From Natronoflexus pectinivorans (GTDB taxonomy: Bacteria; Bacteroidota; Bacteroidia; Bacteroidales; Marinilabiliaceae): a stretch of DNA of 64,000 nt. Below, one piece after another: positions 1 to 64,000 of the stretch. Under the pieces are notes generated by a model. That model made no database searches. It saw only the letters and a program-made list of their open reading frames with translations, and had not been told where the DNA came from. Within the stretch, counting starts at the first letter, position 1; the number at the start of each line of letters is the position of its first letter. A program made the translations under genes and the position numbers. Where the stretch lies: contig NZ_SLWK01000001.1 of assembly GCF_004345615.1 (NCBI RefSeq), positions 682,001 through 746,000 on the forward strand. The letters run 5' to 3'.

Positions 1-996
1 CAAAATTCCTATGATGCCTCCGGCACGATTTACGTCTTCTATATGATAATCGCTATTGGGTGCCACCTTACACAAAACAGGTGTTTTCCTGGAAAGATGA
101 TCAATATCCTGCATAGTAAAATCAACGCCTGCCTCGTGGGCTATAGCCAATAGATGTAAAACGGTGTTTGTTGAACCTCCCATGGCAATATCAAGAGTCA
201 TGGAGTTCATAAATGCGGCCTTGGTGGCAATGTTGCGGGGCAAAACCGACTCATCCCCATCCTGATAATATTTATATGCAAGCCTTACAATTTGATTAGC
301 TGCTTTTTCAAATAGTTTCTTTCTGTTAACGTGCGTTGCTACAATGGTTCCGTTACCGGGTAAAGCCAAACCCAAAGCCTCGTTCAGGCAGTTCATTGAG
401 TTGGCAGTAAACATCCCTGAGCAGGAACCACAAGTTGGACAAGCATTCTGCTCCACCGCAAGTAACTCCTCGTCAGACACTGAATCATCAGCCGCCATCA
501 CCATTGAATCCACTAAGTCCAGAGCTTTATCTCCAACCTTTCCGGCTTCCATGGGGCCACCTGATACAAAAACCACGGGGATGTTTATGCGCATGGCAGC
601 CATTAACATCCCCGGTGTAATTTTATCGCAATTACTGATACAAATCATAGCATCGGCCTGATGGGCGTTAACCATATACTCTACACTATCAGCTATTAAA
701 TCTCGTGAAGGTAAGGAGTACAACATTCCATCATGCCCCATAGCAATGCCATCATCAACGGCAATGGTGTTAAACTCAGCAGCAAAACATCCCTGCTTCT
801 CAATCAATCGCTTCACATCCTGACCAATTTGGTGTAAGTGCGCATGCCCGGGTACAAACTGTGTAAATGAATTTACAACCGCAATCAAAGGACGGCCCAT
901 TTGTTCGTCCTTCATTCCATTGGCTCGCCATAAACTTCTGGCTCCGGCCATTCTTCTTCCCTGTGTGGTTGTATTACTCCTTAATGGTATTTTCAT
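1..996 (-). CDS. ilvD: Dihydroxy-acid dehydratase, 5' part (runs off window start)
   Basis: Converts 2,3-dihydroxy-isovalerate and 2,3-dihydroxy-3-methylvalerate to the 2-oxo acids that lead to valine, leucine and isoleucine; a cytosolic Fe-S enzyme. The 332 codons present (about 60% of the usual 560 or so) contain the family signatures [11 protein letters not shown] and [17 protein letters not shown], whose cysteines bind the cluster. The start chosen is ATG at 996, giving [18 protein letters not shown], the usual N-terminus of the family. The 3' end lies outside the window, where the other ilv genes would be expected. Regulation is visible upstream: a promoter, a leader peptide and a terminator (see those entries) indicate attenuation by branched-chain amino acid supply. 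Identification is firm. Confidence 0.97.
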
Positions 997-1077
997 TTTT
1001 ATGCACTTTTTAAAAGGATACTTCTGTTTGTTAATATTTCAACACCCCGTTCTGCAAGTCAGCTGTTTTATTCAAGC

Positions 1078-1112
1078 AAAAACCCCTCTCACAATGGAAG
1101 TGAGAGGGGTTT
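1078..1112 (-). terminator. Attenuator terminator of the ilvD leader
   Basis: Minus-strand RNA folds into a perfect 13-bp stem (1100-1112 with 1080-1092) around a 7-nt loop, followed by a run of five U (1082-1078). It lies between the leader peptide and ilvD, 82 bases before the ilvD start. Its 5' arm and loop (1096-1105) can instead pair with 1150-1159, so the terminator is conditional. Confidence 0.9.
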
Positions 1113-1159
1113 AAAGTTCGTTTATATCGTTTTACTTTTTACATACCTGTCTCACTTCC
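1096..1159 (-). promoter_or_regulatory. Antiterminator pairing in the ilvD leader
   Basis: The RNA segment GGAAGUGAGA (1159-1150), directly after the leader stop codon, is perfectly complementary over 10 bases to UCUCACUUCC (1105-1096), the 5' arm plus loop of the terminator. A ribosome that reaches the leader stop would cover the first segment and let the terminator form. A ribosome stalled on the Leu/Val/Ile codons upstream would leave it free to form the antiterminator. Pairing is seen in the sequence; the mechanism is inferred. Confidence 0.82.
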
Positions 1160-1219
1160 CTAGTGGTTAACCACGAGAATAATAATGACGACGAGAAGTA
1201 GAGATGCAAAAAGTGTCAT
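1160..1219 (-). CDS. Leader peptide of the ilvD operon
   Basis: A 19-residue ORF, MTLFASLLLVVIIILVVNH, begins at ATG 1219 and stops with TAG at 1160-1162. Twelve of 19 residues are branched chain (five Leu, four Val, three Ile), eleven of them in one run from residue 7 to 17. It sits between a good promoter and a conditional terminator ahead of a branched-chain amino acid gene, the arrangement of the enterobacterial ilv leader peptides. The peptide itself probably has no function; its translation rate reports charged tRNA-Leu, tRNA-Val and tRNA-Ile. It is too short for ordinary gene calling. The stop codon is placed so that a terminating ribosome would mask the antiterminator segment. Confidence 0.88.
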   Translation of the reverse strand: MTLFASLLLVVIIILVVNH

Positions 1220-1246
1220 GTCTTCTTTTTATTTTTAAATTCTACG

Positions 1247-1276
1247 CAAATATATGAACTTTGTCATTAAATCAAA
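1247..1276 (-). promoter_or_regulatory. Promoter of the ilvD leader transcript
   Basis: On the minus strand TATATTTG (1254-1247) matches the Bacteroidota -7 consensus TAnnTTTG, and TTTG (1276-1273) lies 18 bases upstream as the -33 element. The predicted RNA start is about 20 bases before the leader peptide ATG. Confidence 0.75.
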
Positions 1277-1311
1277 TCAAAACAAGAAAAAAAGTTTCAA
1301 TTTTCTTTCAT

Positions 1312-1344
1312 TTTTTACGAAAACCATAAGGTTTTTCGTAAAAA
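1312..1344. repeat. Inverted repeat downstream of the CarboxypepD_reg-like gene
   Basis: Arms 1312-1324 and 1331-1344 are complementary except for one extra A and flank a 6-nt loop. It lies about 100 bases past the stop of the minus-strand gene ending at 1441 and before the ilvD promoter. It may terminate that gene, although no U run follows on the minus strand. Confidence 0.5.
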
Positions 1345-1440
1345 GATGAATATTTATGCAATCAATATTGCAAATAAACTTTGCAATTATAGTTACTAAA
1401 CAAGGTAAAATCAATTTAGTTCAAAAAAAATGAAGAAAAA

Positions 1441-2163
1441 CTATTGGTCATTCTCTTTCTCCAAAAACCGCTCAAGCAAATTCAAAATTCGCCCATTTAC
1501 CGATGCCGGGTTATCTGAAGGAGAAACCTTTAAATGAATATTACAATAAATGATAAATCTGTCGAGTTGCTCTCCTTCCAAACCTGAAATGGTTTCGATG
1601 GCCTCACGACCGGCAATGCTTTCCATTTGTTGAAACTGCCTGTCGCGTGAGCGCATCCTCTCAAGTTCTCTGGGAGAAGGAGTATTTCCGCCTCCCAATA
1701 TATTATAAACAAGACTCACAGGCCCAGTGGCTCTGGCTCGTCTTTCATTTGGTGGAACATCGGACATTCGGCTTCCAATATCAGAGGGTAGATTCAATTC
1801 AATAGGTTTTTGTTCTGGCCTGACGGTCACTTCACTAATATAATAACTCTGAACTTCAAGGAAAACAATCATGTTTCCGGAGGAATCTCTCTCTACATTG
1901 GTATAGGATATGGTTCGTGGTAAAAAGCCAATGGCAGCGACACGTAGTGAGTCATCTTTATCAAGCCGGAGTTCAAAACAACCATCTGCTTTAGCTGCAC
2001 TCATGGTTACGCTTTTATAACTGGCTAAAGTTGCAAATGGTATTGGTGTGTTGTCCTCAGCAATTTTTACGCACCCTTTCCAGATTACCTTTGTGTCAGT
2101 TTGTGATACAAGGTCGGCACATATAAAAACTAAAAACAATATCGCGATTGAAACGTGTCTCAT
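1441..2163 (-). CDS. Secreted protein with CarboxypepD_reg-like N-terminal domain
   Basis: A 240-residue protein with a signal peptide (residues 1-20, hydrophobic, ending near VSQT). Residues about 25-110 read as a carboxypeptidase regulatory-like beta-sandwich: GCVKIAEDNTPIPFATL, then GCFEL and AIGFLPRTISY, ending YISEVTVRP, the same fold that begins many SusC/TonB-dependent proteins. No receptor barrel follows. Instead residues 130-240 form a hydrophilic helical tail with the segment RATGPVSLVYNILGG seen in related Bacteroidota proteins that are annotated only as hypothetical. It stands alone and divergent from dapD. Export to the periplasm or outer membrane is likely; the function is unknown. 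Confidence 0.7.
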   Translation of the reverse strand: MRHVSIAILFLVFICADLVSQTDTKVIWKGCVKIAEDNTPIPFATLASYKSVTMSAAKADGCFELRLDKDDSLRVAAIGFLPRTISYTNVERDSSGNMIVFLEVQSYYISEVTVRPEQKPIELNLPSDIGSRMSDVPPNERRARATGPVSLVYNILGGGNTPSPRELERMRSRDRQFQQMESIAGREAIETISGLEGEQLDRFIIYCNIHLKVSPSDNPASVNGRILNLLERFLEKENDQ

Positions 2164-2342
2164 AAATTCAGGCAGGAATTTGGCTCTGGTTACAATATAT
2201 TTAAATCAATAACTATACCGACTTTTCTTCTTTTAAAAAATATTAACAGATTAAATGACAATTATTTGGGTACATGCCATTAATATGCCTTATTTTTACA
2301 GTTCCTAAACAATTAAAACCAATTAATCTAACAATTACCATC

Positions 2343-3149
2343 ATGCAAGAAATTATTGAAAATGCCTGGGATAACCGGGAGCTACTACAGAAGAAGGAAA
2401 CGCAGGATGCCATTCGTGAAGTAATTGAACAGCTGGATAAAGGAAAAATCAGGGTTGCAGAGCCACAAGGTGAGGAGTGGATTGTCAACGAATGGGTAAA
2501 AAAAGCTGTCATTCTTTATTTCCCAATGCAGCAAATGGAAACCATTGAAATCGGCCCATTCGAGTTTCATGATAAAATGGCACTAAAACGTAATTACAAA
2601 GAACTTGGTGTTCGTGTTGTACCTCACGCAGTGGCACGCTATGGTGCTTATATTGCACGGGGTGTTGTAATGATGCCATCGTACCTGAATATTGGCGCAT
2701 ACGTTGATTCTGGAACCATGGTTGACACGTGGGCTACAGTAGGCAGCTGTGCGCAGGTTGGGAAAAATGTTCACCTAAGTGGCGGTGTAGGATTGGGCGG
2801 AGTTTTGGAACCCCTTCAAGCGGCACCTGTTATTGTGGAAGATGGGGCTTTTGTTGGTTCCCGTTGTATTATTGTTGAAGGCTGTCGAATTGGTAAGGAA
2901 GCTGTTCTTGGAGCCAACGTGGTATTAACTGCATCCACCAAAATCATTGATGTAAGTGGTGATAAACCGGTTGAGTTTAAAGGTTACGTTCCTCCCCGTT
3001 CAGTTGTAATTCCCGGGAGCTACGCTAAAGAGTTTCCTGCAGGAACATACCAGGTCCCTGCTGCCCTCATCATTGGAAAAAGGAAAGAATCAACAGACCT
3101 GAAAACATCTCTTAATGATGCATTAAGAGATTTTGGTGTGGCTGTATAA
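2343..3149 (+). CDS. dapD: Tetrahydrodipicolinate N-succinyltransferase
   Basis: Transfers succinyl from succinyl-CoA to tetrahydrodipicolinate in the succinylase branch of lysine and meso-diaminopimelate synthesis, feeding both protein and peptidoglycan. The ATG at 2343 gives a 268-residue protein starting MQEIIENAWDNRELL, matching the family start and the usual length near 270; an in-frame upstream extension to 2274 is not needed. Residues about 95-210 carry the hexapeptide repeats of the left-handed beta-helix (for example GVVMMPSYLNIGAYV and GSCAQVGKNVHLSGG), including the conserved GGVLEPLQA segment. It is followed 11 bases later by the Sua5-like gene in the same direction, probably one transcript. 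Confidence 0.96.
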   Translation: MQEIIENAWDNRELLQKKETQDAIREVIEQLDKGKIRVAEPQGEEWIVNEWVKKAVILYFPMQQMETIEIGPFEFHDKMALKRNYKELGVRVVPHAVARYGAYIARGVVMMPSYLNIGAYVDSGTMVDTWATVGSCAQVGKNVHLSGGVGLGGVLEPLQAAPVIVEDGAFVGSRCIIVEGCRIGKEAVLGANVVLTASTKIIDVSGDKPVEFKGYVPPRSVVIPGSYAKEFPAGTYQVPAALIIGKRKESTDLKTSLNDALRDFGVAV

Positions 3150-3160
3150 TCATTGCTCCT

Positions 3161-3745
3161 ATGACTGTTTCAGAAAGATATGATAATGAAGATTTTAAAC
3201 AAGCACTGACTGTTCTGAAACAGGGAGGCATCATCCTATACCCCACAGATACTGTGTGGGGTATAGGATGTGATGCAACCAATGATGAAGCTGTAAACAG
3301 AATCATCAGATTAAAGCAAAGAGTTTCAGGCAAAGGGATGATTTCATTAATAGATCAGCCGGGACTATTAAATATCTACCTGGATAGAATCCCTGATATG
3401 GCTTATGACTTATGGGAGATTGCTGAAAAACCTTTAACCTTGATAATACCCGGAGCAAAAAAACTTGCAAAAGAAGTTATGACATCTGATGGAAGCATGG
3501 CCGTAAGGATTACAAAAGAGATATTCTCTAAGACGCTTTGCCAAAGATTAAAACGGCCTTTGGTTTCCACCTCGGCAAACATCAGTGGAGAACCCACTCC
3601 GCGCGACTATACACAAATTGATGATCGAATTGTTAAAGGCGTCGATTATGTTGTGGAATACCGACGAGATGATGTTACACCTGAAACACCGTCAGGTATT
3701 ATAAAGTTGGGAGTAAATTATGAAATAGAAGTTATCAGGAAATAG
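3161..3745 (+). CDS. Sua5/YciO/YrdC family, threonylcarbamoyl-AMP synthase
   Basis: Probably makes L-threonylcarbamoyl-AMP from threonine, bicarbonate and ATP, the first step of t6A37 modification of ANN-decoding tRNAs. The 194-residue protein is a single YrdC domain: YPTDTVWGIGCDA near residue 27, the basic IIRLKQR segment near 48, and the nucleotide-binding STSANISGEPTPRDY near 137. It lacks the C-terminal Sua5 domain, so it is TsaC-like in size, although YciO-type paralogues cannot be excluded. It sits between dapD and a thioesterase gene with 1-11 base gaps, consistent with an operon. The stretch coding for the YPTDTVWGIGCD motif is itself a long perfect inverted repeat (separate entry). 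Confidence 0.88.
   Translation: MTVSERYDNEDFKQALTVLKQGGIILYPTDTVWGIGCDATNDEAVNRIIRLKQRVSGKGMISLIDQPGLLNIYLDRIPDMAYDLWEIAEKPLTLIIPGAKKLAKEVMTSDGSMAVRITKEIFSKTLCQRLKRPLVSTSANISGEPTPRDYTQIDDRIVKGVDYVVEYRRDDVTPETPSGIIKLGVNYEIEVIRK
3232..3270. repeat. 16-bp perfect inverted repeat inside the Sua5/YrdC gene
   Basis: Arms 3232-3247 and 3255-3270 are exact reverse complements around a 7-base spacer. They code for the conserved nucleotide-binding motif near residue 27. In mRNA this would be an unusually stable hairpin about 70 bases after the start codon. Confidence 0.85.
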
Positions 3746-3746
3746 C

Positions 3747-4196
3747 ATGGAACATAGTTTATCGGATTTCAATCATCAAACTCCAATACAGATCAGATTC
3801 AATGACATTGACGGTCTTGGGCACGTGAACAATTCCACAATAATGGAATACTTTGATTTGGGCAGACTCGGATATCTCAACATGTCAGTTGGTGCAAGAT
3901 TGGGCGTAGATGGGAAAAATGTGGTCATTGTATCATATAAAACGGACTTTTACAAACAGGTTAAAATAAACGATCAACTCACCGTACTTACCAAGGTTTA
4001 CAACTTAGGCAACAAAAGCATAAAAATGTTCCAATGGCTTATTAAAAATGGCGAGAGCACTCCAATTGCGTCATGCGATTCAATACTTTCCGGAATTGAC
4101 ATGCATCAGAATTGCTCTATGGTAATTCCAGAAGAGTGGCGGCAGTGTTTCAATAAATTGGAAAAAGGGACTCTTATTGAAGATATAGATCAATAA
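3747..4196 (+). CDS. Acyl-CoA thioesterase, 4HBT/YbgC-like hotdog fold
   Basis: A 149-residue hotdog-fold protein. The N-terminal RFNDIDGLGHVNNSTIMEYFDLGR (read across residues 17-40) matches the YbgC/4-hydroxybenzoyl-CoA thioesterase signature, with the catalytic Asp in the DIDGLGHVNN stretch. The middle segment YKTDFYKQVKINDQL and the later FQWLIKNGES are typical of the family. It likely hydrolyses an acyl-CoA thioester; the physiological acyl group cannot be told. It starts one base after the previous stop, so translation is probably coupled. Its 3' end overlaps the convergent rimM gene by 23 bases. Confidence 0.85.
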   Translation: MEHSLSDFNHQTPIQIRFNDIDGLGHVNNSTIMEYFDLGRLGYLNMSVGARLGVDGKNVVIVSYKTDFYKQVKINDQLTVLTKVYNLGNKSIKMFQWLIKNGESTPIASCDSILSGIDMHQNCSMVIPEEWRQCFNKLEKGTLIEDIDQ

Positions 4197-4707
4197 GACC
4201 TTCAGGAGTTTCCAGATGAATGGTGCGGCATTTACGATCAACGGATGTAATAAAGTGTTCATGAAAGGGAATTAAGACCTCGCTTCCCTGATGTTCCAAC
4301 TCAAGTACCGGATTATTCTTTATCTCAGCAACGGACTTCACAACGCCTATCTCTCCAAACTTGGAGTCAATTACTTTAAAACCTTTTAGCGCAGAGTAAT
4401 TAAATAGGTCATTCGCAGGTGGCTCTCCAATTTCCTGAGGATCAATGTATATTTCAGCTCCTTGTAGTTTTCTCACTTTCTCTTCACTATCCAACCGATC
4501 CAAAATAACAAGTAAATCTCCGCTGTTTCGAATTCGCAGTGACTGAACCTCAAAAGGAACCAAACCTCCATGTAAATCAAGAAAGAGAAACTCCGGATCG
4601 GGATCATGGTCAATCAACTCCGGTAAAATCCTTATCAGGATTTCTCCGGACACCCCATGTGGTTTGGCAAGGGAGCCAATTTTGAGCAGATCGGATTTGG
4701 TAATCAT
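4174..4707 (-). CDS. rimM: Ribosome maturation factor RimM
   Basis: Assists late maturation of the 30S subunit, binding S19 and the head of 16S rRNA. The 177-residue protein has the N-terminal RimM barrel (KIGSLAKPHGVSGEILIRIL) and a C-terminal PRC-barrel (LKGFKVIDSKFGEIGVVKSV, VLIPFHEHFI). The start is set at ATG 4707: an alternative six codons upstream (4725) would lie inside the U tract of the rpsP terminator and reads MYFYFT, unlike the family. rpsP-rimM is a classic pair, but here a strong terminator separates them, so rimM depends on readthrough or a promoter in the short gap. The 3' end overlaps the convergent thioesterase gene. Confidence 0.94.
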   Translation of the reverse strand: MITKSDLLKIGSLAKPHGVSGEILIRILPELIDHDPDPEFLFLDLHGGLVPFEVQSLRIRNSGDLLVILDRLDSEEKVRKLQGAEIYIDPQEIGEPPANDLFNYSALKGFKVIDSKFGEIGVVKSVAEIKNNPVLELEHQGSEVLIPFHEHFITSVDRKCRTIHLETPEGLIDLYLQ

Positions 4708-4723
4708 AGTAAAGTAAAAGTAC

Positions 4724-4760
4724 AAAAAAAACCCATTCGTGATACGAATGGGTTTTATTT
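4724..4760 (-). terminator. Terminator/attenuator between rpsP and rimM
   Basis: A 13-bp stem (4744-4756 with 4728-4740) with a 3-base loop is followed on the minus strand by a run of up to seven U (4730-4724). It is placed 24 bases after the rpsP stop and 17 bases before the rimM ATG, suitable for lowering rimM expression relative to S16. Confidence 0.88.
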
Positions 4761-4784
4761 TGTTGAAGAATAATTCGGCGATTG

Positions 4785-5366
4785 TTATTCTGCCTGCTTT
4801 TCTTCTGATGCATTTTCTTCAGCAGCTGATTCGTCTGCTGCAGGCTCTTCACCAGCAGCTTCATCAGAAACCTCAGGAGCTTCTTCAGCTTTTGCTTCAG
4901 CAGCAAGTTCGGAAGCCTTTTTGGCAATTGCTTCAGCACGTTCGGCATTGATTTTTGCCTCCTGCTCAAGACGTTCTTTAACAGTTGTTGCTTTATCACT
5001 GGCAAGACCGTCAATTTTTGCCTGAATTTTTGCCTCTTTCTCTTCACTCCACTTTTGAAATCTGCGTTCGGCTTCTGCTTCGTCGAAAGCACCTTTTTTA
5101 ACTCCTTCCATTAAGTGTTTTTTCATTAAAACACCTTTGTAACTAAGGATTGCACGGGCAGTATCTGTAGGTTGAGCACCCTTTGAAAGCCATTCCAAAG
5201 ACTTATCTAAATCCAGGTTAATGGTAGCAGGATTCGTGTTGGGATTGTAAGAACCAATCCTTTCAATGTACCTGCCATCTCGTGGCGCCCTGCTGTCAGC
5301 TACCACGATGTGGTAGTAAGCATACCTTTTGCGTCCGTGTCTTGCTAATCTAATTTTTACGGGCAT
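4785..5366 (-). CDS. rpsP: 30S ribosomal protein S16 with acidic C-terminal extension
   Basis: Structural protein of the 30S subunit. The ATG at 5366 gives 193 residues starting [21 protein letters not shown]; the TTG two codons earlier is not needed. The first 80 residues are the whole S16 fold found in bacteria ([33 protein letters not shown]). Residues about 85-193 form an extension rich in Glu, Ala and Lys, ending in repeated EEAAAE-like segments. Such extensions are common in Bacteroidota S16 but this one more than doubles the protein. Its helical, low-complexity character suggests a surface tail. Translation in other frames produces spurious Gln/Leu-rich and Lys-rich ORFs. Confidence 0.95.
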
Positions 5367-5406
5367 GTTCAAAAATTTAATTAATTACAACCTACTTTTA
5401 GCGGGG

Positions 5407-5414
5407 CAAAGGTA
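5407..5414 (-). promoter_or_regulatory. Candidate -7 element of the rpsP promoter
   Basis: TACCTTTG on the minus strand fits TAnnTTTG and lies 41 bases before the rpsP ATG. No convincing -33 element was found. Confidence 0.5.
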
Positions 5415-6073
5415 ATATCTTTTTAATTGATAGCGAAAGCTTTTTATAAAAAAAGCTTAGTCCATAGTGTTTTAAGTTGAAAAGGTACTAAATTGATGTT
5501 CATCATATAACTTTAAAATCCCTTATTTTTACTGGTTTTCCGAATCCCAAGTAAGAGCAAATAGAACAGAGTAAATTTTGGGAGGTAAAATAGCAAGGTA
5601 TCTAATTTAACTTTGAGAGAATAGGATAACCTTTTTCAACAGGATTAAGGGTTGATTTGGAAAAATGCCATCCGAAAAGAAATAAAATATGAGTAACAAT
5701 CTGGGGCATATAGAAACGCCCGATGAACATCTTAGAGGTACTATCGTCTTGAATCGACCAGTTTCTTAGACCACAATTTTTTTGTACATCGACATATACT
5801 ATTCTGCCATTTTCACTCTCTTAAGAACTAAACCAACCGTCATTACTAATATTTACTATTATAAAGTAGTTATCTATCTGCAAATTACAAATTTCAACAT
5901 AATAACCCTGAGAAACTAAGCCACATTCTTACCCTAGTTTTCAAGACATTACAATAATAATGATATTATTATATCATTTTTATTTATATTTGAGTATATA
6001 TAACAAAGATTAATCGATGAAAACCGCATCATCATCTTAATTAAAATGATGATAGCAACCTGAAATCAACAAT
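5415..6073. other. Gene-free AT-rich spacer between rpsP and the AraC gene
   Basis: No ORF with coding character was found on either strand over about 650 bases, the longest gap near the start of the window. Near its right end TATATTTG (5985-5992, plus strand) is a candidate -7 element for the AraC-type gene, giving a leader of about 75 bases. That leader contains a short inverted repeat (6027-6038 with 6043-6053, one G-U pair) around TTAATTAA. The rest shows nothing I can name. Confidence 0.6.
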
Positions 6074-6952
6074 ATGAAAGAATCAATACACAGGGAAATC
6101 ACGCCATTGAACGAAGATGATTGTTTTTTGGTATTTGATCGCGAACGAAGCCTTTTCACTTTTCCGGTGCATTTTCACCCCGAATATGAAATCAACTTTA
6201 TCGCCAATGCGAATGGTGGGAGGCGAATTGTTGGTGATCACATGGAAGAAATTGAAGACTACGAATTGGTTATGGTTGGCCCCAATCTTTACCATGGATG
6301 GGAAAACTATCGTAATACAGGAAAGCAGCTTTTACATGAAATCACCATTCAATTCCCAAAAGACATCTTTGAAGGGCCGTTAATGGGTAAAAATCTTCTC
6401 AAACCCATCAGGGATCTTCTTCAGAATGCTGCACGAGGAATTGCATTTTCTAAAGAAACCGCCAAACAGGCAGAACCACGTCTACACAACCTGACACAAA
6501 AAAGAGGTTTCGATTCATTTTTAGAATTCCAATCGCTGTTGTATGATCTCTCAATTTCGAGGAACCAAAAACTTCTAACTAACATTTCATTTCAACATTA
6601 CAGCGATTTTCACAACAGTGAGCGCATCGAAAAAATTTACAATCACGTTAAAGCCAATTTCAACAAAAAAATCATGTTGGAGGAGGCCGCTCAAATGGTT
6701 AACATGTCGGTCGTTTCATTTAGCCGTCTTATAAAGCAGAGGACAGGCAAATCGTTTATTGAATTTATTAATGAAATCCGCCTGGGACATGCCACCAGAC
6801 TGCTAATTGAAACGAATAAAAGTGTATCAGAAATTTGTTACCATTGTGGATTCAACAATATATCCAATTTTAACAGGACATTTAAAAGAAAACAAGGTTG
6901 TACACCATCAGAATTCAGAGTTAATTTCAATGGAGTGAAAACTGTTTTCTAG
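6074..6952 (+). CDS. AraC family transcriptional regulator
   Basis: A 292-residue one-component regulator. The N-terminal 150 residues look like a cupin ligand-binding domain (FPVHFHPEYEINFI, then GDHMEEIEDYELVMVGPNLYHGW). The C-terminal 100 residues are the double helix-turn-helix of AraC proteins: MLEEAAQMVNMSVVSFSRLIK, then VSEICYHCGFNNISNFNRTFKRKQGCTPSEFR. The HPE-Y-E-I pattern and the GPNLYH segment resemble regulators of carbohydrate use in Bacteroidota, but no sugar genes are adjacent, so the ligand and target are unknown. It stands alone, with a long upstream region that could hold its own operator. Confidence 0.93.
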   Translation: MKESIHREITPLNEDDCFLVFDRERSLFTFPVHFHPEYEINFIANANGGRRIVGDHMEEIEDYELVMVGPNLYHGWENYRNTGKQLLHEITIQFPKDIFEGPLMGKNLLKPIRDLLQNAARGIAFSKETAKQAEPRLHNLTQKRGFDSFLEFQSLLYDLSISRNQKLLTNISFQHYSDFHNSERIEKIYNHVKANFNKKIMLEEAAQMVNMSVVSFSRLIKQRTGKSFIEFINEIRLGHATRLLIETNKSVSEICYHCGFNNISNFNRTFKRKQGCTPSEFRVNFNGVKTVF

Positions 6953-7059
6953 CTTTAAGTCAAACCTGAATAGCCTTCAACGCTCACCCCTAGCCCCCAA
7001 GGGGAACGCTAAACGCGCAAATCTAATCCGTCACTTTATGGTTGACAGACAGGTATAGA

Positions 7060-7085
7060 AAAGGAAGCACTTAACGTGCTTCCTT
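7060..7085 (-). terminator. Terminator overlapping the stop codon of the SHOCT gene
   Basis: An 11-bp perfect stem (7060-7070 with 7076-7085 and one more base) encloses a 5-base loop that contains the TAA stop (7071-7073) of the minus-strand SHOCT gene. The 3' arm ends in UUU followed by UUC. Confidence 0.7.
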
Positions 7086-7313
7086 TATATCCCTCAATTT
7101 TTGGTCAAATTCCTCTTTATCAATTTCACCTTTAACGTATCTTTCCTTTAATATATCCAATGCATTCACGGAGGAGGTTGTTTTATCCGATACATCGTTG
7201 ATACCGCGTTTTAAAGCCATAGATAAAACAGTTAAAACCGGAACCGCCAAATACCAACCCCAGCCAATGTGCCAGGCTCCCTTTTTTTTCTTTTTCTTTT
7301 CCTTGTCTTCCAT
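7071..7313 (-). CDS. Small membrane protein with SHOCT domain
   Basis: An 80-residue protein. A lysine-rich N-terminus (residues 3-11 are almost all Lys/Glu) precedes one membrane segment (WGWYLAVPVLTVLSMAL, about 18-35). The C-terminal 30 residues, ALDILKERYVKGEIDKEEFDQ, form a SHOCT motif, a short helical oligomerisation module usually found at protein C-termini. Cytosolic positive charge at the N-terminus suggests it is anchored with the N-terminus inside. Single gene; its stop codon lies in the loop of its own terminator. Function unknown. Confidence 0.8.
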   Translation of the reverse strand: MEDKEKKKKKKGAWHIGWGWYLAVPVLTVLSMALKRGINDVSDKTTSSVNALDILKERYVKGEIDKEEFDQKLRDIKEAR

Positions 7314-7403
7314 AATAATGCCGGTTTTGTTTTACAAAAATTGAACTTTATAATTCTTAAACAGACAAGTTACTAAAACCTACGGAAAAAGTAAACAGGT
7401 GAT

Positions 7404-8636
7404 TTATCCAAAGAAAAGGTATCCAATCAAAATGGCTGCGATGATTCCGGTAAAATCGGCAATTAATCCGCACGAAACGGCGTGCCGTGTTTTCCGGATG
7501 CCCACAGACCCAAAATAAACCGCAATGATATAAAAAGTAGTATCGGTGGCGCCCTGCACCGTCGAAGCCAAACGACCGGCAAATGAATCAACGCCGTAGG
7601 CGTCGATGGCATCGACCATCATCCCTCTGGCCCCTCCTCCGCTCAATGGTTTCATTAAGGCAGTTGGCAAGGCATCCACAAAACGGGTATCAACTCCAAA
7701 CCATCCAAAAAAAGCGGCAATGCCATCAATTAAAAAATCCATAGCCCCAGATGCTCTGAAAACACCAATAGCAACCAAAATAGCCACCAGGTAAGGAACA
7801 ATTTTTATGGCAATTGTAAAACCTTCCTTTCCTCCCTCAATAAACGATTCATAAACATTAACTTTTTGTAAAGCGGCACGCACAATGAACAGGGTAATAA
7901 AGGAAAAGAGAATAAAATTAGCTACTAACAACGATACGGTGCTCATCAAGCTCCTGTCGAGCAACGAGAATCCGTAAATCAATCCAACCACCATGGCTGT
8001 CATTCCTCCAAGCCACGCCAAAATAATGGGGTCGTATAATTTAATACGCTGAACAATCGATACTGAGATAATCCCTGCCAAGGTTGAAAAAAATGTGGCG
8101 AGCATGATGGGCAAAAATATGTCGGCGGGATTGGCGGCTCCAAACTGTGCCCTGTAAACCATAACAGACACAGGTATGATGGTAAGCCCAGAGGTATTAA
8201 GCACCAAAAACATAATTTGTGCATTGGACGCCGTATCCTTTTTCGGGTTGGCCGTTTGCATCTCTTTCATGGCTTTAAGTCCGAGGGGCGTGGCGGCATT
8301 ATCAAGACCAAGCATGTTGGCAGCAAAATTCATCATCATGGAGCCGTATGCCGGATGGTCTTTCGGCAGATCTGGAAACAGCCGGCGGAAAAAAGGAGCA
8401 GTCACCCGTGTAAGGGCTTGAACCATACCTCCATGTTCAGCAATTTTCATAAACCCAAGCCACAATGTAAGCACTCCGGTAAGTCCAAGCGAAATGGTAA
8501 AACCTGACCGTGCGTACTCAAAGGTTGCATTGACCAGCTCCGGAAAAACTTCAACATCCTGAAATATGATGAGCCGAAGAAGCGCAACCACAAATGCGAT
8601 AAGAAAAAATGCTATCCATATATAATTTAAGACCAT
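7404..8636 (-). CDS. Fused SpmA/SpmB-like nucleoside-recognition (Gate) membrane protein
   Basis: A 410-residue integral membrane protein with two Gate (nucleoside recognition) domains. The first half (ITLGLTGVLTLWLGFMKIAEHGG-like stretch, then NFAANMLGLDNAATPLGLKAM) corresponds to Bacillus SpmA. The second half (VPYLVAILVAIGVFRASGAM and LMKPLSGGGARGMM, with SVQGATDTTFYIIAVYFGSVG) corresponds to SpmB. The fused form is widespread in Bacteroidota, which do not sporulate, so the spore-maturation name describes ancestry only. It is a probable transporter of unknown substrate. No operon partner is evident. Confidence 0.85.
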   Translation of the reverse strand: MVLNYIWIAFFLIAFVVALLRLIIFQDVEVFPELVNATFEYARSGFTISLGLTGVLTLWLGFMKIAEHGGMVQALTRVTAPFFRRLFPDLPKDHPAYGSMMMNFAANMLGLDNAATPLGLKAMKEMQTANPKKDTASNAQIMFLVLNTSGLTIIPVSVMVYRAQFGAANPADIFLPIMLATFFSTLAGIISVSIVQRIKLYDPIILAWLGGMTAMVVGLIYGFSLLDRSLMSTVSLLVANFILFSFITLFIVRAALQKVNVYESFIEGGKEGFTIAIKIVPYLVAILVAIGVFRASGAMDFLIDGIAAFFGWFGVDTRFVDALPTALMKPLSGGGARGMMVDAIDAYGVDSFAGRLASTVQGATDTTFYIIAVYFGSVGIRKTRHAVSCGLIADFTGIIAAILIGYLFFG

Positions 8637-8846
8637 AACTTTTTAAAGATAAAGAGATATTAGATATTTAGAATAATAGATAAGGGGAAAAATAGCAATT
8701 CCCGAGACCCTGGTAATAAATTTAAATTAGATTTTGAACATCATCACATATTACTAGAATATCAATTCAACTCTATCTTATATCTAAAACTCTATTTGTC
8801 TAATGTCTAAATTTCTATTCTCTGCACAAAAATTGAGGACAGAAAC

Positions 8847-9335
8847 TCACTTTGTAATATCAGGCTTTTGATGCGGAGCTCCAAATTCTTTGCAGCTTAT
8901 CTGCTCCACCGGAACCTCCCAAATTTTCACATTTCGTACAGCAGGGTCGCTATACTCAAAATGTTTATCGGAGTATTGCTCCATAATGATGTCCAGCGCC
9001 CGCCGTTTTTTGTCCATGTCTTCAACAAACCGAACTTTACCAAAAGCCACCACGCTTTTCGATTTCATACGGTAACTGCAAGCTACCTTCGGATGCTGAA
9101 ACGCCAGCTCATGATCGGCACTGAAGGTAATGCAAATATTGGGGCTTTTATCCAGACAATCAATAACCCTACCCGTGGGTGCACTATGCAGATAAATGAT
9201 TCCATTATCGTAACCAAAGTTCATTGGAAGCACATAAGGCAAATTGTCGGGTGTGACCACGCCAATAAAGCAAATGTCGCATTTCCTGATAATGGCTTCA
9301 ATGGTTGCCTGATCTTCGTGTACAACTGTCTTCAT
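8847..9335 (-). CDS. Nim-like pyridoxamine 5'-phosphate oxidase family flavoprotein
   Basis: A 162-residue split-barrel FMN-binding protein of the Pyridox_ox_2/NimA type. It starts MKTVVHEDQATIEAIIRKCDICFIGVV, followed by LPYVLPMNFGYDNGIIYLHSA and NICITFSADHELA, the core motifs of this family. Members reduce or bind flavins and some confer nitroimidazole resistance; the role here cannot be specified. It lies downstream of dnaG in the same direction with a 19-base gap, so co-transcription is likely. Confidence 0.85.
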   Translation of the reverse strand: MKTVVHEDQATIEAIIRKCDICFIGVVTPDNLPYVLPMNFGYDNGIIYLHSAPTGRVIDCLDKSPNICITFSADHELAFQHPKVACSYRMKSKSVVAFGKVRFVEDMDKKRRALDIIMEQYSDKHFEYSDPAVRNVKIWEVPVEQISCKEFGAPHQKPDITK

Positions 9336-9354
9336 GAAAAAAGAATTTTCAATT

Positions 9355-11307
9355 TTATATAATGGTTCTTTCTCCTTGTTGGAGAGAAATCAGTTTGAAA
9401 ACATTCTGCAACAAACTCATCTCCTTAATCAATTCCATGACCTCCTCCATATTCCCCTGCTTTTCGGCTTGTTGTAGTTTCATTCGGGTTTGTTCGAGCT
9501 TTAGTTTCACCAGTTTCCACTTAAGTTCCAGCACCACTTTTGGAACCAAAATGGCCAATAAATCGGTATCAGATTTAATAACACCATGCTTTTTATGGAT
9601 TTTACTCAGCGGATATTCCCTTGCAATTAAATCTGTTGCCAGTTGTGAAATATCAGGGTTTGAATGCGAAATGAAGTACTTATTGGCTATAAAGTCAGAT
9701 GTTTTCATTTGTTCCTCATACTCTTCGAGTATGAGGTTATACACAGGGTTTTCACTTTTCAGTTCATCCTGACGCAACTCATTTACAATGTATTCCCCCA
9801 CCAACATCACGGCCTTTTTGTCTCCCAAATCCACCTCTCCTAAATCAAGATGCCCATATTTTAATAAAAACCTTAAAATCTCCTTTTCTTCTGCATCCAG
9901 AGGATTTTTTGAAGATGCTGTAATGGCTGTCGGCTGATTTTGAGGTACCGGCTCCTCTGTTTTTTCCTTATAAGCAGTCCTACCCGCCTCCTTATCACGC
10001 TGCTTTTTCTTTATTTTACCAATCTCGCTGTAAAGCACTGATTCTTCAACCTGAAGGAGTGTACTACACTCCTTCACATAAACCGATCGGATAATCTGAT
10101 CGGGAATAACCGATATGGATTTGACGATATCCTGAATCAACTGAGCCCGTTTGATGGGATCGTTGTTGCTATCTGCCAGTAAGATGGATGTTTTAAATTT
10201 GATGAAATCGGTCTCATTTTCTGAAATATACCTACGCAACTCATCTCCCGACATTTTTTTTGCAAAGGAATCGGGATCCTCTCCTTCAGGAAGAAGGAGC
10301 ACTTTAACATTCATTCCCTCTTCCAGAATCAGGTCAATTCCCCTGAGAGAGGCTTTTATACCGGCCGGATCGCCATCATATATGATGGTGATATTTGGTG
10401 TAAACCTCGCAATAAGCCTTATTTGGTCAGGTGTAAGAGCGGTTCCCGAGGAAGCCACCACATTGGTGATGCCTGCCTGATGAAATGAAAGCACATCGGT
10501 ATAACCTTCCACCAGGTAGGTTCTGTCCTGTCGGGTCATCTCCTGACGAGCAAAGTAAATGCCGTAAAGAATCTTGCTTTTATGATAAATTTCTGACTCC
10601 GGAGAGTTGAGATATTTGGCTGCCTTAGCATCCGATTTCAGGATACGGCCTCCAAAAGCTATGACTTTTCCTGATAAACTGTGTATGGGAAAAATAACCC
10701 TTCCACGGAAGCGATCCGCTTTGTAATCATCACGAACAACAGTCAATCCGGTTTTCTCCAAAAAGTTGAGCTTATAGCCTTCGATGGTGGCCTGACGTGT
10801 AAAAGCATCCTTGTTGTCGGGGGAATAACCCAATTGAAATTTTTTGATGATTTCCGCATCAAACCCACGTTGCTTAAAATATCCAAGTCCTACAGATTGG
10901 CCTTCATCGGTTTCAAACATGTTTTTGGTGAACCAGCGAGCGGCAAAATTAGTGACCACCATCATGCTCTCCCGCTCATTCTGTTTGACCATCTCCTCAG
11001 GAGTGGCCTCCTTCTCTTCAATGGGGATATGGAATTTTCTTCCAAGAGTTTTAATAGCATCAACAAAAGATATCTGCTCATGCTCCATTAAAAAGTTCAC
11101 GGCATTACCCCCTTTGCCACAACCAAAACACTTAAAAATACCTTTGTGAGGAGAAACAATAAACGAAGGGGTTTTTTCATTATGAAAGGGACAATGGCCA
11201 ATATAATTTATCCCTCTTTTTTTAAGAGAAATAAACTCCGAAATCACGTCAGTGATTTGGCTTTGTGCTGTTTCCATTACCCTGTCAATGGTGGCTTTAT
11301 CTATCAT
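9355..11307 (-). CDS. dnaG: DNA primase
   Basis: Makes RNA primers at the replication fork. With the start at ATG 11307 it has 650 residues. The N-terminal CHC2 zinc ribbon has C39, H42, C60 and C63 (CPFH and CFGC). The catalytic core has LVEGYTDVLSFHQAG and the TOPRIM acidic motif YDGDPAGIKASLRG. The C-terminal 200 residues form the helicase-binding region, with a charged linker rich in Lys/Glu/Pro. The start eight codons further upstream lies within the candidate -7 element TATCTTTG (11336-11329), which favours the inner start. It is probably followed by the Nim-like gene on the same RNA. Confidence 0.96.
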   Translation of the reverse strand: MIDKATIDRVMETAQSQITDVISEFISLKKRGINYIGHCPFHNEKTPSFIVSPHKGIFKCFGCGKGGNAVNFLMEHEQISFVDAIKTLGRKFHIPIEEKEATPEEMVKQNERESMMVVTNFAARWFTKNMFETDEGQSVGLGYFKQRGFDAEIIKKFQLGYSPDNKDAFTRQATIEGYKLNFLEKTGLTVVRDDYKADRFRGRVIFPIHSLSGKVIAFGGRILKSDAKAAKYLNSPESEIYHKSKILYGIYFARQEMTRQDRTYLVEGYTDVLSFHQAGITNVVASSGTALTPDQIRLIARFTPNITIIYDGDPAGIKASLRGIDLILEEGMNVKVLLLPEGEDPDSFAKKMSGDELRRYISENETDFIKFKTSILLADSNNDPIKRAQLIQDIVKSISVIPDQIIRSVYVKECSTLLQVEESVLYSEIGKIKKKQRDKEAGRTAYKEKTEEPVPQNQPTAITASSKNPLDAEEKEILRFLLKYGHLDLGEVDLGDKKAVMLVGEYIVNELRQDELKSENPVYNLILEEYEEQMKTSDFIANKYFISHSNPDISQLATDLIAREYPLSKIHKKHGVIKSDTDLLAILVPKVVLELKWKLVKLKLEQTRMKLQQAEKQGNMEEVMELIKEMSLLQNVFKLISLQQGERTII

Positions 11308-11328
11308 GTCTCCCTCGTTATTCAGAAT

Positions 11329-11336
11329 CAAAGATA
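11329..11336 (-). promoter_or_regulatory. Candidate -7 element of the dnaG promoter
   Basis: TATCTTTG on the minus strand matches TAnnTTTG and ends 21 bases before the dnaG ATG at 11307. No clear -33 element. Confidence 0.5.
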
Positions 11337-11430
11337 GAGAAATATCGCAGAATAATGAAAAGAGGTGTTTATCCGGGAGTGGTGAAATCAGCGTAGAGGA
11401 GTTTAGATTAAACTACATTCTACAATAAAT

Positions 11431-11483
11431 ATACCAAGAGGCGGTTTCAATGCAACTTTGCACCGAATTCCGCCTCTTGGCAT
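11431..11483 (-). terminator. Long imperfect inverted repeat downstream of the efflux operon
   Basis: Arms 11431-11444 and 11470-11483 match at 13 of 14 positions, including 12 consecutive bases with a CCGCCTCTTGG core, around a 25-base loop. The loop holds a smaller hairpin (TGCAA/TTGCA at 11451-11462). It starts 35 bases past the RND permease stop. It may be the operon terminator, though no long U run follows; a small mobile repeat is an alternative. Confidence 0.55.
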
Positions 11484-11517
11484 AGTGCCATAATTTTTAC
11501 TGCTATATCAAAATAAG

Positions 11518-14500
11518 CTACTCCTCAACAACTTTCTCTTTTACGTAATAATTTCGAACCCGAACAGCCATGTTGTACATAACGGGAGCCATTATCAACG
11601 TAAGGAAAGTGGAGGTTGTTAGCCCGAAAATAACCGCCGAGGACATGGGTCCCCAAAAAGCTGCATTATCTCCTCCAAAATATATCTTAGGATCAAGTTG
11701 GGTAAACAGACTAAAAAAATCGAAGTTTAACCCAATGGCCAATGGAATCAATCCAAGAATCGTTGTTATGGCAGTTAGTAATACCGGTCTCAAACGGGTT
11801 CGTCCGGCAGAAATAACTGCTTCAACTTCATCTTCCCGTGTTAATCGTGCCCGGCTGTGTAAACCAAGAATTTCGCGCCTTTCATTTCGTTTTATATCGA
11901 TGTAATCGATTAAAACAATTCCATTATTCACAACGATTCCAGCCAATGAAACAATCCCAACCCCAGTCATCAAAATTACAAAGTCCATATTAAAAGCTGC
12001 CAATCCTAAAAACACCCCAATGGTACTCAGTACAACAGTGGCAAGAATAATCATGGGTTTAATGGCCGAGTTGAACTGTGTAATCAATATCATGGAAATA
12101 AGCGCAATGGCTATGAATAGTGCCCTTAGCAGGAAATCAGAGGTTTCCTGCTGGTTTTCCTGCTCACCGGTCATTTCCCAATAGTAACCCGGAGGCATTT
12201 CATATCTGCCTAATAATTCCCTGATATCATTATTGATTCTATTGGCATTGTACCCTTCAATTACATTAGAATAAACTGTTATAACACGTGTATTGTCCTT
12301 ACGCTTAATATCTTCATAAGTCGTTCCGTAAGAATAATCGGCTACCGAAGAGACAGGTATATGAAAACTGAAACCCTCTTTCTCAACCTTGATTTTCATG
12401 TTCATCAGAGCCGATACATTGTTGCGGAATTCATCGTCCAACCTAACAACAATGTCAAATTCATCCTCTCCATCTTTAAACTTATCAACACGATTTCCGT
12501 AGAGTGCTGTCCGCATGGTACTTGCCACCAGCTCGGTTGACAAACCTAACCGGCGAACCATCTCCCTGTTAATGGTCAGAAGCATCTCAGGCTTGCTCAT
12601 ATTGATGTCAAGCTGGAGATTTTCTATCCCGGGAATTCTTCTGTCATCAATGGTTTGTTTGATATCTTCTGCCAAATTTACCAGTGTTGCAAAGTCATCG
12701 CCCGAGACTTCAATATTGATTGGTCGACCTACGGGGGGACCTTCGTCCTCCTTTTCAACAAAAAACTCAGCTCCCGTAAAATCCTTTAATGCTTCTGTAA
12801 GTTCCAGCATGATTTTGGAAGTGCTGATGCCATCCCGGTCGATAAACTCAACAAAAGTGATGGTAAACAAGGCCTTATTTGGTGCTCTTGATGGCTCAAA
12901 AAAATCACCTTTACCATTTCCCACATTTACTCCAACCGATTTTACAATGTGCTCATAGGGTTCAAGAACTTCGAATACAATTTTTTCTGCTTCACGTGAA
13001 ACAACATCTGTTCGGTCAATGTCGGTTCCAAGGGGAAGTTCCATGGTAATATAAACGGTTTTGGGATCATTCTCAGGAAAAAATATCACATTTGGATTTG
13101 ACGCCCCAAAAATCATAATTGAAACTACAAACAGTACGAACATGGCTGCCACCAACATTTTGGAAGTCAATCGTCCCATGGCTAATCTTAAAGTTTTCTC
13201 ATATTGCCGATCGATCCATGGTAAAAAACGCTGTTGAAAATTTCTGGCTCCCGGTTTCAGAATATACACGTTTAAAAGACTCATTAAAAGTGGCAATACC
13301 AGTAAGTTCCCCATTAAAAGATTCCCGGATAAATAGAAAACAACTCCAATAACAGCCAATGAACCTGTTATAGTAAACAACCTTTTAACATTGACCTTTG
13401 CCGTTGGATCCTCAACTTTTACAAAACGAGCCATAAAAACAGGATTCAAAACCAACGCCACAAAAAGTGATGAAGACAAAACTATGATTAATGTAATAGG
13501 AAGAAATTTCATGAATTCGCCAACAATTCCGGGCCATAACAACAATGGGAAAAATGCAGCCAGAGTTGTTGCAGTAGATGTTATAATTGGAATCGCGATT
13601 TCACTTACACCTTTTTTAATGGCATCCATCTTTTTGTATCCTTCCTCATATAAGCGATAGGAATTCTCAACCACCACAATGGCATTATCAACAAGCATCC
13701 CAAGCGCAAGCAGTAAGCTAAATAGGATCATGGTGTTTATAGTATATCCCAATTCTCCTAATACCAGAAATGATATAAACATGGACATTGGGATGGCGAT
13801 GCCCGAGAAAAAAGCATTCCTTATTCCCATAAAAAGGTACAGTACCAGAATTACCAGAATCATCCCCAAAAGAATTGAGTTTTCAAGATTACTGATCTGA
13901 TCCCTGATATAAACAGACATATCATCTGTTACAGTGATGGATAAATCTGGAGGGAGTTGACCCGAAGCCTGTTTATTCTCAATAATCCTGAAAATTTGAT
14001 CAGTGGCATCCAGAAGGTTCTCTCCACTCTTTTTTATCACACTCAACGACACCACCGGCTGATTATTCAACCGTGCTATGGTTGATTGGTCTTCAAAACC
14101 ATCTACAACCCTTGCCAAATCCCTCAGATAAACAATCTTATCATTTTCAAATTTAACAATGGTGCTCTCCAGCTCTTCCATTGAGCGATAATTAGCCTCT
14201 GTACGCAACGACCGACGTGTGCCATCCACCAAAATCTCACCTGCTCCAATGTTAACATTTTCAGTCATGATGGCAAGTTCCAAATCCATAAATGTCAGGT
14301 CGTAGGCCTCCAGCAAAAGAGGATTAACCAGAATATTAATCTGGCGCTCGTCCACACCGCGAATATCGGCTTCCCTTATTTCACGAAGTGATTCAATATC
14401 CTCCTGCAGATTTTCAGCAAATTGCTTCAACTCGTACAAACTGTAATCCCCCGAGAGATTGATGTTCAGAATGGGAAACTCCGAAAAATCAATGTCCTCA

Positions 14501-14925
14501 ACAATGGGATCAAAATCCATGTCGTCAGGCAAGTCACTTTTTGCCTTATCCACTTCATCCTTTACATCCTGAAGAGCCTGTCGCACATCCACATCCGCTT
14601 CAAACTCCACCATAATTAAGCTCATGTCCTGATATGAAGCGGAAGATAAAACCTTTACTCCATTAAGGCCTTTCAACTGCTTCTCTATTGGCCTGGTTAT
14701 TAAGTTCTCAATATCCGGTGGGCTATTTCCCGGATAGGGGGTCTGCACCATGATATAAGGAATCACAATTTCGGGAAACAACTCCCTTTGCATGCTCCTG
14801 TATGTAAATATTCCTCCTATCAACAGGAAAAAAGTTAGAATATATATGGTGTTCTTATTGGACAGTGCCCAATAAGTTGGCTTAAAATTTCTGTGACTTA
14901 TATCGCCATTTTTTACCTTATCCAT
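11518..14925 (-). CDS. RND efflux permease, HAE-1 (AcrB-like) family
   Basis: Inner-membrane pump of a tripartite efflux system, driven by the proton gradient. From ATG 14925 the protein has 1135 residues starting MDKVKNGDISHRNFKPTYWALSNK; an upstream in-frame ATG at 15018 would fall inside an intercistronic hairpin and adds an unlikely 31 residues. Family motifs: VQTPYPGNSPPDIENLITRPIEKQL in the N-terminal porter region, GMLVDNAIVVVENSYRLYEEG in the fourth membrane segment (one of the paired Asp of AcrB is Asn here, as in many Gram-positive-type homologues), and the duplicated second half with GIVVNNGIVLIDYI. Last gene of TolC-adaptor-permease. The substrate is not predictable. Confidence 0.94.
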   Translation of the reverse strand: MDKVKNGDISHRNFKPTYWALSNKNTIYILTFFLLIGGIFTYRSMQRELFPEIVIPYIMVQTPYPGNSPPDIENLITRPIEKQLKGLNGVKVLSSASYQDMSLIMVEFEADVDVRQALQDVKDEVDKAKSDLPDDMDFDPIVEDIDFSEFPILNINLSGDYSLYELKQFAENLQEDIESLREIREADIRGVDERQINILVNPLLLEAYDLTFMDLELAIMTENVNIGAGEILVDGTRRSLRTEANYRSMEELESTIVKFENDKIVYLRDLARVVDGFEDQSTIARLNNQPVVSLSVIKKSGENLLDATDQIFRIIENKQASGQLPPDLSITVTDDMSVYIRDQISNLENSILLGMILVILVLYLFMGIRNAFFSGIAIPMSMFISFLVLGELGYTINTMILFSLLLALGMLVDNAIVVVENSYRLYEEGYKKMDAIKKGVSEIAIPIITSTATTLAAFFPLLLWPGIVGEFMKFLPITLIIVLSSSLFVALVLNPVFMARFVKVEDPTAKVNVKRLFTITGSLAVIGVVFYLSGNLLMGNLLVLPLLMSLLNVYILKPGARNFQQRFLPWIDRQYEKTLRLAMGRLTSKMLVAAMFVLFVVSIMIFGASNPNVIFFPENDPKTVYITMELPLGTDIDRTDVVSREAEKIVFEVLEPYEHIVKSVGVNVGNGKGDFFEPSRAPNKALFTITFVEFIDRDGISTSKIMLELTEALKDFTGAEFFVEKEDEGPPVGRPINIEVSGDDFATLVNLAEDIKQTIDDRRIPGIENLQLDINMSKPEMLLTINREMVRRLGLSTELVASTMRTALYGNRVDKFKDGEDEFDIVVRLDDEFRNNVSALMNMKIKVEKEGFSFHIPVSSVADYSYGTTYEDIKRKDNTRVITVYSNVIEGYNANRINNDIRELLGRYEMPPGYYWEMTGEQENQQETSDFLLRALFIAIALISMILITQFNSAIKPMIILATVVLSTIGVFLGLAAFNMDFVILMTGVGIVSLAGIVVNNGIVLIDYIDIKRNERREILGLHSRARLTREDEVEAVISAGRTRLRPVLLTAITTILGLIPLAIGLNFDFFSLFTQLDPKIYFGGDNAAFWGPMSSAVIFGLTTSTFLTLIMAPVMYNMAVRVRNYYVKEKVVEE

Positions 14926-15001
14926 AAAAGTATCTGTTTGTAATAACGGTTTATGAAAAAACCTGACTATGGATTTCTCTGAAACGAAAAGGAATATGCA
15001 C

Positions 15002-15028
15002 CTAACACGTTTTTCCAAAACGTGTTAG
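15002..15028 (-). repeat. Intercistronic hairpin between adaptor and RND permease genes
   Basis: A perfect 12-bp stem (15002-15013 with 15017-15028) with a 3-base loop lies 37 bases after the adaptor stop and 77 bases before the permease ATG. There is no U run on the minus strand, so it may stabilise or process the mRNA rather than stop transcription. Confidence 0.75.
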
Positions 15029-15065
15029 TATTCATATATTTTAATAGTTAAGATTTCAGAAATCC

Positions 15066-16199
15066 TTAATTATTTACATTTAAAAGTGTTCCGTCCACCA
15101 CCATTGCGAATCCTTCGGTAATAACTTTATCTCCCGGATAAAGTCCCGACTCCACAACTGTATTGTTATTATGGTTGAGTCCTGTGGTTATGTATCGCTT
15201 ACGCGATACATAATTTCCATTTTCCTCTTCGGCAACAAATAGAAACTGACCGGTAAAATCCTGCTTTATTAAAATAGAAGGAACAACTAAAGCCTCGGGG
15301 TTTCGGTAAGTTCTAAGTTGCAAAACTGCCATCAGGTTAGGTTTAATCCTGTTTCCGGGGTTATCCATTTCTACCCTGATACGAAAAGTTCTGCTGTCGG
15401 CGTCAATAACCGATGATGTTCTGTTGATAGTTTCTGTTCTGGTCGTTCCCAAAACTGGGAATCTTACCGAAACAGAATCACCACTTCTGACCGATGTTAA
15501 ATGGCGTTCAGCCACATCTGCAGTAACATATAACTGCTCCACATTTACCACTCTGGCAAAAGGAATCGATGGACCGGCCATCTCGCCCTGCTTCTGAATT
15601 ACCTCATCCACCACCCCGTTCACTGGGGATTTTACAACTGCCATTGCCCGCTGAGCCTGTAACCCTTCAAGTCTTCTTTCCAGCGACTCTTTGTTGGATT
15701 TTGCCTGAAGATACTGAACTTCACTACCAATATTTTGATTCCAAAGCTTTGCCTGGCGTTCATACATGGTGTTGGCTAAATCTAGATTTACCTCCATCTC
15801 CTGAATAGAACGGTCAAGAGCATTCGTATTCAGTCTCGCCATGATGTCACCTTTGCGAACGTAATCACCCTCTTTCACCAGAATATCAACGATATTTCCG
15901 GCTGCTTCGGGACGTACAATCAGGTTACGGTCGGACTGAACACGACCCATTACCTCAATAAAATGTTCGAAAACGGTTTCCTTCAAGTCATTTAGTTCCA
16001 CATTGACCCTGGAACGGTCGGAGTTATTATCCAATTCATATTCAAGCTGAGCAATTTTTTGACGTAATTCATCCATCTGAGATCTGTACTCAGCCAACTG
16101 ATTCCTCTTGTCCTGCTCTTCATCAGCAACTCTTGCTCCACATCCGTGCAGCACCAATATAATGCTGACAACTACTACTCTGATAATATTCTTTGCCAT
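15066..16199 (-). CDS. RND efflux periplasmic adaptor (membrane fusion lipoprotein)
   Basis: Links the RND permease to the TolC-type channel. From ATG 16199 it has 377 residues. A lipoprotein signal ends at the Cys of LVLHGCGARV (about residue 20). A coiled coil follows (QLAEYRSQMDELRQKIAQL), then the lipoyl half-domain GRVQSDRNLIVRPEAAGNIV with DYVRKGDIMARL, a helical hairpin, and the beta-barrel (LTSVRSGDSVSVRFP). The additional N-terminal coiled coil before the lipoyl domain is a common Bacteroidota variant. Middle gene of the operon; an in-frame ATG seven codons upstream is possible but gives no better signal peptide. Confidence 0.93.
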   Translation of the reverse strand: MAKNIIRVVVVSIILVLHGCGARVADEEQDKRNQLAEYRSQMDELRQKIAQLEYELDNNSDRSRVNVELNDLKETVFEHFIEVMGRVQSDRNLIVRPEAAGNIVDILVKEGDYVRKGDIMARLNTNALDRSIQEMEVNLDLANTMYERQAKLWNQNIGSEVQYLQAKSNKESLERRLEGLQAQRAMAVVKSPVNGVVDEVIQKQGEMAGPSIPFARVVNVEQLYVTADVAERHLTSVRSGDSVSVRFPVLGTTRTETINRTSSVIDADSRTFRIRVEMDNPGNRIKPNLMAVLQLRTYRNPEALVVPSILIKQDFTGQFLFVAEEENGNYVSRKRYITTGLNHNNNTVVESGLYPGDKVITEGFAMVVDGTLLNVNN

Positions 16200-16251
16200 T
16201 GTTTCTCTGTATAATATCATTGGGAACGATTGATTTTTTAATCTCTGATTA

Positions 16252-17619
16252 TCATAACTGACCAGTTGCCTTTAATAAGGCAATGTGCGCATTCATTAAA
16301 TTTACAGCCGATTGAACATAGTTCATCTGAGCCTGTATATATTGAGTTTGTTGTTGTGTATATTCAGAACTCGATGAAATACCATGTGTGAATTTCACTC
16401 TCGTTTTTTCCAGAATATCTAAAGCAAGCCGCCTGTTTTCTATGCTGTAAAGATATTGTTCATAACTGTTTCGCATGGTGGCACGCGCTGTTACATAATT
16501 GCTTTGTAAATTATGTAAGGTCATTTCGCGTTCATTTATGCTCTGTTTATAACTGAGCTTTTGTTGCTGAACTCTTGCATGGCGCATTCCCGAGGTAAAT
16601 AGCGGAACAGAAAGTTGAACACCTACAAACTGTGCCCGGTACCAATCCTGAGTAAACACGTTCCAATCGTTGGAGAACCCTATTTTCTGAAAATTATAAA
16701 AAGCGCTGATGCGTGGTAAATATTGAGCTCTTTCATTCTTCAGATATAACCTTTGACTCTCCTCGTTGGTCATTGCCAACTGATAATCGACGTGATGGTC
16801 GGGGACAAACAAATCATCAGGAATGCCTCCTGATATGATTCTTTGCGAAAGGTAGGTAAGTGAATCGCTTAAACGCATCTCTGCATGCTTATCATACCCC
16901 ATGGTAAACTTAAGCACCGACATGGCAACCTCCTTATTTCGCTTTACCTCCATTAGTTGCTTTCTGGAATTATTGACCAGCAACTCCATTTGGCTCACAT
17001 CCAATGACTCAACAAATCCAGCCTCAAACATGGATTGCGTCTCAAGCAAAAGTTTCTCATTGGCCTCAAGCAGTCCGGAAAAAGCTTCCTGGTTTTCTCG
17101 CGCACTTAAAACCAAAAAATATGCCTGAGCCACACTATTTCGGATTTCAATGTCTGTTTTACGTTGTTGCTGTTCGGTAAACTCCAGAAAAACTCTTGTT
17201 GCCTGAACACCTACAAAGTAAGAACCATCGAAAATAAGTTGGGTAACACCAACTCCATAGTTTGCATCATAAGGTGTTCCAAATGAAACAGGTATCATGT
17301 CTCCGGGTCCAGCACCCGATGGCCAGTTTTCTTGCGGAAAAAACTCGACAGGCAATAATGTTTTTGCCATATCAATGGAGTGATTGTATTGTCCGGTTAA
17401 TTCCACCTGTGGTAAACCATCGGCGATGGTTTCCCAAATTCTACGCCTTGCCGATTCAACATCGAAATTTGAACTGATTTTTTGATAGGCGTTTTTCGAA
17501 GCAAACTCTAAGGCCTCTTCAAGTGAAAACTGCGGTTCATCAGCAAAAACATGTGAATTGAATACAACAAAACCTGCCAGCAATAAAACGGGCAATAAAC
17601 AGCGCTTCTTCAACAACAT
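16252..17619 (-). CDS. TolC-family outer membrane channel
   Basis: Outer-membrane exit duct of the efflux system. The ATG at 17619 gives 455 residues with a signal peptide MLLKKRCLLPVLLLAGFVVF ending near FADEP, followed by the TolC-type opening FSLEEALEFASKNAY. Long amphipathic helices repeat in two halves (AYFLVLSARENQEAFSGLL and ENRRLALDILEKTRVKFTHG), as expected for a trimeric alpha/beta barrel. The upstream ATG at 17670 overlaps the -7 element and so would precede the RNA start. First gene of the operon. Confidence 0.94.
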   Translation of the reverse strand: MLLKKRCLLPVLLLAGFVVFNSHVFADEPQFSLEEALEFASKNAYQKISSNFDVESARRRIWETIADGLPQVELTGQYNHSIDMAKTLLPVEFFPQENWPSGAGPGDMIPVSFGTPYDANYGVGVTQLIFDGSYFVGVQATRVFLEFTEQQQRKTDIEIRNSVAQAYFLVLSARENQEAFSGLLEANEKLLLETQSMFEAGFVESLDVSQMELLVNNSRKQLMEVKRNKEVAMSVLKFTMGYDKHAEMRLSDSLTYLSQRIISGGIPDDLFVPDHHVDYQLAMTNEESQRLYLKNERAQYLPRISAFYNFQKIGFSNDWNVFTQDWYRAQFVGVQLSVPLFTSGMRHARVQQQKLSYKQSINEREMTLHNLQSNYVTARATMRNSYEQYLYSIENRRLALDILEKTRVKFTHGISSSSEYTQQQTQYIQAQMNYVQSAVNLMNAHIALLKATGQL

Positions 17620-17669
17620 AAAATTAAGTTTCAGTTTGAATGATGTACAATTTCGGTCTTTCTTCTGCA

Positions 17670-17700
17670 CAAAATTATCCCTTGCAGCAGCTTCTTACAA
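17670..17700 (-). promoter_or_regulatory. Promoter of the tripartite efflux operon
   Basis: Minus-strand TAATTTTG (17677-17670) fits TAnnTTTG and TTG (17700-17698) lies 20 bases upstream as the -33 element. This fixes the TolC gene start at 17619 rather than 17670. Confidence 0.72.
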
Positions 17701-17733
17701 GAAGTTTTCGACCAACGGCAACTATTTCAGGAT

Positions 17734-17761
17734 AAATAACGAAATCCGGATTTCGTTATTT
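17734..17761 (-). terminator. 28-bp perfect palindrome at the end of the AlkD-like gene
   Basis: Positions 17734-17761 form a perfect 14+14 palindrome centred on TCCGGA. It contains the TAA stop (17756-17758) of the minus-strand AlkD-like gene and precedes the efflux promoter by 33 bases. It probably acts as terminator, although a protein-binding palindrome near the efflux promoter is also possible. Confidence 0.7.
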
Positions 17762-18475
17762 CCCTTTCTTTGTCCGTCTAAACCTTAATCGCTCCTCTTT
17801 CTCCATCTTTTCACAAGCATATTGAAATATGAGGCGGGGAGCGGTCTCCTTCCATTTCAACAGAAACAATTCAACCTCGTTTGGGTTTAGTTTCCATCCC
17901 TCCCGCAAGAACCAACCCACTCCCTGATGCACCTCTCTTTCTGTATCAGTCATCAGTGGTTCAACAAATTGCATAGGCTTTTCAATACCTACAATTTTTA
18001 AAGATTTTATTAAAGTGACCGGGACACAGCGACGCTGAAACTTATATTCAGATTGAAGCCACGGTTTAAAATCCTCAATGGCAATGATGTTTTTCTTTAA
18101 AAATTTTGGTAGCAGATACATTCCCAAAGTATCCGCATGCGCCCAATTGGTTATACCTTTTGCAAACCAGCTACCAATTAGGTCAAAAACCTCAGGAGTT
18201 AACTCTTTCTCAAATGAGTCAACAATCAATAAACCAAAAGAAGTCTCTTCGTACATACCACTTTCCATGAAAACAGGAACAGCCTTTAAGGCTGTTTCTA
18301 TTCCTGCGTCCAACTTAGGTGCAATCTCTTTTACCTTAGCGGTGATTTGAATAGTGGTAAGTCCATAACCATCATACCCGCCTTTAAAGTAGCGTTGATA
18401 TTTTTGAAGATTTTGTGGATTAGAGTGTTTATGACAATAAGCACGAACCTCATCGACCAATTGATTTGAGTTCAT
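17756..18475 (-). CDS. DNA alkylation repair protein, AlkD-like HEAT-repeat family
   Basis: A 239-residue all-helical protein of the AlkC/AlkD family, which removes alkylated bases such as 3- and 7-methylpurines. Family segments are visible: YGLTTIQITAKVKEIA near the N-terminus, then SWFAKGITNWAHADTLGMYLLPKF, RRCVPVTLIKSL and VHQGVGWFLREGWK, which correspond to the HEAT-like repeats with the conserved Trp/Asp-bearing NWAHAD helix. Divergent from the following unknown gene and followed by a palindrome in its stop. No known repair partners are adjacent. Confidence 0.85.
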   Translation of the reverse strand: MNSNQLVDEVRAYCHKHSNPQNLQKYQRYFKGGYDGYGLTTIQITAKVKEIAPKLDAGIETALKAVPVFMESGMYEETSFGLLIVDSFEKELTPEVFDLIGSWFAKGITNWAHADTLGMYLLPKFLKKNIIAIEDFKPWLQSEYKFQRRCVPVTLIKSLKIVGIEKPMQFVEPLMTDTEREVHQGVGWFLREGWKLNPNEVELFLLKWKETAPRLIFQYACEKMEKEERLRFRRTKKGK

Positions 18476-18731
18476 TGTTAAGGATTTTAGTTGATGGGTA
18501 AATAGTAGGACAAATAGCGATGATAAAATTACAACAATATATTATACTGAATACTAATGTCATAAAAGAATCGTTATATTTATATTAATTATTATCATAC
18601 AAGTAGTCGTTTTCATTTATAAATCCATTGAATAGAAAGCAAAGTATCAGCAAAAAAGATTATCTAAACATCTCTTTTTTAACTGCTATCTTTTCGCCAA
18701 TTGTGGATATGGATTTTTTTAGCGGGAAACC

Positions 18732-19706
18732 ATGAGTGGAAAACATGCCATCTTTGTAATTTTAATTATAACAGCTCTGATTCCCGCAGAGCTGGAGGCA
18801 CAAGTATGGCCATTCAGACGACGAAGTCAGGCTGAAAGAGCTACCCGCGACCTGGAAAGAAGACAACGAGAAACCGGACAGCAAACCAACTTTTTTAATC
18901 CGCTGCAACCTTTTGGTTCCAGGAGAAATAACGACCGCGATGACCATATCTGGAGTCCGGAAACGGCATACCTTTCTATTCCTCAAACGGGAAACGTCAG
19001 TATTACCAACCCTTCACGCTTAGGAATCAATTCAAAATATGAATTGCAATCACTTTTAGGTGCTTCTTATTGGGTTCCCAATCTCATGATTAAACGAAGG
19101 ATTCATTCCGGAGAAATATATTGGGCTACCAGGCATGGGATTTATGTCCCCACTCCGGGATTAAACTGGGCGCAAAATAAGGGATATCACTCTTATGTTG
19201 ACACCACTGCTGCGATTCCACATATTGTTGCCATCAGGAATGAATTAATTGTTAGTAAGCCATTTATGGATGATGTAAGTTGTGTTCAGGGAATTCCATG
19301 GCTAATTATAACCGCCGGATTATCTGCTGATTATGGCTTATCACTCGAAAGCAATGACCTCTCGGCCATAGATGAACATATTATTGGAAGCAGAAGTGCG
19401 CCTTTAACAGGAAAGGGGCTATTGATAATAGCCCGGTTGCGTGCCGATGCACGCCTCAACGATTTTACTTTTATCGAAGGAGGTTTCCGATATTTCAACA
19501 GCACTCACCACAACAATGGATTTGAACATCATGCTGCATTAAACTACTTTGCTGCAAAGAATTTTTCAATTTCCCCTGGATATTTGCTTTCCATAGGTAA
19601 TTTTGGCTCTTCTAAAGTAAAAATATATCCATCACTGGATTTGACCTGGTACTTTGGTCAAAAAAGTCGCCGTGGAGGCAGAATTTTTGAAGGTTCAAGA
19701 TTCTAA
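18732..19706 (+). CDS. Uncharacterised exported protein, possibly outer-membrane associated
   Basis: A 324-residue protein with a signal peptide (GKHAIFVILIITALIPAELEA, about 3-23). Then comes an Arg-rich stretch (PFRRRSQAERATRDLERRQRE, 27-48), a possible periplasmic coil. The rest is rich in aromatic residues and short alternating segments (YELQSLLGASYWVPNLMIKRR, FIEGGFRYFNSTHHNNG, SPGYLLSIGNFGSSKVKI), consistent with a beta-barrel ending in YFGQ. I do not recognise the family. It is convergent with the sigma-factor operon, overlapping its last gene by 4 bases, and divergent from the AlkD-like gene. Confidence 0.6.
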   Translation: MSGKHAIFVILIITALIPAELEAQVWPFRRRSQAERATRDLERRQRETGQQTNFFNPLQPFGSRRNNDRDDHIWSPETAYLSIPQTGNVSITNPSRLGINSKYELQSLLGASYWVPNLMIKRRIHSGEIYWATRHGIYVPTPGLNWAQNKGYHSYVDTTAAIPHIVAIRNELIVSKPFMDDVSCVQGIPWLIITAGLSADYGLSLESNDLSAIDEHIIGSRSAPLTGKGLLIIARLRADARLNDFTFIEGGFRYFNSTHHNNGFEHHAALNYFAAKNFSISPGYLLSIGNFGSSKVKIYPSLDLTWYFGQKSRRGGRIFEGSRF

Positions 19707-20230
19707 TTGCCTCTTCTGCCAAATCGGTGCCTGCCTTCACCTCGTCCCTGTCCTTCTCTTCCACGTCGAAATCCGGGCCGTTCATGCATATTGGAAAACA
19801 ACACCGCCAGTTTTTCGGCCTGCCTATCATCACAGATGTCTCTGATTGATAAAAAATGGTCAATGGAAAGTTGCTTTATCTCACCCTGAATTTTACCCAC
19901 TTGAAATGCAAGCTCAGATAATCGCAATGTATCCGGTGTTGATTTAGAAAACTCCTCAACAATCAGAGATTCAAATTCGTTCATGGATATTATCAAATCT
20001 CTTAAATCTGTTCGATATTGAATCTCCATCTCCCGGAATTTTTCTCTCTGCACATCATCAAATTCAAGGATTCGGGCAATTCCGAAAAATCCCCTGCCGG
20101 GAATGCTGTCAAGAGTCAGTTCAGAAACCACAGGCTCAGAACTCTCTCCCTTGATGAATCGAAAACCCATCCAACCCGATAAAAATGCCAGTATTAAAAC
20201 CAGCGCATATATTAAGTATTTAATCCTCAT
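19703..20230 (-). CDS. Spy/CpxP-like periplasmic sensor (Metal_resist type)
   Basis: A 175-residue protein with one N-terminal membrane segment (IKYLIYALVLILAFLSGWMG). The periplasmic part is a helical hairpin of the Spy/CnrX type: ILEFDDVQREKFREMEIQYRTDLRDL and SIDHFLSIRDICDDRQAEKLAVLF, the latter like the LTxxQ repeat. The last 25 residues are a Gly/Arg-rich tail (RRGREGQGRGEGRHRFGRRG), unusual for the family and reminiscent of the neighbouring secreted protein at 21337. Third gene of the ECF sigma operon, its start overlapping the anti-sigma gene, so it probably takes part in sensing envelope or metal stress. Confidence 0.75.
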   Translation of the reverse strand: MRIKYLIYALVLILAFLSGWMGFRFIKGESSEPVVSELTLDSIPGRGFFGIARILEFDDVQREKFREMEIQYRTDLRDLIISMNEFESLIVEEFSKSTPDTLRLSELAFQVGKIQGEIKQLSIDHFLSIRDICDDRQAEKLAVLFSNMHERPGFRRGREGQGRGEGRHRFGRRGN

Positions 20231-20639
20231 CTGTAGATAATTTTAACCAGTTGTTTTCAATCTCCATTCCGGCATTTCCTGCAAAGAAATACTCTGACAA
20301 AACAGAGTCCGCATCAGTTGGTGATTGGCGGTAATCCATAAAAAGTGCTAAATTAAATCCTGCAATTAAAGCCAATGAAACAGCCGCAATTTGCCATGCT
20401 TTTTGAATTGATATATGAACTTCCATAGCCTTTTTGTCCAGTGCAGCCATAATTCGCGTGGATAAAAACGGTGATACTGTTTTTGAAGCATCTACTTCAA
20501 TGAGTTGAAACAATCCTTCAACTTCATTTGCCAACTTCGTGCATTTTGCACACTGGTTTCTATGCTTAATAAACTCATCTCCCGGATTTTCCCCGGATTT
20601 AAGTTTCGCCAATCGTATTTCAAATTCAACGCAGTTCAT
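20220..20639 (-). CDS. Membrane anti-sigma factor with zinc-finger-like N-terminus
   Basis: A 139-residue protein from ATG 20639. The N-terminus MNCVEFEIRLAKLKSG and the HRNQCAKC motif (H-x3-C-x2-C) are those of zinc-binding anti-sigma domains of ECF partners. One membrane segment (IAAVSLALIAGFNLALFM) follows, with a short periplasmic tail. An in-frame ATG at 20699 overlaps the sigma stop and would allow coupling, but adds 20 residues before the canonical start; I prefer the inner start. The gene lies directly after the ECF sigma gene and overlaps the sensor gene by 11 bases. Confidence 0.8.
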   Translation of the reverse strand: MNCVEFEIRLAKLKSGENPGDEFIKHRNQCAKCTKLANEVEGLFQLIEVDASKTVSPFLSTRIMAALDKKAMEVHISIQKAWQIAAVSLALIAGFNLALFMDYRQSPTDADSVLSEYFFAGNAGMEIENNWLKLSTDED

Positions 20640-20691
20640 ATATTTGGGATTATTGATCTGTTTTCTGGTTATTTCTATAATTAATGATATA

Positions 20692-21255
20692 CTAATCATT
20701 CGTCATTCTCTCTTTAACCGCTTTCTGCAATTTCATTCTTGCTCTGAACAGCAAACTCTCTACTGCCTTTTCTGAGATTTCAAGCACTTCGGCTGTCTCC
20801 TTGTTGCTTAAATCATGGTATTGACTGAGAACAAAAACTTTACGCTGCATAGTTGTCAATTCCTTAAGGGCTGTTCGGAGCATCCTTCGTTGCTCCTCTC
20901 TTTCTATTGAGTAATCTGCTGGTTCAGAAACTCCTTTTAATTCCTTCGATTGATTACCGGAATCCATGAAGAGAAGCCTTTTAACCTTCTGCTTTCGCAG
21001 AAAATTTACGCATGTATTAACAGAGATTCGATATAACCATGTGGAAAAAGCCGATTGGAACCTAAAAGATTCAATCTTTTGGTATGCTTTTATAAATATT
21101 TCCTGAGTTAAATCTTCGGCATCAGCTTCGTTCTGTAAAAAACCGATGCATGTTTGAAACACTTTTTGCTGATACCTCATTACCAGATGCCGGTACGCTT
21201 CCTTGTCTCCCTGTTTAACTTTCTCAACAATGATGGCATTGGTATTCTCTGTCAT
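20692..21255 (-). CDS. ECF sigma factor (RpoE-like)
   Basis: A 187-residue group 4 sigma factor. Region 2 is at about 20-90 (HLVMRYQQKVFQTCIGF, DAEDLTQEIFIKAYQKIESF, FSTWLYRISVNTC) and region 4 at about 125-180 (LTTMQRKVFVLSQYHDLSNKE, EKAVESLLFRARMKLQKA). The following genes encode a zinc-finger anti-sigma factor and a Spy-like periplasmic protein, so the unit is a transmembrane stress-response switch. A strong terminator of the preceding gene lies just upstream, so the operon must have its own promoter in the 42 bases before the ATG or beyond. Confidence 0.93.
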   Translation of the reverse strand: MTENTNAIIVEKVKQGDKEAYRHLVMRYQQKVFQTCIGFLQNEADAEDLTQEIFIKAYQKIESFRFQSAFSTWLYRISVNTCVNFLRKQKVKRLLFMDSGNQSKELKGVSEPADYSIEREEQRRMLRTALKELTTMQRKVFVLSQYHDLSNKETAEVLEISEKAVESLLFRARMKLQKAVKERMTND

Positions 21256-21297
21256 GATTTATATCGATGAAAAGTTTTAACGCATAAATTTCATAAT

Positions 21298-21328
21298 AAT
21301 CTGATGCGGAAAAAATCCGCATCAGATT
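21298..21328 (-). terminator. Terminator of the Gly/Arg-rich protein gene
   Basis: A perfect 13-bp stem (21298-21310 with 21316-21328) with a 5-base loop directly follows the stop of the minus-strand gene at 21337 and precedes the sigma gene by 43 bases. Confidence 0.85.
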
Positions 21329-21336
21329 TATTCAGA

Positions 21337-21714
21337 TTATTCTGTTTTAGGTTGTGGATTACAGTTTGGTCCGGAGCCGTCACGTTTGCCTCTGCGCTCT
21401 CCACGACCTTCACCACCACGAGAACCGGTTCCATCCAATTTTCGTTCTCCACGACCTTGACCGTCACGTAATCCTTGACCACGACCTTGCCTACGTCCTG
21501 TTCCATCTTTTACACCCTGACCTTCACCACTGCCGGGTCCCAGTCCTTTACCGGGTCTTTTTCCATCATAATTATCACAAACTCCATCACCGGTGGTATC
21601 AACAAAACCTGTTCGGGGCGTTTCTTTAGTTTCTGCTTCCTGAGCAGAAACGGTGGCATTAACAACAAATAATAAAGCTGCCACTGTCATCAAAGTTAAT
21701 ACTAATTTCTTCAT
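21337..21714 (-). CDS. Secreted Gly/Arg-rich protein with EF-hand-like motif
   Basis: From ATG 21714 the protein has 125 residues. A signal peptide MKKLVLTLMTVAALLFVV ends near VSAQE. Mature residues include FVDTTGDGVCDNYDG, a DxDGDG-type calcium-binding loop of the kind found singly in Bacteroidota secreted proteins. The remainder is low complexity: Gly about one third, plus Arg, Glu, Asp and Gln in GQGRGER and GGEGRGERR repeats. A start 14 codons upstream is possible but has no signal character. Upstream of and in the same direction as the ECF sigma operon, separated by a terminator. It could be a regulon member. No function known. Confidence 0.72.
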   Translation of the reverse strand: MKKLVLTLMTVAALLFVVNATVSAQEAETKETPRTGFVDTTGDGVCDNYDGKRPGKGLGPGSGEGQGVKDGTGRRQGRGQGLRDGQGRGERKLDGTGSRGGEGRGERRGKRDGSGPNCNPQPKTE

Positions 21715-21856
21715 AATTAAAGTTTTAATTGTTTGCATAAAAGAATTATCTCTCAATGTTTATTCTGACTTTATCTTTTAGACACCACTTTTATAAAAAC
21801 CATTCGCAGAAAAATGATTTTTTTTAAAATTATCATAGTTTTAAAGTCTGAATTGA

Positions 21857-23164
<1,308 letters not shown>

Positions 23165-23167
23165 AAG

Positions 23168-23196
23168 AAACGGGTAGCCAAAGCTACCCGTTTTTT
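23168..23196. terminator. Bidirectional terminator shared by metY and atpG
   Basis: An 11-bp perfect stem (23168-23178 with 23183-23193) with a 4-base loop and a U run on the plus strand. On the minus strand it overlaps the last codons and TAG stop of atpG (starting at 23184), so both converging genes end on the same structure. Confidence 0.88.
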
Positions 23197-24065
23197 AATG
23201 CTTCTGCACCGCCCGTAATTTCCACAATCTGATTAGTAATGGCAGTTTGGCGGGCTTTATTATAACTCAACTGAAGGCCTTTTATCAGTTCCGTAGCGTT
23301 GTCTGTAGCTTTGTGCATGGAAGTCATTCTGGCTCCATGTTCAGATGCCAAGGACTCCAGGATAACCTGAAATAACATGGTTTGCAGCATTTTTGGAACC
23401 AAACTTCTAATAATGCTTGCCGCATCCGGTTCCAAAATATATTCAGTCAACAACTCATTTGATTCGGCTACAGGGACGGAGAATGGCAGGTATTGCTGAA
23501 CCTGAACTTCCTGATAGGCAGCATTAATAAACTCATTATAAACCAGCACCACTTGTTTAAATCCTCCCTCCTTAAAATCAAGCATAAGTTGGTTAGCCAA
23601 CACTGCAGCCGACTCATATGTTGGATTTTGCAGTAATTCATGATGATAAAAATCCCTACGAATATCCCGTACCTTAAACATTTTATCCAACTGATTACCC
23701 ATGATTCCAATCTTCACTTTTCCTAATTTATAATCACGGGCATAGCGATCGGAAATCAGATTTTGAACTTCTTTAACGACATTGATGTTAAAACCACCGC
23801 ACAACCCTCTGTTGGAAGCAATGGCCAAAATAAGAACGTCTTCCCCGATTCCGGGTTCAGAATAGTCCATGGGATGATCTTTATCCAGCGTGGCAGCCAA
23901 ATCATGAATAATAGCTGCAAGGCGGCTGGTATAAGGTCGGATGTGTGAAATATCATCCTGAGCCTTTTTCAAGCGGGCTGCCGAAACCATTTTCATGGCA
24001 CTGGTAACCTGACGGGTCGTTTTAACCGAATTAATTCTTGTACGTATGTCCTTTAAATTAGCCAT
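23184..24065 (-). CDS. atpG: ATP synthase F1 gamma subunit
   Basis: Central rotor shaft of F1. The 293 residues start MANLKDIRTRINSVKTTRQVTSAMKMVS (the N-terminal coiled-coil strand) and end with MHKATDNATELIKGLQLSYNKARQTAITNQI, the other strand that enters the alpha3beta3 hexamer. Last gene of atpBEFHAG; it starts 13 bases after atpA. The atpD and atpC genes are not here but at 47-49 kb. Confidence 0.97.
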   Translation of the reverse strand: MANLKDIRTRINSVKTTRQVTSAMKMVSAARLKKAQDDISHIRPYTSRLAAIIHDLAATLDKDHPMDYSEPGIGEDVLILAIASNRGLCGGFNINVVKEVQNLISDRYARDYKLGKVKIGIMGNQLDKMFKVRDIRRDFYHHELLQNPTYESAAVLANQLMLDFKEGGFKQVVLVYNEFINAAYQEVQVQQYLPFSVPVAESNELLTEYILEPDAASIIRSLVPKMLQTMLFQVILESLASEHGARMTSMHKATDNATELIKGLQLSYNKARQTAITNQIVEITGGAEALKNG

Positions 24066-24078
24066 TTAAACGGAACCA

Positions 24079-25671
24079 TTAGGACGGGTTTTCCAGAACC
24101 CGGTATTTTACACTTAAATCTTCAGCTACGTCTTTTAGCAATTCCGCTACATCATCGTCCAGATTACCCACTGCAATTTGCTTTAAAACCGTGGCATGTC
24201 TTAACTCTAGATTTTCAATAAAATCTTTTTCAAATTCCTGAATTTTATCCATTGGAACGTCACGCAATAATCCGCGTGTTCCGCAAAAAATCAATGCAAT
24301 CTGGTGCTCTACCCTCATGGGTTTATATTGGGGTTGTTTTAGCAACTCCACATTTTTTCGTCCTTTATCCAGAACAGCCATGGTAGCCGGATCCAAGTCA
24401 GAACCAAATTTTGAAAAAGCTTCCAGTTCCCTATATTGAGCCTGATCAAGTTTCAGCGTACCTGCCACTTTTTTCATGGATTTGATTTGCGCATTTCCTC
24501 CAACTCGTGAAACGGAAATCCCAACGTTAATGGCAGGTCGAATTCCGGAGTTAAACAACCCTGTTTCGAGGAATATCTGGCCATCAGTAATTGATATTAC
24601 ATTGGTCGGGATATAAGCAGACACGTCACCGGCTTGTGTTTCAATAATTGGCAAAGCAGTTAATGAGCCTCCTCCCTTTACCAAATGAGCAATGGACGGT
24701 GGAAGATCGTTCATTTTTGAAACAATCTCTTTAGATTCAATAAGTTTAGCGGCACGTTCCAGCAAACGTGAATGTAAGTAAAAAACATCACCCGGGAAAG
24801 CCTCGCGTCCCGGAGGACGCCTTAACAAAAGAGATACCTCTCTGTATGATACAGCCTGTTTTGATAAGTCATCAAAAACAATAAGTGAATGGCGGCCGGT
24901 GTCTCTGAAAAACTCACCAATAGCTGTTCCGGTAAATGGCGCATAAAACTGCATGGCAGCAGGGTCTGAAGCGGTAGCCATTACAACCACTGTATAGTCC
25001 ATGGCTCCATGTTGTTCCAAAGTTCGTACAATTTGTGCCACCGTACTTCCTTTTTGGCCTATGGCTACATAGACGCAATAAACTGGTTCTCCCCTTTCAA
25101 AAAACACCCGCTGATTAATGATGGTATCAATGGCAATGGCTGTTTTCCCGGTTTGGCGGTCACCAATAATCAATTCCCTTTGTCCACGTCCAATGGGAGT
25201 CATTGAATCAATGGCTTTTAATCCGGTTTGTAAAGGCTCTTTTACAGGCTGACGATAAATTACTTCCGGGGCTTTTCGTTCCAAAGGCATTTCATAAAGT
25301 TCCCCTCTGATTTCTCCTTTACCATCAATTGGTTCTCCAAGAGAGTTAACCACCCGACCGGCCATTCCATCGCCAACTCTGACTGATGCAATACGACCCG
25401 TGCGGCGAACTACGTCTCCTTCCCGAACCAAATGGGAAGGGCCAAAAAGCACAATACCCACATTATCTTGCTCAAGGTTTAGAACTACGCCCATGCATTT
25501 ATCAAGTTCAACCAATTCATTGGATTTCACATTGGTTAAACCAAAAACACGGGCAATTCCGTCACCCACCTGGAGCACGGTACCTACTTCTTCGAGTTGC
25601 GAGGCGGCCTGAAATCCTTCTATCTGCTTTCGCAGAAGGGCTGAAACCTCTGAAGGTTTTATTTGTTCCAT
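24079..25671 (-). CDS. atpA: ATP synthase F1 alpha subunit
   Basis: Non-catalytic nucleotide-binding subunit of F1. The 530 residues contain the P-loop [15 protein letters not shown], the Walker B region [20 protein letters not shown] and the family signature [17 protein letters not shown] with the arginine finger. Its start codon overlaps the atpH stop by one base, which suggests coupling. Confidence 0.97.
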
Positions 25672-26225
25672 TAGCTGAACTTCAAATTAGTCAACAATTT
25701 CTTTTTCAAAGATCGCAGCTGACCTGATACACTGCCATCTACCATTCGTCCATCTACCATCAGAATCAATCCTCCTATAATATCCTCATTTACACGACAC
25801 TCAAGCTCTGCTACACAGTCCATTTGTCGTCCAATTGTTTCATTGATTTCCCTGAACATGATTTCAGGTATAGGAAGTGCTGTAATTACTGTTACTGTTT
25901 TTATTCCTTTATACTGACGGTACTGATTAATAAAATTTCTCAGTATATTTTCGAGAAGGGTTTCACGGTGATTTTGAATGATGATCTCAACAAATCGCAG
26001 AGTATATTCATGGATCTGTTTCCCAAAGATACCTTTAAAAACCTGAACTTTCTTGCCTGGTTTAATTAAACTATTTTTGAGAAATTCTGCCAGATCGGCT
26101 GACTCTTTTATCATGTTTTTTAAATATGAGCAATCAATATAAATGCTGTCCAATAACAAGGCATCATCTTTTCCAACAAGGAAAAGTGAATTTGCATATC
26201 TTGCTGATATTAAGCTAACATTCAT
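25671..26225 (-). CDS. atpH: ATP synthase F1 delta subunit
   Basis: Peripheral-stalk subunit joining F1 to the b subunits. The 184 residues follow the delta/OSCP plan: an N-terminal helical domain ([13 protein letters not shown], then [24 protein letters not shown]) and a C-terminal part with [28 protein letters not shown], the diagnostic motif. It overlaps atpA by one base; 73 bases separate it from atpF. Confidence 0.94.
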
Positions 26226-26298
26226 GCTTCAGAACTCTATATTAAAAAACTATTATGAATCTTAATCCCGTATTAAACCTTTTAACGAATACTGACTC

Positions 26299-26793
26299 TT
26301 AATTAAAATTGACGTGATCTAAATATTCACGAATCACACTTTGTTGTCTCTCTTCGCTAACAAGTTCCTGTTTTAGAATCTTTTCAGCTATTTCGAGAGA
26401 TATAAGGCTTATTTGTTGCCGGATTTCAGATAATGACTCTTGTCGTTCTCTTTCTATTAGCTCACGAGATTGCTGAATAATTTTTTCAGCTTCCCTCGTA
26501 GCCGATGCCTTCGCTTCATTTATGATTTCCTCCCGGGTTTCCCTGGTTTCACGCATCATTTTTTCTCGCTCCAGTCGGGTTGTTTCAATCATCTGCCTGC
26601 GTGTTTCTGAGAGTTTTAAAACTTCATCCTTAGCCTGTGCTGCATCTTTCAGTGAAAATTCAATATATTCTTCCCGAACTTTTAGAGCACGCAAAATTGG
26701 CTTCCATGCGTATCTCCGCAAAAGAAACATCAAGATAAGAAACGACGTTGTTGTCCAGAAAATTAATCCGGGATCCGGTGTTAATAAACCCAT
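26299..26793 (-). CDS. atpF: ATP synthase F0 b subunit
   Basis: Peripheral stalk of the enzyme. The 164 residues have one N-terminal membrane helix (PGLIFWTTTSFLILMFLLRRYAWKPI) followed by a long charged helix with heptad character (ETRRQMIETTRLEREKMMRET onward) that reaches up to F1 delta. A single b gene is present, as in homodimeric stalks. Gene order atpE-atpF-atpH is canonical. Confidence 0.95.
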   Translation of the reverse strand: MGLLTPDPGLIFWTTTSFLILMFLLRRYAWKPILRALKVREEYIEFSLKDAAQAKDEVLKLSETRRQMIETTRLEREKMMRETRETREEIINEAKASATREAEKIIQQSRELIERERQESLSEIRQQISLISLEIAEKILKQELVSEERQQSVIREYLDHVNFN

Positions 26794-26825
26794 GACAATT
26801 TTTTTTGGTTAAACCCTGCTTAAAC

Positions 26826-27032
26826 TTAACTTAACCATGCAACAACAATGGCAAAAAGGGTAGCTCCTTCTATTAAAGCGGCTACAACAATCATTGCAGT
26901 CTGAATTTTTGAACTGATTTCCGGTTGACGGGACATCGCCTCCATGGCAGCCTGAGCAATGCGGCTGATACCAAATGCAGCGGCAAAAATAATTAACGCG
27001 AGTCCGAATACAGTAGAATTAAATTGTTCCAT
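26826..27032 (-). CDS. atpE: ATP synthase F0 c subunit
   Basis: Proton-carrying ring subunit, 68 residues, a hairpin of two membrane helices joined by the polar loop SRQPE. The carboxylate is the Glu of AALIEGATLFAIVV in helix 2. The residues that coordinate sodium in Na+-type rings (Gln in helix 1, Ser-Thr after the Glu, a Tyr) are replaced by Ile, Gly-Ala and Phe by manual alignment on RQPE, so the ring appears proton-coupled. Confidence 0.95.
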   Translation of the reverse strand: MEQFNSTVFGLALIIFAAAFGISRIAQAAMEAMSRQPEISSKIQTAMIVVAALIEGATLFAIVVAWLS

Positions 27033-27052
27033 GATAAAAAAGTTTAGTTTGT

Positions 27053-28129
27053 TTAATGTTCTTCGTTAACTGCCATCCCAATAAAAAGAGATGTTAATAG
27101 TGTAAATATATATGCTTGCAATATAGCCACAAGAAATTCCAGTGAAATCATGATCAATGACAATAAAATTGTCATTGGTGCCACCGCAAACGACCGGATA
27201 ATAAAGATCATAGCTGTAATGGCCAGAATGATGATGTGACCGGCTGTTATATTGGCAAACAAACGGAGCATCAAACCAAATGGCTTAGTAAATATCCCGA
27301 CTATCTCTACAGGTATCAGAAATATTTTCGCTATAAAAGGAACTCCGGGAGCAATGAGAAGATGTTTCCAATAATGCTTTGATCCAAAAACGTTAATAGC
27401 GAGGAATGAAATTACAGCCAGAGTCATGGTAAATGAAATATTACCTGAAAGATTGGCACTTCCCGGGAAGAAGGGAATAAGACCCACCAAATTATTTATC
27501 CAGATAAAAAAGAACAATGTAAGCAAATAGGGGGTGAATTTATCCGCCTTTTCCTTATCAATTTGAGCTCTGATAATATCATCGCGTACAAATAAAATAA
27601 TTGGTTCAACCAGTAACTGGATTCCCTTTGGTACAGCCAAGCCTCCGCGCTTGCTATAACGTTTGGCGGCAGCACCAAATACCCAGAAAATAATAAGACA
27701 ACCAACAAAGAGGCTAAAAACATTTTTTGTAATGGAAAAACTTAATGGCTTCGAATTAGCTATTGATCCGTTTTCGTTATAAAGTATTGTTCCGTCAGAG
27801 TCTGTATAATATATCTTTTCATGATACAACCTTAAATAGGTATCGCCAAACGGCACCACTGATTCAGGCTGCCTAAATGTCCACGACATGAAAAAATGAA
27901 GACCTTTATTATGCCATAAAATAACTGGTAACGGGAAATTGATATCAACTTTTTCGCCCTGTGCATTTGTGTATGATAGGATGTGAAAATCGTGTGCATC
28001 TTCAATGTGGTGCATTATCATATAAGCAGGATCAAAAGGTTCATCCTCCTTATTTGATTCAGCTGCTTTGGTTTCCATTACATGGAAACCAAAAAAGAAA
28101 AGTACACAGATGGTTGATATCAGCTTCAT
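27053..28129 (-). CDS. atpB: ATP synthase F0 a subunit
   Basis: Stator channel subunit of F0, 358 residues. An N-terminal signal-like segment (about 1-20) and an exposed region of some 120 residues with HHIEDAHDFHI precede five or six membrane helices. The essential arginine is in KPFGLMLRLFANITAGHIIIL. The long N-terminus is typical of Bacteroidota AtpB. Followed closely by atpE, atpF, atpH, atpA and atpG. Confidence 0.95.
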   Translation of the reverse strand: MKLISTICVLFFFGFHVMETKAAESNKEDEPFDPAYMIMHHIEDAHDFHILSYTNAQGEKVDINFPLPVILWHNKGLHFFMSWTFRQPESVVPFGDTYLRLYHEKIYYTDSDGTILYNENGSIANSKPLSFSITKNVFSLFVGCLIIFWVFGAAAKRYSKRGGLAVPKGIQLLVEPIILFVRDDIIRAQIDKEKADKFTPYLLTLFFFIWINNLVGLIPFFPGSANLSGNISFTMTLAVISFLAINVFGSKHYWKHLLIAPGVPFIAKIFLIPVEIVGIFTKPFGLMLRLFANITAGHIIILAITAMIFIIRSFAVAPMTILLSLIMISLEFLVAILQAYIFTLLTSLFIGMAVNEEH

Positions 28130-28177
28130 TCAAAAAAAAATATCAAAAATTACAGAAAAACCTACCTCTCATATCCG

Positions 28178-28549
28178 CTAACTTTTGGGAAACAACCACT
28201 TAATCTTCCAAAACGTATCAAATCCCAAAAAAGTAAGATAAGAAACTACACCGACTTTTGCCACTATACGATGATTTGTCTCTTCGGGTTCAAGAAAAAT
28301 GAATAAAATGAGCAAAAGAATTATCTGACAGAAAAAAGTAATGCCTGCAAACCCCAGCGCAACCCATGATTTATTACTGTCAATCAAATATTTAACAAAC
28401 AGAGTAGAAATAACAAAAAGCACAAACAATAAAATTGAAAAATAAACCCACTTTGTAAAAATATCAACTTCGAGATGTCGAAAAACAAATAATCCTGCAA
28501 AAAAAACAACTAAGCTTAAGATTATTTCTTTTAAAATGATTGAACGCAT
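28178..28549 (-). CDS. Small four-helix membrane protein in the atpI position
   Basis: A 123-residue protein with four predicted membrane helices (about 8-25, 33-52, 62-85 and 100-115). It is located directly before atpB in the same direction, with a 48-base gap, where many bacteria encode AtpI, a helper for c-ring assembly or magnesium transport. The sequence shows no AtpI signature that I can identify, so only position and topology support the comparison. Upstream lies a terminator that separates it from the bactofilin gene, and the ATP synthase operon may start here. Confidence 0.7.
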   Translation of the reverse strand: MRSIILKEIILSLVVFFAGLFVFRHLEVDIFTKWVYFSILLFVLFVISTLFVKYLIDSNKSWVALGFAGITFFCQIILLLILFIFLEPEETNHRIVAKVGVVSYLTFLGFDTFWKIKWLFPKS

Positions 28550-28651
28550 AAATTTGACTGATTAGATTAAACCTGTTGCATATAAAATAAAAGCCGGTAA
28601 AGAATCAGTTGTTGGACACAATAAAAGCCTTTACCGCTTTATAAATTTATG

Positions 28652-28683
28652 AAAAAAGCCAATAAGAAAAAATCTTATTGGCT
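28652..28683 (-). terminator. Terminator of the bactofilin gene
   Basis: A 10-bp perfect stem (28657-28666 with 28674-28683) with a 7-base loop, followed on the minus strand by six U (28657-28652). It insulates the bactofilin gene from the ATP synthase operon. Confidence 0.87.
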
Positions 28684-28798
28684 ATAATTATATCAAATAT
28701 GATTTAGAATGTTGCAATTAACAGTTTATTAAAAACAGGCATCTACAGAAAAGACTCTCAGAGATTAAGCCATAAATAAGCTGCCTTAGCAACATAAG

Positions 28799-29188
28799 CT
28801 ATTTCTTTTCTTCCTTAATCGAAGACGGATTGATGTTAGATCCCCCCATTGCACAGGTTCCTGAGAATAATGCGCCGGGTTCAATTGAGAGTTTGCCTGA
28901 TTTAATGTCACCATTGACTTTCGATGTCGCCTTTAACGAGAGAAGCTCTAATACAGACATTTTCCCGTTGAGGGTTCCGGAAACTTCTGCGTTGTTACAG
29001 GAAATTTCACCTTTTACAAACCCATTATTCCCAATTACAACCTTTCCCTTTGAGTCGATATTGCCTTCAATATTTCCATCAATTCGAATGTCTCCGTTGG
29101 TCTCAATATTTCCAACAATCTTTGTTCCTGGTCCAATCATATTGGGAAGTTTACTTTCAGTGTCGTAGCTTTTCATCTTCTTGCTCAT
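28799..29188 (-). CDS. Bactofilin family polymer-forming protein
   Basis: A 129-residue bactofilin. The core is a right-handed beta-helix made of short repeats (IVGNIETNGDIRIDGNIEGNI, GKVVIGNNGFVKGEI, VSGTLNGKMSVL, KVNGDIKSGKLSIE), flanked by short unstructured tails. Such proteins self-assemble into filaments without nucleotide and help localise cell-shape or chromosome proteins. In Bacteroidota the gene commonly sits beside the ATP synthase operon, as here, though a terminator lies between. Confidence 0.92.
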   Translation of the reverse strand: MSKKMKSYDTESKLPNMIGPGTKIVGNIETNGDIRIDGNIEGNIDSKGKVVIGNNGFVKGEISCNNAEVSGTLNGKMSVLELLSLKATSKVNGDIKSGKLSIEPGALFSGTCAMGGSNINPSSIKEEKK

Positions 29189-29289
29189 TAAAAATAAGTG
29201 TTTAAAATTATCTATTCACGAACAGCAATTTCTGCTCATTTTTCCCTCATGCAGGGTAAAGATAACAATTGTGAAATAAATACGGCCAT

Positions 29290-30786
29290 TTATTGTCGGC
29301 TTAATGGTAAAATCTGTTTAAGCTTTGTCAATTGTTTATCCTTATTTACCTGACGCATATTGCGAGCAGTTTCAGTATAATAACGATGTTTCGAAATAAA
29401 ATCAAACTGTTTCTTATTCCATTCCTGAATGCTCATACGACCATTATAACGATTCAATTCTTTAAAAAGATTTTCTGAGAGATTCAGAAAATCAGTTCTT
29501 CCGAGGTAATCTAAGTCCGCATCCTTCATTATTGACTCCAGTTTATTGGCTGGCTTTGTTTTGGGACGGGTCACGTTTATCAGCTGAATGATTCTTTCAA
29601 TTTGGTCGGGATTATAATCAAACCGGGGAAGAATGTCATTACATAGTTCGATGCTGATCTGCTCGTGATTCTCATATGTTATCAGGAATCCAGTATCATG
29701 CATCAAAGCTGCAGTCTTCAGCAGTAATAATTCTTCTTCTGAAACACCCTCTCCCCTTCCTATGATCTCTACCTGTGTTACAACATCAATTGTATGTTTA
29801 ACGTTATGATAACAAATATCAACTGGTAGTTCATTCTCGAGTCTTTCCAGTATCGCTTCTTCCAGATCAATAAAACGAATGTGCTGCAGTCTGACTTTAA
29901 AGAGTTCATTTGGTTGGTTTCGCTTATTTTCTTCCGCTAACTCAGGTACAATTCCTTTGACAAAATACATATCAATCTCTCCCTTATATTTTATTGGCAT
30001 CTTCCCTCTGTATTCACAAACAAAAAAATCTTTTACCAACTGATAAGTTGCTCCTGTAACATTAATTTCTCCGGCAATACCAGAAGATTCCATCCTACTG
30101 GCAATGTTGACGGTATCACCCCAAATATCGGGAGCTGTTTTGTTTCGACCTACCCGACCTGAAATCACCGGTCCTGTATGAATTCCGATTCTAAGCTCCC
30201 AAAAATCCTGATGATCTATAATTTTTTTTGACCTGAGACTTACCATATGGTTTTGAATCTCTAATGCCACCAGTATCATTTTCAATGCATGTATCCGATT
30301 TTTCTCCGGGATACCTCCGGCTGCCATGTAGGCGTCTCCTATGGTTTTAATCTTTTCAACTCCGTGTTTTTCGACAATGGAGTCAAATTTTATAAAAAAA
30401 TCATCCAGTTCATCAATGAGCAAATCAGGATTGAGATGCTCTACTATTTTTGTAAACCCCTGAATATCGGCAAATAAAACTGTGACACTTTTGTATTTTA
30501 CTGATTTAACCTTTGTTCCGTCTTTTGTATGTGCTACCGATTCGGAATCAAAACCGGTTCGGATTTGCATTGCCTTTTCCTTTACTTTTAACGCTTTTTC
30601 GACTCGAATATTGACTAAATGCTCAATTTTTTTTTGTACTTGTCGACGAATGTATGTGTATAAAACATATGCAAATAAAAGGAACAAAAAAATCAGGGTC
30701 AAGTTTGAAATGTTAAAACTCAACATGGCTTTTAAAAAAGCCATAGATACTAAATCAGAAAATTCTATATAAAATGTATCAATCAT
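29290..30786 (-). CDS. Membrane-anchored class III adenylate cyclase fused to an HD domain
   Basis: A 498-residue protein. One membrane helix (about 28-46) is followed by a helical linker. The class III cyclase domain (about 95-280) has metal-binding D107 (FADIQGF) and D151 (TIGDAY), and N227 and R231 in GDTVNIASRMES. The purine-selecting pair is K147/D220, the adenylate rather than guanylate type. A C-terminal HD domain (about 300-450) has H327 or H331 (CYHNVKH), the H363-D364 pair (LMHDTG), H374 and the late KDADLDYLG. All expected metal ligands of HD phosphohydrolases appear present, so it could make and degrade nucleotides. A -7 element TATTTTTG lies just upstream. No functional partner is adjacent. 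Confidence 0.87.
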   Translation of the reverse strand: MIDTFYIEFSDLVSMAFLKAMLSFNISNLTLIFLFLLFAYVLYTYIRRQVQKKIEHLVNIRVEKALKVKEKAMQIRTGFDSESVAHTKDGTKVKSVKYKSVTVLFADIQGFTKIVEHLNPDLLIDELDDFFIKFDSIVEKHGVEKIKTIGDAYMAAGGIPEKNRIHALKMILVALEIQNHMVSLRSKKIIDHQDFWELRIGIHTGPVISGRVGRNKTAPDIWGDTVNIASRMESSGIAGEINVTGATYQLVKDFFVCEYRGKMPIKYKGEIDMYFVKGIVPELAEENKRNQPNELFKVRLQHIRFIDLEEAILERLENELPVDICYHNVKHTIDVVTQVEIIGRGEGVSEEELLLLKTAALMHDTGFLITYENHEQISIELCNDILPRFDYNPDQIERIIQLINVTRPKTKPANKLESIMKDADLDYLGRTDFLNLSENLFKELNRYNGRMSIQEWNKKQFDFISKHRYYTETARNMRQVNKDKQLTKLKQILPLSRQ

Positions 30787-30823
30787 CGTAATTATATGTA
30801 AACAATAGCAACGATATAGCTTG

Positions 30824-30831
30824 CAAAAATA
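30824..30831 (-). promoter_or_regulatory. Candidate -7 element of the cyclase-HD gene
   Basis: TATTTTTG on the minus strand fits TAnnTTTG and lies 38 bases before the ATG at 30786. No -33 match. Confidence 0.45.
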
Positions 30832-31437
30832 AAATCATAGTAAGAAGTTAGGCACATAAAAGACTATTTCAACACTCCCCAAAAATACCATGTAATAACT
30901 GGCAGTTAAAAAAGTGGCTTCTCAGATAAATTAAGGTTCTGTTCAAGAAATAGCGACTGGAGCAATGCTTACCTGAAAATCATTCCTTCAACAAAAATCA
31001 GGACAAACATGCCTTCCATTGTAAATATAACAAGAAACTGATTAAATTCACATTTAAATTGACAAAGCTACCTTTCTTTGTTGTAAACAGCCCAAATAGA
31101 TTTTTTTGTCAATACAATAACATTGAAAAATTATGATGAAACGAGCTTTGTTGCTATAAATTCATGATGAAATTTGAACTTTTTATCAAAATCCGGCAAC
31201 CGAATTTAAAAAAGTACGTAACCATCAGTACAACGTTTCTGAAAAAACGGACTTTAGCTGAATTTGAATAAATGTTGAAACTTAATAACAACATATCTAA
31301 AAATGCAATGCATTTCTATGATAATATCTGTCAGGTAAATATTCGTTAATAAAATAATTTAAATAAAAAGTGTTTTAAATATTATCAAATGTGCTATATT
31401 TATTTCGCAAAAATTAACCTCTGAACTAAATTATCAT
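30832..31437. other. Gene-free spacer between the cyclase and stress-protein genes
   Basis: About 600 bases, AT-rich, without a coding ORF. It separates two divergently transcribed genes and so must hold both promoters. Near the right end TATATTTA (about 31396-31403) is a seven-of-eight match to TAnnTTTG for the universal stress protein gene. I found no other structure. Confidence 0.55.
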
Positions 31438-32274
31438 ATGGAAACCCTTAATCATAGCATCATAGTACCGTACGATTTCACGGAAGTCGCTATGAATGCT
31501 GTTGCACATGCAGTTATACTATCTAAACAATTGGATACTGGTATCACACTTTTGCACATTGTAAAAAAAGATACCGAGATAAAAGAAATGGAGCAACAAC
31601 TTTCAAGTGATGCTCTTCGGGTAAACGAGCTGCATAATATCAAGCCAAATACGCTTGTAAGAGAAGGTTCTATTTTTAAAACAATAAACCAGGTTGCTCA
31701 TGAACTTGATGCGACCCTCATTGTTATGGGAACCCATGGCATGAAAGGTCTGCAAAAGCTCACTGGCAGCTGGGCATTAAAGGTTATTGTTGGCTCCAAA
31801 ATTCCATTCCTTGTAATTCAGGATGCACCAAAACTAAGCGAAGATCAACTAAAATTGGTTTTCCCGGTTGATTTCAAATCCGAGAATAAAGAGAAACTGA
31901 AGTGGGTTCAATTTATGAATAAGCATTTCCCGGCAAAAACATTGCTTTTTTCATCAACATCCAAGGAAGGTGTAGTTGAACCAAGAACCAAAGCAAACTT
32001 GGTTTTCTGTAAATCATTCTTAGAGGAAAAAAAGATTGATTACGAGTTGGTTCTATCAAAAAATGCAGCTTCATTCAGCCAGGAAACCATCGATTTTGCA
32101 AAAAGCCGAAATGCTGACATCATTATTATTATGACTACCAGAGATATTGCATTCCATGATTATGTTTTAGGAGCACAGGAGCAATATATGATAGCAAATT
32201 CTGCGAAAATTCCTGTTATGGTAATTAATCCCAGAACAGACCTAATGAAATATGGCTACGGAAATTTCGGATAA
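31438..32274 (+). CDS. Tandem universal stress protein
   Basis: A 278-residue protein with two Usp domains (about 5-145 and 150-270). The first begins SIIVPYDFTEVAMNAVAHAV and carries the nucleotide-binding-like GTHGMKGLQKLTGS near residue 100-113. The second repeats the plan (KLVFPVDFKSENKEKLKW, ADIIIIMTTRD) but lacks the glycine-rich ATP motif. Tandem Usp proteins of this sort are common in Bacteroidota and respond to growth arrest or anaerobiosis. Single gene followed by a good terminator. Confidence 0.92.
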   Translation: METLNHSIIVPYDFTEVAMNAVAHAVILSKQLDTGITLLHIVKKDTEIKEMEQQLSSDALRVNELHNIKPNTLVREGSIFKTINQVAHELDATLIVMGTHGMKGLQKLTGSWALKVIVGSKIPFLVIQDAPKLSEDQLKLVFPVDFKSENKEKLKWVQFMNKHFPAKTLLFSSTSKEGVVEPRTKANLVFCKSFLEEKKIDYELVLSKNAASFSQETIDFAKSRNADIIIIMTTRDIAFHDYVLGAQEQYMIANSAKIPVMVINPRTDLMKYGYGNFG

Positions 32275-32293
32275 AAACAAAAACCAAATAAAT

Positions 32294-32336
32294 AAAGCCC
32301 TCTCTGAAATCATATTATCAGGAAGGGCTTTTTTTC
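32294..32336 (+). terminator. Terminator of the universal stress protein gene
   Basis: AAGCCCT (32295-32301) pairs with AGGGCTT (32324-32330), with further partial pairing of CTGA/TCAG inside, followed by a run of seven T on the plus strand. Confidence 0.8.
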
Positions 32337-32408
32337 TTCTTGCCAGCAGGATAATAAACAATAATTAATCAACTATAGACGTTAATATTTTCAATACAAC
32401 TTAAACAC

Positions 32409-32984
32409 ATGCAATTCATCTTCGCCACTCATAATCAGCACAAATTAACAGAAATTTCCCAATTGCTAAGAAATAAGATTGACCTTCTAAGTTTAAATGA
32501 TGTTGGTCACACTACTGAGATCGAGGAAAACGGCAAAGATTTACTTGAAAATGCCTTAATTAAAGCACGAACAATATTCAACCTGTACGGAAAAAACACT
32601 TTTGCAGATGATACCGGACTAGAAATTGAAGCACTAGACGGTCAACCAGGAGTTTATTCAGCAAGATTTGCAGGCGAAGAAAAAGATGCAAATGCCAACA
32701 TGAACAAAGTTCTGAAATTAATGCATAATATTGAAAACAGAAAAGCACGATTCAGAACCATAATTGCGCTTATTGTGGATGGCAATGAACATATATTTGA
32801 AGGGATTGTAAATGGAACAATTTTACGAGAACCCAAAGGGAATAAAGGCTTTGGATATGATCCCATTTTTCAACCAGACGATAAAATGATTTCATTTGCA
32901 GAAATGGATGCAGAAGAAAAAAACAGAATCAGCCACAGAGGGAAAGCCATTGAAAAACTCATAGAGTTTTTCAATAACATGTAA
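32409..32984 (+). CDS. rdgB: Non-canonical purine NTP pyrophosphatase RdgB/HAM1
   Basis: Hydrolyses dITP, ITP and XTP to monophosphates so that deaminated purines are not incorporated. The 191 residues contain FATHNQHKLTEI at the N-terminus, the catalytic TFADDTGLEIEALDG-GVYSARFAG region and the C-terminal GKGFGYDPIFQP-like and NRISHRGKA motifs of the ITPase family. It is upstream of porZ with a 109-base gap. An exact -7 element at 33012-33019 suggests porZ is transcribed separately. Confidence 0.96.
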   Translation: MQFIFATHNQHKLTEISQLLRNKIDLLSLNDVGHTTEIEENGKDLLENALIKARTIFNLYGKNTFADDTGLEIEALDGQPGVYSARFAGEEKDANANMNKVLKLMHNIENRKARFRTIIALIVDGNEHIFEGIVNGTILREPKGNKGFGYDPIFQPDDKMISFAEMDAEEKNRISHRGKAIEKLIEFFNNM

Positions 32985-33011
32985 TGATTTCAATACGAAG
33001 TTATAAATCAT

Positions 33012-33019
33012 TAAATTTG
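33012..33019 (+). promoter_or_regulatory. Candidate -7 element of the porZ promoter
   Basis: TAAATTTG matches TAnnTTTG and lies 74 bases before the porZ ATG. No convincing -33 element. Confidence 0.45.
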
Positions 33020-33093
33020 GCGTAATAAAACAAATTGTAAAACCAATTATTGATGTATCTCCTCCCTACCCGTCAACAACAAAACAATTAAGA

Positions 33094-35487
33094 ATGAACA
33101 GGTTCATAATAATATTCTTTCTGCTCCTTAGCAGCAATATATTGGCCAGTGATAACGGTCAACTGCGCATAGGAGAATGGCAAACTCACTTTGCATATAA
33201 TAGAAGCAATCAGGTCATTTCAACTCCAAATCAAATACTTGGCGCAACATCTCTAGGATTGATTGTTATAGAAAAATCAGATTTTTCAGTTAACACATTA
33301 AACAGAGTAAATGGACTATCAGATTATGGTATTTCAGCACTATATTATTACGCTGAAAGAAATTTGATTATAGTTGGATACGAGAATGGAAACATTGATA
33401 TTATTGCTAATAATAAAGTCATAAACATTAACGACCTAAGGCTAAAGGTAATGGATGGCAACAAAGCCATCAATCATTTTATTGCTGATGGGAACAGACT
33501 GTATTGTGCCACAAACTTCGGTATTTTAGTCATCAATTTAAACAGGTATGAAATCGAATCGACCTATTATATTGGTGATAATGCTTCCAACCTTCAGGTG
33601 AATCAAATTGCCATTGATCAGGAATATTTATATGCTGCCACATCAGAAGGAGTCCGCAGGGCACGACTAAATGCGCCGGATATACACATTTACACCTCCT
33701 GGGAGGTATATTCTTCGTCTTCAGTCATGTACTCAGCAATTGCCAATCATGCCGGTAGAATATTTGCTGCAAGAGGGAATAAGGGAGAGACCGTTAGCAT
33801 CGAGTATATTGAAAATAATCAGACTCATACACTGTCATCTGCTTCGAATTTTCAAAACATCAAATCTATTCCAAATGGCCTCTTGGTAATTAACTCAAGT
33901 AATATAAGACTATATAACAACGAATTACAATCCACACTCAATATTTCAGAACTAACTTTAGGCGGGTCACAAATAACACCACAATTCAGAGATGCAGTAA
34001 TTGGTGGGACAAACGAAATATGGATATCCGATAACAATAATGGTCTGGTAGCAAGACCCCTGAACGAAGCCGTTTGGTCAAATTATTTGCCACAAGGACC
34101 ACTTACGAACAGAGCACACAGAATTAAAATGGCTGCAGAAAATCTCTGGGTGGTTCCGGGAGGATTAACTGCATTTTGGAATAATGCCAATATTCCAGCA
34201 TCAGCATCCGTTTTAAATTCAAGTGGTTGGATTCATCTGACGAGTGGAAATACACCCACATTTAACAATAGTCGTGACTTGGTGACTATTACTCCAAATC
34301 CCAGAAATCCCAAAAACGTATTTCTAAGTTCGTGGGGAAGTGGAATATTTGAAGTTGATGATGAGAATAACAAACCTTTTGTAAAAAACTGGTTTTTCAC
34401 TCCGGAAAACGGTTTAGTTAGCGTTATCCCCGGATCTAGATTTGTCAGAATTGCAGCTGCTTCTTTTGACAGAAACAATGTACTATGGATATCAAACAGT
34501 GAAGTTGAAAATGGGTTAGTAGCTTACTTTCCTGAGACTGAATCCTGGATGCGTTATAGCTATGAGACTCTATCCATTAATCAAGGGATGGCTCCAATGA
34601 TTGCGACATCATGGGGACACAAGTGGTTAAGTGTCTTTAGAGGCAGATCGAGAGGAATCTTTGTTTGGGATGATAATAATACGCCACTAAATCAAAGTGA
34701 TGATCGTTACAGGGGAGCCATACATCCATCTGCAGAAAACGACAGACGAAATGCAGGTCAGCTACTACTTTGGGATCAAAACGGAGAAGTTATAACAGAC
34801 CTAATATTTGACATGGCTGAAGATCAAAATGGCCACATATGGCTTGGGACTGATAAAGGGGTCGTAGTTCAATACCAGCCATTCTCGATATTCAATATTG
34901 AAAGACCAGTATTTACAAGAATATTAGTCCCAAGACGAGATGGGACAAATAATGCTGATTTCCTTCTGGGTGATAAAATTGTAAGCGTGATTAAAGTGGA
35001 TGGAGGCAACCGAAAATGGCTGGGCACTCAAGGTTCAGGAGTATATCTTGTCTCACCAGACGGTAGCAGACAAATACATGCATTCAATACAACCAACAGT
35101 CCTTTGCCATCTGATTATATTAACGATATTACCATAAACGAAAAAACTGGAGAGGTTTTTATCGCTACCGGGGAAGGCATTGTTTCATTCAGAGGAACGG
35201 CAACAGGAGGAAGTTCAAATTTTTCTAACATTTATGCATTCCCAAATCCAGTTAGGCCTGAATTTACCGGGGATATTACAATAACCGGACTGATGGCCAG
35301 AAGCAATGTTAAAATTACAGATGTATCCGGTAAACTGGTTTTTGAAACGGTTTCAGTTGGTGGACAGGCATTCTGGGACGGAAGAAACCTTTGGGGAGAG
35401 CCTGTAAAATCAGGAATATACCTGATTTTTGTTGCCTCCGAAGATGGAAGCCAATCAGGTGTCACGAAAGTTGCTATCATTAGATAA
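33094..35487 (+). CDS. porZ: PorZ-like T9SS beta-propeller protein
   Basis: A 797-residue secreted protein with a signal peptide (1-18, ending ILAS). Most of it is made of propeller blades (GATSLGLIVIEK, ATSEGVRRARLN, WLGTDKGVVVQYQP, KWLGTQGSGVYLVSPDG), of the two-component-regulator-propeller type. The last 80 residues (YAFPNPVRPEFTGDITITGL to IYLIFVASEDG) are a T9SS C-terminal sorting-like beta-sandwich. This composition and length match PorZ, part of the attachment complex that couples T9SS cargo to anionic lipopolysaccharide. Its presence implies a T9SS in this organism. The next gene starts 16 bases after its stop, suggesting co-transcription. Confidence 0.85.
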   Translation: MNRFIIIFFLLLSSNILASDNGQLRIGEWQTHFAYNRSNQVISTPNQILGATSLGLIVIEKSDFSVNTLNRVNGLSDYGISALYYYAERNLIIVGYENGNIDIIANNKVININDLRLKVMDGNKAINHFIADGNRLYCATNFGILVINLNRYEIESTYYIGDNASNLQVNQIAIDQEYLYAATSEGVRRARLNAPDIHIYTSWEVYSSSSVMYSAIANHAGRIFAARGNKGETVSIEYIENNQTHTLSSASNFQNIKSIPNGLLVINSSNIRLYNNELQSTLNISELTLGGSQITPQFRDAVIGGTNEIWISDNNNGLVARPLNEAVWSNYLPQGPLTNRAHRIKMAAENLWVVPGGLTAFWNNANIPASASVLNSSGWIHLTSGNTPTFNNSRDLVTITPNPRNPKNVFLSSWGSGIFEVDDENNKPFVKNWFFTPENGLVSVIPGSRFVRIAAASFDRNNVLWISNSEVENGLVAYFPETESWMRYSYETLSINQGMAPMIATSWGHKWLSVFRGRSRGIFVWDDNNTPLNQSDDRYRGAIHPSAENDRRNAGQLLLWDQNGEVITDLIFDMAEDQNGHIWLGTDKGVVVQYQPFSIFNIERPVFTRILVPRRDGTNNADFLLGDKIVSVIKVDGGNRKWLGTQGSGVYLVSPDGSRQIHAFNTTNSPLPSDYINDITINEKTGEVFIATGEGIVSFRGTATGGSSNFSNIYAFPNPVRPEFTGDITITGLMARSNVKITDVSGKLVFETVSVGGQAFWDGRNLWGEPVKSGIYLIFVASEDGSQSGVTKVAIIR

Positions 35488-35503
35488 ATTAAAAATTGAT
35501 TAT

Positions 35504-38230
35504 ATGCTTAAAAAATACATTGCAATTACATCTGTATTAGCATTAATAGCAGTAATTGTGCTGGCATTTTTATATTTGCATAAATACCAACAGTTTACAA
35601 ACAACAGCCCAATCCATGCAGTTCCTGTTGATGCAGCCATCATACTGCAAATCAATAATCCTCAACAATTAAAAAGAAACTTAACAAGAAGCAACAGCTT
35701 CCTTAATGATTTAACCCCATTTGAAAGCTACAGGTTTGTCAAGAACATCATCAATTTTACAGATTCCTCTGAGATAATTACCAACTCTGTTCTTGATGAT
35801 TACCTCAGCAGAACATTTATTCTGTCCATACACACTTTAAGCGATGACGCATCTACAGGTTGGCTAATCAACGCCCCAATAAAATCAAGAGCTGAACTGA
35901 CCGAAATCAACCGGCTTATTTCATCAAGAAATTTAGTAAAAGCCAACGAAAGCCATAAAGGATCACGATACTTTCATATTCTTAACAAAGACCATATCCC
36001 GGATTCCATTTATGCTTCTGTAAATAATGGATACCTAACACTTTCAGGATCTAGGGAACTCATCGAAAAATCCATTTCGCAGGTTCAATCCGGTAATTCT
36101 TTATTGGACAACCCGCAATTCAGTCGCATTCAAAAAACTTCTTTAACATCAAATATCGCAAGTTGTTACATCAATTTTAAAACCCTTCCTGGCATAACTT
36201 CACAACTGTTCTCGGCACCAGCTCTAGAGCATTTTTCAGGTTGGAGTGAACTTAATATGGATATTCGAACCGATGCCATATATCTAAACGGATTCTCATT
36301 TGGAGATGAACCGGGTCATTTCACCAAATTGTTCAGAGGAGTTGAACCGGGAAAGTCTGAGATTGCTAATGTTTTGCCCGGAACAACGCGGTTTTTAACA
36401 AGCTATAATTTTAAATCAAAAGGACGATTTAAAGAGAATTTGATTGAATTTATTAGTAATCAACCAACTTCTGATAATTACGAAAGAAAAAATGCCGGTT
36501 TCAAAACCAGAAACAGAGACAGTTTTGAAGAACTGTTTTTTTCCTTTATAATGAATGAAGCAGCTTATATTCTTTCCGATCCGGATATAAACAACAACTA
36601 TTCGTCGTTTTTGGTGTTCAACACAACAGGACAAGTAAATGCCATGCAGGCACTGCGTGCATTAATGACCAATAGCGGCATGGATCCTGAGAAGCACCGG
36701 GAGATCATCCTTGATGATCAAACACGTTTTCAGGTGTATGATACACCTGAAAAAGATATTATAAAAGAGTTTTGGGGTCATTTTTTCCCTGATGTTCCAG
36801 CAAATTATTTCACCTTTTACAGAAATTACCTGATTTTTGGAGAATCAAGTGAGTCCATCTCCCGTTTTATCTACTCAAACATCCTGAATAAAACACTCTC
36901 AACACATCCATATTATTCGCCATTTACAGAAAGTTTTTCATACCAGGAGAACTTTTTCCTTTTTGCTGAGGTTCCCCATATCTTTAAAATGGCCGAAAGC
37001 CATTTTAACCGATCTGTAATTAATCCCACGCGTGAACAAACTCAGGCGCTTGAAAACTTCTATGGCCTGGGAATACAGCTGTCATCGGCGAATGATCTTA
37101 TTTACACATCGGTGCATGGAAATTATGCTCCCCATAGAGATAAGGAACCCAGAACAATTTGGCAAAGCAGGCTTGACTCAACCATCATCGGGAAACCGGC
37201 TCTGGTGGACAATCACAACACGGGTGAGAAAGAAATTCTTGTTCAGGATGCACATTACAACCTCTACCTCATCAATAATTTGGGACGTGTGTTGTGGAAA
37301 AGACCCCTGGATGGACCCATTATGGGTGATGTAATTCAGATTGATTATTACAAAAATAACAAACTCCAATATCTTTTTAATACACCAAACAGGCTTTGGT
37401 TACTCGACAGAAACGGCAACCATGTTGCACGTTTCCCAGTTAACTTTCCTTCAAAAGCCACCAACCCAATCGCGGTATTTGATTATGATAACAATAAAGA
37501 GTATAGGATTTTTGTGGCGCTCGAAGATCAAAGGGTATATTTATATGATAAAACCGGGAACAGAGTTCCCGGCTGGAGCGTGCCATCTACAGAGGGAATG
37601 GTTTCAGCACCTATACAGTACTTTAGAAACCTGGGGCGTGATTATATAGTTTTCAGTGACCAATTTAGAAACTACATACTCGACAGAAGAGGAGACAACA
37701 GAGTTACTCCTTCTGCTAATTTCATCCGCAATTCCGGCTCACCATTTTATCTGGAGAGAGAAAACTCCAACAGGGCAGCATTAGTAACCACCACCATAAC
37801 CGGAGAGCTCGCTAAAATAGCTTTGCCGTCGGGGAACACAACTCTTGAAACGCTTATTGAATCTCCGGGAAGTCATCATTTTACCCTTCTATCGGCAAAT
37901 TCAGCAAACCCCGAGTATTTATATACTACAATCAACCAACTGATTGTTTTTAACCAATCGGGGAGGAAAGCGATGGAAGTGAACTTTGAAAATCAGATTC
38001 ATCCGCATGCTGATCTGTATAGATTTACTGCCACTGATATAAAATTTGGCGTGGTTGAACAAACTGGTGGGCATATTCATTTAATTAACCGGGACGGATC
38101 CCATTATCAGGGATTCCCTCTTCGCGGAATCAGCAGATTCAGCATCGGATTTTTAAGATCGTCGGCTTACCGATTTAACCTTATTACAGGCGGCGAACAC
38201 AATTATCTGTATAATTACAGGGTAGAATAG
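35504..38230 (+). CDS. Large uncharacterised membrane-anchored protein with propeller-like C-terminus
   Basis: From ATG 35504 the protein has 908 residues. A start within the end of porZ is possible but overlaps it by 59 bases and lacks a signal. An N-terminal anchor (IAITSVLALIAVIVLAFLYL) is followed by a periplasmic region of some 550 residues beginning VDAAIILQINNPQQL, which resembles uncharacterised DUF3352-type proteins. The C-terminal 330 residues contain repeats such as LLDRNGNHVARFP, LYDKTGNRVPGW and LINRDGSHYQGFP, spaced as blades of a PQQ-like propeller. It is encoded directly after porZ and may share its envelope role, but no function is established. Confidence 0.7.
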   Translation: MLKKYIAITSVLALIAVIVLAFLYLHKYQQFTNNSPIHAVPVDAAIILQINNPQQLKRNLTRSNSFLNDLTPFESYRFVKNIINFTDSSEIITNSVLDDYLSRTFILSIHTLSDDASTGWLINAPIKSRAELTEINRLISSRNLVKANESHKGSRYFHILNKDHIPDSIYASVNNGYLTLSGSRELIEKSISQVQSGNSLLDNPQFSRIQKTSLTSNIASCYINFKTLPGITSQLFSAPALEHFSGWSELNMDIRTDAIYLNGFSFGDEPGHFTKLFRGVEPGKSEIANVLPGTTRFLTSYNFKSKGRFKENLIEFISNQPTSDNYERKNAGFKTRNRDSFEELFFSFIMNEAAYILSDPDINNNYSSFLVFNTTGQVNAMQALRALMTNSGMDPEKHREIILDDQTRFQVYDTPEKDIIKEFWGHFFPDVPANYFTFYRNYLIFGESSESISRFIYSNILNKTLSTHPYYSPFTESFSYQENFFLFAEVPHIFKMAESHFNRSVINPTREQTQALENFYGLGIQLSSANDLIYTSVHGNYAPHRDKEPRTIWQSRLDSTIIGKPALVDNHNTGEKEILVQDAHYNLYLINNLGRVLWKRPLDGPIMGDVIQIDYYKNNKLQYLFNTPNRLWLLDRNGNHVARFPVNFPSKATNPIAVFDYDNNKEYRIFVALEDQRVYLYDKTGNRVPGWSVPSTEGMVSAPIQYFRNLGRDYIVFSDQFRNYILDRRGDNRVTPSANFIRNSGSPFYLERENSNRAALVTTTITGELAKIALPSGNTTLETLIESPGSHHFTLLSANSANPEYLYTTINQLIVFNQSGRKAMEVNFENQIHPHADLYRFTATDIKFGVVEQTGGHIHLINRDGSHYQGFPLRGISRFSIGFLRSSAYRFNLITGGEHNYLYNYRVE

Positions 38231-38247
38231 CAAAATCAAACACAGTC

Positions 38248-39234
38248 ATGGACAAGATAAAAATCGGAGTTTTAGGAGTATCAAACCACTTTATTAAAAG
38301 AATTGTTTTACCCCTCCGTAAAACAAAGAACTGTTACATTTACGCCATTGCATCACGAAAAAGAGAACAGGCTGAGCAAATTGCAAAAGAATTTAATATT
38401 CCGGTGGCTCACCAAAACTATCAAGAGCTCATAGATGATCCTGAAATTGATGCTGTTTATATCCCTCTGCCAAATCATTTACATGCCGAGTGGACTATAA
38501 AAGCTCTAAAGGCAAAAAAGCCTGTACTTTGCGAAAAACCACTCTCCATGGATGCTAATGAAGCGATAGCGCTTCATAAGTTATCAGCAGAATCCAAAAT
38601 TCCCTTGATGGAGGCATTCATGTACCGCTTTCATCCCTTGTGGAAACACATTAAGGATATGATAGCCACCAATCAAATAGGAGACATCAACCAGATTCAA
38701 ACTTCATTTTCATACAACAATCCTTCGCCGGGAAATATCCGTAACATTGAAGAGTATGGTGGAGGAGCTTTAATGGATATTGGATGTTATGCCGTATCCG
38801 TTCCAAGGTTTTTACTGGGGAAAGAACCCTCAAGAGTTCTTTCACTGGTTACGCGCCACCCCGAATTTAAAACCGATATGCACACATCCGGAATCCTCGA
38901 TTTTGATGAATCTCGTGCATCTTTTTATGTATCAACCCTTTCTGAACCTTTTCAAAAGGTAGATATAATTGGAACATCAGGAAGCATAACTGTTCATTTA
39001 CCATTTAACACCTATGTTGATGTTCCGGCAGAAGTCTCCATCAGCTCTTCTACTGGCTCAAGAATTATAAAATTCCCTCCATCAGACGCTTACGGGTTAA
39101 TGTTTGATGCCTTTGCCGAAGCATTAATAAATGAACAACCCATGCCGGTTGAAACCATGGATGCCGTTAACAATATGAAGGTGATTGATGCACTAAAAAA
39201 ATCTGCACAATCAAATGTCTGGAAGCAAGTTTGA
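38248..39234 (+). CDS. Gfo/Idh/MocA family oxidoreductase
   Basis: A 328-residue NAD(P)-dependent sugar-type dehydrogenase. The Rossmann start is IGVLGVSNHFIKRIV, the catalytic lysine lies in LCEKPLSMDANEA near residue 97, and the C-terminal domain has EYGGGALMDIGCYAVSVPR. Substrates of the family are usually sugar or inositol derivatives; nothing here tells which. It starts 17 bases after the propeller-like gene in the same direction. Confidence 0.9.
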   Translation: MDKIKIGVLGVSNHFIKRIVLPLRKTKNCYIYAIASRKREQAEQIAKEFNIPVAHQNYQELIDDPEIDAVYIPLPNHLHAEWTIKALKAKKPVLCEKPLSMDANEAIALHKLSAESKIPLMEAFMYRFHPLWKHIKDMIATNQIGDINQIQTSFSYNNPSPGNIRNIEEYGGGALMDIGCYAVSVPRFLLGKEPSRVLSLVTRHPEFKTDMHTSGILDFDESRASFYVSTLSEPFQKVDIIGTSGSITVHLPFNTYVDVPAEVSISSSTGSRIIKFPPSDAYGLMFDAFAEALINEQPMPVETMDAVNNMKVIDALKKSAQSNVWKQV

Positions 39235-39374
39235 TTTGCAAATTAAATAGGTGGTCAACACATTAGGCAACCATCATCAATAAAAACGGGTCGTTGCTGT
39301 AAAAAAATCAATGTGCACGCCAAGTTGTAATATCTTTACTTAAAGGAATTCTATCTTCCTGGTTTTTGTAGGTG

Positions 39375-40295
39375 ATGAATTGTGTTAAAAGTATGAGATA
39401 CTGCCTTTACATATTAATATTTGCTGTTGTAAGCAGTTGTTCCCATTCGGGACAACTGCATGTGATTACTTTCAACTCCGGCAGTTCAATTATATCAGAT
39501 ACAATAAATACGTGGGAGAATCGTCTACCAATCATCCAACAATATTTTAAAAACCAAAATCCCGATATCATAGGGATGCAACAGGTTAATTTCAAACGAT
39601 TAAGAAGCCTGTCTACCATACTTCCTGCTTATAGTTATATTGTATCGCAAGATATAGATGAAGCAGATGAAGATCAACTCAACCCAATATTCTATAAAAC
39701 AGATAAATTCAGAATTCTGGCAAAATCAAGGTTCTACATATCCGGAGAAGGGATCATTACACAAAAAGATTTAGTTACATGTAATCAAATTCATCTGATA
39801 ACCTGGTCGAAACTGGAGAGCATTGAATCAGGACACATCTTTTTTATATTTAACGTACATTTTTGCAAGGATAACGATGATGAAGATATCATCAGCAGCG
39901 CTCTGTTTTTAAAAAGGGTACGTGAACTGGCAGGTAATGCGCCTGTTATCGTTACAGGATCTTTTCACATGAATGAAGCATCCAGAACGTACAGAATTAT
40001 AAGATCAAACTGGGACCGGTTTTTGTCAATTGAGAACAGCTCAGAACTTGCCAAATCAGGAAAGAACCAAAAATATCCCTCTTATAATGCTTATGGAGAA
40101 GAAGGTATGGCAGCAATGAGTGATTATATCTTTGTAAACAGCTATTTTGACGTAAGAAGAAGTGAAACTCACAGGATAAAAAAACAGAATGTGTATATCT
40201 CTGATTACTATCCGGTATCAGTAAATCTGAAATTTTTATTTAATCGCAGAATGCGCCAGGGAAATATCACAGAACTTCCATGGCGAAATCAATAG
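39375..40295 (+). CDS. EEP-fold lipoprotein with altered catalytic motifs
   Basis: From ATG 39375, 306 residues. A lipoprotein signal ends at C22 (AVVSSCSH). The fold is that of endonuclease/exonuclease/phosphatase proteins: VITFNS, then PDIIGMQQVNF, FFIFNVHFC, VIVTGSFHMNEAS, AAMSDYIFVNS and ISDYYPVSVNL in correct order. But the acidic residue of IGLQEV is Gln (Q70), the Asp and Asn of GDFN are Ser and His, and the His of SDHxPV is Tyr. So the metal-binding and general-acid residues are gone and it is probably not a nuclease or phosphatase of the usual kind. It overlaps the convergent DUF2797 gene by 7 bases. Confidence 0.75.
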   Translation: MNCVKSMRYCLYILIFAVVSSCSHSGQLHVITFNSGSSIISDTINTWENRLPIIQQYFKNQNPDIIGMQQVNFKRLRSLSTILPAYSYIVSQDIDEADEDQLNPIFYKTDKFRILAKSRFYISGEGIITQKDLVTCNQIHLITWSKLESIESGHIFFIFNVHFCKDNDDEDIISSALFLKRVRELAGNAPVIVTGSFHMNEASRTYRIIRSNWDRFLSIENSSELAKSGKNQKYPSYNAYGEEGMAAMSDYIFVNSYFDVRRSETHRIKKQNVYISDYYPVSVNLKFLFNRRMRQGNITELPWRNQ

Positions 40296-41095
40296 CTTAA
40301 ACTGATACGATAACCATTATGCCTTCTAATATTGAGCACTTGATCATCTTCAAAAAGCAAATACTGCCCCCTAATTCCGCTTAAAGTGCCCCTAAAACTC
40401 CGCTCTTTATCGAATGTAAATGTGACAGGTTTAGTCGGATATTTCTGCACCGGAAATTTAAATGAATAGATTGAATCATCTTCATCAACAAACTGCTGCA
40501 TACCGGAACTTAATAATTCTATGGCTTCGTTTCTGAATTTAAACAAATCAAGAGTATCGTCAACAATCCCTGCAACCATTTTCTTCCAAGATGTTTTATC
40601 TGTAAATTGCTTTGAAAGGTGCATCTCAATCAAACCTGCCATATGCCGATTAGGAGTTTTACAAATCTTTATGGCTGCCGATGCGCCCTGATCAATCCAC
40701 CTTATTGGTATTTGTGATTGTCGGGTGACGCCTACTTTTACTTCTCCTGTATTTGCAAGGTAGACAAAGTGTGGCTGCAAACAATGCATTTGTGCCCATT
40801 CAGCATCTCTTGAAACGCCCACATGAGCTTTGCACAATGCCGGCCTTAAGACACACTCACTGGCTTCTGGAGCAGTTTGCATACAACTGAAACAAAATCC
40901 CTGTGCAAAAGATTTTCGTGTGGTTTTACCACACGAAATGCAATTGATCTGTCCACTGAATTCGAAGTTCAGATTCTGACCAATCAAATCACTCATCAGC
41001 ACCTCATCGGCACTGAGCTTCAAAACATATGTAACAGAGCCGTCGGCAGAAACGGTTCCTCTCATTTTTGACAAATTTCCTTCAAATACTGGCAT
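40289..41095 (-). CDS. DUF2797 family protein
   Basis: A 268-residue protein of the DUF2797 family. A cysteine-rich centre (CISCGKTTRKSFAQGFCFSC, then CVLRPALCKAH) looks like a zinc- or cluster-binding region. It is followed by HFVYLANTGEVKVGVTRQSQIPIRWIDQGA, which resembles the short beta-alpha core of GIY-YIG-like proteins; this likeness is my inference. No function has been established for the family to my knowledge. Monocistronic as far as seen, convergent with the preceding gene. Confidence 0.85.
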   Translation of the reverse strand: MPVFEGNLSKMRGTVSADGSVTYVLKLSADEVLMSDLIGQNLNFEFSGQINCISCGKTTRKSFAQGFCFSCMQTAPEASECVLRPALCKAHVGVSRDAEWAQMHCLQPHFVYLANTGEVKVGVTRQSQIPIRWIDQGASAAIKICKTPNRHMAGLIEMHLSKQFTDKTSWKKMVAGIVDDTLDLFKFRNEAIELLSSGMQQFVDEDDSIYSFKFPVQKYPTKPVTFTFDKERSFRGTLSGIRGQYLLFEDDQVLNIRRHNGYRISLSY

Positions 41096-41224
41096 TAAGA
41101 GAATGATTAAATTTTTAATAAATCTAAATTGAAGATTTTTAGTCCCGAATTACTCGGGATAACAGTCTTCGAGTCTATCGAATGTTTAATATATTAAATC
41201 TAAACAGTTACTAAGACTATTCTC

Positions 41225-42481
41225 CTATTGAATTTTGGCCTGACTGGATTTTACTATCTTAAATAATTTATCTGATCGACGTACCTTATCATCCACCGGC
41301 ATTGAAAACAGATCGCCCTTTTTAACCTCATTAACAGGTTTAAGATCCACTCTCAATTCATTTACCTGCATCTCAAGAGCACCGGTGGTAGGTCCCGTTA
41401 TTAAAATCTCGTCGCCAACTTTCAGGCTCTGGGTTTCAAGGCGAAACTCCCCTACCCCTATTTTTGGAAAATAGTTGGTTCCCTTTCCCACATAAATCTT
41501 ACGTTTGGTGGCCAGCGATCCGTAATTGGCACTCCATTCTCCCAATTTCTGTCCCTGGTAGTATCCATCCCAAAACCCACGGTTAAAAACCGATGCGAGC
41601 CGTTCATCCCAATTTGCAATTAATTCTTTTGAATAAGAACCACCTGCAATGGCCTCAAAAGCTTCATTATAACAAGAAGCTACTGTTTTAACATACTCAG
41701 CTCCCCTGGCTCTTCCTTCAATTTTAAAAATTCGAACTCCAGAATCTACCAACTTGTTTAAAAAATGTATGGTTTTTAAATCTTTAGGCGACATAATATA
41801 TTGGTTGTCCACCTCCAGTTGGTCGCCCGATTCTTTGTCAGTAACAACATATCCTCTGCGACACGATTGCAAACAAGCTCCCCGGTTTGCCGAATAGTTA
41901 TATTGATGTAAGCTGAGATAACATTTCCCCGATACTGCCATACATAACGCTCCGTGAGCAAACATCTCGATGCGCACCAAATCCCCGCCAGGCCCACGAA
42001 TATCTTCTTCAACAATGGCTTCATGAATTTTCTTCACCTGATCCATATTTAGTTCACGAGCCAGAACTACAACATCGGCGTATTTGCTATATAACTTAAG
42101 CGTTTCAATGTTAGAGATATTTACCTGTGTACTTATATGAATAGGAATTCCTTTTTGTGAGGCGTAATGAATGGCTGCCTGGTCGGAAACAATTACCGCC
42201 GAGATACCACTTTCACAGGCCACATCCACCAATTTCCGCATCTCATCCAGATCCTCATCGTATAACACTATGTTCAGAGTCAGATAGGATTTTAACCCGT
42301 TATCCCTGCATATTGCAGCAATCTCCTTTAGGTCTCCGGCTCCAAAATTGGAAGACGAACGCGATCGCATATTCAAATTTCCGGCTCCAAAATAGACCGA
42401 ATCTGCCCCTCCTTGAATGGCAGCCGTTAATGATTCAAAAGAACCCACCGGAGCCATCACCTCAAAATCTTTTCTGGTCAT
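41225..42481 (-). CDS. Peptidase U32 family protein (RNA hydroxylation type)
   Basis: A 418-residue TIM-barrel U32 protein with MAPVGSFESLTAAIQGGADSVYFG at the N-terminus and the diagnostic region EMFAHGALCMAVSGKCYLS with NRGACLQSCRRGY, whose cysteines bind a cofactor such as Fe-S. C-terminal residues fit a beta-barrel domain (GVGEFRLETQSLKVGDEILITGP). Characterised members (RlhA, TrhP) hydroxylate rRNA or tRNA, so the name peptidase is historical; which RNA is served here is not clear. It starts three bases before the sulfatase stop, same direction, so the two may be co-transcribed. Confidence 0.87.
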   Translation of the reverse strand: MTRKDFEVMAPVGSFESLTAAIQGGADSVYFGAGNLNMRSRSSSNFGAGDLKEIAAICRDNGLKSYLTLNIVLYDEDLDEMRKLVDVACESGISAVIVSDQAAIHYASQKGIPIHISTQVNISNIETLKLYSKYADVVVLARELNMDQVKKIHEAIVEEDIRGPGGDLVRIEMFAHGALCMAVSGKCYLSLHQYNYSANRGACLQSCRRGYVVTDKESGDQLEVDNQYIMSPKDLKTIHFLNKLVDSGVRIFKIEGRARGAEYVKTVASCYNEAFEAIAGGSYSKELIANWDERLASVFNRGFWDGYYQGQKLGEWSANYGSLATKRKIYVGKGTNYFPKIGVGEFRLETQSLKVGDEILITGPTTGALEMQVNELRVDLKPVNEVKKGDLFSMPVDDKVRRSDKLFKIVKSSQAKIQ

Positions 42482-42484
42482 TTG

Positions 42485-44317
42485 TTATCTGTTTAAATGA
42501 TCAAGCGATAACACCTGAAGGTAAGCCTTCCCCTTCAAGCTATCAACCGCCGAAGCCTCCCCTTCAAAAACTATGTATCGACCTGCATTATTATCGTAAA
42601 CTTTGTACAAATCAGCTGTAATGAGGCCAAAAGCATCGGGATAGGTGAAAAATGCAAACTCCTCCACCTCTTCGGCAAGCAAGTTCTTGCTGAATGGAAA
42701 TTCACTGGCATCCAATTGCAGTTGATTTAACAACGTAGATACCATATCTGTTTGGCTTCCAATGGTTGAAATTATCGTATCAGTAACAGCCATGGCTCCA
42801 CCTGTCCACAACATAGGAATATGGTATCTCTCAATCATTTGGGAGGTAGCTCTGGCCGGCCCAGGTACGCCATGATCGGCAATCAGGATAAATAAAGTAT
42901 TATCCCACAATCCTTTTGATTTAACACGTCTGAAAAAATCTCCCAAACACTGATCCGTATAAAATACCGAATTCAAATATGGGTCATCGTAAACCCTATC
43001 CATTGGAACGTCAAACGGTTCATGACTGCTGAGTGTAAAATAAAACTGAAAATATGGAGATTGAGCTGCCAACATCTCCTCAATTAAACGTTCAAAAGTA
43101 TATTCATCGTGAACGCCCCATTTTTGACCATGAGTTGAGCGTGGAAAATCGTTAATGGTAATGACCTTTTCAAAACCCGACAGAGTCACAAAAGAGTTCA
43201 TTCCCTTAAAGCCGATATCTCCTCCATACATATAGGTAAGGTCATTATAGCCAGCTTGTTTTAATTTATTGGGAAGAAAACTGAGCGATTGAGATTTAGC
43301 AGGATATTGCATAATGGAATAAGCAGGCATCACCTGGTAGCCCGCCAACGCGGCTACCAATCCCTTGTCTGACCTGTCGGAGGCCGCATAAATATTATTA
43401 AAAAGAACCCCTTTGGGAACGAGTGAATCGAAGTTTGGTGTAACAGACTCTCCTCCCATGCTGCCAATAACCTGCGCGGAAAAACTCTCCAGCAAAATGA
43501 CTACAACATCGGGTTGTGGTTGATTAATTAGTGTTTGCGTCTCTCCAGATTGATGCATCATTTTATTAAAAAGCTCCTCAGCCTTATCCTGATCCATAAA
43601 CCGGTAATGGCGGGTTGTGGCATCCAGCCTTTTGAGGCTGTAAAAAAGATTCCAAAGTGGATTTATGGCGGAATGATTGGCAAACATGTGAGACGAAAAA
43701 TATGCAACTCCTGTATTTATAGGAGCAACTCCAAAGCTTCCACGAATGGGGATGATCATTAATGCACCTGTGAAAAGTGTAATAAAAGCAGCCATTGCCA
43801 AAGTCAATGGTTGCATCTTTGATACAATTTTTTCCTCTCCTGATTTCATCCATTTATTATAAATCAGGATTGTACCTAAACTTGCACTTATCAATAAAAC
43901 AAAAAACATAATAACCTCCCACCATCGTAGCGATGCCAGAATAACCATGGGGGTAGCCAAGAATCCAAGCGCCTCACCATCCAGATGCCTGCCCCAATAG
44001 GAGTATAAATTGGTGTTGGCAAACATCAATGCCATAAAAACAGGAATAATAACATAGTGTAACCAATGCAAATGAGTAAATTCAAACCGTCTGAATATTG
44101 GTAAAGTAATCAATTGCATGACGCACGTTAAGAGTAAAATATAACCGGAAAAAGAGAGGTCAAGTCTTAAGCCAACAGCGTAAGAAGCCAATAAAGAGCC
44201 AAAACCGGCATCTCCGGCATAGCCCAAATTGAATATCATAAAAAGCAATCGGTGAAGCGCAAAAAATAGAATCCAAAAAAGAGCTATCTTGAAAATATAT
44301 TTGAAAAATCTGGTCAT
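42485..44317 (-). CDS. LtaS-like membrane sulfatase/phosphoglycerol transferase
   Basis: A 610-residue protein from ATG 44317 (a TTG three codons upstream is ignored). Five membrane helices fill residues 1-200, and an extracytoplasmic sulfatase-fold domain follows. It has VVVILLESFSAQVIGSMGG for the first metal ligand, YAASDRSDKGLVAALAGY where Ser stands at the usual Thr nucleophile position, LSSHEPFDVP, and LFILIADHGVP. The family transfers phosphoglycerol or phosphoethanolamine groups to envelope glycans. In Bacteroidota the substrate is unknown. A -7 element lies at 44348-44355 in the divergent promoter region. Confidence 0.88.
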   Translation of the reverse strand: MTRFFKYIFKIALFWILFFALHRLLFMIFNLGYAGDAGFGSLLASYAVGLRLDLSFSGYILLLTCVMQLITLPIFRRFEFTHLHWLHYVIIPVFMALMFANTNLYSYWGRHLDGEALGFLATPMVILASLRWWEVIMFFVLLISASLGTILIYNKWMKSGEEKIVSKMQPLTLAMAAFITLFTGALMIIPIRGSFGVAPINTGVAYFSSHMFANHSAINPLWNLFYSLKRLDATTRHYRFMDQDKAEELFNKMMHQSGETQTLINQPQPDVVVILLESFSAQVIGSMGGESVTPNFDSLVPKGVLFNNIYAASDRSDKGLVAALAGYQVMPAYSIMQYPAKSQSLSFLPNKLKQAGYNDLTYMYGGDIGFKGMNSFVTLSGFEKVITINDFPRSTHGQKWGVHDEYTFERLIEEMLAAQSPYFQFYFTLSSHEPFDVPMDRVYDDPYLNSVFYTDQCLGDFFRRVKSKGLWDNTLFILIADHGVPGPARATSQMIERYHIPMLWTGGAMAVTDTIISTIGSQTDMVSTLLNQLQLDASEFPFSKNLLAEEVEEFAFFTYPDAFGLITADLYKVYDNNAGRYIVFEGEASAVDSLKGKAYLQVLSLDHLNR

Positions 44318-44347
44318 ATCACTCAATATTAAGTCACAAATAGTTTA

Positions 44348-44365
44348 CAAAAATAGCTAAATTTG
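44348..44365. promoter_or_regulatory. Back-to-back -7 elements of the divergent sulfatase and Stealth genes
   Basis: TATTTTTG (minus, 44355-44348) and TAAATTTG (plus, 44358-44365) both fit TAnnTTTG and are separated by two bases. The leaders would be about 24 and 28 bases. The two polymerase sites would overlap. Confidence 0.5.
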
Positions 44366-44399
44366 TCAGTATTTTAATGTAAATATATATCGGAACCTA

Positions 44400-45416
44400 A
44401 TGTACAACTCTATTAGATATGACGATCCTAATGCGATTGACGCGGTAATAACCTGGGTCGACGGTCAGGATCCAAGGCATAAAGAAAAACTAAACCGGTA
44501 TCTGACATCAATTGGACAAAATCCCCCATCTGCGCATTCAACAAGGTTTAACGAAGCCGGAGAATTTATATACTGCGTTGCCTCTATTTTGCGCTTTGCC
44601 CCGTGGGTAAGAAAAATATTCATCGTAACCGATGAGCAGACCCCGGCTTTTATGAGCTTAATTGAAAAAAGTTCTTTTGCTGATAGGATTTCCATCATCG
44701 ACCACAAAATTATTTTTGATGGTTATGAAAGCAACCTTCCAACTTTTAACAGTCTTTCGATTGAGTCGCTTTTGTGGAGAATACCCGACCTATCCGAACG
44801 ATATATCTATTTAAATGATGATTATCTCTTTATTAGACCGGTAAAAACTGAATCTTTTTTTATTGAAAACAAAATTGTTGTTAGAGGTAAATGGGAAACT
44901 CAACAATCAGAAAGATGGTATAATTCATTATACCATCTGGTAAAAAAAGAGAAAAACAGAGTGAAAAACAGAATTGCTCAGGCTCTTAGTGCAAAAATAA
45001 CCGGATATTCAAAAAGGTATTTCCGTGTTCCACATAACCCTCATCCACAACTAAAGTCGCTGCAATCTGATTTTTTCTCAGAAAATAAAGATTTGCTAAT
45101 TAGCAATATAAAGTATCCCTTAAGATCGGAAGAACAATATGTTCCAACAGCTCTTACAAATCATATAGCTTTTAAAAACAAACGTGCAATAATAGATAAC
45201 AGGTATAAAACCATCAGGCTTAAGCTCAATAAATTATCTTACCGGCATTTGAAAATCAAACTTTTCTTTGCAGATCGGGATAAAAACACTGCATTTACTT
45301 GCCTACAGAGTTTGGATATGGCTAACGAAAAAGTTAAACAGGAAACCTTGCATTGGTTGGAGAGAAGAATTGGCAGTTTGGAGTCCGTTATGGGGGATAT
45401 TAGCAACAATTATTGA
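44400..45416 (+). CDS. Stealth-family sugar-phosphate transferase (first copy)
   Basis: A 338-residue protein of the Stealth family, which transfers hexose-1-phosphate from nucleotide sugars in capsule or polysaccharide synthesis. CR1 is AVITWVDGQDPRHKEKL near residue 15. The central CR2 includes STRFNEAGEFIYCVASILRFAPWVRKIFIVTD and DLSERYIYLNDDYLFI. The HPHPQLKSLQ segment and RSEEQYVPTALTNHIA belong to the C-terminal conserved regions. It is paralogous to the gene at 46212, with a glycosyltransferase between them. Confidence 0.9.
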   Translation: MYNSIRYDDPNAIDAVITWVDGQDPRHKEKLNRYLTSIGQNPPSAHSTRFNEAGEFIYCVASILRFAPWVRKIFIVTDEQTPAFMSLIEKSSFADRISIIDHKIIFDGYESNLPTFNSLSIESLLWRIPDLSERYIYLNDDYLFIRPVKTESFFIENKIVVRGKWETQQSERWYNSLYHLVKKEKNRVKNRIAQALSAKITGYSKRYFRVPHNPHPQLKSLQSDFFSENKDLLISNIKYPLRSEEQYVPTALTNHIAFKNKRAIIDNRYKTIRLKLNKLSYRHLKIKLFFADRDKNTAFTCLQSLDMANEKVKQETLHWLERRIGSLESVMGDISNNY

Positions 45417-45475
45417 CGCAAATCAGAATAAATCCATACTTTTGCTATACTAACAAATCTAAAATCCTTGAGATA

Positions 45476-46207
45476 ATGAATAATGTAATTTGTATTAAGT
45501 GGGGGACAAAATTTGATCCAGAATACATCAACAGACTCTATTCCATGGTTAAACGTAATTTAACTTTGGATTTTAGATTCGTATGTTTAACCGATGATGG
45601 CAATGGAATCGATCCTGCAATTGAGGTAAAAGACATACCACAAACCGGCATCAGTGACTTTGATGAGAGAAAACCATGGGTATTTGGACATGGATGGCTA
45701 AAAGTGGCCAGTTTTGTTGAAAAGCTGCACGACCTTGAGGGTCCAACCCTGTTTTTAGACCTCGACGTGGTGATTGTAGATAATATTGATTGCCTTTTTC
45801 AGGAAGAAGGCGAATTTTTAGTTATCAAAGAGTGGGATAAGAAAGATGTAACAGGGAACACTTCTGTTTACCGTTTCAATGCCGGAACGCACTCAGATGC
45901 TCTGGAGTACCTTAACAATAATATGAAAAAAGTTCTCTCATCGGTCAGAAACGAACAGGAATTTATTACCGGATATATGGCATCTCAAGGCAAAATAAAA
46001 TATTGGCCGGCCGAGTGGTGCGTAAGTTTTAAAAGACATTGTTTGCCAAAACCACTGGGTTGGTTTGGAACGGCTGAAATTCCTGAAAACTCAAAAGTTA
46101 TTGTCTTCCATGGAAAACCAAATCCACCGGAAGCAATTAAAGGCATCAGTGGAAAATGGTACCGTCGCGTAGCTCCGGTAAAATGGATAGAAGAATATTG
46201 GAAATAA
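45476..46207 (+). CDS. Glycosyltransferase, GT-A-like
   Basis: From ATG 45476, 243 residues; an upstream in-frame start overlaps the Stealth stop and adds 21 residues without family character. It has the DxD-type metal motif TLFLDLDVVIVDNID, preceded by RFVCLTDDGNGIDP and followed by FNAGTHSDALEYLNNN, as in small polysaccharide glycosyltransferases whose donor is a nucleotide sugar. It ends four bases before the second Stealth gene. The trio likely builds one glycan or phosphoglycan. Confidence 0.85.
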   Translation: MNNVICIKWGTKFDPEYINRLYSMVKRNLTLDFRFVCLTDDGNGIDPAIEVKDIPQTGISDFDERKPWVFGHGWLKVASFVEKLHDLEGPTLFLDLDVVIVDNIDCLFQEEGEFLVIKEWDKKDVTGNTSVYRFNAGTHSDALEYLNNNMKKVLSSVRNEQEFITGYMASQGKIKYWPAEWCVSFKRHCLPKPLGWFGTAEIPENSKVIVFHGKPNPPEAIKGISGKWYRRVAPVKWIEEYWK

Positions 46208-46211
46208 AACA

Positions 46212-47201
46212 ATGATCAAAGATTCCATAGATGCGGTAATTACATGGGTTGACGGAAATGATCCACAGCATAAGAAAAAATTAGCTGCCTGTATAGGGCA
46301 GCTAAATATTCAAACAGAATCGGCTCATCCCACAAGGTTTAATGAAGTTGGAGAGTTTGAATTCTGTATTGCTTCATTACTGCGTTTTGCTCCCTGGTTG
46401 CGAAAAATCTTCATAGTCACCGATAATCAATTTCCCGGTTTTTGGAATCAAATCCAAAAATCCCGATTTGCCGAGAAAATTGAACTGGTAAGTCATGAAA
46501 TAATTTTTAATGGTTATGAAGATGTTCTACCGACATTTAACTGCAGATCAATATTTACCCTTCTGTGGCGTATTCCGGGATTATCTGAACAATACATATA
46601 TCTGGACGATGATTTTATTCTCTTGAATCCGGTCTCTCCAAAAGATTTCTTTAATGAGAGTAAAATCATCTTACGCGGGAAATGGGAATTACAACAGAAA
46701 TACAGATTGTTAGAAAGATTTCCTTTCTTTATGAATTCTGGAATAAAACCATTAGAAAGAGCCGGAAATCGTCGTGGCCAGGCCTTCGCCGCTGAAAAAG
46801 CAGGATATAAAAGAAAATATTTCAGAGCACCACATACTCCTCATCCTCAACTGGTTTCACTTCAAGAAGAATTTTACAAAAATAACCCCGAGGAGATTTC
46901 AAAAAACATAAAATATAAGTTTAGATCCGAACAACAGTATGTGCCTACTGCTTTAACGACACATATTGCCTTGAAAAAAAATAAAGCGGAAGTCGTTGCT
47001 TCTAACTCAACCATGCGATTGAAGATGGATAAGATATCCACCTTAAGACTTAAATTAAGTTTGTGGTTTGCTGATAAAAAATTAAAAAAGTTTCTGTTTG
47101 GATGTTTTCAAAGTCTGGATTTAGCGAGCCATAAGAATAAGAAAATTCTTATAGACTGGCTTACCAACAGGATAGGCTCTTTGTCAAAAGTTCTTGAATA
47201 G
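46212..47201 (+). CDS. Stealth-family sugar-phosphate transferase (second copy)
   Basis: A 329-residue paralogue of the protein at 44400. The same motifs recur in order: AVITWVDGNDPQHKKKL, TRFNEVGEFEFCIASLLRFAPWLRKIFIVTD, GLSEQYIYLDDDFILL, TPHPQLVSLQEEFY and RSEQQYVPTALTTHIALK. Two such enzymes separated by a glycosyltransferase suggest alternating phosphodiester and glycosidic linkages in one polymer, which is inference. Its stop is three bases from the convergent atpC stop, with no obvious terminator. Confidence 0.9.
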   Translation: MIKDSIDAVITWVDGNDPQHKKKLAACIGQLNIQTESAHPTRFNEVGEFEFCIASLLRFAPWLRKIFIVTDNQFPGFWNQIQKSRFAEKIELVSHEIIFNGYEDVLPTFNCRSIFTLLWRIPGLSEQYIYLDDDFILLNPVSPKDFFNESKIILRGKWELQQKYRLLERFPFFMNSGIKPLERAGNRRGQAFAAEKAGYKRKYFRAPHTPHPQLVSLQEEFYKNNPEEISKNIKYKFRSEQQYVPTALTTHIALKKNKAEVVASNSTMRLKMDKISTLRLKLSLWFADKKLKKFLFGCFQSLDLASHKNKKILIDWLTNRIGSLSKVLE

Positions 47202-47204
47202 ATT

Positions 47205-49000
<1,796 letters not shown>

Positions 49001-49088
49001 TTAATATTAAAACATGAGGTATAAGTTACAAAATAATTTTGTTAAAAAACGGATCTCCCTTAAAATCATTCACATTATCGATATTCAT

Positions 49089-50066
49089 TTATCGTGAACG
49101 TTCCATTAACTGATGGGCAAAACCGGCCAATTCCTGATTAAGAGACTGATCACCTTTTATTTTGGATAAAAAATCCAACGATTTTTTATAGTGGTCATCC
49201 ATCAGCTTTTTGGCATTAGTAGAAACGTTTGCTTCCTCATAAAGGTTACGAACAGCTGATACTTTTTCATCCCGGTTAAATTCTTTTTTATTCAACCATT
49301 TGTATAACTCTTTTAAAGATGAACCTTTAAGTTGGTTTTGTGCATTGATAAGAAGAAATGTTTTTTTATTGGAAGTGATATCTCCCCCAATTTCCTTTCC
49401 AAATGTTTGGCTATCGCCAAACACATCCAACCAATCGTCCTGCAATTGAAATGATATCCCCAAATGAATCCCGTAATTATATAAAAGATCGGCATCATCC
49501 GGATCGGCACCTCCTACCATTGCGCCAGTTTTTAAACTGGCACCCAATAAAACAGCCGTCTTTAGCCTGATCATCTCTATATACTCTTCTTCGGTCACAT
49601 CATCCCGTGTTTCAAACTCCATATCGTATTGCTGTCCTTCACAAACCTCCATCGCAGTAACACTAAAAAGATCCAGAACAGGTTTCAGAATCTGATCCGG
49701 AGTTTGAAGCATTAACTGATATGCTTTGATAAGCATAGCATCGCCGGACAAAATGGCTGTATTGGCATTCCACTTTTCATGAACAGTCGGATGGTTTCGA
49801 CGCATGTCCGATCCATCCATAAAATCATCATGTAATAAAGTAAAGTTATGAAAAACCTCAAGACCTATGGCAGGCGAAATGCATTGGTTAATTCTGGATT
49901 CATCGAATAAAGCACAACCGGCAAGACACAAGGCAGGGCGAATGCGCTTACCGCCTAATGACAATATGTATGATACAGGAGCATACAATCCCGATGGCTC
50001 TTTGTCTGTTATTAAATATTGTATGGCTCTTTCCGATTGTTCGATAAATTCAGTTATTCTGGTCAT
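49089..50066 (-). CDS. Polyprenyl diphosphate synthase
   Basis: Adds isopentenyl units to an allylic diphosphate in isoprenoid synthesis. The 325 residues have the two aspartate-rich motifs LLHDDFMDGSDMRR and FQLQDDWLDVFGD, and a lysine-rich early segment (SLGGKRIRPAL). The Phe five residues before the first motif is compatible with a farnesyl or geranylgeranyl product, but chain length cannot be fixed by reading. It is next to an MMPL-type exporter in the same direction. Confidence 0.92.
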   Translation of the reverse strand: MTRITEFIEQSERAIQYLITDKEPSGLYAPVSYILSLGGKRIRPALCLAGCALFDESRINQCISPAIGLEVFHNFTLLHDDFMDGSDMRRNHPTVHEKWNANTAILSGDAMLIKAYQLMLQTPDQILKPVLDLFSVTAMEVCEGQQYDMEFETRDDVTEEEYIEMIRLKTAVLLGASLKTGAMVGGADPDDADLLYNYGIHLGISFQLQDDWLDVFGDSQTFGKEIGGDITSNKKTFLLINAQNQLKGSSLKELYKWLNKKEFNRDEKVSAVRNLYEEANVSTNAKKLMDDHYKKSLDFLSKIKGDQSLNQELAGFAHQLMERSR

Positions 50067-50192
50067 TATTCCTGTTTTTGGGTTTTTTAAAACTTAGAAT
50101 CTTTCTGAAAATTCTATATTGGATCTTGTAACTAAAAGTAAATACTGCAAAATAAAAAAAATACAAGTCATTTGCTATCTCGCAGGTTCATT

Positions 50193-52607
50193 TTAGTCAT
50201 CAACTTGCTCTTTTTGATTCTTGCGTTCAATTACCAGGTCATCTATTTCAATATCTTCATCCTCGTTATAAATAGCAAGCAGAGGCTCCTTAAAAGATTC
50301 ATTCGTAATGAATTTTTCAAGAGTGAGTAAAATGGATGGCAATAAAATCAAATTGGAAAACAAAGCAATAAGTAAAGTGAAGGCAACAAGCAAACCAAGT
50401 GCAACTGTACCGCCAAAATCTGACAGGCTGAATACCCCAAAACCGAAGAATAGTATTATTGATGTATAGATCATACTTAAGCCGGTTTCCTTCGTTGCTA
50501 TAACAACAGCAGCTCTTATACTCCAGTTGGTTTCACTCAGTTCCTGCCGATATTTTGCCAAAAAGTGGATGGTATCATCCACTGAAATTCCAAACGCAAT
50601 GCTAAAAACCAAAATGGTTGAAGGCTTAATGGGAATTCCGAAATAACCCATCAATGCAGCTGTCATTAACAGCGGTATGATATTTGGGATCAGCGAAACC
50701 AAAACCATCCTCTTTGAACTGAACATCCAGGCCATGAATGTAGCAATTAACAAAACTGCGATGGAGAGACTGATGAACAAGTTTCTAACCAAATAATTGG
50801 TTCCTTTAAAAAACACCACACTAGCGCCCGTAATTAGACTTTCATACTCATCCGGCGGAAAAATTTCTTCGATGGTGTTCCTTACGCTTTGTTCCAAAGC
50901 TTCCATCCTCGTTGTACCCACATCTTCCATTCTCAGGCTAATCCTTGCCATTTGTCTGGCAGAATCTATAAACGAATACATCAATCCCGAACCCTCTCCA
51001 TTATCGCTACCTCGGGCTTGCATATGCGACAAAATAAAGTTGCGATCCATAGCCGTGGGTATGGCATAATGAAATTCCGATCCGTTGTAATATGCCTGTC
51101 TGGCAAACTTAATCAACTCTATATAAGATATAGGTCGCGATAACTCATCAATGGAATCCAATCGGCTTTGAAGTAAATCCATCCGTTCCATCATTGACCT
51201 TTGCATAATGGAGTTGGGTCTTCTTGTATCAATCAGAATTTCTAAAGGCATTAATCCGTTGAAATGCTCCTCAAAAAACTTTAAATCTGAGTATAATTGG
51301 TGCTCATGAGGAATATCATCCAACATGTATCCAGTAGTCTGCATGCGGGAAATTCCATATCCTCCTACCATCAGCATGATTCCGGTAATAACAAATACCT
51401 TTGTACGATGATATAATGATACATGGAGGATTTTATTCACCACATTGGAAACAAAAGTCCGGTCAAGATGCTTGATATGCCGCTCTTTTGGATCGGCAAG
51501 AAAGCTGAATATAATGGGAATTAGAAGAAGCGATAATATAAATATCACAATGATATTTATGGCAGCAACAATTCCAAACTCTACGAGTATCCGACTGCTG
51601 GTAAATACAAAGGTGGCAAAACCACTGGCTGTGGTTAAGTTAGTTAAAAAGGTAGCATTCCCTATTTTTCGGATCATCCGTTGCAAAGACTTGATTTTGT
51701 TACCATGGCTCCTAAACTCCTGATGATATTTATTCAGCATGAAAACAGAGTTGGGAATACCAATAACAATAATAAGTGGTGGAATCATTCCCGTAAGAAT
51801 GGTCACCTTAAATCCCAGTATTCCTTGTATACCTAATGCCCAGACAACTGCCGTACCAACAATGAGCATACAAAAAATTACCACCTTAAAGGATTTAAAG
51901 AACAGGAATATTATAAGGGCTGTAATTAAAAGGGTTAAAATAATGAACATATTAAGTTCATATTTCACCATCTCAGCAGTCTCAACACGAATAAAAGGTA
52001 GTCCGGAATATTGGAGTGTTGTACCATTATAACTGTCATATCTGGAACCGGCAGATTTAATCTCTTCAACCAATCGTACTCTTTCGGGGCTTTGCAAAAC
52101 TTCAGTATCGAGCAATAACGCCATTAAATAAGTGTTGGTTTCTCTATTATAAAGGAGGCCATCATAAAATGGTAAACTTTCAAATATTAGCCTTATCGAG
52201 TCCAGATCTTGCTGATATGCTATATCCGAGAAGAGTGGCTGAACACCAAATCTACGTTCCACGGCAATTCGTTTGAGATTATAGCTGTTGGAAATAGAAA
52301 GGACTTCATTAACACCGTCAATTGCTCTGAGTTCATCAGTTAGTTTTAACCATCGGTTAAAATGATTGATATCAAAAAATTGCTCATCCTGGACACCAAG
52401 AACTATAATGTTTCCCTCGTCACCAAACAATTCAGCAAAACGTTCATATTCTAGATAGGCCGGATCATCTTCAGGAAGCAATGGAGCATACTGATATGAC
52501 ATCTCAATTCGTTGAGACTGGTAAGCCATAAAAACAGTTATTGCGGCAATAATAAACAGGATAGGCAAGCGATTCTTAAGAATAGTTCTGGCAATGGTTA
52601 CCCACAT
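50193..52607 (-). CDS. MMPL/RND-superfamily exporter
   Basis: An 804-residue membrane protein with the two-fold RND layout: an N-terminal helix, a large external loop (about 40-210), five or six helices including GIPNSVFMLNKYHQEF, a second loop, and again helices with AFGISVDDTIHFLAKYRQEL. The duplicated conserved segment in helix 4 differs between halves: the first has NS, the second DD. Members export lipids or other hydrophobic compounds, or are HpnN-like hopanoid transporters. No adaptor or TolC gene accompanies it. Substrate unknown. Confidence 0.85.
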   Translation of the reverse strand: MWVTIARTILKNRLPILFIIAAITVFMAYQSQRIEMSYQYAPLLPEDDPAYLEYERFAELFGDEGNIIVLGVQDEQFFDINHFNRWLKLTDELRAIDGVNEVLSISNSYNLKRIAVERRFGVQPLFSDIAYQQDLDSIRLIFESLPFYDGLLYNRETNTYLMALLLDTEVLQSPERVRLVEEIKSAGSRYDSYNGTTLQYSGLPFIRVETAEMVKYELNMFIILTLLITALIIFLFFKSFKVVIFCMLIVGTAVVWALGIQGILGFKVTILTGMIPPLIIVIGIPNSVFMLNKYHQEFRSHGNKIKSLQRMIRKIGNATFLTNLTTASGFATFVFTSSRILVEFGIVAAINIIVIFILSLLLIPIIFSFLADPKERHIKHLDRTFVSNVVNKILHVSLYHRTKVFVITGIMLMVGGYGISRMQTTGYMLDDIPHEHQLYSDLKFFEEHFNGLMPLEILIDTRRPNSIMQRSMMERMDLLQSRLDSIDELSRPISYIELIKFARQAYYNGSEFHYAIPTAMDRNFILSHMQARGSDNGEGSGLMYSFIDSARQMARISLRMEDVGTTRMEALEQSVRNTIEEIFPPDEYESLITGASVVFFKGTNYLVRNLFISLSIAVLLIATFMAWMFSSKRMVLVSLIPNIIPLLMTAALMGYFGIPIKPSTILVFSIAFGISVDDTIHFLAKYRQELSETNWSIRAAVVIATKETGLSMIYTSIILFFGFGVFSLSDFGGTVALGLLVAFTLLIALFSNLILLPSILLTLEKFITNESFKEPLLAIYNEDEDIEIDDLVIERKNQKEQVDD

Positions 52608-52922
52608 AAAATCAACAAAAAGAAGTTTTTAAACAAATCAACAAAAAATGATGCGAATTTAACGAAAAAATTAATGCCATGATATAGAATTGCTATAGTT
52701 CCAACCTCGTATTTTATAAATAATAAGAATTATTTACATTGTTTTGGAATAATAATTGACAATAAGCCTATTTGTCTGTATTTCTATGCTTTAACATATA
52801 TTTACCGCATCAAGAAATAGCCAAAATTCATGCCACTAATAACAAATTATCAAAAAATAGAAACCAAAAAAGAAGAACTTCGTAATATGACACAGGTAGA
52901 AAGAATATAAAGAACGGGTAAT
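52608..52922 (+). promoter_or_regulatory. Intergenic region with candidate YfiR promoter
   Basis: AT-rich spacer between divergent genes. TTTG at 52771-52774 and TATATTTA at 52797-52804 (seven of eight matches to TAnnTTTG, 22 bases apart) could drive the YfiR-like gene with a leader of about 110 bases. Nothing else was recognised. Confidence 0.45.
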
Positions 52923-53438
52923 ATGAAAAAGATTTATTTATTATTATTGCTTTTAACGCTTCCCATGTATACGATGGTTGCACAGGAAGCTCGTTTTAAG
53001 GCAGTTTTTACGCTGAACTTCATCCGCTATATTGGATGGCCTGAGAGTTCACTGCAGGGAGATTTTGTCATCGGGGTGGTCAGAAATCGAGAGGTTGCTG
53101 ATCATATACGAGAACAATCCGAAGGGAAAAAATTTGGCTTTCAGGATATTGTTGTACGTGAGTATCGCAGTATTGATGAGGTTGAAGGTTGCCAGGTAAT
53201 ATTTGTTTCAAATACGACCAACATCAGGGCAAACTCTGATTTGCTGATTGACAAGGCTATTCAAACCAACAGTTTGATTATTGCAGAAGCAGAAGGCGCA
53301 ACAAATCATGGAGCAGCAATTAATTTTGTAATTCGGGATAATGCATTACGTTTTGAGTTACACAGAGCTAATGCTGCCAGAGTAGGACTGCAATTCAGCT
53401 CGCGTCTGGAGGGAATGGCAGCTGCCATAAATCTTTAA
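52923..53438 (+). CDS. YfiR-like periplasmic protein (DUF4154)
   Basis: A 171-residue protein with a signal peptide (MKKIYLLLLLLTLPMYTMVA) and the YfiR/HmsC fold: FKAVFTLNFIRYIGWPESSLQGDFVIGVV, then IDEVEGCQVIFVSNTTN and GAAINFVIRDNALRFELHRANA. In Pseudomonas YfiR restrains a diguanylate cyclase; no cyclase of c-di-GMP is adjacent here. It precedes the chemosensory cluster by 300 bases and ends with a terminator-like hairpin, so the link with chemotaxis is by position only. Confidence 0.85.
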   Translation: MKKIYLLLLLLTLPMYTMVAQEARFKAVFTLNFIRYIGWPESSLQGDFVIGVVRNREVADHIREQSEGKKFGFQDIVVREYRSIDEVEGCQVIFVSNTTNIRANSDLLIDKAIQTNSLIIAEAEGATNHGAAINFVIRDNALRFELHRANAARVGLQFSSRLEGMAAAINL

Positions 53439-53484
53439 TTGACATAGACATTATTACCTAAAGATAGGATGAATTAAGACTGAT

Positions 53485-53526
53485 CCCTTTATTGAAACGG
53501 ATTTAATCGATTTTTTCAATAAAGGG
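53485..53526 (+). terminator. Hairpin downstream of the YfiR-like gene
   Basis: A 13-bp perfect stem (53485-53497 with 53514-53526) around a 16-base loop lies 46 bases past the stop. No T run follows, so terminator function is likely but not certain. Confidence 0.6.
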
Positions 53527-53671
53527 GTTAAGCGTCTGATATAAAATTAGTAACTTGTCGACGTTAATTTATACCTTTATGTAAAATAGATTAATGATTT
53601 TAATTCTCATTGATCTTCAGTCATATTTTAATATTTATTATTTTTAATAATTCATTAAACAATGTGACGGC

Positions 53672-53700
53672 TAATTATTGAACGCAACGTTCAATAATTA
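53672..53700 (+). repeat. 13-bp perfect inverted repeat upstream of the MCP gene
   Basis: Arms 53672-53684 and 53688-53700 are exact reverse complements with a 3-base spacer. The element ends 40 bases before the MCP ATG. It may be an operator for the chemosensory operon or a hairpin in its leader. The remainder of the 53439-53740 spacer holds the hairpin at 53485 and nothing else I recognise. Confidence 0.8.
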
Positions 53701-53740
53701 TTAAAACAGAGTGATAGATAAACTTAAATAAATTAATCAG

Positions 53741-55456
53741 ATGAAGATCAAACTAAACATTGGCCAAAAACTCCTTTATGGGTTTGGACTAATATTAGTC
53801 GTTGTGTTGCTGAATAGCATCTTAACCATTACCACGCTCGTACGAAGTACAAATCTCAACAATCAGGTTACCGGGATTTATAGTCCAACAGTTCAACATT
53901 TAGGTGAACTTGACATGATGATAACTCAAAGTAAGATGCTAATCAGAAACTGGGTTTTTGTTGATAACCAACCAGGAACTCCGGATAAAATCAGGCTAGA
54001 TAATCTTCACAGAGTGGATTGGCCTGAACTTAGAGGAACCATTGAATCTATCACTGAAAGATGGAGGGATCAGGAAGATGTTGAAGAAATTCATGAAATT
54101 TTTAATTCTATTGATTCCATGCTTGCAATGCAAAGGGAAGTAATGGAAAGTCTTGATTCATTCGAAGCATACGAGGATGTAATGATATTCTTCCAAGCTG
54201 AAGACATGGTTATGGAAGGACGGGGAATTATGAGGCTTTCGGATGAAATTGCAGATGATATTTTAGAGCTTTCTAATAAATACAACCAGTTAAATGAAGA
54301 GGCTCTTGGTGACATGCGTGATGCATTTTCTGCCCTTACCTGGGTCGTAATTATTATGGGATTGGTTCTTGTTCTCGCCGCCCTGACTATCGCTTGGATA
54401 CTTTACACTTCTATTGTGCAGCCTCTCACCAAAGGTGTTGAATTTGCAAAGTCTATTGGATCTGGAGACTTAACTGCCAAAGTTGAGGTAGATCAGGAAG
54501 ATGAAATCGGCATCCTTGCAAAAGAGCTAAGCAACATGGCCATAAACCTAAAAAATACGGTTTTGTCTATCAAAGAAAATGCCTCCAGTCTGGTATATTC
54601 TAGCGGCACTGTAAAAAGCAGCTCTATGCAACTGTCCAGAGGCTCTGCCGATCAAGCTGCCTCAGCAGAGGAGGTATCCACTTCCATTGAAGAGATGGTG
54701 GCAAACATTGATCAAAATACAGACAATGCCATTCAAACTGAGAAAATCACTGTTGAAACAGCTAAGGACGTAAATGTTGCCAACGAGTTAAGCTCTGAGG
54801 CAGCTAAAGCAATGAGTGCTATTTCAGAAAAAATATCAATGATCAGTGATATTGCCTTTCAAACCAATATTCTTGCATTAAATGCAGCCGTTGAAGCGGC
54901 CAGAGCGGGAGAACATGGTCGTGGTTTCTCCGTTGTAGCAGCAGAAGTTAGAAAACTTGCTGAAAGAAGTAAAACAGCTGCAGACGAAATTGTAACGTTG
55001 GTAACTAAAGGCCTAAAGGTGTCGCAGGAAGCCGGCGAAAAAGCGCGAATGCTTGTTCCCGACATTGAGAAAACCACTCTTCTGATAAAGGAGATTGCAG
55101 CAGCAAGCATGGAACAAAAGACAGGGGCAGATCAAATAAATCAAGCCATGCAACAGTTGAACATGATCACACAGGAAAATGCCTCTAGTTCTGATGAGCT
55201 TACGCAAAGTTCTGAGCAACTGGCAGATCTTGCAGAAAACCTCCAAAAAGCCGTGAGCTATTTCAAAATTGGCCAGGAAGAAGAACAAGAGATTATCAAG
55301 GAAGCAAAGCAAGAAGCTTCTATTGAAAACAAAATGAGCACAGAGAAAAAGGATCCAGATTCTTCACAGAAGGACAAAGGTAAAGGGATTCAGCAGAAGC
55401 CTAATTTGTCTAATCTGGGAAAAGAGTTTGACCTGGATAACTATGAGAAGTTCTAA
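53741..55456 (+). CDS. Methyl-accepting chemotaxis protein
   Basis: A 571-residue transmembrane chemoreceptor. TM1 is about 9-32 and TM2 about 195-222, with a helical periplasmic sensor of some 160 residues between them (four-helix-bundle type). The HAMP domain follows ([21 protein letters not shown]). The signalling tip [27 protein letters not shown] is fully conserved. After residue 510 comes a charged linker of some 55 residues that ends in NYEKF at the very C-terminus, fitting the aromatic-x-x-aromatic pattern of the CheR/CheB-docking pentapeptide. First gene of the chemosensory cluster; the ligand is unknown. Confidence 0.95.
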
Positions 55457-55640
55457 ACGCATGTATTTAACGACTTCTTATTATTAAATTGATCAGATAA
55501 TCAAACTCCTGTATTACAAGCTGAAGAAAACTATAATATTTAAACATCGATAACTGACTTAAACAGGTCAAAATTTATTTTGAATTGGGGCACTGTTAAT
55601 AAAGTAGATGTGGTTTCATCAATAAATAAAACGAAACATT

Positions 55641-55949
55641 ATGACAGAAAATTTTAATGTTGACTTTAAGGAGAATAATGGACAATTGGATATTGCTCTA
55701 AGCGGCCAGTTAACCATCAATTCAATTAAAAAGATAACTGAGGAGATAAAAAGCCACATCAAAAATCCAAAATCAGTTAGCGTATTTGTTAATGATGTTG
55801 ACAATATAGACCTGACATTCATACAGTTACTTCAGTCTATAAAAAACAGTGGCAAAAAGAACGGTTATGAGGTAAGCTTTTCGATGAAACTCCCTGAAGA
55901 TTTAAGTGCACTACTTAAAAACGCAGGATTTAGTAATTATATAAATTAA
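55641..55949 (+). CDS. STAS-domain protein in the chemosensory cluster
   Basis: A 102-residue single STAS domain, like SpoIIAA or MlaB. It has ALSGQLTINSIKKITEEI, then VSVFVNDVDNIDLTFIQLLQSI, the segment that in SpoIIAA carries the phosphorylated serine in a DSS motif. Here the corresponding residues read DLT, so the first Ser is replaced by Leu and only a Thr remains. It lies 184 bases after the MCP and 24 before cheY. A partner-switching or adaptor role in the chemosensory array is possible but not shown. Confidence 0.8.
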   Translation: MTENFNVDFKENNGQLDIALSGQLTINSIKKITEEIKSHIKNPKSVSVFVNDVDNIDLTFIQLLQSIKNSGKKNGYEVSFSMKLPEDLSALLKNAGFSNYIN

Positions 55950-55973
55950 AACAATTTAAAACTGCATACAATT

Positions 55974-56339
55974 ATGGCAAAGACCGTACTTATCGTTGAT
56001 GACTCAGAAAGTATCCGGGAAGTAGTAAACTTTACCCTTCAGAACGAAGGTTATGATGTTTTAGTAGGTGTAGATGGTGAAGATGCCTTAAAATTTCTTG
56101 ACGGGCGACATATCGACATCATCATTACCGATTTACACATGCCTAATCTTGATGGCCTGGGTCTGATCAGAAAAGTCAGAGAAATGGAAAATTACAAACA
56201 TATTCCAATTCTTTTTCTAACAACTGAATCACAAGCAGCAAAAAAGATGGAGGCTAAAGAAGCCGGAGCAACAGGATGGATTATTAAACCATTTGTTCCT
56301 GCTAAACTTTTATCAGCAATATCCAGAGTTATTCGTTAA
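55974..56339 (+). CDS. cheY: CheY-like single-domain response regulator
   Basis: A 121-residue receiver domain. Acidic pocket D9-D10, phospho-acceptor D53 (IIITDLHMPNLDG), Thr in FLTTES and Lys in GWIIKPFVPAKL are all present. No output domain, so it is diffusible. It sits in the cluster before the Hpt and cheA genes. Its target is not a flagellar switch visible in this window; gliding or another process is possible. Confidence 0.95.
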   Translation: MAKTVLIVDDSESIREVVNFTLQNEGYDVLVGVDGEDALKFLDGRHIDIIITDLHMPNLDGLGLIRKVREMENYKHIPILFLTTESQAAKKMEAKEAGATGWIIKPFVPAKLLSAISRVIR

Positions 56340-56348
56340 AAGAATCGC

Positions 56349-56684
56349 ATGTTAACAGAAATTAAACAACAATTTTACAAGGAGACACTGCAAGAGCTGA
56401 AAAACATCAGCTCTGATCTATCAGCTCAAGTTATTGAATCTGATAAAAAGTCCTTGCTTGTTGATAGAATCTTTTCTGTTTCGCATCAATTAAGTGGAAC
56501 TGGACCGATGTTGGGTTTTGATATGTCATCAAAAATATCACGTAAACTGGAAAAAACTTTCTACGAGATCCGATCCGGAGAAAAAGAAGTCAGCTTACAA
56601 CTTTTATGGCAAACGAAAAGAACAATAGACTCCATAATTGACTGTATTACTGAAGAAAATCAAACCCAGGTACCACAACAATAA
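56349..56684 (+). CDS. Stand-alone Hpt-domain protein
   Basis: A 111-residue helical protein with the histidine phosphotransfer motif: H46 in SVSHQLSGTGPMLGF, corresponding to HSLKGGGAMFGF in the adjacent CheA P1 domain. The usual Lys two residues after the His is Ser here. It starts nine bases after cheY and is followed by cheA, so it may be a phosphate relay or sink within the system. It could accept phosphate from CheA, from CheY or from another kinase. Confidence 0.82.
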   Translation: MLTEIKQQFYKETLQELKNISSDLSAQVIESDKKSLLVDRIFSVSHQLSGTGPMLGFDMSSKISRKLEKTFYEIRSGEKEVSLQLLWQTKRTIDSIIDCITEENQTQVPQQ

Positions 56685-56719
56685 GGATAAAATCATTTTA
56701 AGGCCAAATTGCAAAATTC

Positions 56720-58765
56720 ATGTTAGATAAGTTTAAAGCGAAATTTGTAGAGGAATCAATGGACAATCTCCAGGATTTGGAAGAATCTCTCTTCCTTCTT
56801 GAAAAAGACCTGGATAACAAAGAGCTCATTGAAAGGATTTTCAGGGCGATGCACTCCCTGAAAGGAGGAGGAGCTATGTTTGGCTTTAACCACTTAAGTG
56901 ACTTTACGCATCACCTGGAAACTATTTTCGATTGGGTTAGAAATAATAAACTGGCGGTTACATCTGATCTGATATCTCTGACTTTTTCAGCAATCGACCA
57001 CATCAAAAATCTCATAAAAACTGGAGATTTAACCGATGATCAAGAGTTAAAGGGTCACAATCAGTTTATTGTAAGGTTGCAGTCTGTTCTATCTGACTCA
57101 ACATCTACAATTTCTGTTCATAGTGCAGTTGATTCGCAAAACATCAATGATGAAATAAGTGAGAGCAAAACATATCTGATTAATTTCATCCCTCAAGAGG
57201 AGTTGTTACAAAACGGAACCAACCCTCTATATCTTCTGGATGACATACATGCTTTGGGTGAAGCTATATCCATTGCCTATACCCACAAGGTTCCCTCTCT
57301 TGAATTAATTGATATTACCGCCAACTATTGTCTGTGGCAAATTCTACTGAATACATCCGAATCATTAAACGAAATTAAAGATGTATTCATTTTTGTTGAA
57401 GACGAGTGCGAACTTCATATTGACCAGATTGCAGATTCCAATATCCTCCAAAAACCGGAGTGTATTGAAATCATTAACAAAGCTAAAAAAGGAAACAGTC
57501 TTCTTAAAATAGAAGATTTTCAATCTCTTAGCCAATTAAAGCCTTCATCACAAGAGCTTGAATCCGGAGAAGAGAAAAAGAAAATAACCGCTATAAAGGA
57601 GCACAAAATCTCAAGCATTAGAGTAGCCTCGCACAAAATTGATGAGTTGGTTACACTAGTAAGCGAGTTAGTTACCATACAGGCTCAGCTAAGTCTCTAT
57701 TCTGAGAGCAACGAAGATCCGGTAATCGTCAGCCTTTCTGAAAACATTCAAAAATTATCCCGTCAACTTAGGGAAAATGCTTTTGACATTAGTCTGATAC
57801 CGCTTCAGAGCGAGCTTATGCGCTTTCAGAGATTGGTTAGGGACTTGTCCAAAGATCAGGGAAAAGATATTGACTTTGTAATTGAAGGTGGTGACCTGGA
57901 GTTGGACAAAAACATCATTGAACATCTTACCGACCCTCTCCTTCACATATTGCGTAATTCAATTGACCACGGTATTGAACTACCCGAGGAACGGATTGCT
58001 TCAGGAAAATCACCCAAAGGAACCATCCTTTTTAAGGCGTTCCACTCAGGAGCAAACGTAATCATTGAAGTATCAGACGACGGTAAAGGTATGGATCTTG
58101 ATTTTATCCGTCAGAAAGCCATCAATAAAGAGATCATTGATCAGAATGCTGTTTTGACTGATAAAGAGGTGCTTGATCTTCTTTTTGTCAGTGGGTTTAG
58201 TACAAAAGATGCTGTTTCAGATGTATCAGGACGTGGTGTGGGCATGGACGTTGTCCGAAGAAAAATTGCCAACATCCGAGGAGAGGTTTCAATTGACACC
58301 GAAAAAGGTAAAGGAACAACCATCACAATCAGACTGCCACTGACCCTATCCATCATCGATGGATTGTTGGTTAAAGTAGGTGCAAATCAATATGTTATCC
58401 CGATATCAGCCATAGACAAAATTCACGCACTAGATCCTTCCCAGTTAAAAAAATCATTTAACAATGTGGTTGTTCTTGACAAAGAACAAATCCCATACAT
58501 CGACCTGAGAAATGTTTTTAACGCACCAGAAGTAGAGCATGATGTAATACAAATGGTTATGATTAAAGCTGAGGATAGAATAACAGGAGTCATTGTTGAT
58601 AGCGTTATTGGAGAATATCAGACAGTGGTAAAACCATTAGGCAGATACCTAAAAAAACAGGAGATACTTTCTGGAGCTACAATTATGGGAGACGGCACTC
58701 TGGCTATGGTAGTAGATACATCACGCCTGCTCATGGAAAGGAAGAGCAAAAAGGTTGCCGGTTAA
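56720..58765 (+). CDS. cheA: Chemotaxis histidine kinase CheA
   Basis: A 681-residue CheA. P1 Hpt with phospho-acceptor H45 (FRAMHSLKGGGAMFGF); a region of about 130-290 without the classical P2 motif that I can identify; P3 dimerisation helices (SSIRVASHKIDELVTLVSEL, about 295-315); P4 kinase with N box LLHILRNSIDHGIELP, G1 EVSDDGKGMD, G2 GRGVGMDVVRRKIANIRG; P5 CheW-like domain from about 545 to the end (DGLLVKVGANQYVIPISAID). All catalytic boxes appear intact. Cluster order is cheY, Hpt, cheA, cheW. Confidence 0.96.
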   Translation: MLDKFKAKFVEESMDNLQDLEESLFLLEKDLDNKELIERIFRAMHSLKGGGAMFGFNHLSDFTHHLETIFDWVRNNKLAVTSDLISLTFSAIDHIKNLIKTGDLTDDQELKGHNQFIVRLQSVLSDSTSTISVHSAVDSQNINDEISESKTYLINFIPQEELLQNGTNPLYLLDDIHALGEAISIAYTHKVPSLELIDITANYCLWQILLNTSESLNEIKDVFIFVEDECELHIDQIADSNILQKPECIEIINKAKKGNSLLKIEDFQSLSQLKPSSQELESGEEKKKITAIKEHKISSIRVASHKIDELVTLVSELVTIQAQLSLYSESNEDPVIVSLSENIQKLSRQLRENAFDISLIPLQSELMRFQRLVRDLSKDQGKDIDFVIEGGDLELDKNIIEHLTDPLLHILRNSIDHGIELPEERIASGKSPKGTILFKAFHSGANVIIEVSDDGKGMDLDFIRQKAINKEIIDQNAVLTDKEVLDLLFVSGFSTKDAVSDVSGRGVGMDVVRRKIANIRGEVSIDTEKGKGTTITIRLPLTLSIIDGLLVKVGANQYVIPISAIDKIHALDPSQLKKSFNNVVVLDKEQIPYIDLRNVFNAPEVEHDVIQMVMIKAEDRITGVIVDSVIGEYQTVVKPLGRYLKKQEILSGATIMGDGTLAMVVDTSRLLMERKSKKVAG

Positions 58766-58792
58766 TATTAAACAAGAGGAGTAGATACCAAT

Positions 58793-59245
58793 ATGGAAGA
58801 CGTGCAGGAAATTACACTATTATCATTTCAGATACAGGAGGATACCTTCGCTGTTGACGCCCTTAAGGTTGATCACATACTTGAGGTTCCGGAGAATATT
58901 ACTCCGGTGCCCAATGCACCGGAATTTATTAAAGGAATTATAAATCTGCATGGAAATATAATTCCTGTAGCCGACATGAGAATTATTATGGGTAAGGAGG
59001 ACATCACTTCCAACCAGGATAACTCAATTATTGTTATCAATCCTGCCAATAATCAGGACGCAAGGGTGGGAATTATGGTTGACATAGTTAAGGAAGTGAT
59101 AGAAACCAAAAGTTCTGAACTGAAAGAAACAGTTCTGGATGGGAAAAAAGGACTCATTGAGTCTTTTGAAGGAACCCTATTAATTAACGATGAGTTTATT
59201 CATATCATCGATATGAATAACTTGGCAGAAATAATTGAAAAATAA
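58793..59245 (+). CDS. cheW: Chemotaxis adaptor CheW (first)
   Basis: A 150-residue CheW: two beta-barrel subdomains starting LLSFQIQEDTFAVDALKVDHILEVP, with FIKGIINLHGNIIPVADMRIIMG, the usual receptor- and kinase-binding surface. It couples the MCP to CheA. Twenty bases separate it from the next gene, also CheW-like. Two different CheW proteins in one cluster suggest alternative or mixed arrays. Confidence 0.93.
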   Translation: MEDVQEITLLSFQIQEDTFAVDALKVDHILEVPENITPVPNAPEFIKGIINLHGNIIPVADMRIIMGKEDITSNQDNSIIVINPANNQDARVGIMVDIVKEVIETKSSELKETVLDGKKGLIESFEGTLLINDEFIHIIDMNNLAEIIEK

Positions 59246-59265
59246 CCAGACAATATAAGCTTAGT

Positions 59266-59748
59266 ATGTCATTAACAATAAATTCATATCTCACATTTCA
59301 AATTTCCGGTGAATTGTTTGGAATTAACGTGGCCAAGGTTCTTGAGATAAGGGAATATATGGAACCAAAAGCAATACCCCAGTCTTTGGAATTTGTAAAA
59401 GGCGTTATTGAATATCAGCAGGAAGTAATCCCTGTTATTGATACTGGACATAAATTTGGAATGGCTCCAGTCGAAATTCAGGCAGCAACTTGTATGATTA
59501 TATTACAACTTGTGAGTGATGTTTTAGGAAAAACCTACAGGGTTGTAGTGCTTGTGGATGCAGTATCTGATGTTATTGAGTGTGAGGAAAGTGAAATGAA
59601 AACCATTTCTGATGACTATAAACCGGCATATATCAAGGCAACATTGACACATGAGGATAAATTCATCTATGTTTTAAATGCCGATATGGTATTCAACCAA
59701 AAAGAGATCATTGCAATGACAGATATCTTAAAGGGAGTAAAAAAATAA
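59266..59748 (+). CDS. Chemotaxis adaptor CheW (second)
   Basis: A 160-residue CheW-like protein: YLTFQISGELFGINVAKVLEIREYMEPKAIPQ and EFVKGVIEYQQEVIPVIDTGHKFGM. It differs from the first copy in having EYQQEV where INLHGNI is usual, so its interface may not be equivalent. Followed by cheR after 23 bases. Confidence 0.9.
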   Translation: MSLTINSYLTFQISGELFGINVAKVLEIREYMEPKAIPQSLEFVKGVIEYQQEVIPVIDTGHKFGMAPVEIQAATCMIILQLVSDVLGKTYRVVVLVDAVSDVIECEESEMKTISDDYKPAYIKATLTHEDKFIYVLNADMVFNQKEIIAMTDILKGVKK

Positions 59749-59771
59749 ACAAGATACGGCTTAAAGCACGA

Positions 59772-60641
59772 ATGACATCAATTAATCAAAATCCGAACGG
59801 GCTGGATTGTTTTAAGGCAGAATTATCCGAAAAAGATTTTCAGGTATTTAGCCAATATATATATTCAGAATACGGTATAAAAATGCCTCCCATTAAAAGG
59901 ATCATGTTACAGGGGCGATTGCTTAAACGCATTCGCGAACTGAAAATGAATTCGTATTCAGAGTATAAAGAGTATTTCTTTAGCAAGGATGGACAACAGA
60001 AAGAGTTACTTCATTTTTTAAATGTAGTAACAACCAATAAAACAGATTTTTTTAGAGAACCGGTTCATTTTATTTTTTTAAATGAAACCGTTCTTCAAGA
60101 TTTTACTAAGAATAACCCAACGCATCAACCATTAAAGATATGGAGCGCAGGATGCTCAAGTGGAGAAGAACCTTATACGATTTCAATCGTATTGAATGAA
60201 TATCAAAGACTTAACCCCTCATTTAAATTCGAAATACAGGGAACTGATATTTCAACCCAAATGCTTGAAAAAGCAGCCAGAGGTATCTATCCGGCCAGTA
60301 AGGCCTTAACCATACCAATGGATATTAAAAAGAAATATTTCCTTAAAAGTAAGGATGTTAATAATCAAACAATTCGGGTACACCCACATTTGCAAAAAAA
60401 CATAAAACTAGGTTATCTTAACCTGATGGATACATCCTACGGAGCACAAGATATGTTTGATGTAATTTTTTGCAGAAATGTACTAATATACTTTGATCGG
60501 CCAACCCAGGAAAGAGTAATCAATAAATTGTGTACATATCTGAAAAAAGATGGGCATTTTTTTATAGGACATTCTGAATCCCTTTCTGGGATGAATGTTC
60601 CGCTAAAACATATAAAACCGACTATATTTAAAAAAATATAG
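59772..60641 (+). CDS. cheR: Chemoreceptor methyltransferase CheR
   Basis: S-adenosylmethionine-dependent methyltransferase that methylates receptor glutamates. The 289 residues have an N-terminal helical domain, then VTTNKTDFFREPVHF, the SAM site KIWSAGCSSGEEPYTISIVL, the FEIQGTDISTQMLEKAARGIYP segment and IFCRNVLIYFDRPTQ. The loop in the beta-subdomain (YFLKSKDVNNQTIRV) has the length expected for a pentapeptide-binding CheR, though its glycines differ from the enteric ones, as far as I recall them. Confidence 0.95.
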   Translation: MTSINQNPNGLDCFKAELSEKDFQVFSQYIYSEYGIKMPPIKRIMLQGRLLKRIRELKMNSYSEYKEYFFSKDGQQKELLHFLNVVTTNKTDFFREPVHFIFLNETVLQDFTKNNPTHQPLKIWSAGCSSGEEPYTISIVLNEYQRLNPSFKFEIQGTDISTQMLEKAARGIYPASKALTIPMDIKKKYFLKSKDVNNQTIRVHPHLQKNIKLGYLNLMDTSYGAQDMFDVIFCRNVLIYFDRPTQERVINKLCTYLKKDGHFFIGHSESLSGMNVPLKHIKPTIFKKI

Positions 60642-60776
60642 GATATTATCAATGCTAAATAGCACTGGTGAGAGATTTTTTAATGAATTTTTATCATCAT
60701 TTAAAACCAATATGGTTTTAATACGTAGCAAAAGAACAAAACCAGAAAAGAAATAAGATTTTATAATCGCTGAACT

Positions 60777-61676
60777 ATGACAAATATTAATGACAGACAA
60801 CTGTTAAAGGAGTTAAAAGACAGACTCCAGGAGCGCGCCAAATTTGAAAAGGAAGTGAATGTTCTTACTCAGGAACTACAAGGTGTTACCAAGCGTTTCA
60901 AAGAATCAGAAGCATTAAAGAGTCACTTTATCTCAAATATTTCCAACGAAATAGTTAACCCGTTCACATCAATTCTGGGGTTATCAAAATCTATTTTGCA
61001 AGTTGAGAAAAATGACTGGAAAAAAGTTGTTTCAATGGTAGCACTCATTCATAGTGAGGCTTTTAACCTGGATTTTCAACTTAGAAATATTTTCGTTGCC
61101 GCAAAAATTGAAGCCGGCGAAGTTGTTCCAAACGTAGCAAAAGTAAACGTTCGTAACATTGTGCAAACCATCATCGAAGCCTTCAATCTGGTTGCACGCA
61201 AAATGGGAATTGAAATTGAGTTCAACTATGAAATTGAGTATGGATTTGGAAAGAACTTCTATTTTAAAACCGACAACGAAAAATTAAAGCTAATTATGAG
61301 TAACTTACTCAATAATGCTTTAAAATACAGCTATAAAAACAGCAAAGTCATCATCACGATGACAGCTGACGAAGATACACTCAACATAGCAGTGCAGGAT
61401 TTCGGAACTGGTATATCCGAAAAAAATCAAAAAGTAATTTTCGAACGATTTAAGCGTCTTGATTCAGGTATCAACTCAATAAATCGGGGACACGGACTGG
61501 GACTTTCCATCACCAAAGCTCTGCTGGATGTTATGGGCGGTACCATCGAAATTGATAGTAAAAAAGGAGAAGGTTCTACTTTTACTGTTAGAATTCCCGA
61601 AGCAAAAAATGTAGTTGAAGGCTTTAGTGGCGAAGGAAATGACATTTTCTTCGATGATGAAGATGAGATTTTTTAA
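60777..61676 (+). CDS. Histidine-kinase-like protein lacking the phospho-acceptor His
   Basis: A 299-residue cytosolic protein. Coiled-coil start (about 8-45), a HisKA-like dimerisation segment, then HATPase_c (about 150-270) with N box MSNLLNNALKYSYKNSK, G1 VQDFGTGISEKN, F box FERFKRLDSG and G2 GHGLGLSITKALLDVMGG. The H box reads HFISNISNEIVNPFTSILG: the position occupied by His in SHEIRTP is N57 (codon AAC, 60945-60947). So ATP binding looks intact but autophosphorylation on the usual residue is not possible. It may act on another protein such as the Hpt protein, or be a regulatory pseudokinase. Between cheR and cheD. Confidence 0.87.
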   Translation: MTNINDRQLLKELKDRLQERAKFEKEVNVLTQELQGVTKRFKESEALKSHFISNISNEIVNPFTSILGLSKSILQVEKNDWKKVVSMVALIHSEAFNLDFQLRNIFVAAKIEAGEVVPNVAKVNVRNIVQTIIEAFNLVARKMGIEIEFNYEIEYGFGKNFYFKTDNEKLKLIMSNLLNNALKYSYKNSKVIITMTADEDTLNIAVQDFGTGISEKNQKVIFERFKRLDSGINSINRGHGLGLSITKALLDVMGGTIEIDSKKGEGSTFTVRIPEAKNVVEGFSGEGNDIFFDDEDEIF

Positions 61677-61688
61677 GGACGCATATAA

Positions 61689-62159
61689 ATGAACCAATAT
61701 TTACAACATTTTTTATATCCTTCAACGCTATTTGCCAGTAAAGAGCCTTATGTGGTTAAAACCATTCTGGGATCGTGTGTGGCCATATGCCTTTGGGATC
61801 CCGTTACAAAAATTGGTGGGATAAATCATTACATGCTGCCAACATGGAACGGGAACGATCTGGCATCACCAAAATATGGTAACATAGCCTTTGAAAAGCT
61901 CATTGAACGGATGGTAGCGTTAGGGTGTAGACGAGATAAACTGCAAGCCAAGATATTTGGTGGTGGCGATCTGATCGCGGCGGACAGAAGTGCCATGCTG
62001 ATTGGTGAAAGAAACATCAGGGTGGCCAGGATTTTGCTTGAAGAGAAGAATATTTCAGTGGTAGCATCGAGTACGGGAGGGAGAAAAGGACGTAAAATTT
62101 TGTTCTTTACTGATACAGGTGAAGTTAGGCATAAATTTATTGACAAAAGGGAGAATTAA
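61689..62159 (+). CDS. cheD: Chemoreceptor glutamine deamidase CheD
   Basis: Deamidates receptor glutamines so that they can be methylated. A 156-residue protein with catalytic C30 (TILGSCVAICLWDP) and H47 (GGINHYMLP), the GGGDLI segment and VASSTGGRKGRKILFFTDTGEV at the C-terminus. It starts 12 bases after the kinase-like gene. No CheC is seen in the window. Confidence 0.94.
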   Translation: MNQYLQHFLYPSTLFASKEPYVVKTILGSCVAICLWDPVTKIGGINHYMLPTWNGNDLASPKYGNIAFEKLIERMVALGCRRDKLQAKIFGGGDLIAADRSAMLIGERNIRVARILLEEKNISVVASSTGGRKGRKILFFTDTGEVRHKFIDKREN

Positions 62160-62194
62160 ACACTATTTTTCAGTTTAGATAACAGTTGCAATCC

Positions 62195-63274
62195 ATGGAC
62201 AAGAAGATTCGGGTATTGATAGTTGACGACTCAGCAGTGGTCAGGCAAAGCCTCTCTTCCATTCTGGAATCCGACCCCCAGATTGAAATCATGGGCACCG
62301 CAGCTGATCCTCTCATCGCCGTTAAAAAGATTATGAAAGAGGTTCCCGATGTGATCACTCTCGACATCGAAATGCCTCGAATGGACGGTCTCACCTTTTT
62401 GAGAAAAATTATGTCGCAACACCCGATTCCGGTTGTTGTAATTTCTTCTCTAACAAATGAAGGAACCGAAGTTGCCATGAAAGCTCTGGAGTATGGAGCT
62501 TCAGAAATCATCGGGAAGCCGGCTATGAATGCTGCGCACTTCTTCAATGAATCTAAAATCAGACTATGCGATGCAGTTAAAGCTGCATCACAGGCAAAGT
62601 TATCCAGACTTAAAATTAGTAATACCCCGCAAGTCGAAATTGTAAAACCAAAATACTCTGCGGACATTATTCTGGAGGCTGGATCCTATAAAAAAAGAAT
62701 TGCTGATACCGATAAAATAATTGTTCTAGGAGCTTCAACAGGAGGTACCGAAGCCATCAGATCCCTTCTTAAATCACTTCCACCGAGAATGCCGGGAATA
62801 GCCATTGTTCAGCATATGCCCGAAGGCTTTACCAAATCTTTCGCCAATAGCCTAAACACAATCACAAACCTGGAAGTAAAAGAAGCCGAAGATGGTGACC
62901 GGCTTTATCAGGGAAGGGTATTAATTGCCCGTGGCGACCATCACATGCTTTTAAAACGTTCAGGAAAAGAATACTCAGTTGAGATTAAAAAAGGGCCTCT
63001 TGTAAACAGACATCGTCCATCGGTTGATGTTTTGTTCAGATCGGCAGCCCGGTATGCCGGACAAAATGCCACAGGCATTTTGCTTACAGGAATGGGAGCA
63101 GATGGGGCAAAAGGACTGCTGGAACTGAAAGAAGCAGGTTCTGACACCATAGCACAAAATCAGGAAACTTCCATTGTATTTGGAATGCCAAAAGAGGCCA
63201 TTAAATTAGGTGCAGCGAAGGGTATTTTGGGTATCGATGAAATTGCTCCCTATCTGGTTAAAAAATTCTTTTAA
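62195..63274 (+). CDS. cheB: Receptor methylesterase CheB
   Basis: From ATG 62195, 359 residues (a TTG three codons upstream is not needed). An N-terminal receiver domain with D11-D12 and phospho-acceptor D57 ([12 protein letters not shown]) is followed by a linker and the C-terminal methylesterase domain with the catalytic triad: Ser in [14 protein letters not shown], His in [10 protein letters not shown] and Asp in [11 protein letters not shown]. It removes methyl groups from receptors and may also deamidate. Pairs with cheR and cheD. Confidence 0.96.
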
Positions 63275-63334
63275 CCATTTTATTTTTTTTCCGTAAACTA
63301 ACCATAATTACTTAATATTTTAAGTCAGGATAGA

Positions 63335-64000
63335 ATGAAAAAAAGCAAATATAAAGCTCTGATTTCAAAATCAACCCTACAGGGTGGTGCTGCAGGTGTA
63401 ATATTGGCCACCCTTATAATTCTTATCAGTCTTGATGCTCCTGCGTTAGCAGAGACTGATAAAAGTCTATCAACCCTGTTCTCCCTTTTCCCAGCTTTAT
63501 GGGCTGTACTTTTATTGCCATTTATTTTAGCAATAGCAGGATATTTTCTGGCAAATAAATTTATGCTTGTTATTAACAAACAAGCAAATAAAATTAAAAA
63601 AGAAGCCAACAAAACCAACATGGTTCTGGCTTTTATAGAAAATCTTCGTCAGGATAAACTGGATGAACCATTTGGAAATGTAAAGAAAAGCGACCCCCTT
63701 TCCAATGCTCTTCTGAACCTGCGAGAGTTCATGATTAAAAGCAAAAAAGAACAGGAAAAAAGGCGAATTGAGGAGGAACAAAGAACCTGGGTAACTCAAG
63801 GTTTGGCTCAGTTCGGTGAAATACTCCGAAAATCAAGTAACAATCTGGAAGATATATCTTACAGTATTATACGATACTTGGTTACTTACATGAAAGTAAA
63901 TCAGGGTGGTGTTTTTTTACTAAATGAGACTAAAAAGGGAGACAAATATTTTGAAATGACTGCCTGTGTAGCATTTGACAGGAGAAAATATGCCGATAAA
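63335..64000 (+). CDS. Two-TM sensor protein with GAF domain, 5' part (runs off window end)
   Basis: The first 222 codons of a membrane sensor. Two membrane helices (about 16-38 and 47-72, LFPALWAVLLLPFILAIAGYFLA) with a short external loop are followed by a coiled coil rich in Lys/Glu (residues 75-150) and the beginning of a GAF-like domain (ISYSIIRYLVTYMKVNQGGVFLLNE). The C-terminal output domain, probably a histidine kinase or a hybrid, is outside the window. It lies 60 bases after cheB and belongs to the same direction. Only the early part can be judged. Confidence 0.75.
   Translation, partial: MKKSKYKALISKSTLQGGAAGVILATLIILISLDAPALAETDKSLSTLFSLFPALWAVLLLPFILAIAGYFLANKFMLVINKQANKIKKEANKTNMVLAFIENLRQDKLDEPFGNVKKSDPLSNALLNLREFMIKSKKEQEKRRIEEEQRTWVTQGLAQFGEILRKSSNNLEDISYSIIRYLVTYMKVNQGGVFLLNETKKGDKYFEMTACVAFDRRKYADK

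Follow-up and report, generated by a model that had tools for sequence, protein, structure and literature searches.

A conserved, predicted ribosome-mediated attenuator before the ilvD-led branched-chain amino acid operon of Natronoflexus pectinivorans

The stretch of DNA analysed here (64 kb, hereafter the window) comes from a genome of 4.47 Mb in 46 contigs, and the region of interest lies on its minus strand, between a gene at 2163-1441 and ilvD, which starts at 996 and runs off the window. In the genome beyond the window, the operon continues on the same strand throughout as ilvD-ilvB-ilvN-ilvC-leuA-leuC-leuD-cimA, its last gene being citramalate-synthase-like. As it carries ilv and leu genes together with cimA, the operon serves leucine, valine and isoleucine, i.e., the three amino acids whose codons form an uninterrupted run in a short open reading frame upstream of ilvD. 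In the 245 bases upstream of ilvD, the minus strand holds a TAnnTTTG promoter, this 19-codon leader, an antiterminator arm and a terminator. A sequence-only reading had proposed a branched-chain amino acid attenuator from these elements; upon re-reading the sequence, every coordinate it gave was correct and every element it named was present. A perfect-looking palindrome with A/T tails on both strands (1307-1341) also lies between promoter and upstream gene, and is probably the terminator of gene 2163-1441. The features are as follows, with arms numbered in order of transcription.

1..996, minus strand: ilvD (dihydroxy-acid dehydratase), first 332 codons, running off the window
1078..1082, minus strand: T run of five T, overlapping the hairpin base, from the sequence
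1080..1112, minus strand: terminator hairpin, with arm 3 at 1112-1100, loop at 1099-1093 (TTCCATT) and arm 4 at 1092-1080, from the sequence and covariation
1134..1159, minus strand: arm 2, comprising GGAAGTGAGA at 1159-1150 and GGT at 1147-1145 (antiterminator), then ATGTAAAAAGT at 1144-1134 (pairs with arm 1)
1160..1219, minus strand: leader ORF MTLFASLLLVVIIILVVNH, stop codon TAG at 1162-1160, from the sequence and conserved before ilvD in relatives
1165..1201, minus strand: control codons, eleven Leu/Val/Ile codons, from the sequence
1204..1214, minus strand: outer part of arm 1 (leader codons), pairing with 1144-1134, from duplex and synonymous-codon tests
1247..1254, minus strand: -7 element TATATTTG (TAnnTTTG), read from the sequence
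1273..1276, minus strand: -33 element TTTG of the presumed promoter, read from the sequence

Applying to 1276-1247 what we take to be the promoter consensus (-33 TTTG, -7 TAnnTTTG), we find an exact -7 element at 1254-1247 preceded by the -33 TTTG at 1276-1273, as the sequence-only reading had it. This arrangement recurs among relatives: 82 of 101 loci have a TAnnTTTG in the 60 nt before the leader ATG, where 100 shuffles average 3.2 loci and never exceed 9; of the 92 loci with such an element no further than 90 nt away, 77 also carry a TTG 15-26 nt upstream of it. The leader start is preceded by an A-rich stretch, with no Shine-Dalgarno site; most genes in Bacteroidota lack Shine-Dalgarno-led initiation.

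Of its 19 codons, the leader devotes 12 to Leu, Val or Ile, 11 of them consecutive (LLLVVIIILVV), and thus carries, before an ilv-leu operon, a cluster of codons for what that operon makes. Across all six reading frames of the window (64 kb), there is no second Leu/Ile/Val run of at least 11, and 20 mononucleotide shuffles yielded none. To follow the leader in relatives, IlvD was searched in 61 genomes (47 with a match) and in 71 genomes of the family (67 with a match), yielding a family/order sample of 81 ilvD upstream regions from 80 genomes. A rule demanding an ATG, 8-60 codons and a Leu/Ile/Val run of at least 4 within 320 nt found leaders in 74 of these 81 regions, in 16 when the opposite strand was read and in 8 once the sequences were shuffled. 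The corresponding counts by a second rule were 74, 11 and 10. Four more leaders were recognised by eye, one with a GTG start, and three regions (L041, L048, L164) had no leader before ilvD by either rule or eye. At L048 and L164, a short ORF remains before ilvD and a terminator was not seen. At another locus (L049 of genome G058, positions 1-500), tandem attenuators precede ilvD, the first with a GTG start and each with its own terminator.

Further afield, we took the best 80 of at least 597 IlvD loci, 50 of them named as Bacteroidota and 30 otherwise; taxon names are those of the records, and some bins are possibly misnamed. Among these best 80, the first rule picked out 19 of the 50 Bacteroidota-named loci, including records named Bacteroides, Phocaeicola, Odoribacter and Alistipes, and 3 of the 30 from other phyla (L059, L089, L113), none of which is leader-like by eye. 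Prevotella-named records among the same best 80 of at least 597 had no leader by this rule. Together, 78 leaders from the family/order sample and 23 chosen by eye from the 80 further loci formed the set of 101 used for the pairing analyses. Upon alignment of these relatives, the leader ORF and the two pairings foreseen by the sequence-only reading (antiterminator and terminator) proved conserved, with compensatory changes present.

Directly after the leader stop codon lies GGAAGTGAGA (1159-1150), of which TCTCACTTCC (1105-1096) is a perfect 10-bp complement; this match is extended by GGT:ACC past a small internal loop. Arm 2 thereby pairs with arm 3 and the terminator loop, whereas in the terminator itself arm 3 pairs with arm 4 in a 13-bp stem followed by the T run. 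There is, then, an intrinsic terminator before the first structural gene and an antiterminator that excludes it. The arm-terminator duplex has an energy of -21.5 kcal/mol; dinucleotide shuffles of the arm region average -9.4, and none of 200 reaches the native value. Across the 100 leaders with a hairpin, each compared with 200 shuffles, no shuffle was as good in 39, at most 2 were in 64 and at most 10 were in 83. Within the interval searched, the antiterminator was weak or absent at some loci, such as L028 (155/200 shuffles as good), where the arm lies inside the ORF, and L044 (47/200). Quite different arms at L043, L047, L073 and L097 still match their own terminators.

A terminator finder requiring four T had missed or misplaced the hairpin at L010, L074, L080, L132, L137, L153, L157 and L163; of these, L074 is the leader of Bacteroides graminisolvens DSM 19988, a cultivable relative. 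With a looser hairpin rule, seven of nine loci had a sound or unchanged hairpin, L153 was still misplaced and L163 had none; alignment A1 therefore holds 97 distinct leaders, leaving out L153, L163 and two duplicates of other leaders. In A1, changes on both sides are seen at all 12 terminator pairs, with a covariation score of 0.369 compared with 0.205 after shuffling (0/500 shuffles reach it). For the antiterminator, covariation is 0.161 compared with 0.117 shuffled (0/500 reach it) and 0.094 in the best slid register; 80.8% of its cells are paired compared with 76.5% shuffled, and both-side changes occur at 10 of 14 pairs, a count reached by 18/500 shuffles. An internal loop in the antiterminator shows at alignment pairs 36-106, open in 29 sequences, and 37-105, open in 61. 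Arms were also swapped among 61 leaders less than 75% identical: own arms bound their terminators at -17.7 kcal/mol compared with -14.0 for foreign arms (0/20000 permutations as good), beating the median foreign arm in 50/61 leaders and every other arm in 10/61. The result was the same (0/20000) for the terminator loop and closing bases only, whose pairing with the arm is hardly explained by the terminator stem.

A leader acting mainly on ilvD translation or mRNA stability, with a hairpin that is only partly a terminator, might be read from relatives in which the T run is interrupted (L010, L132). We regard this as very improbable, given a hairpin with a T run whose 12 pairs all covary and which ends 84 nt before the ilvD start, leaving that start uncovered.

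The attenuator reading gains a third stem from the leader codons themselves. Bases 1144-1134, adjoining the antiterminator part of the arm, pair with 1214-1204 over 11 bp with one G-U, and further arm and ORF bases pair as well; in relatives, the first half of the leader ORF likewise finds its partner in the GGTRTGTA-like bases that follow the arm. The sequence-only reading had described two pairings, terminator and antiterminator, both of which are borne out, but it missed this one. As RNAalifold on 46 aligned leaders recovered little of the 1:2 stem (just 4 pairs, none changed on both sides), owing to a register that differs between loci, a synonymous-codon test was used instead. Compared with synonymous shuffles, native leaders pair more strongly with arm 2 (mean z -1.52, s.e. 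0.13, 92% below zero), as they do when synonyms are permuted within each leader (z -1.27, 90% below zero); controls gave z values of 0.14 for the reversed arm, 0.01 for the stretch before the ATG and 0.08 for the stretch after the terminator. Own 1:2 partners also pair better than foreign ones (-20.60 compared with -16.05 kcal/mol, 0/5000 permutations). The corresponding swap controls gave 4164/5000 for the stretch after the terminator and 63/5000 for that before the ATG, the latter indicating that relatedness contributes a little. Codon choice in the leader is thus under selection for pairing with the antiterminator arm, which completes a full three-stem attenuator.

Measured from the first base of the final control codon, the arm core lies 16-18 nt away in 67 of 95 loci (range 10-24). 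The distance from stop to arm core runs from -26 to +15 in the same 95 loci, with the ORF extending through the arm in 17; in 32, the core starts at the second base of the stop codon, such that stop and arm overlap. The stop had been proposed to sit where a terminating ribosome would mask the arm. It does adjoin the arm here, but its position is not conserved and the arm lies inside the ORF in those 17 loci; the constrained feature is the distance from control codons to arm, not the position of the stop. A ribosome covers ~13 nt past the first base of its A-site codon, and with a spacing of 16-18 nt a stall at any control codon would therefore leave the core free. Control codons are thus placed such that a stalled ribosome would free arm 2 and one finishing the ORF would cover it.

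Folding with ribosome footprints imposed agrees in part. With arm 4 absent, the 2:3 pairing formed in 58/61 leaders with the ribosome in mid-run, in 50/61 with it at the last control codon and in 14/61 with it at the stop. Counting against this contrast, 2:3 still formed in 44/61 without a ribosome under the same equilibrium folding. With the whole terminator present, the terminator won in 61 of 61 leaders with no ribosome, 54 in mid-run, 61 at the last codon and 60 at the stop; as it prevails at equilibrium in every ribosome state, any switch must be kinetic.

We are thus confident that the element before the ilvDBNC-leuACD-cimA operon is a ribosome-mediated transcription attenuator of classic type, one that would respond to starvation. 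The amino acid sensing, ribosome stalling and readthrough switch that we infer would proceed as follows. RNA polymerase would start near 1240 and transcribe the leader ORF. With Leu-, Val- and Ile-tRNAs charged, the ribosome would reach the end of the ORF and cover arm 2, leaving arm 3 to pair with arm 4 and transcription to end near 1078. Were any of the three tRNAs scarce, the ribosome would stall in the run, breaking 1:2 and freeing arm 2 to capture arm 3 and the loop before arm 4 is made, and polymerase would continue into ilvD. Without translation, 1:2 would sequester arm 2 and the terminator would be favoured.

Attenuators of this kind appear to precede other operons as well. Searching 296 Bacteroidota genomes with a model built from arm and terminator (R1) gave a match at E <=0.001 in 46. 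Among 29 loci read from these genomes (L174-L202), the next gene fits the leader in 23 (ilvD 11, trpE 7, ilvE 2, metY 2, thrA 1), whereas L187, L192 and L198-L201 fit no leader-gene combination. Weaker R1 matches (L203-L222) fit in 6 of 20 (leuA 2, and thrA, ilvA, ilvE and trpE) and fail to in the other 14. Secondary matches picked from the family search (L223-L231) fit in 6 of 9 (leuA 3, pheA 3), with no leader-gene fit at L228, L231 and L225, the last having an Ile-rich leader and no gene found. One such match (L223) is a second attenuator in genome G002, ~7.5 kb downstream of its ilvD one. NCBIfam supplied the names for L176 and L180 (ilvD), L177 (trpE), L178 and L220 (ilvE), L203 (leuA), L209 (ilvA), L186 (O-acetylhomoserine sulfhydrylase) and L195 (aspartate kinase); the remaining genes were named by eye.

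In these loci, control codons follow the next gene: Leu before leuA, Trp before trpE, Phe/Tyr before pheA, Thr before thrA and Ile/Val before ilvA and ilvE. Stand-alone leuA genes (L203, L204, L226, L227) have leaders of their own, Leu-rich at L226 (LLGGLLLV) and L227 (LLGLLLLV). Before metY at L186 and L197, leaders with Met/Cys runs (MCMMMCCAC and MCMMMCCCC) are accompanied by an arm and a terminator, and these are possible attenuators for sulfur amino acids. In the N. pectinivorans genome itself, the leader before hisG, MIFIHHSNAHHHLLS, is rich in His and accompanied by a hairpin and T run (C1:215432-215511, minus strand; locus L170; R1 E 0.86), and pheA has the leader MKRYTSYFYYFFFFFFWFYGQKRWVLCFPEQEMK containing YFYYFFFFFFWFY, with a GC-rich hairpin and a T run after it (locus L232, contig C7), ~245 nt upstream of the prephenate dehydratase domain. 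Five of the seven R1 loci in this genome (L167-L169, L171, L173; the seven include the ilvD one) fit nothing, and no such leader was seen there before trpE, three aspartate kinases or three metY-like genes. The window also holds a second O-acetylhomoserine sulfhydrylase-like gene (21896-23149, plus strand), without a leader peptide.

These leaders bear on whether the ORF might instead be the gene for a small hydrophobic (membrane) protein, complete with terminator, the arm pairing being incidental. The product of MTLFASLLLVVIIILVVNH is indeed hydrophobic and resembles one short membrane segment. However, the arm co-evolves with the terminator in both the full and loop-only swap tests, codon choice is selected for pairing, and across the phylum the residue in which such leaders are rich (Trp, Phe, Thr or His) changes with the next gene; we therefore reject a stand-alone small protein and hold this origin of the ORF to be highly unlikely. 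Least credible of all is a translation-independent riboswitch or T-box that senses amino acids or tRNA with the ORF as a by-product, since despite the similar terminator/antiterminator geometry of riboswitches, what is conserved is a control-codon ORF plus three simple stems, the alignments have no aptamer-like core, and no Rfam 15 family attains its gathering cut-off within the window. The best sub-threshold match was His_leader (RF00514), at 28.9 bits against a cut-off of 49, and we take such matches as a generic leader-terminator resemblance. Bacteroid-trp (RF01692), presumably a trp attenuator, has no match at its gathering cut-off in the window or the N. pectinivorans genome.

The mechanism of ribosome-mediated attenuation itself is textbook. 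In the enterobacterial ilvGMEDA, ilvBN and leu attenuators, leader peptides are rich in the regulated amino acids and arms pair as 1:2, 2:3 and 3:4. The ilvD element shares with these the codon-rich leader, the three pairings and the terminator before the first structural gene; it differs in having ilvD first, in the union of ilv, leu and cimA in one operon, in its TAnnTTTG promoter and in its A-rich start. Upstream of Staphylococcus aureus ilvD, one study describes a leader peptide with Ile/Leu codons and a terminator, with promoter activity rising on Leu depletion, also with leader mutations (PMC5794164). There, the T tail is the proposed partner of the antiterminator and the hairpin stays intact (PMC5794164), whereas here arm 2 takes the 5' arm and loop of the terminator. 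Leader and ilvB motifs at Corynebacterium ilvBNC are likewise described as uORF-based control of a branched-chain amino acid operon, in a different phylum and with a different first gene (PMC10272879).

For Bacteroidota, published studies list Bacteroid-trp as a cis-regulatory motif in 2010 (PMC2864571), mention leader-like sORFs in B. thetaiotaomicron (PMC7366714) and report strong clues for leader-peptide attenuation before amino acid operons of Flavobacterium psychrophilum (PMC9723704). Elements before pheA and hisG are named in the relevant section of the latter, an ilvD leader not being among those named in that section (PMC9723704). In the literature searched, which included few subscription papers, we found no Bacteroidota ilv or leu attenuator named; the survey by Lopatovskaya et al. 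(2010) may include Bacteroidetes cases. The ilvD attenuator is thus a well-supported addition in a phylum for which that literature gives hints of attenuation.

Ultimately, our analysis describes a conserved attenuator of classic type in a little-studied phylum, which would explain how one promoter answers to three amino acids together. The leaders found before other operons suggest, from their codons and predicted stems, that attenuation is a common means of amino acid control in Bacteroidota. On balance, we lean toward the view that amino acid synthesis in this phylum is widely under ribosome-mediated attenuation, through one three-stem design with codons swapped per operon (ilvD, leuA, ilvE, ilvA, trpE, pheA, hisG and thrA), the Met/Cys leaders of metY being maybe a new specificity. 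Because attenuation of this sort depends on a ribosome following the polymerase closely, each leader would serve as a natural reporter of transcription-translation coupling, and phylum-wide attenuation, if true, would mean that this coupling is close in Bacteroidota.
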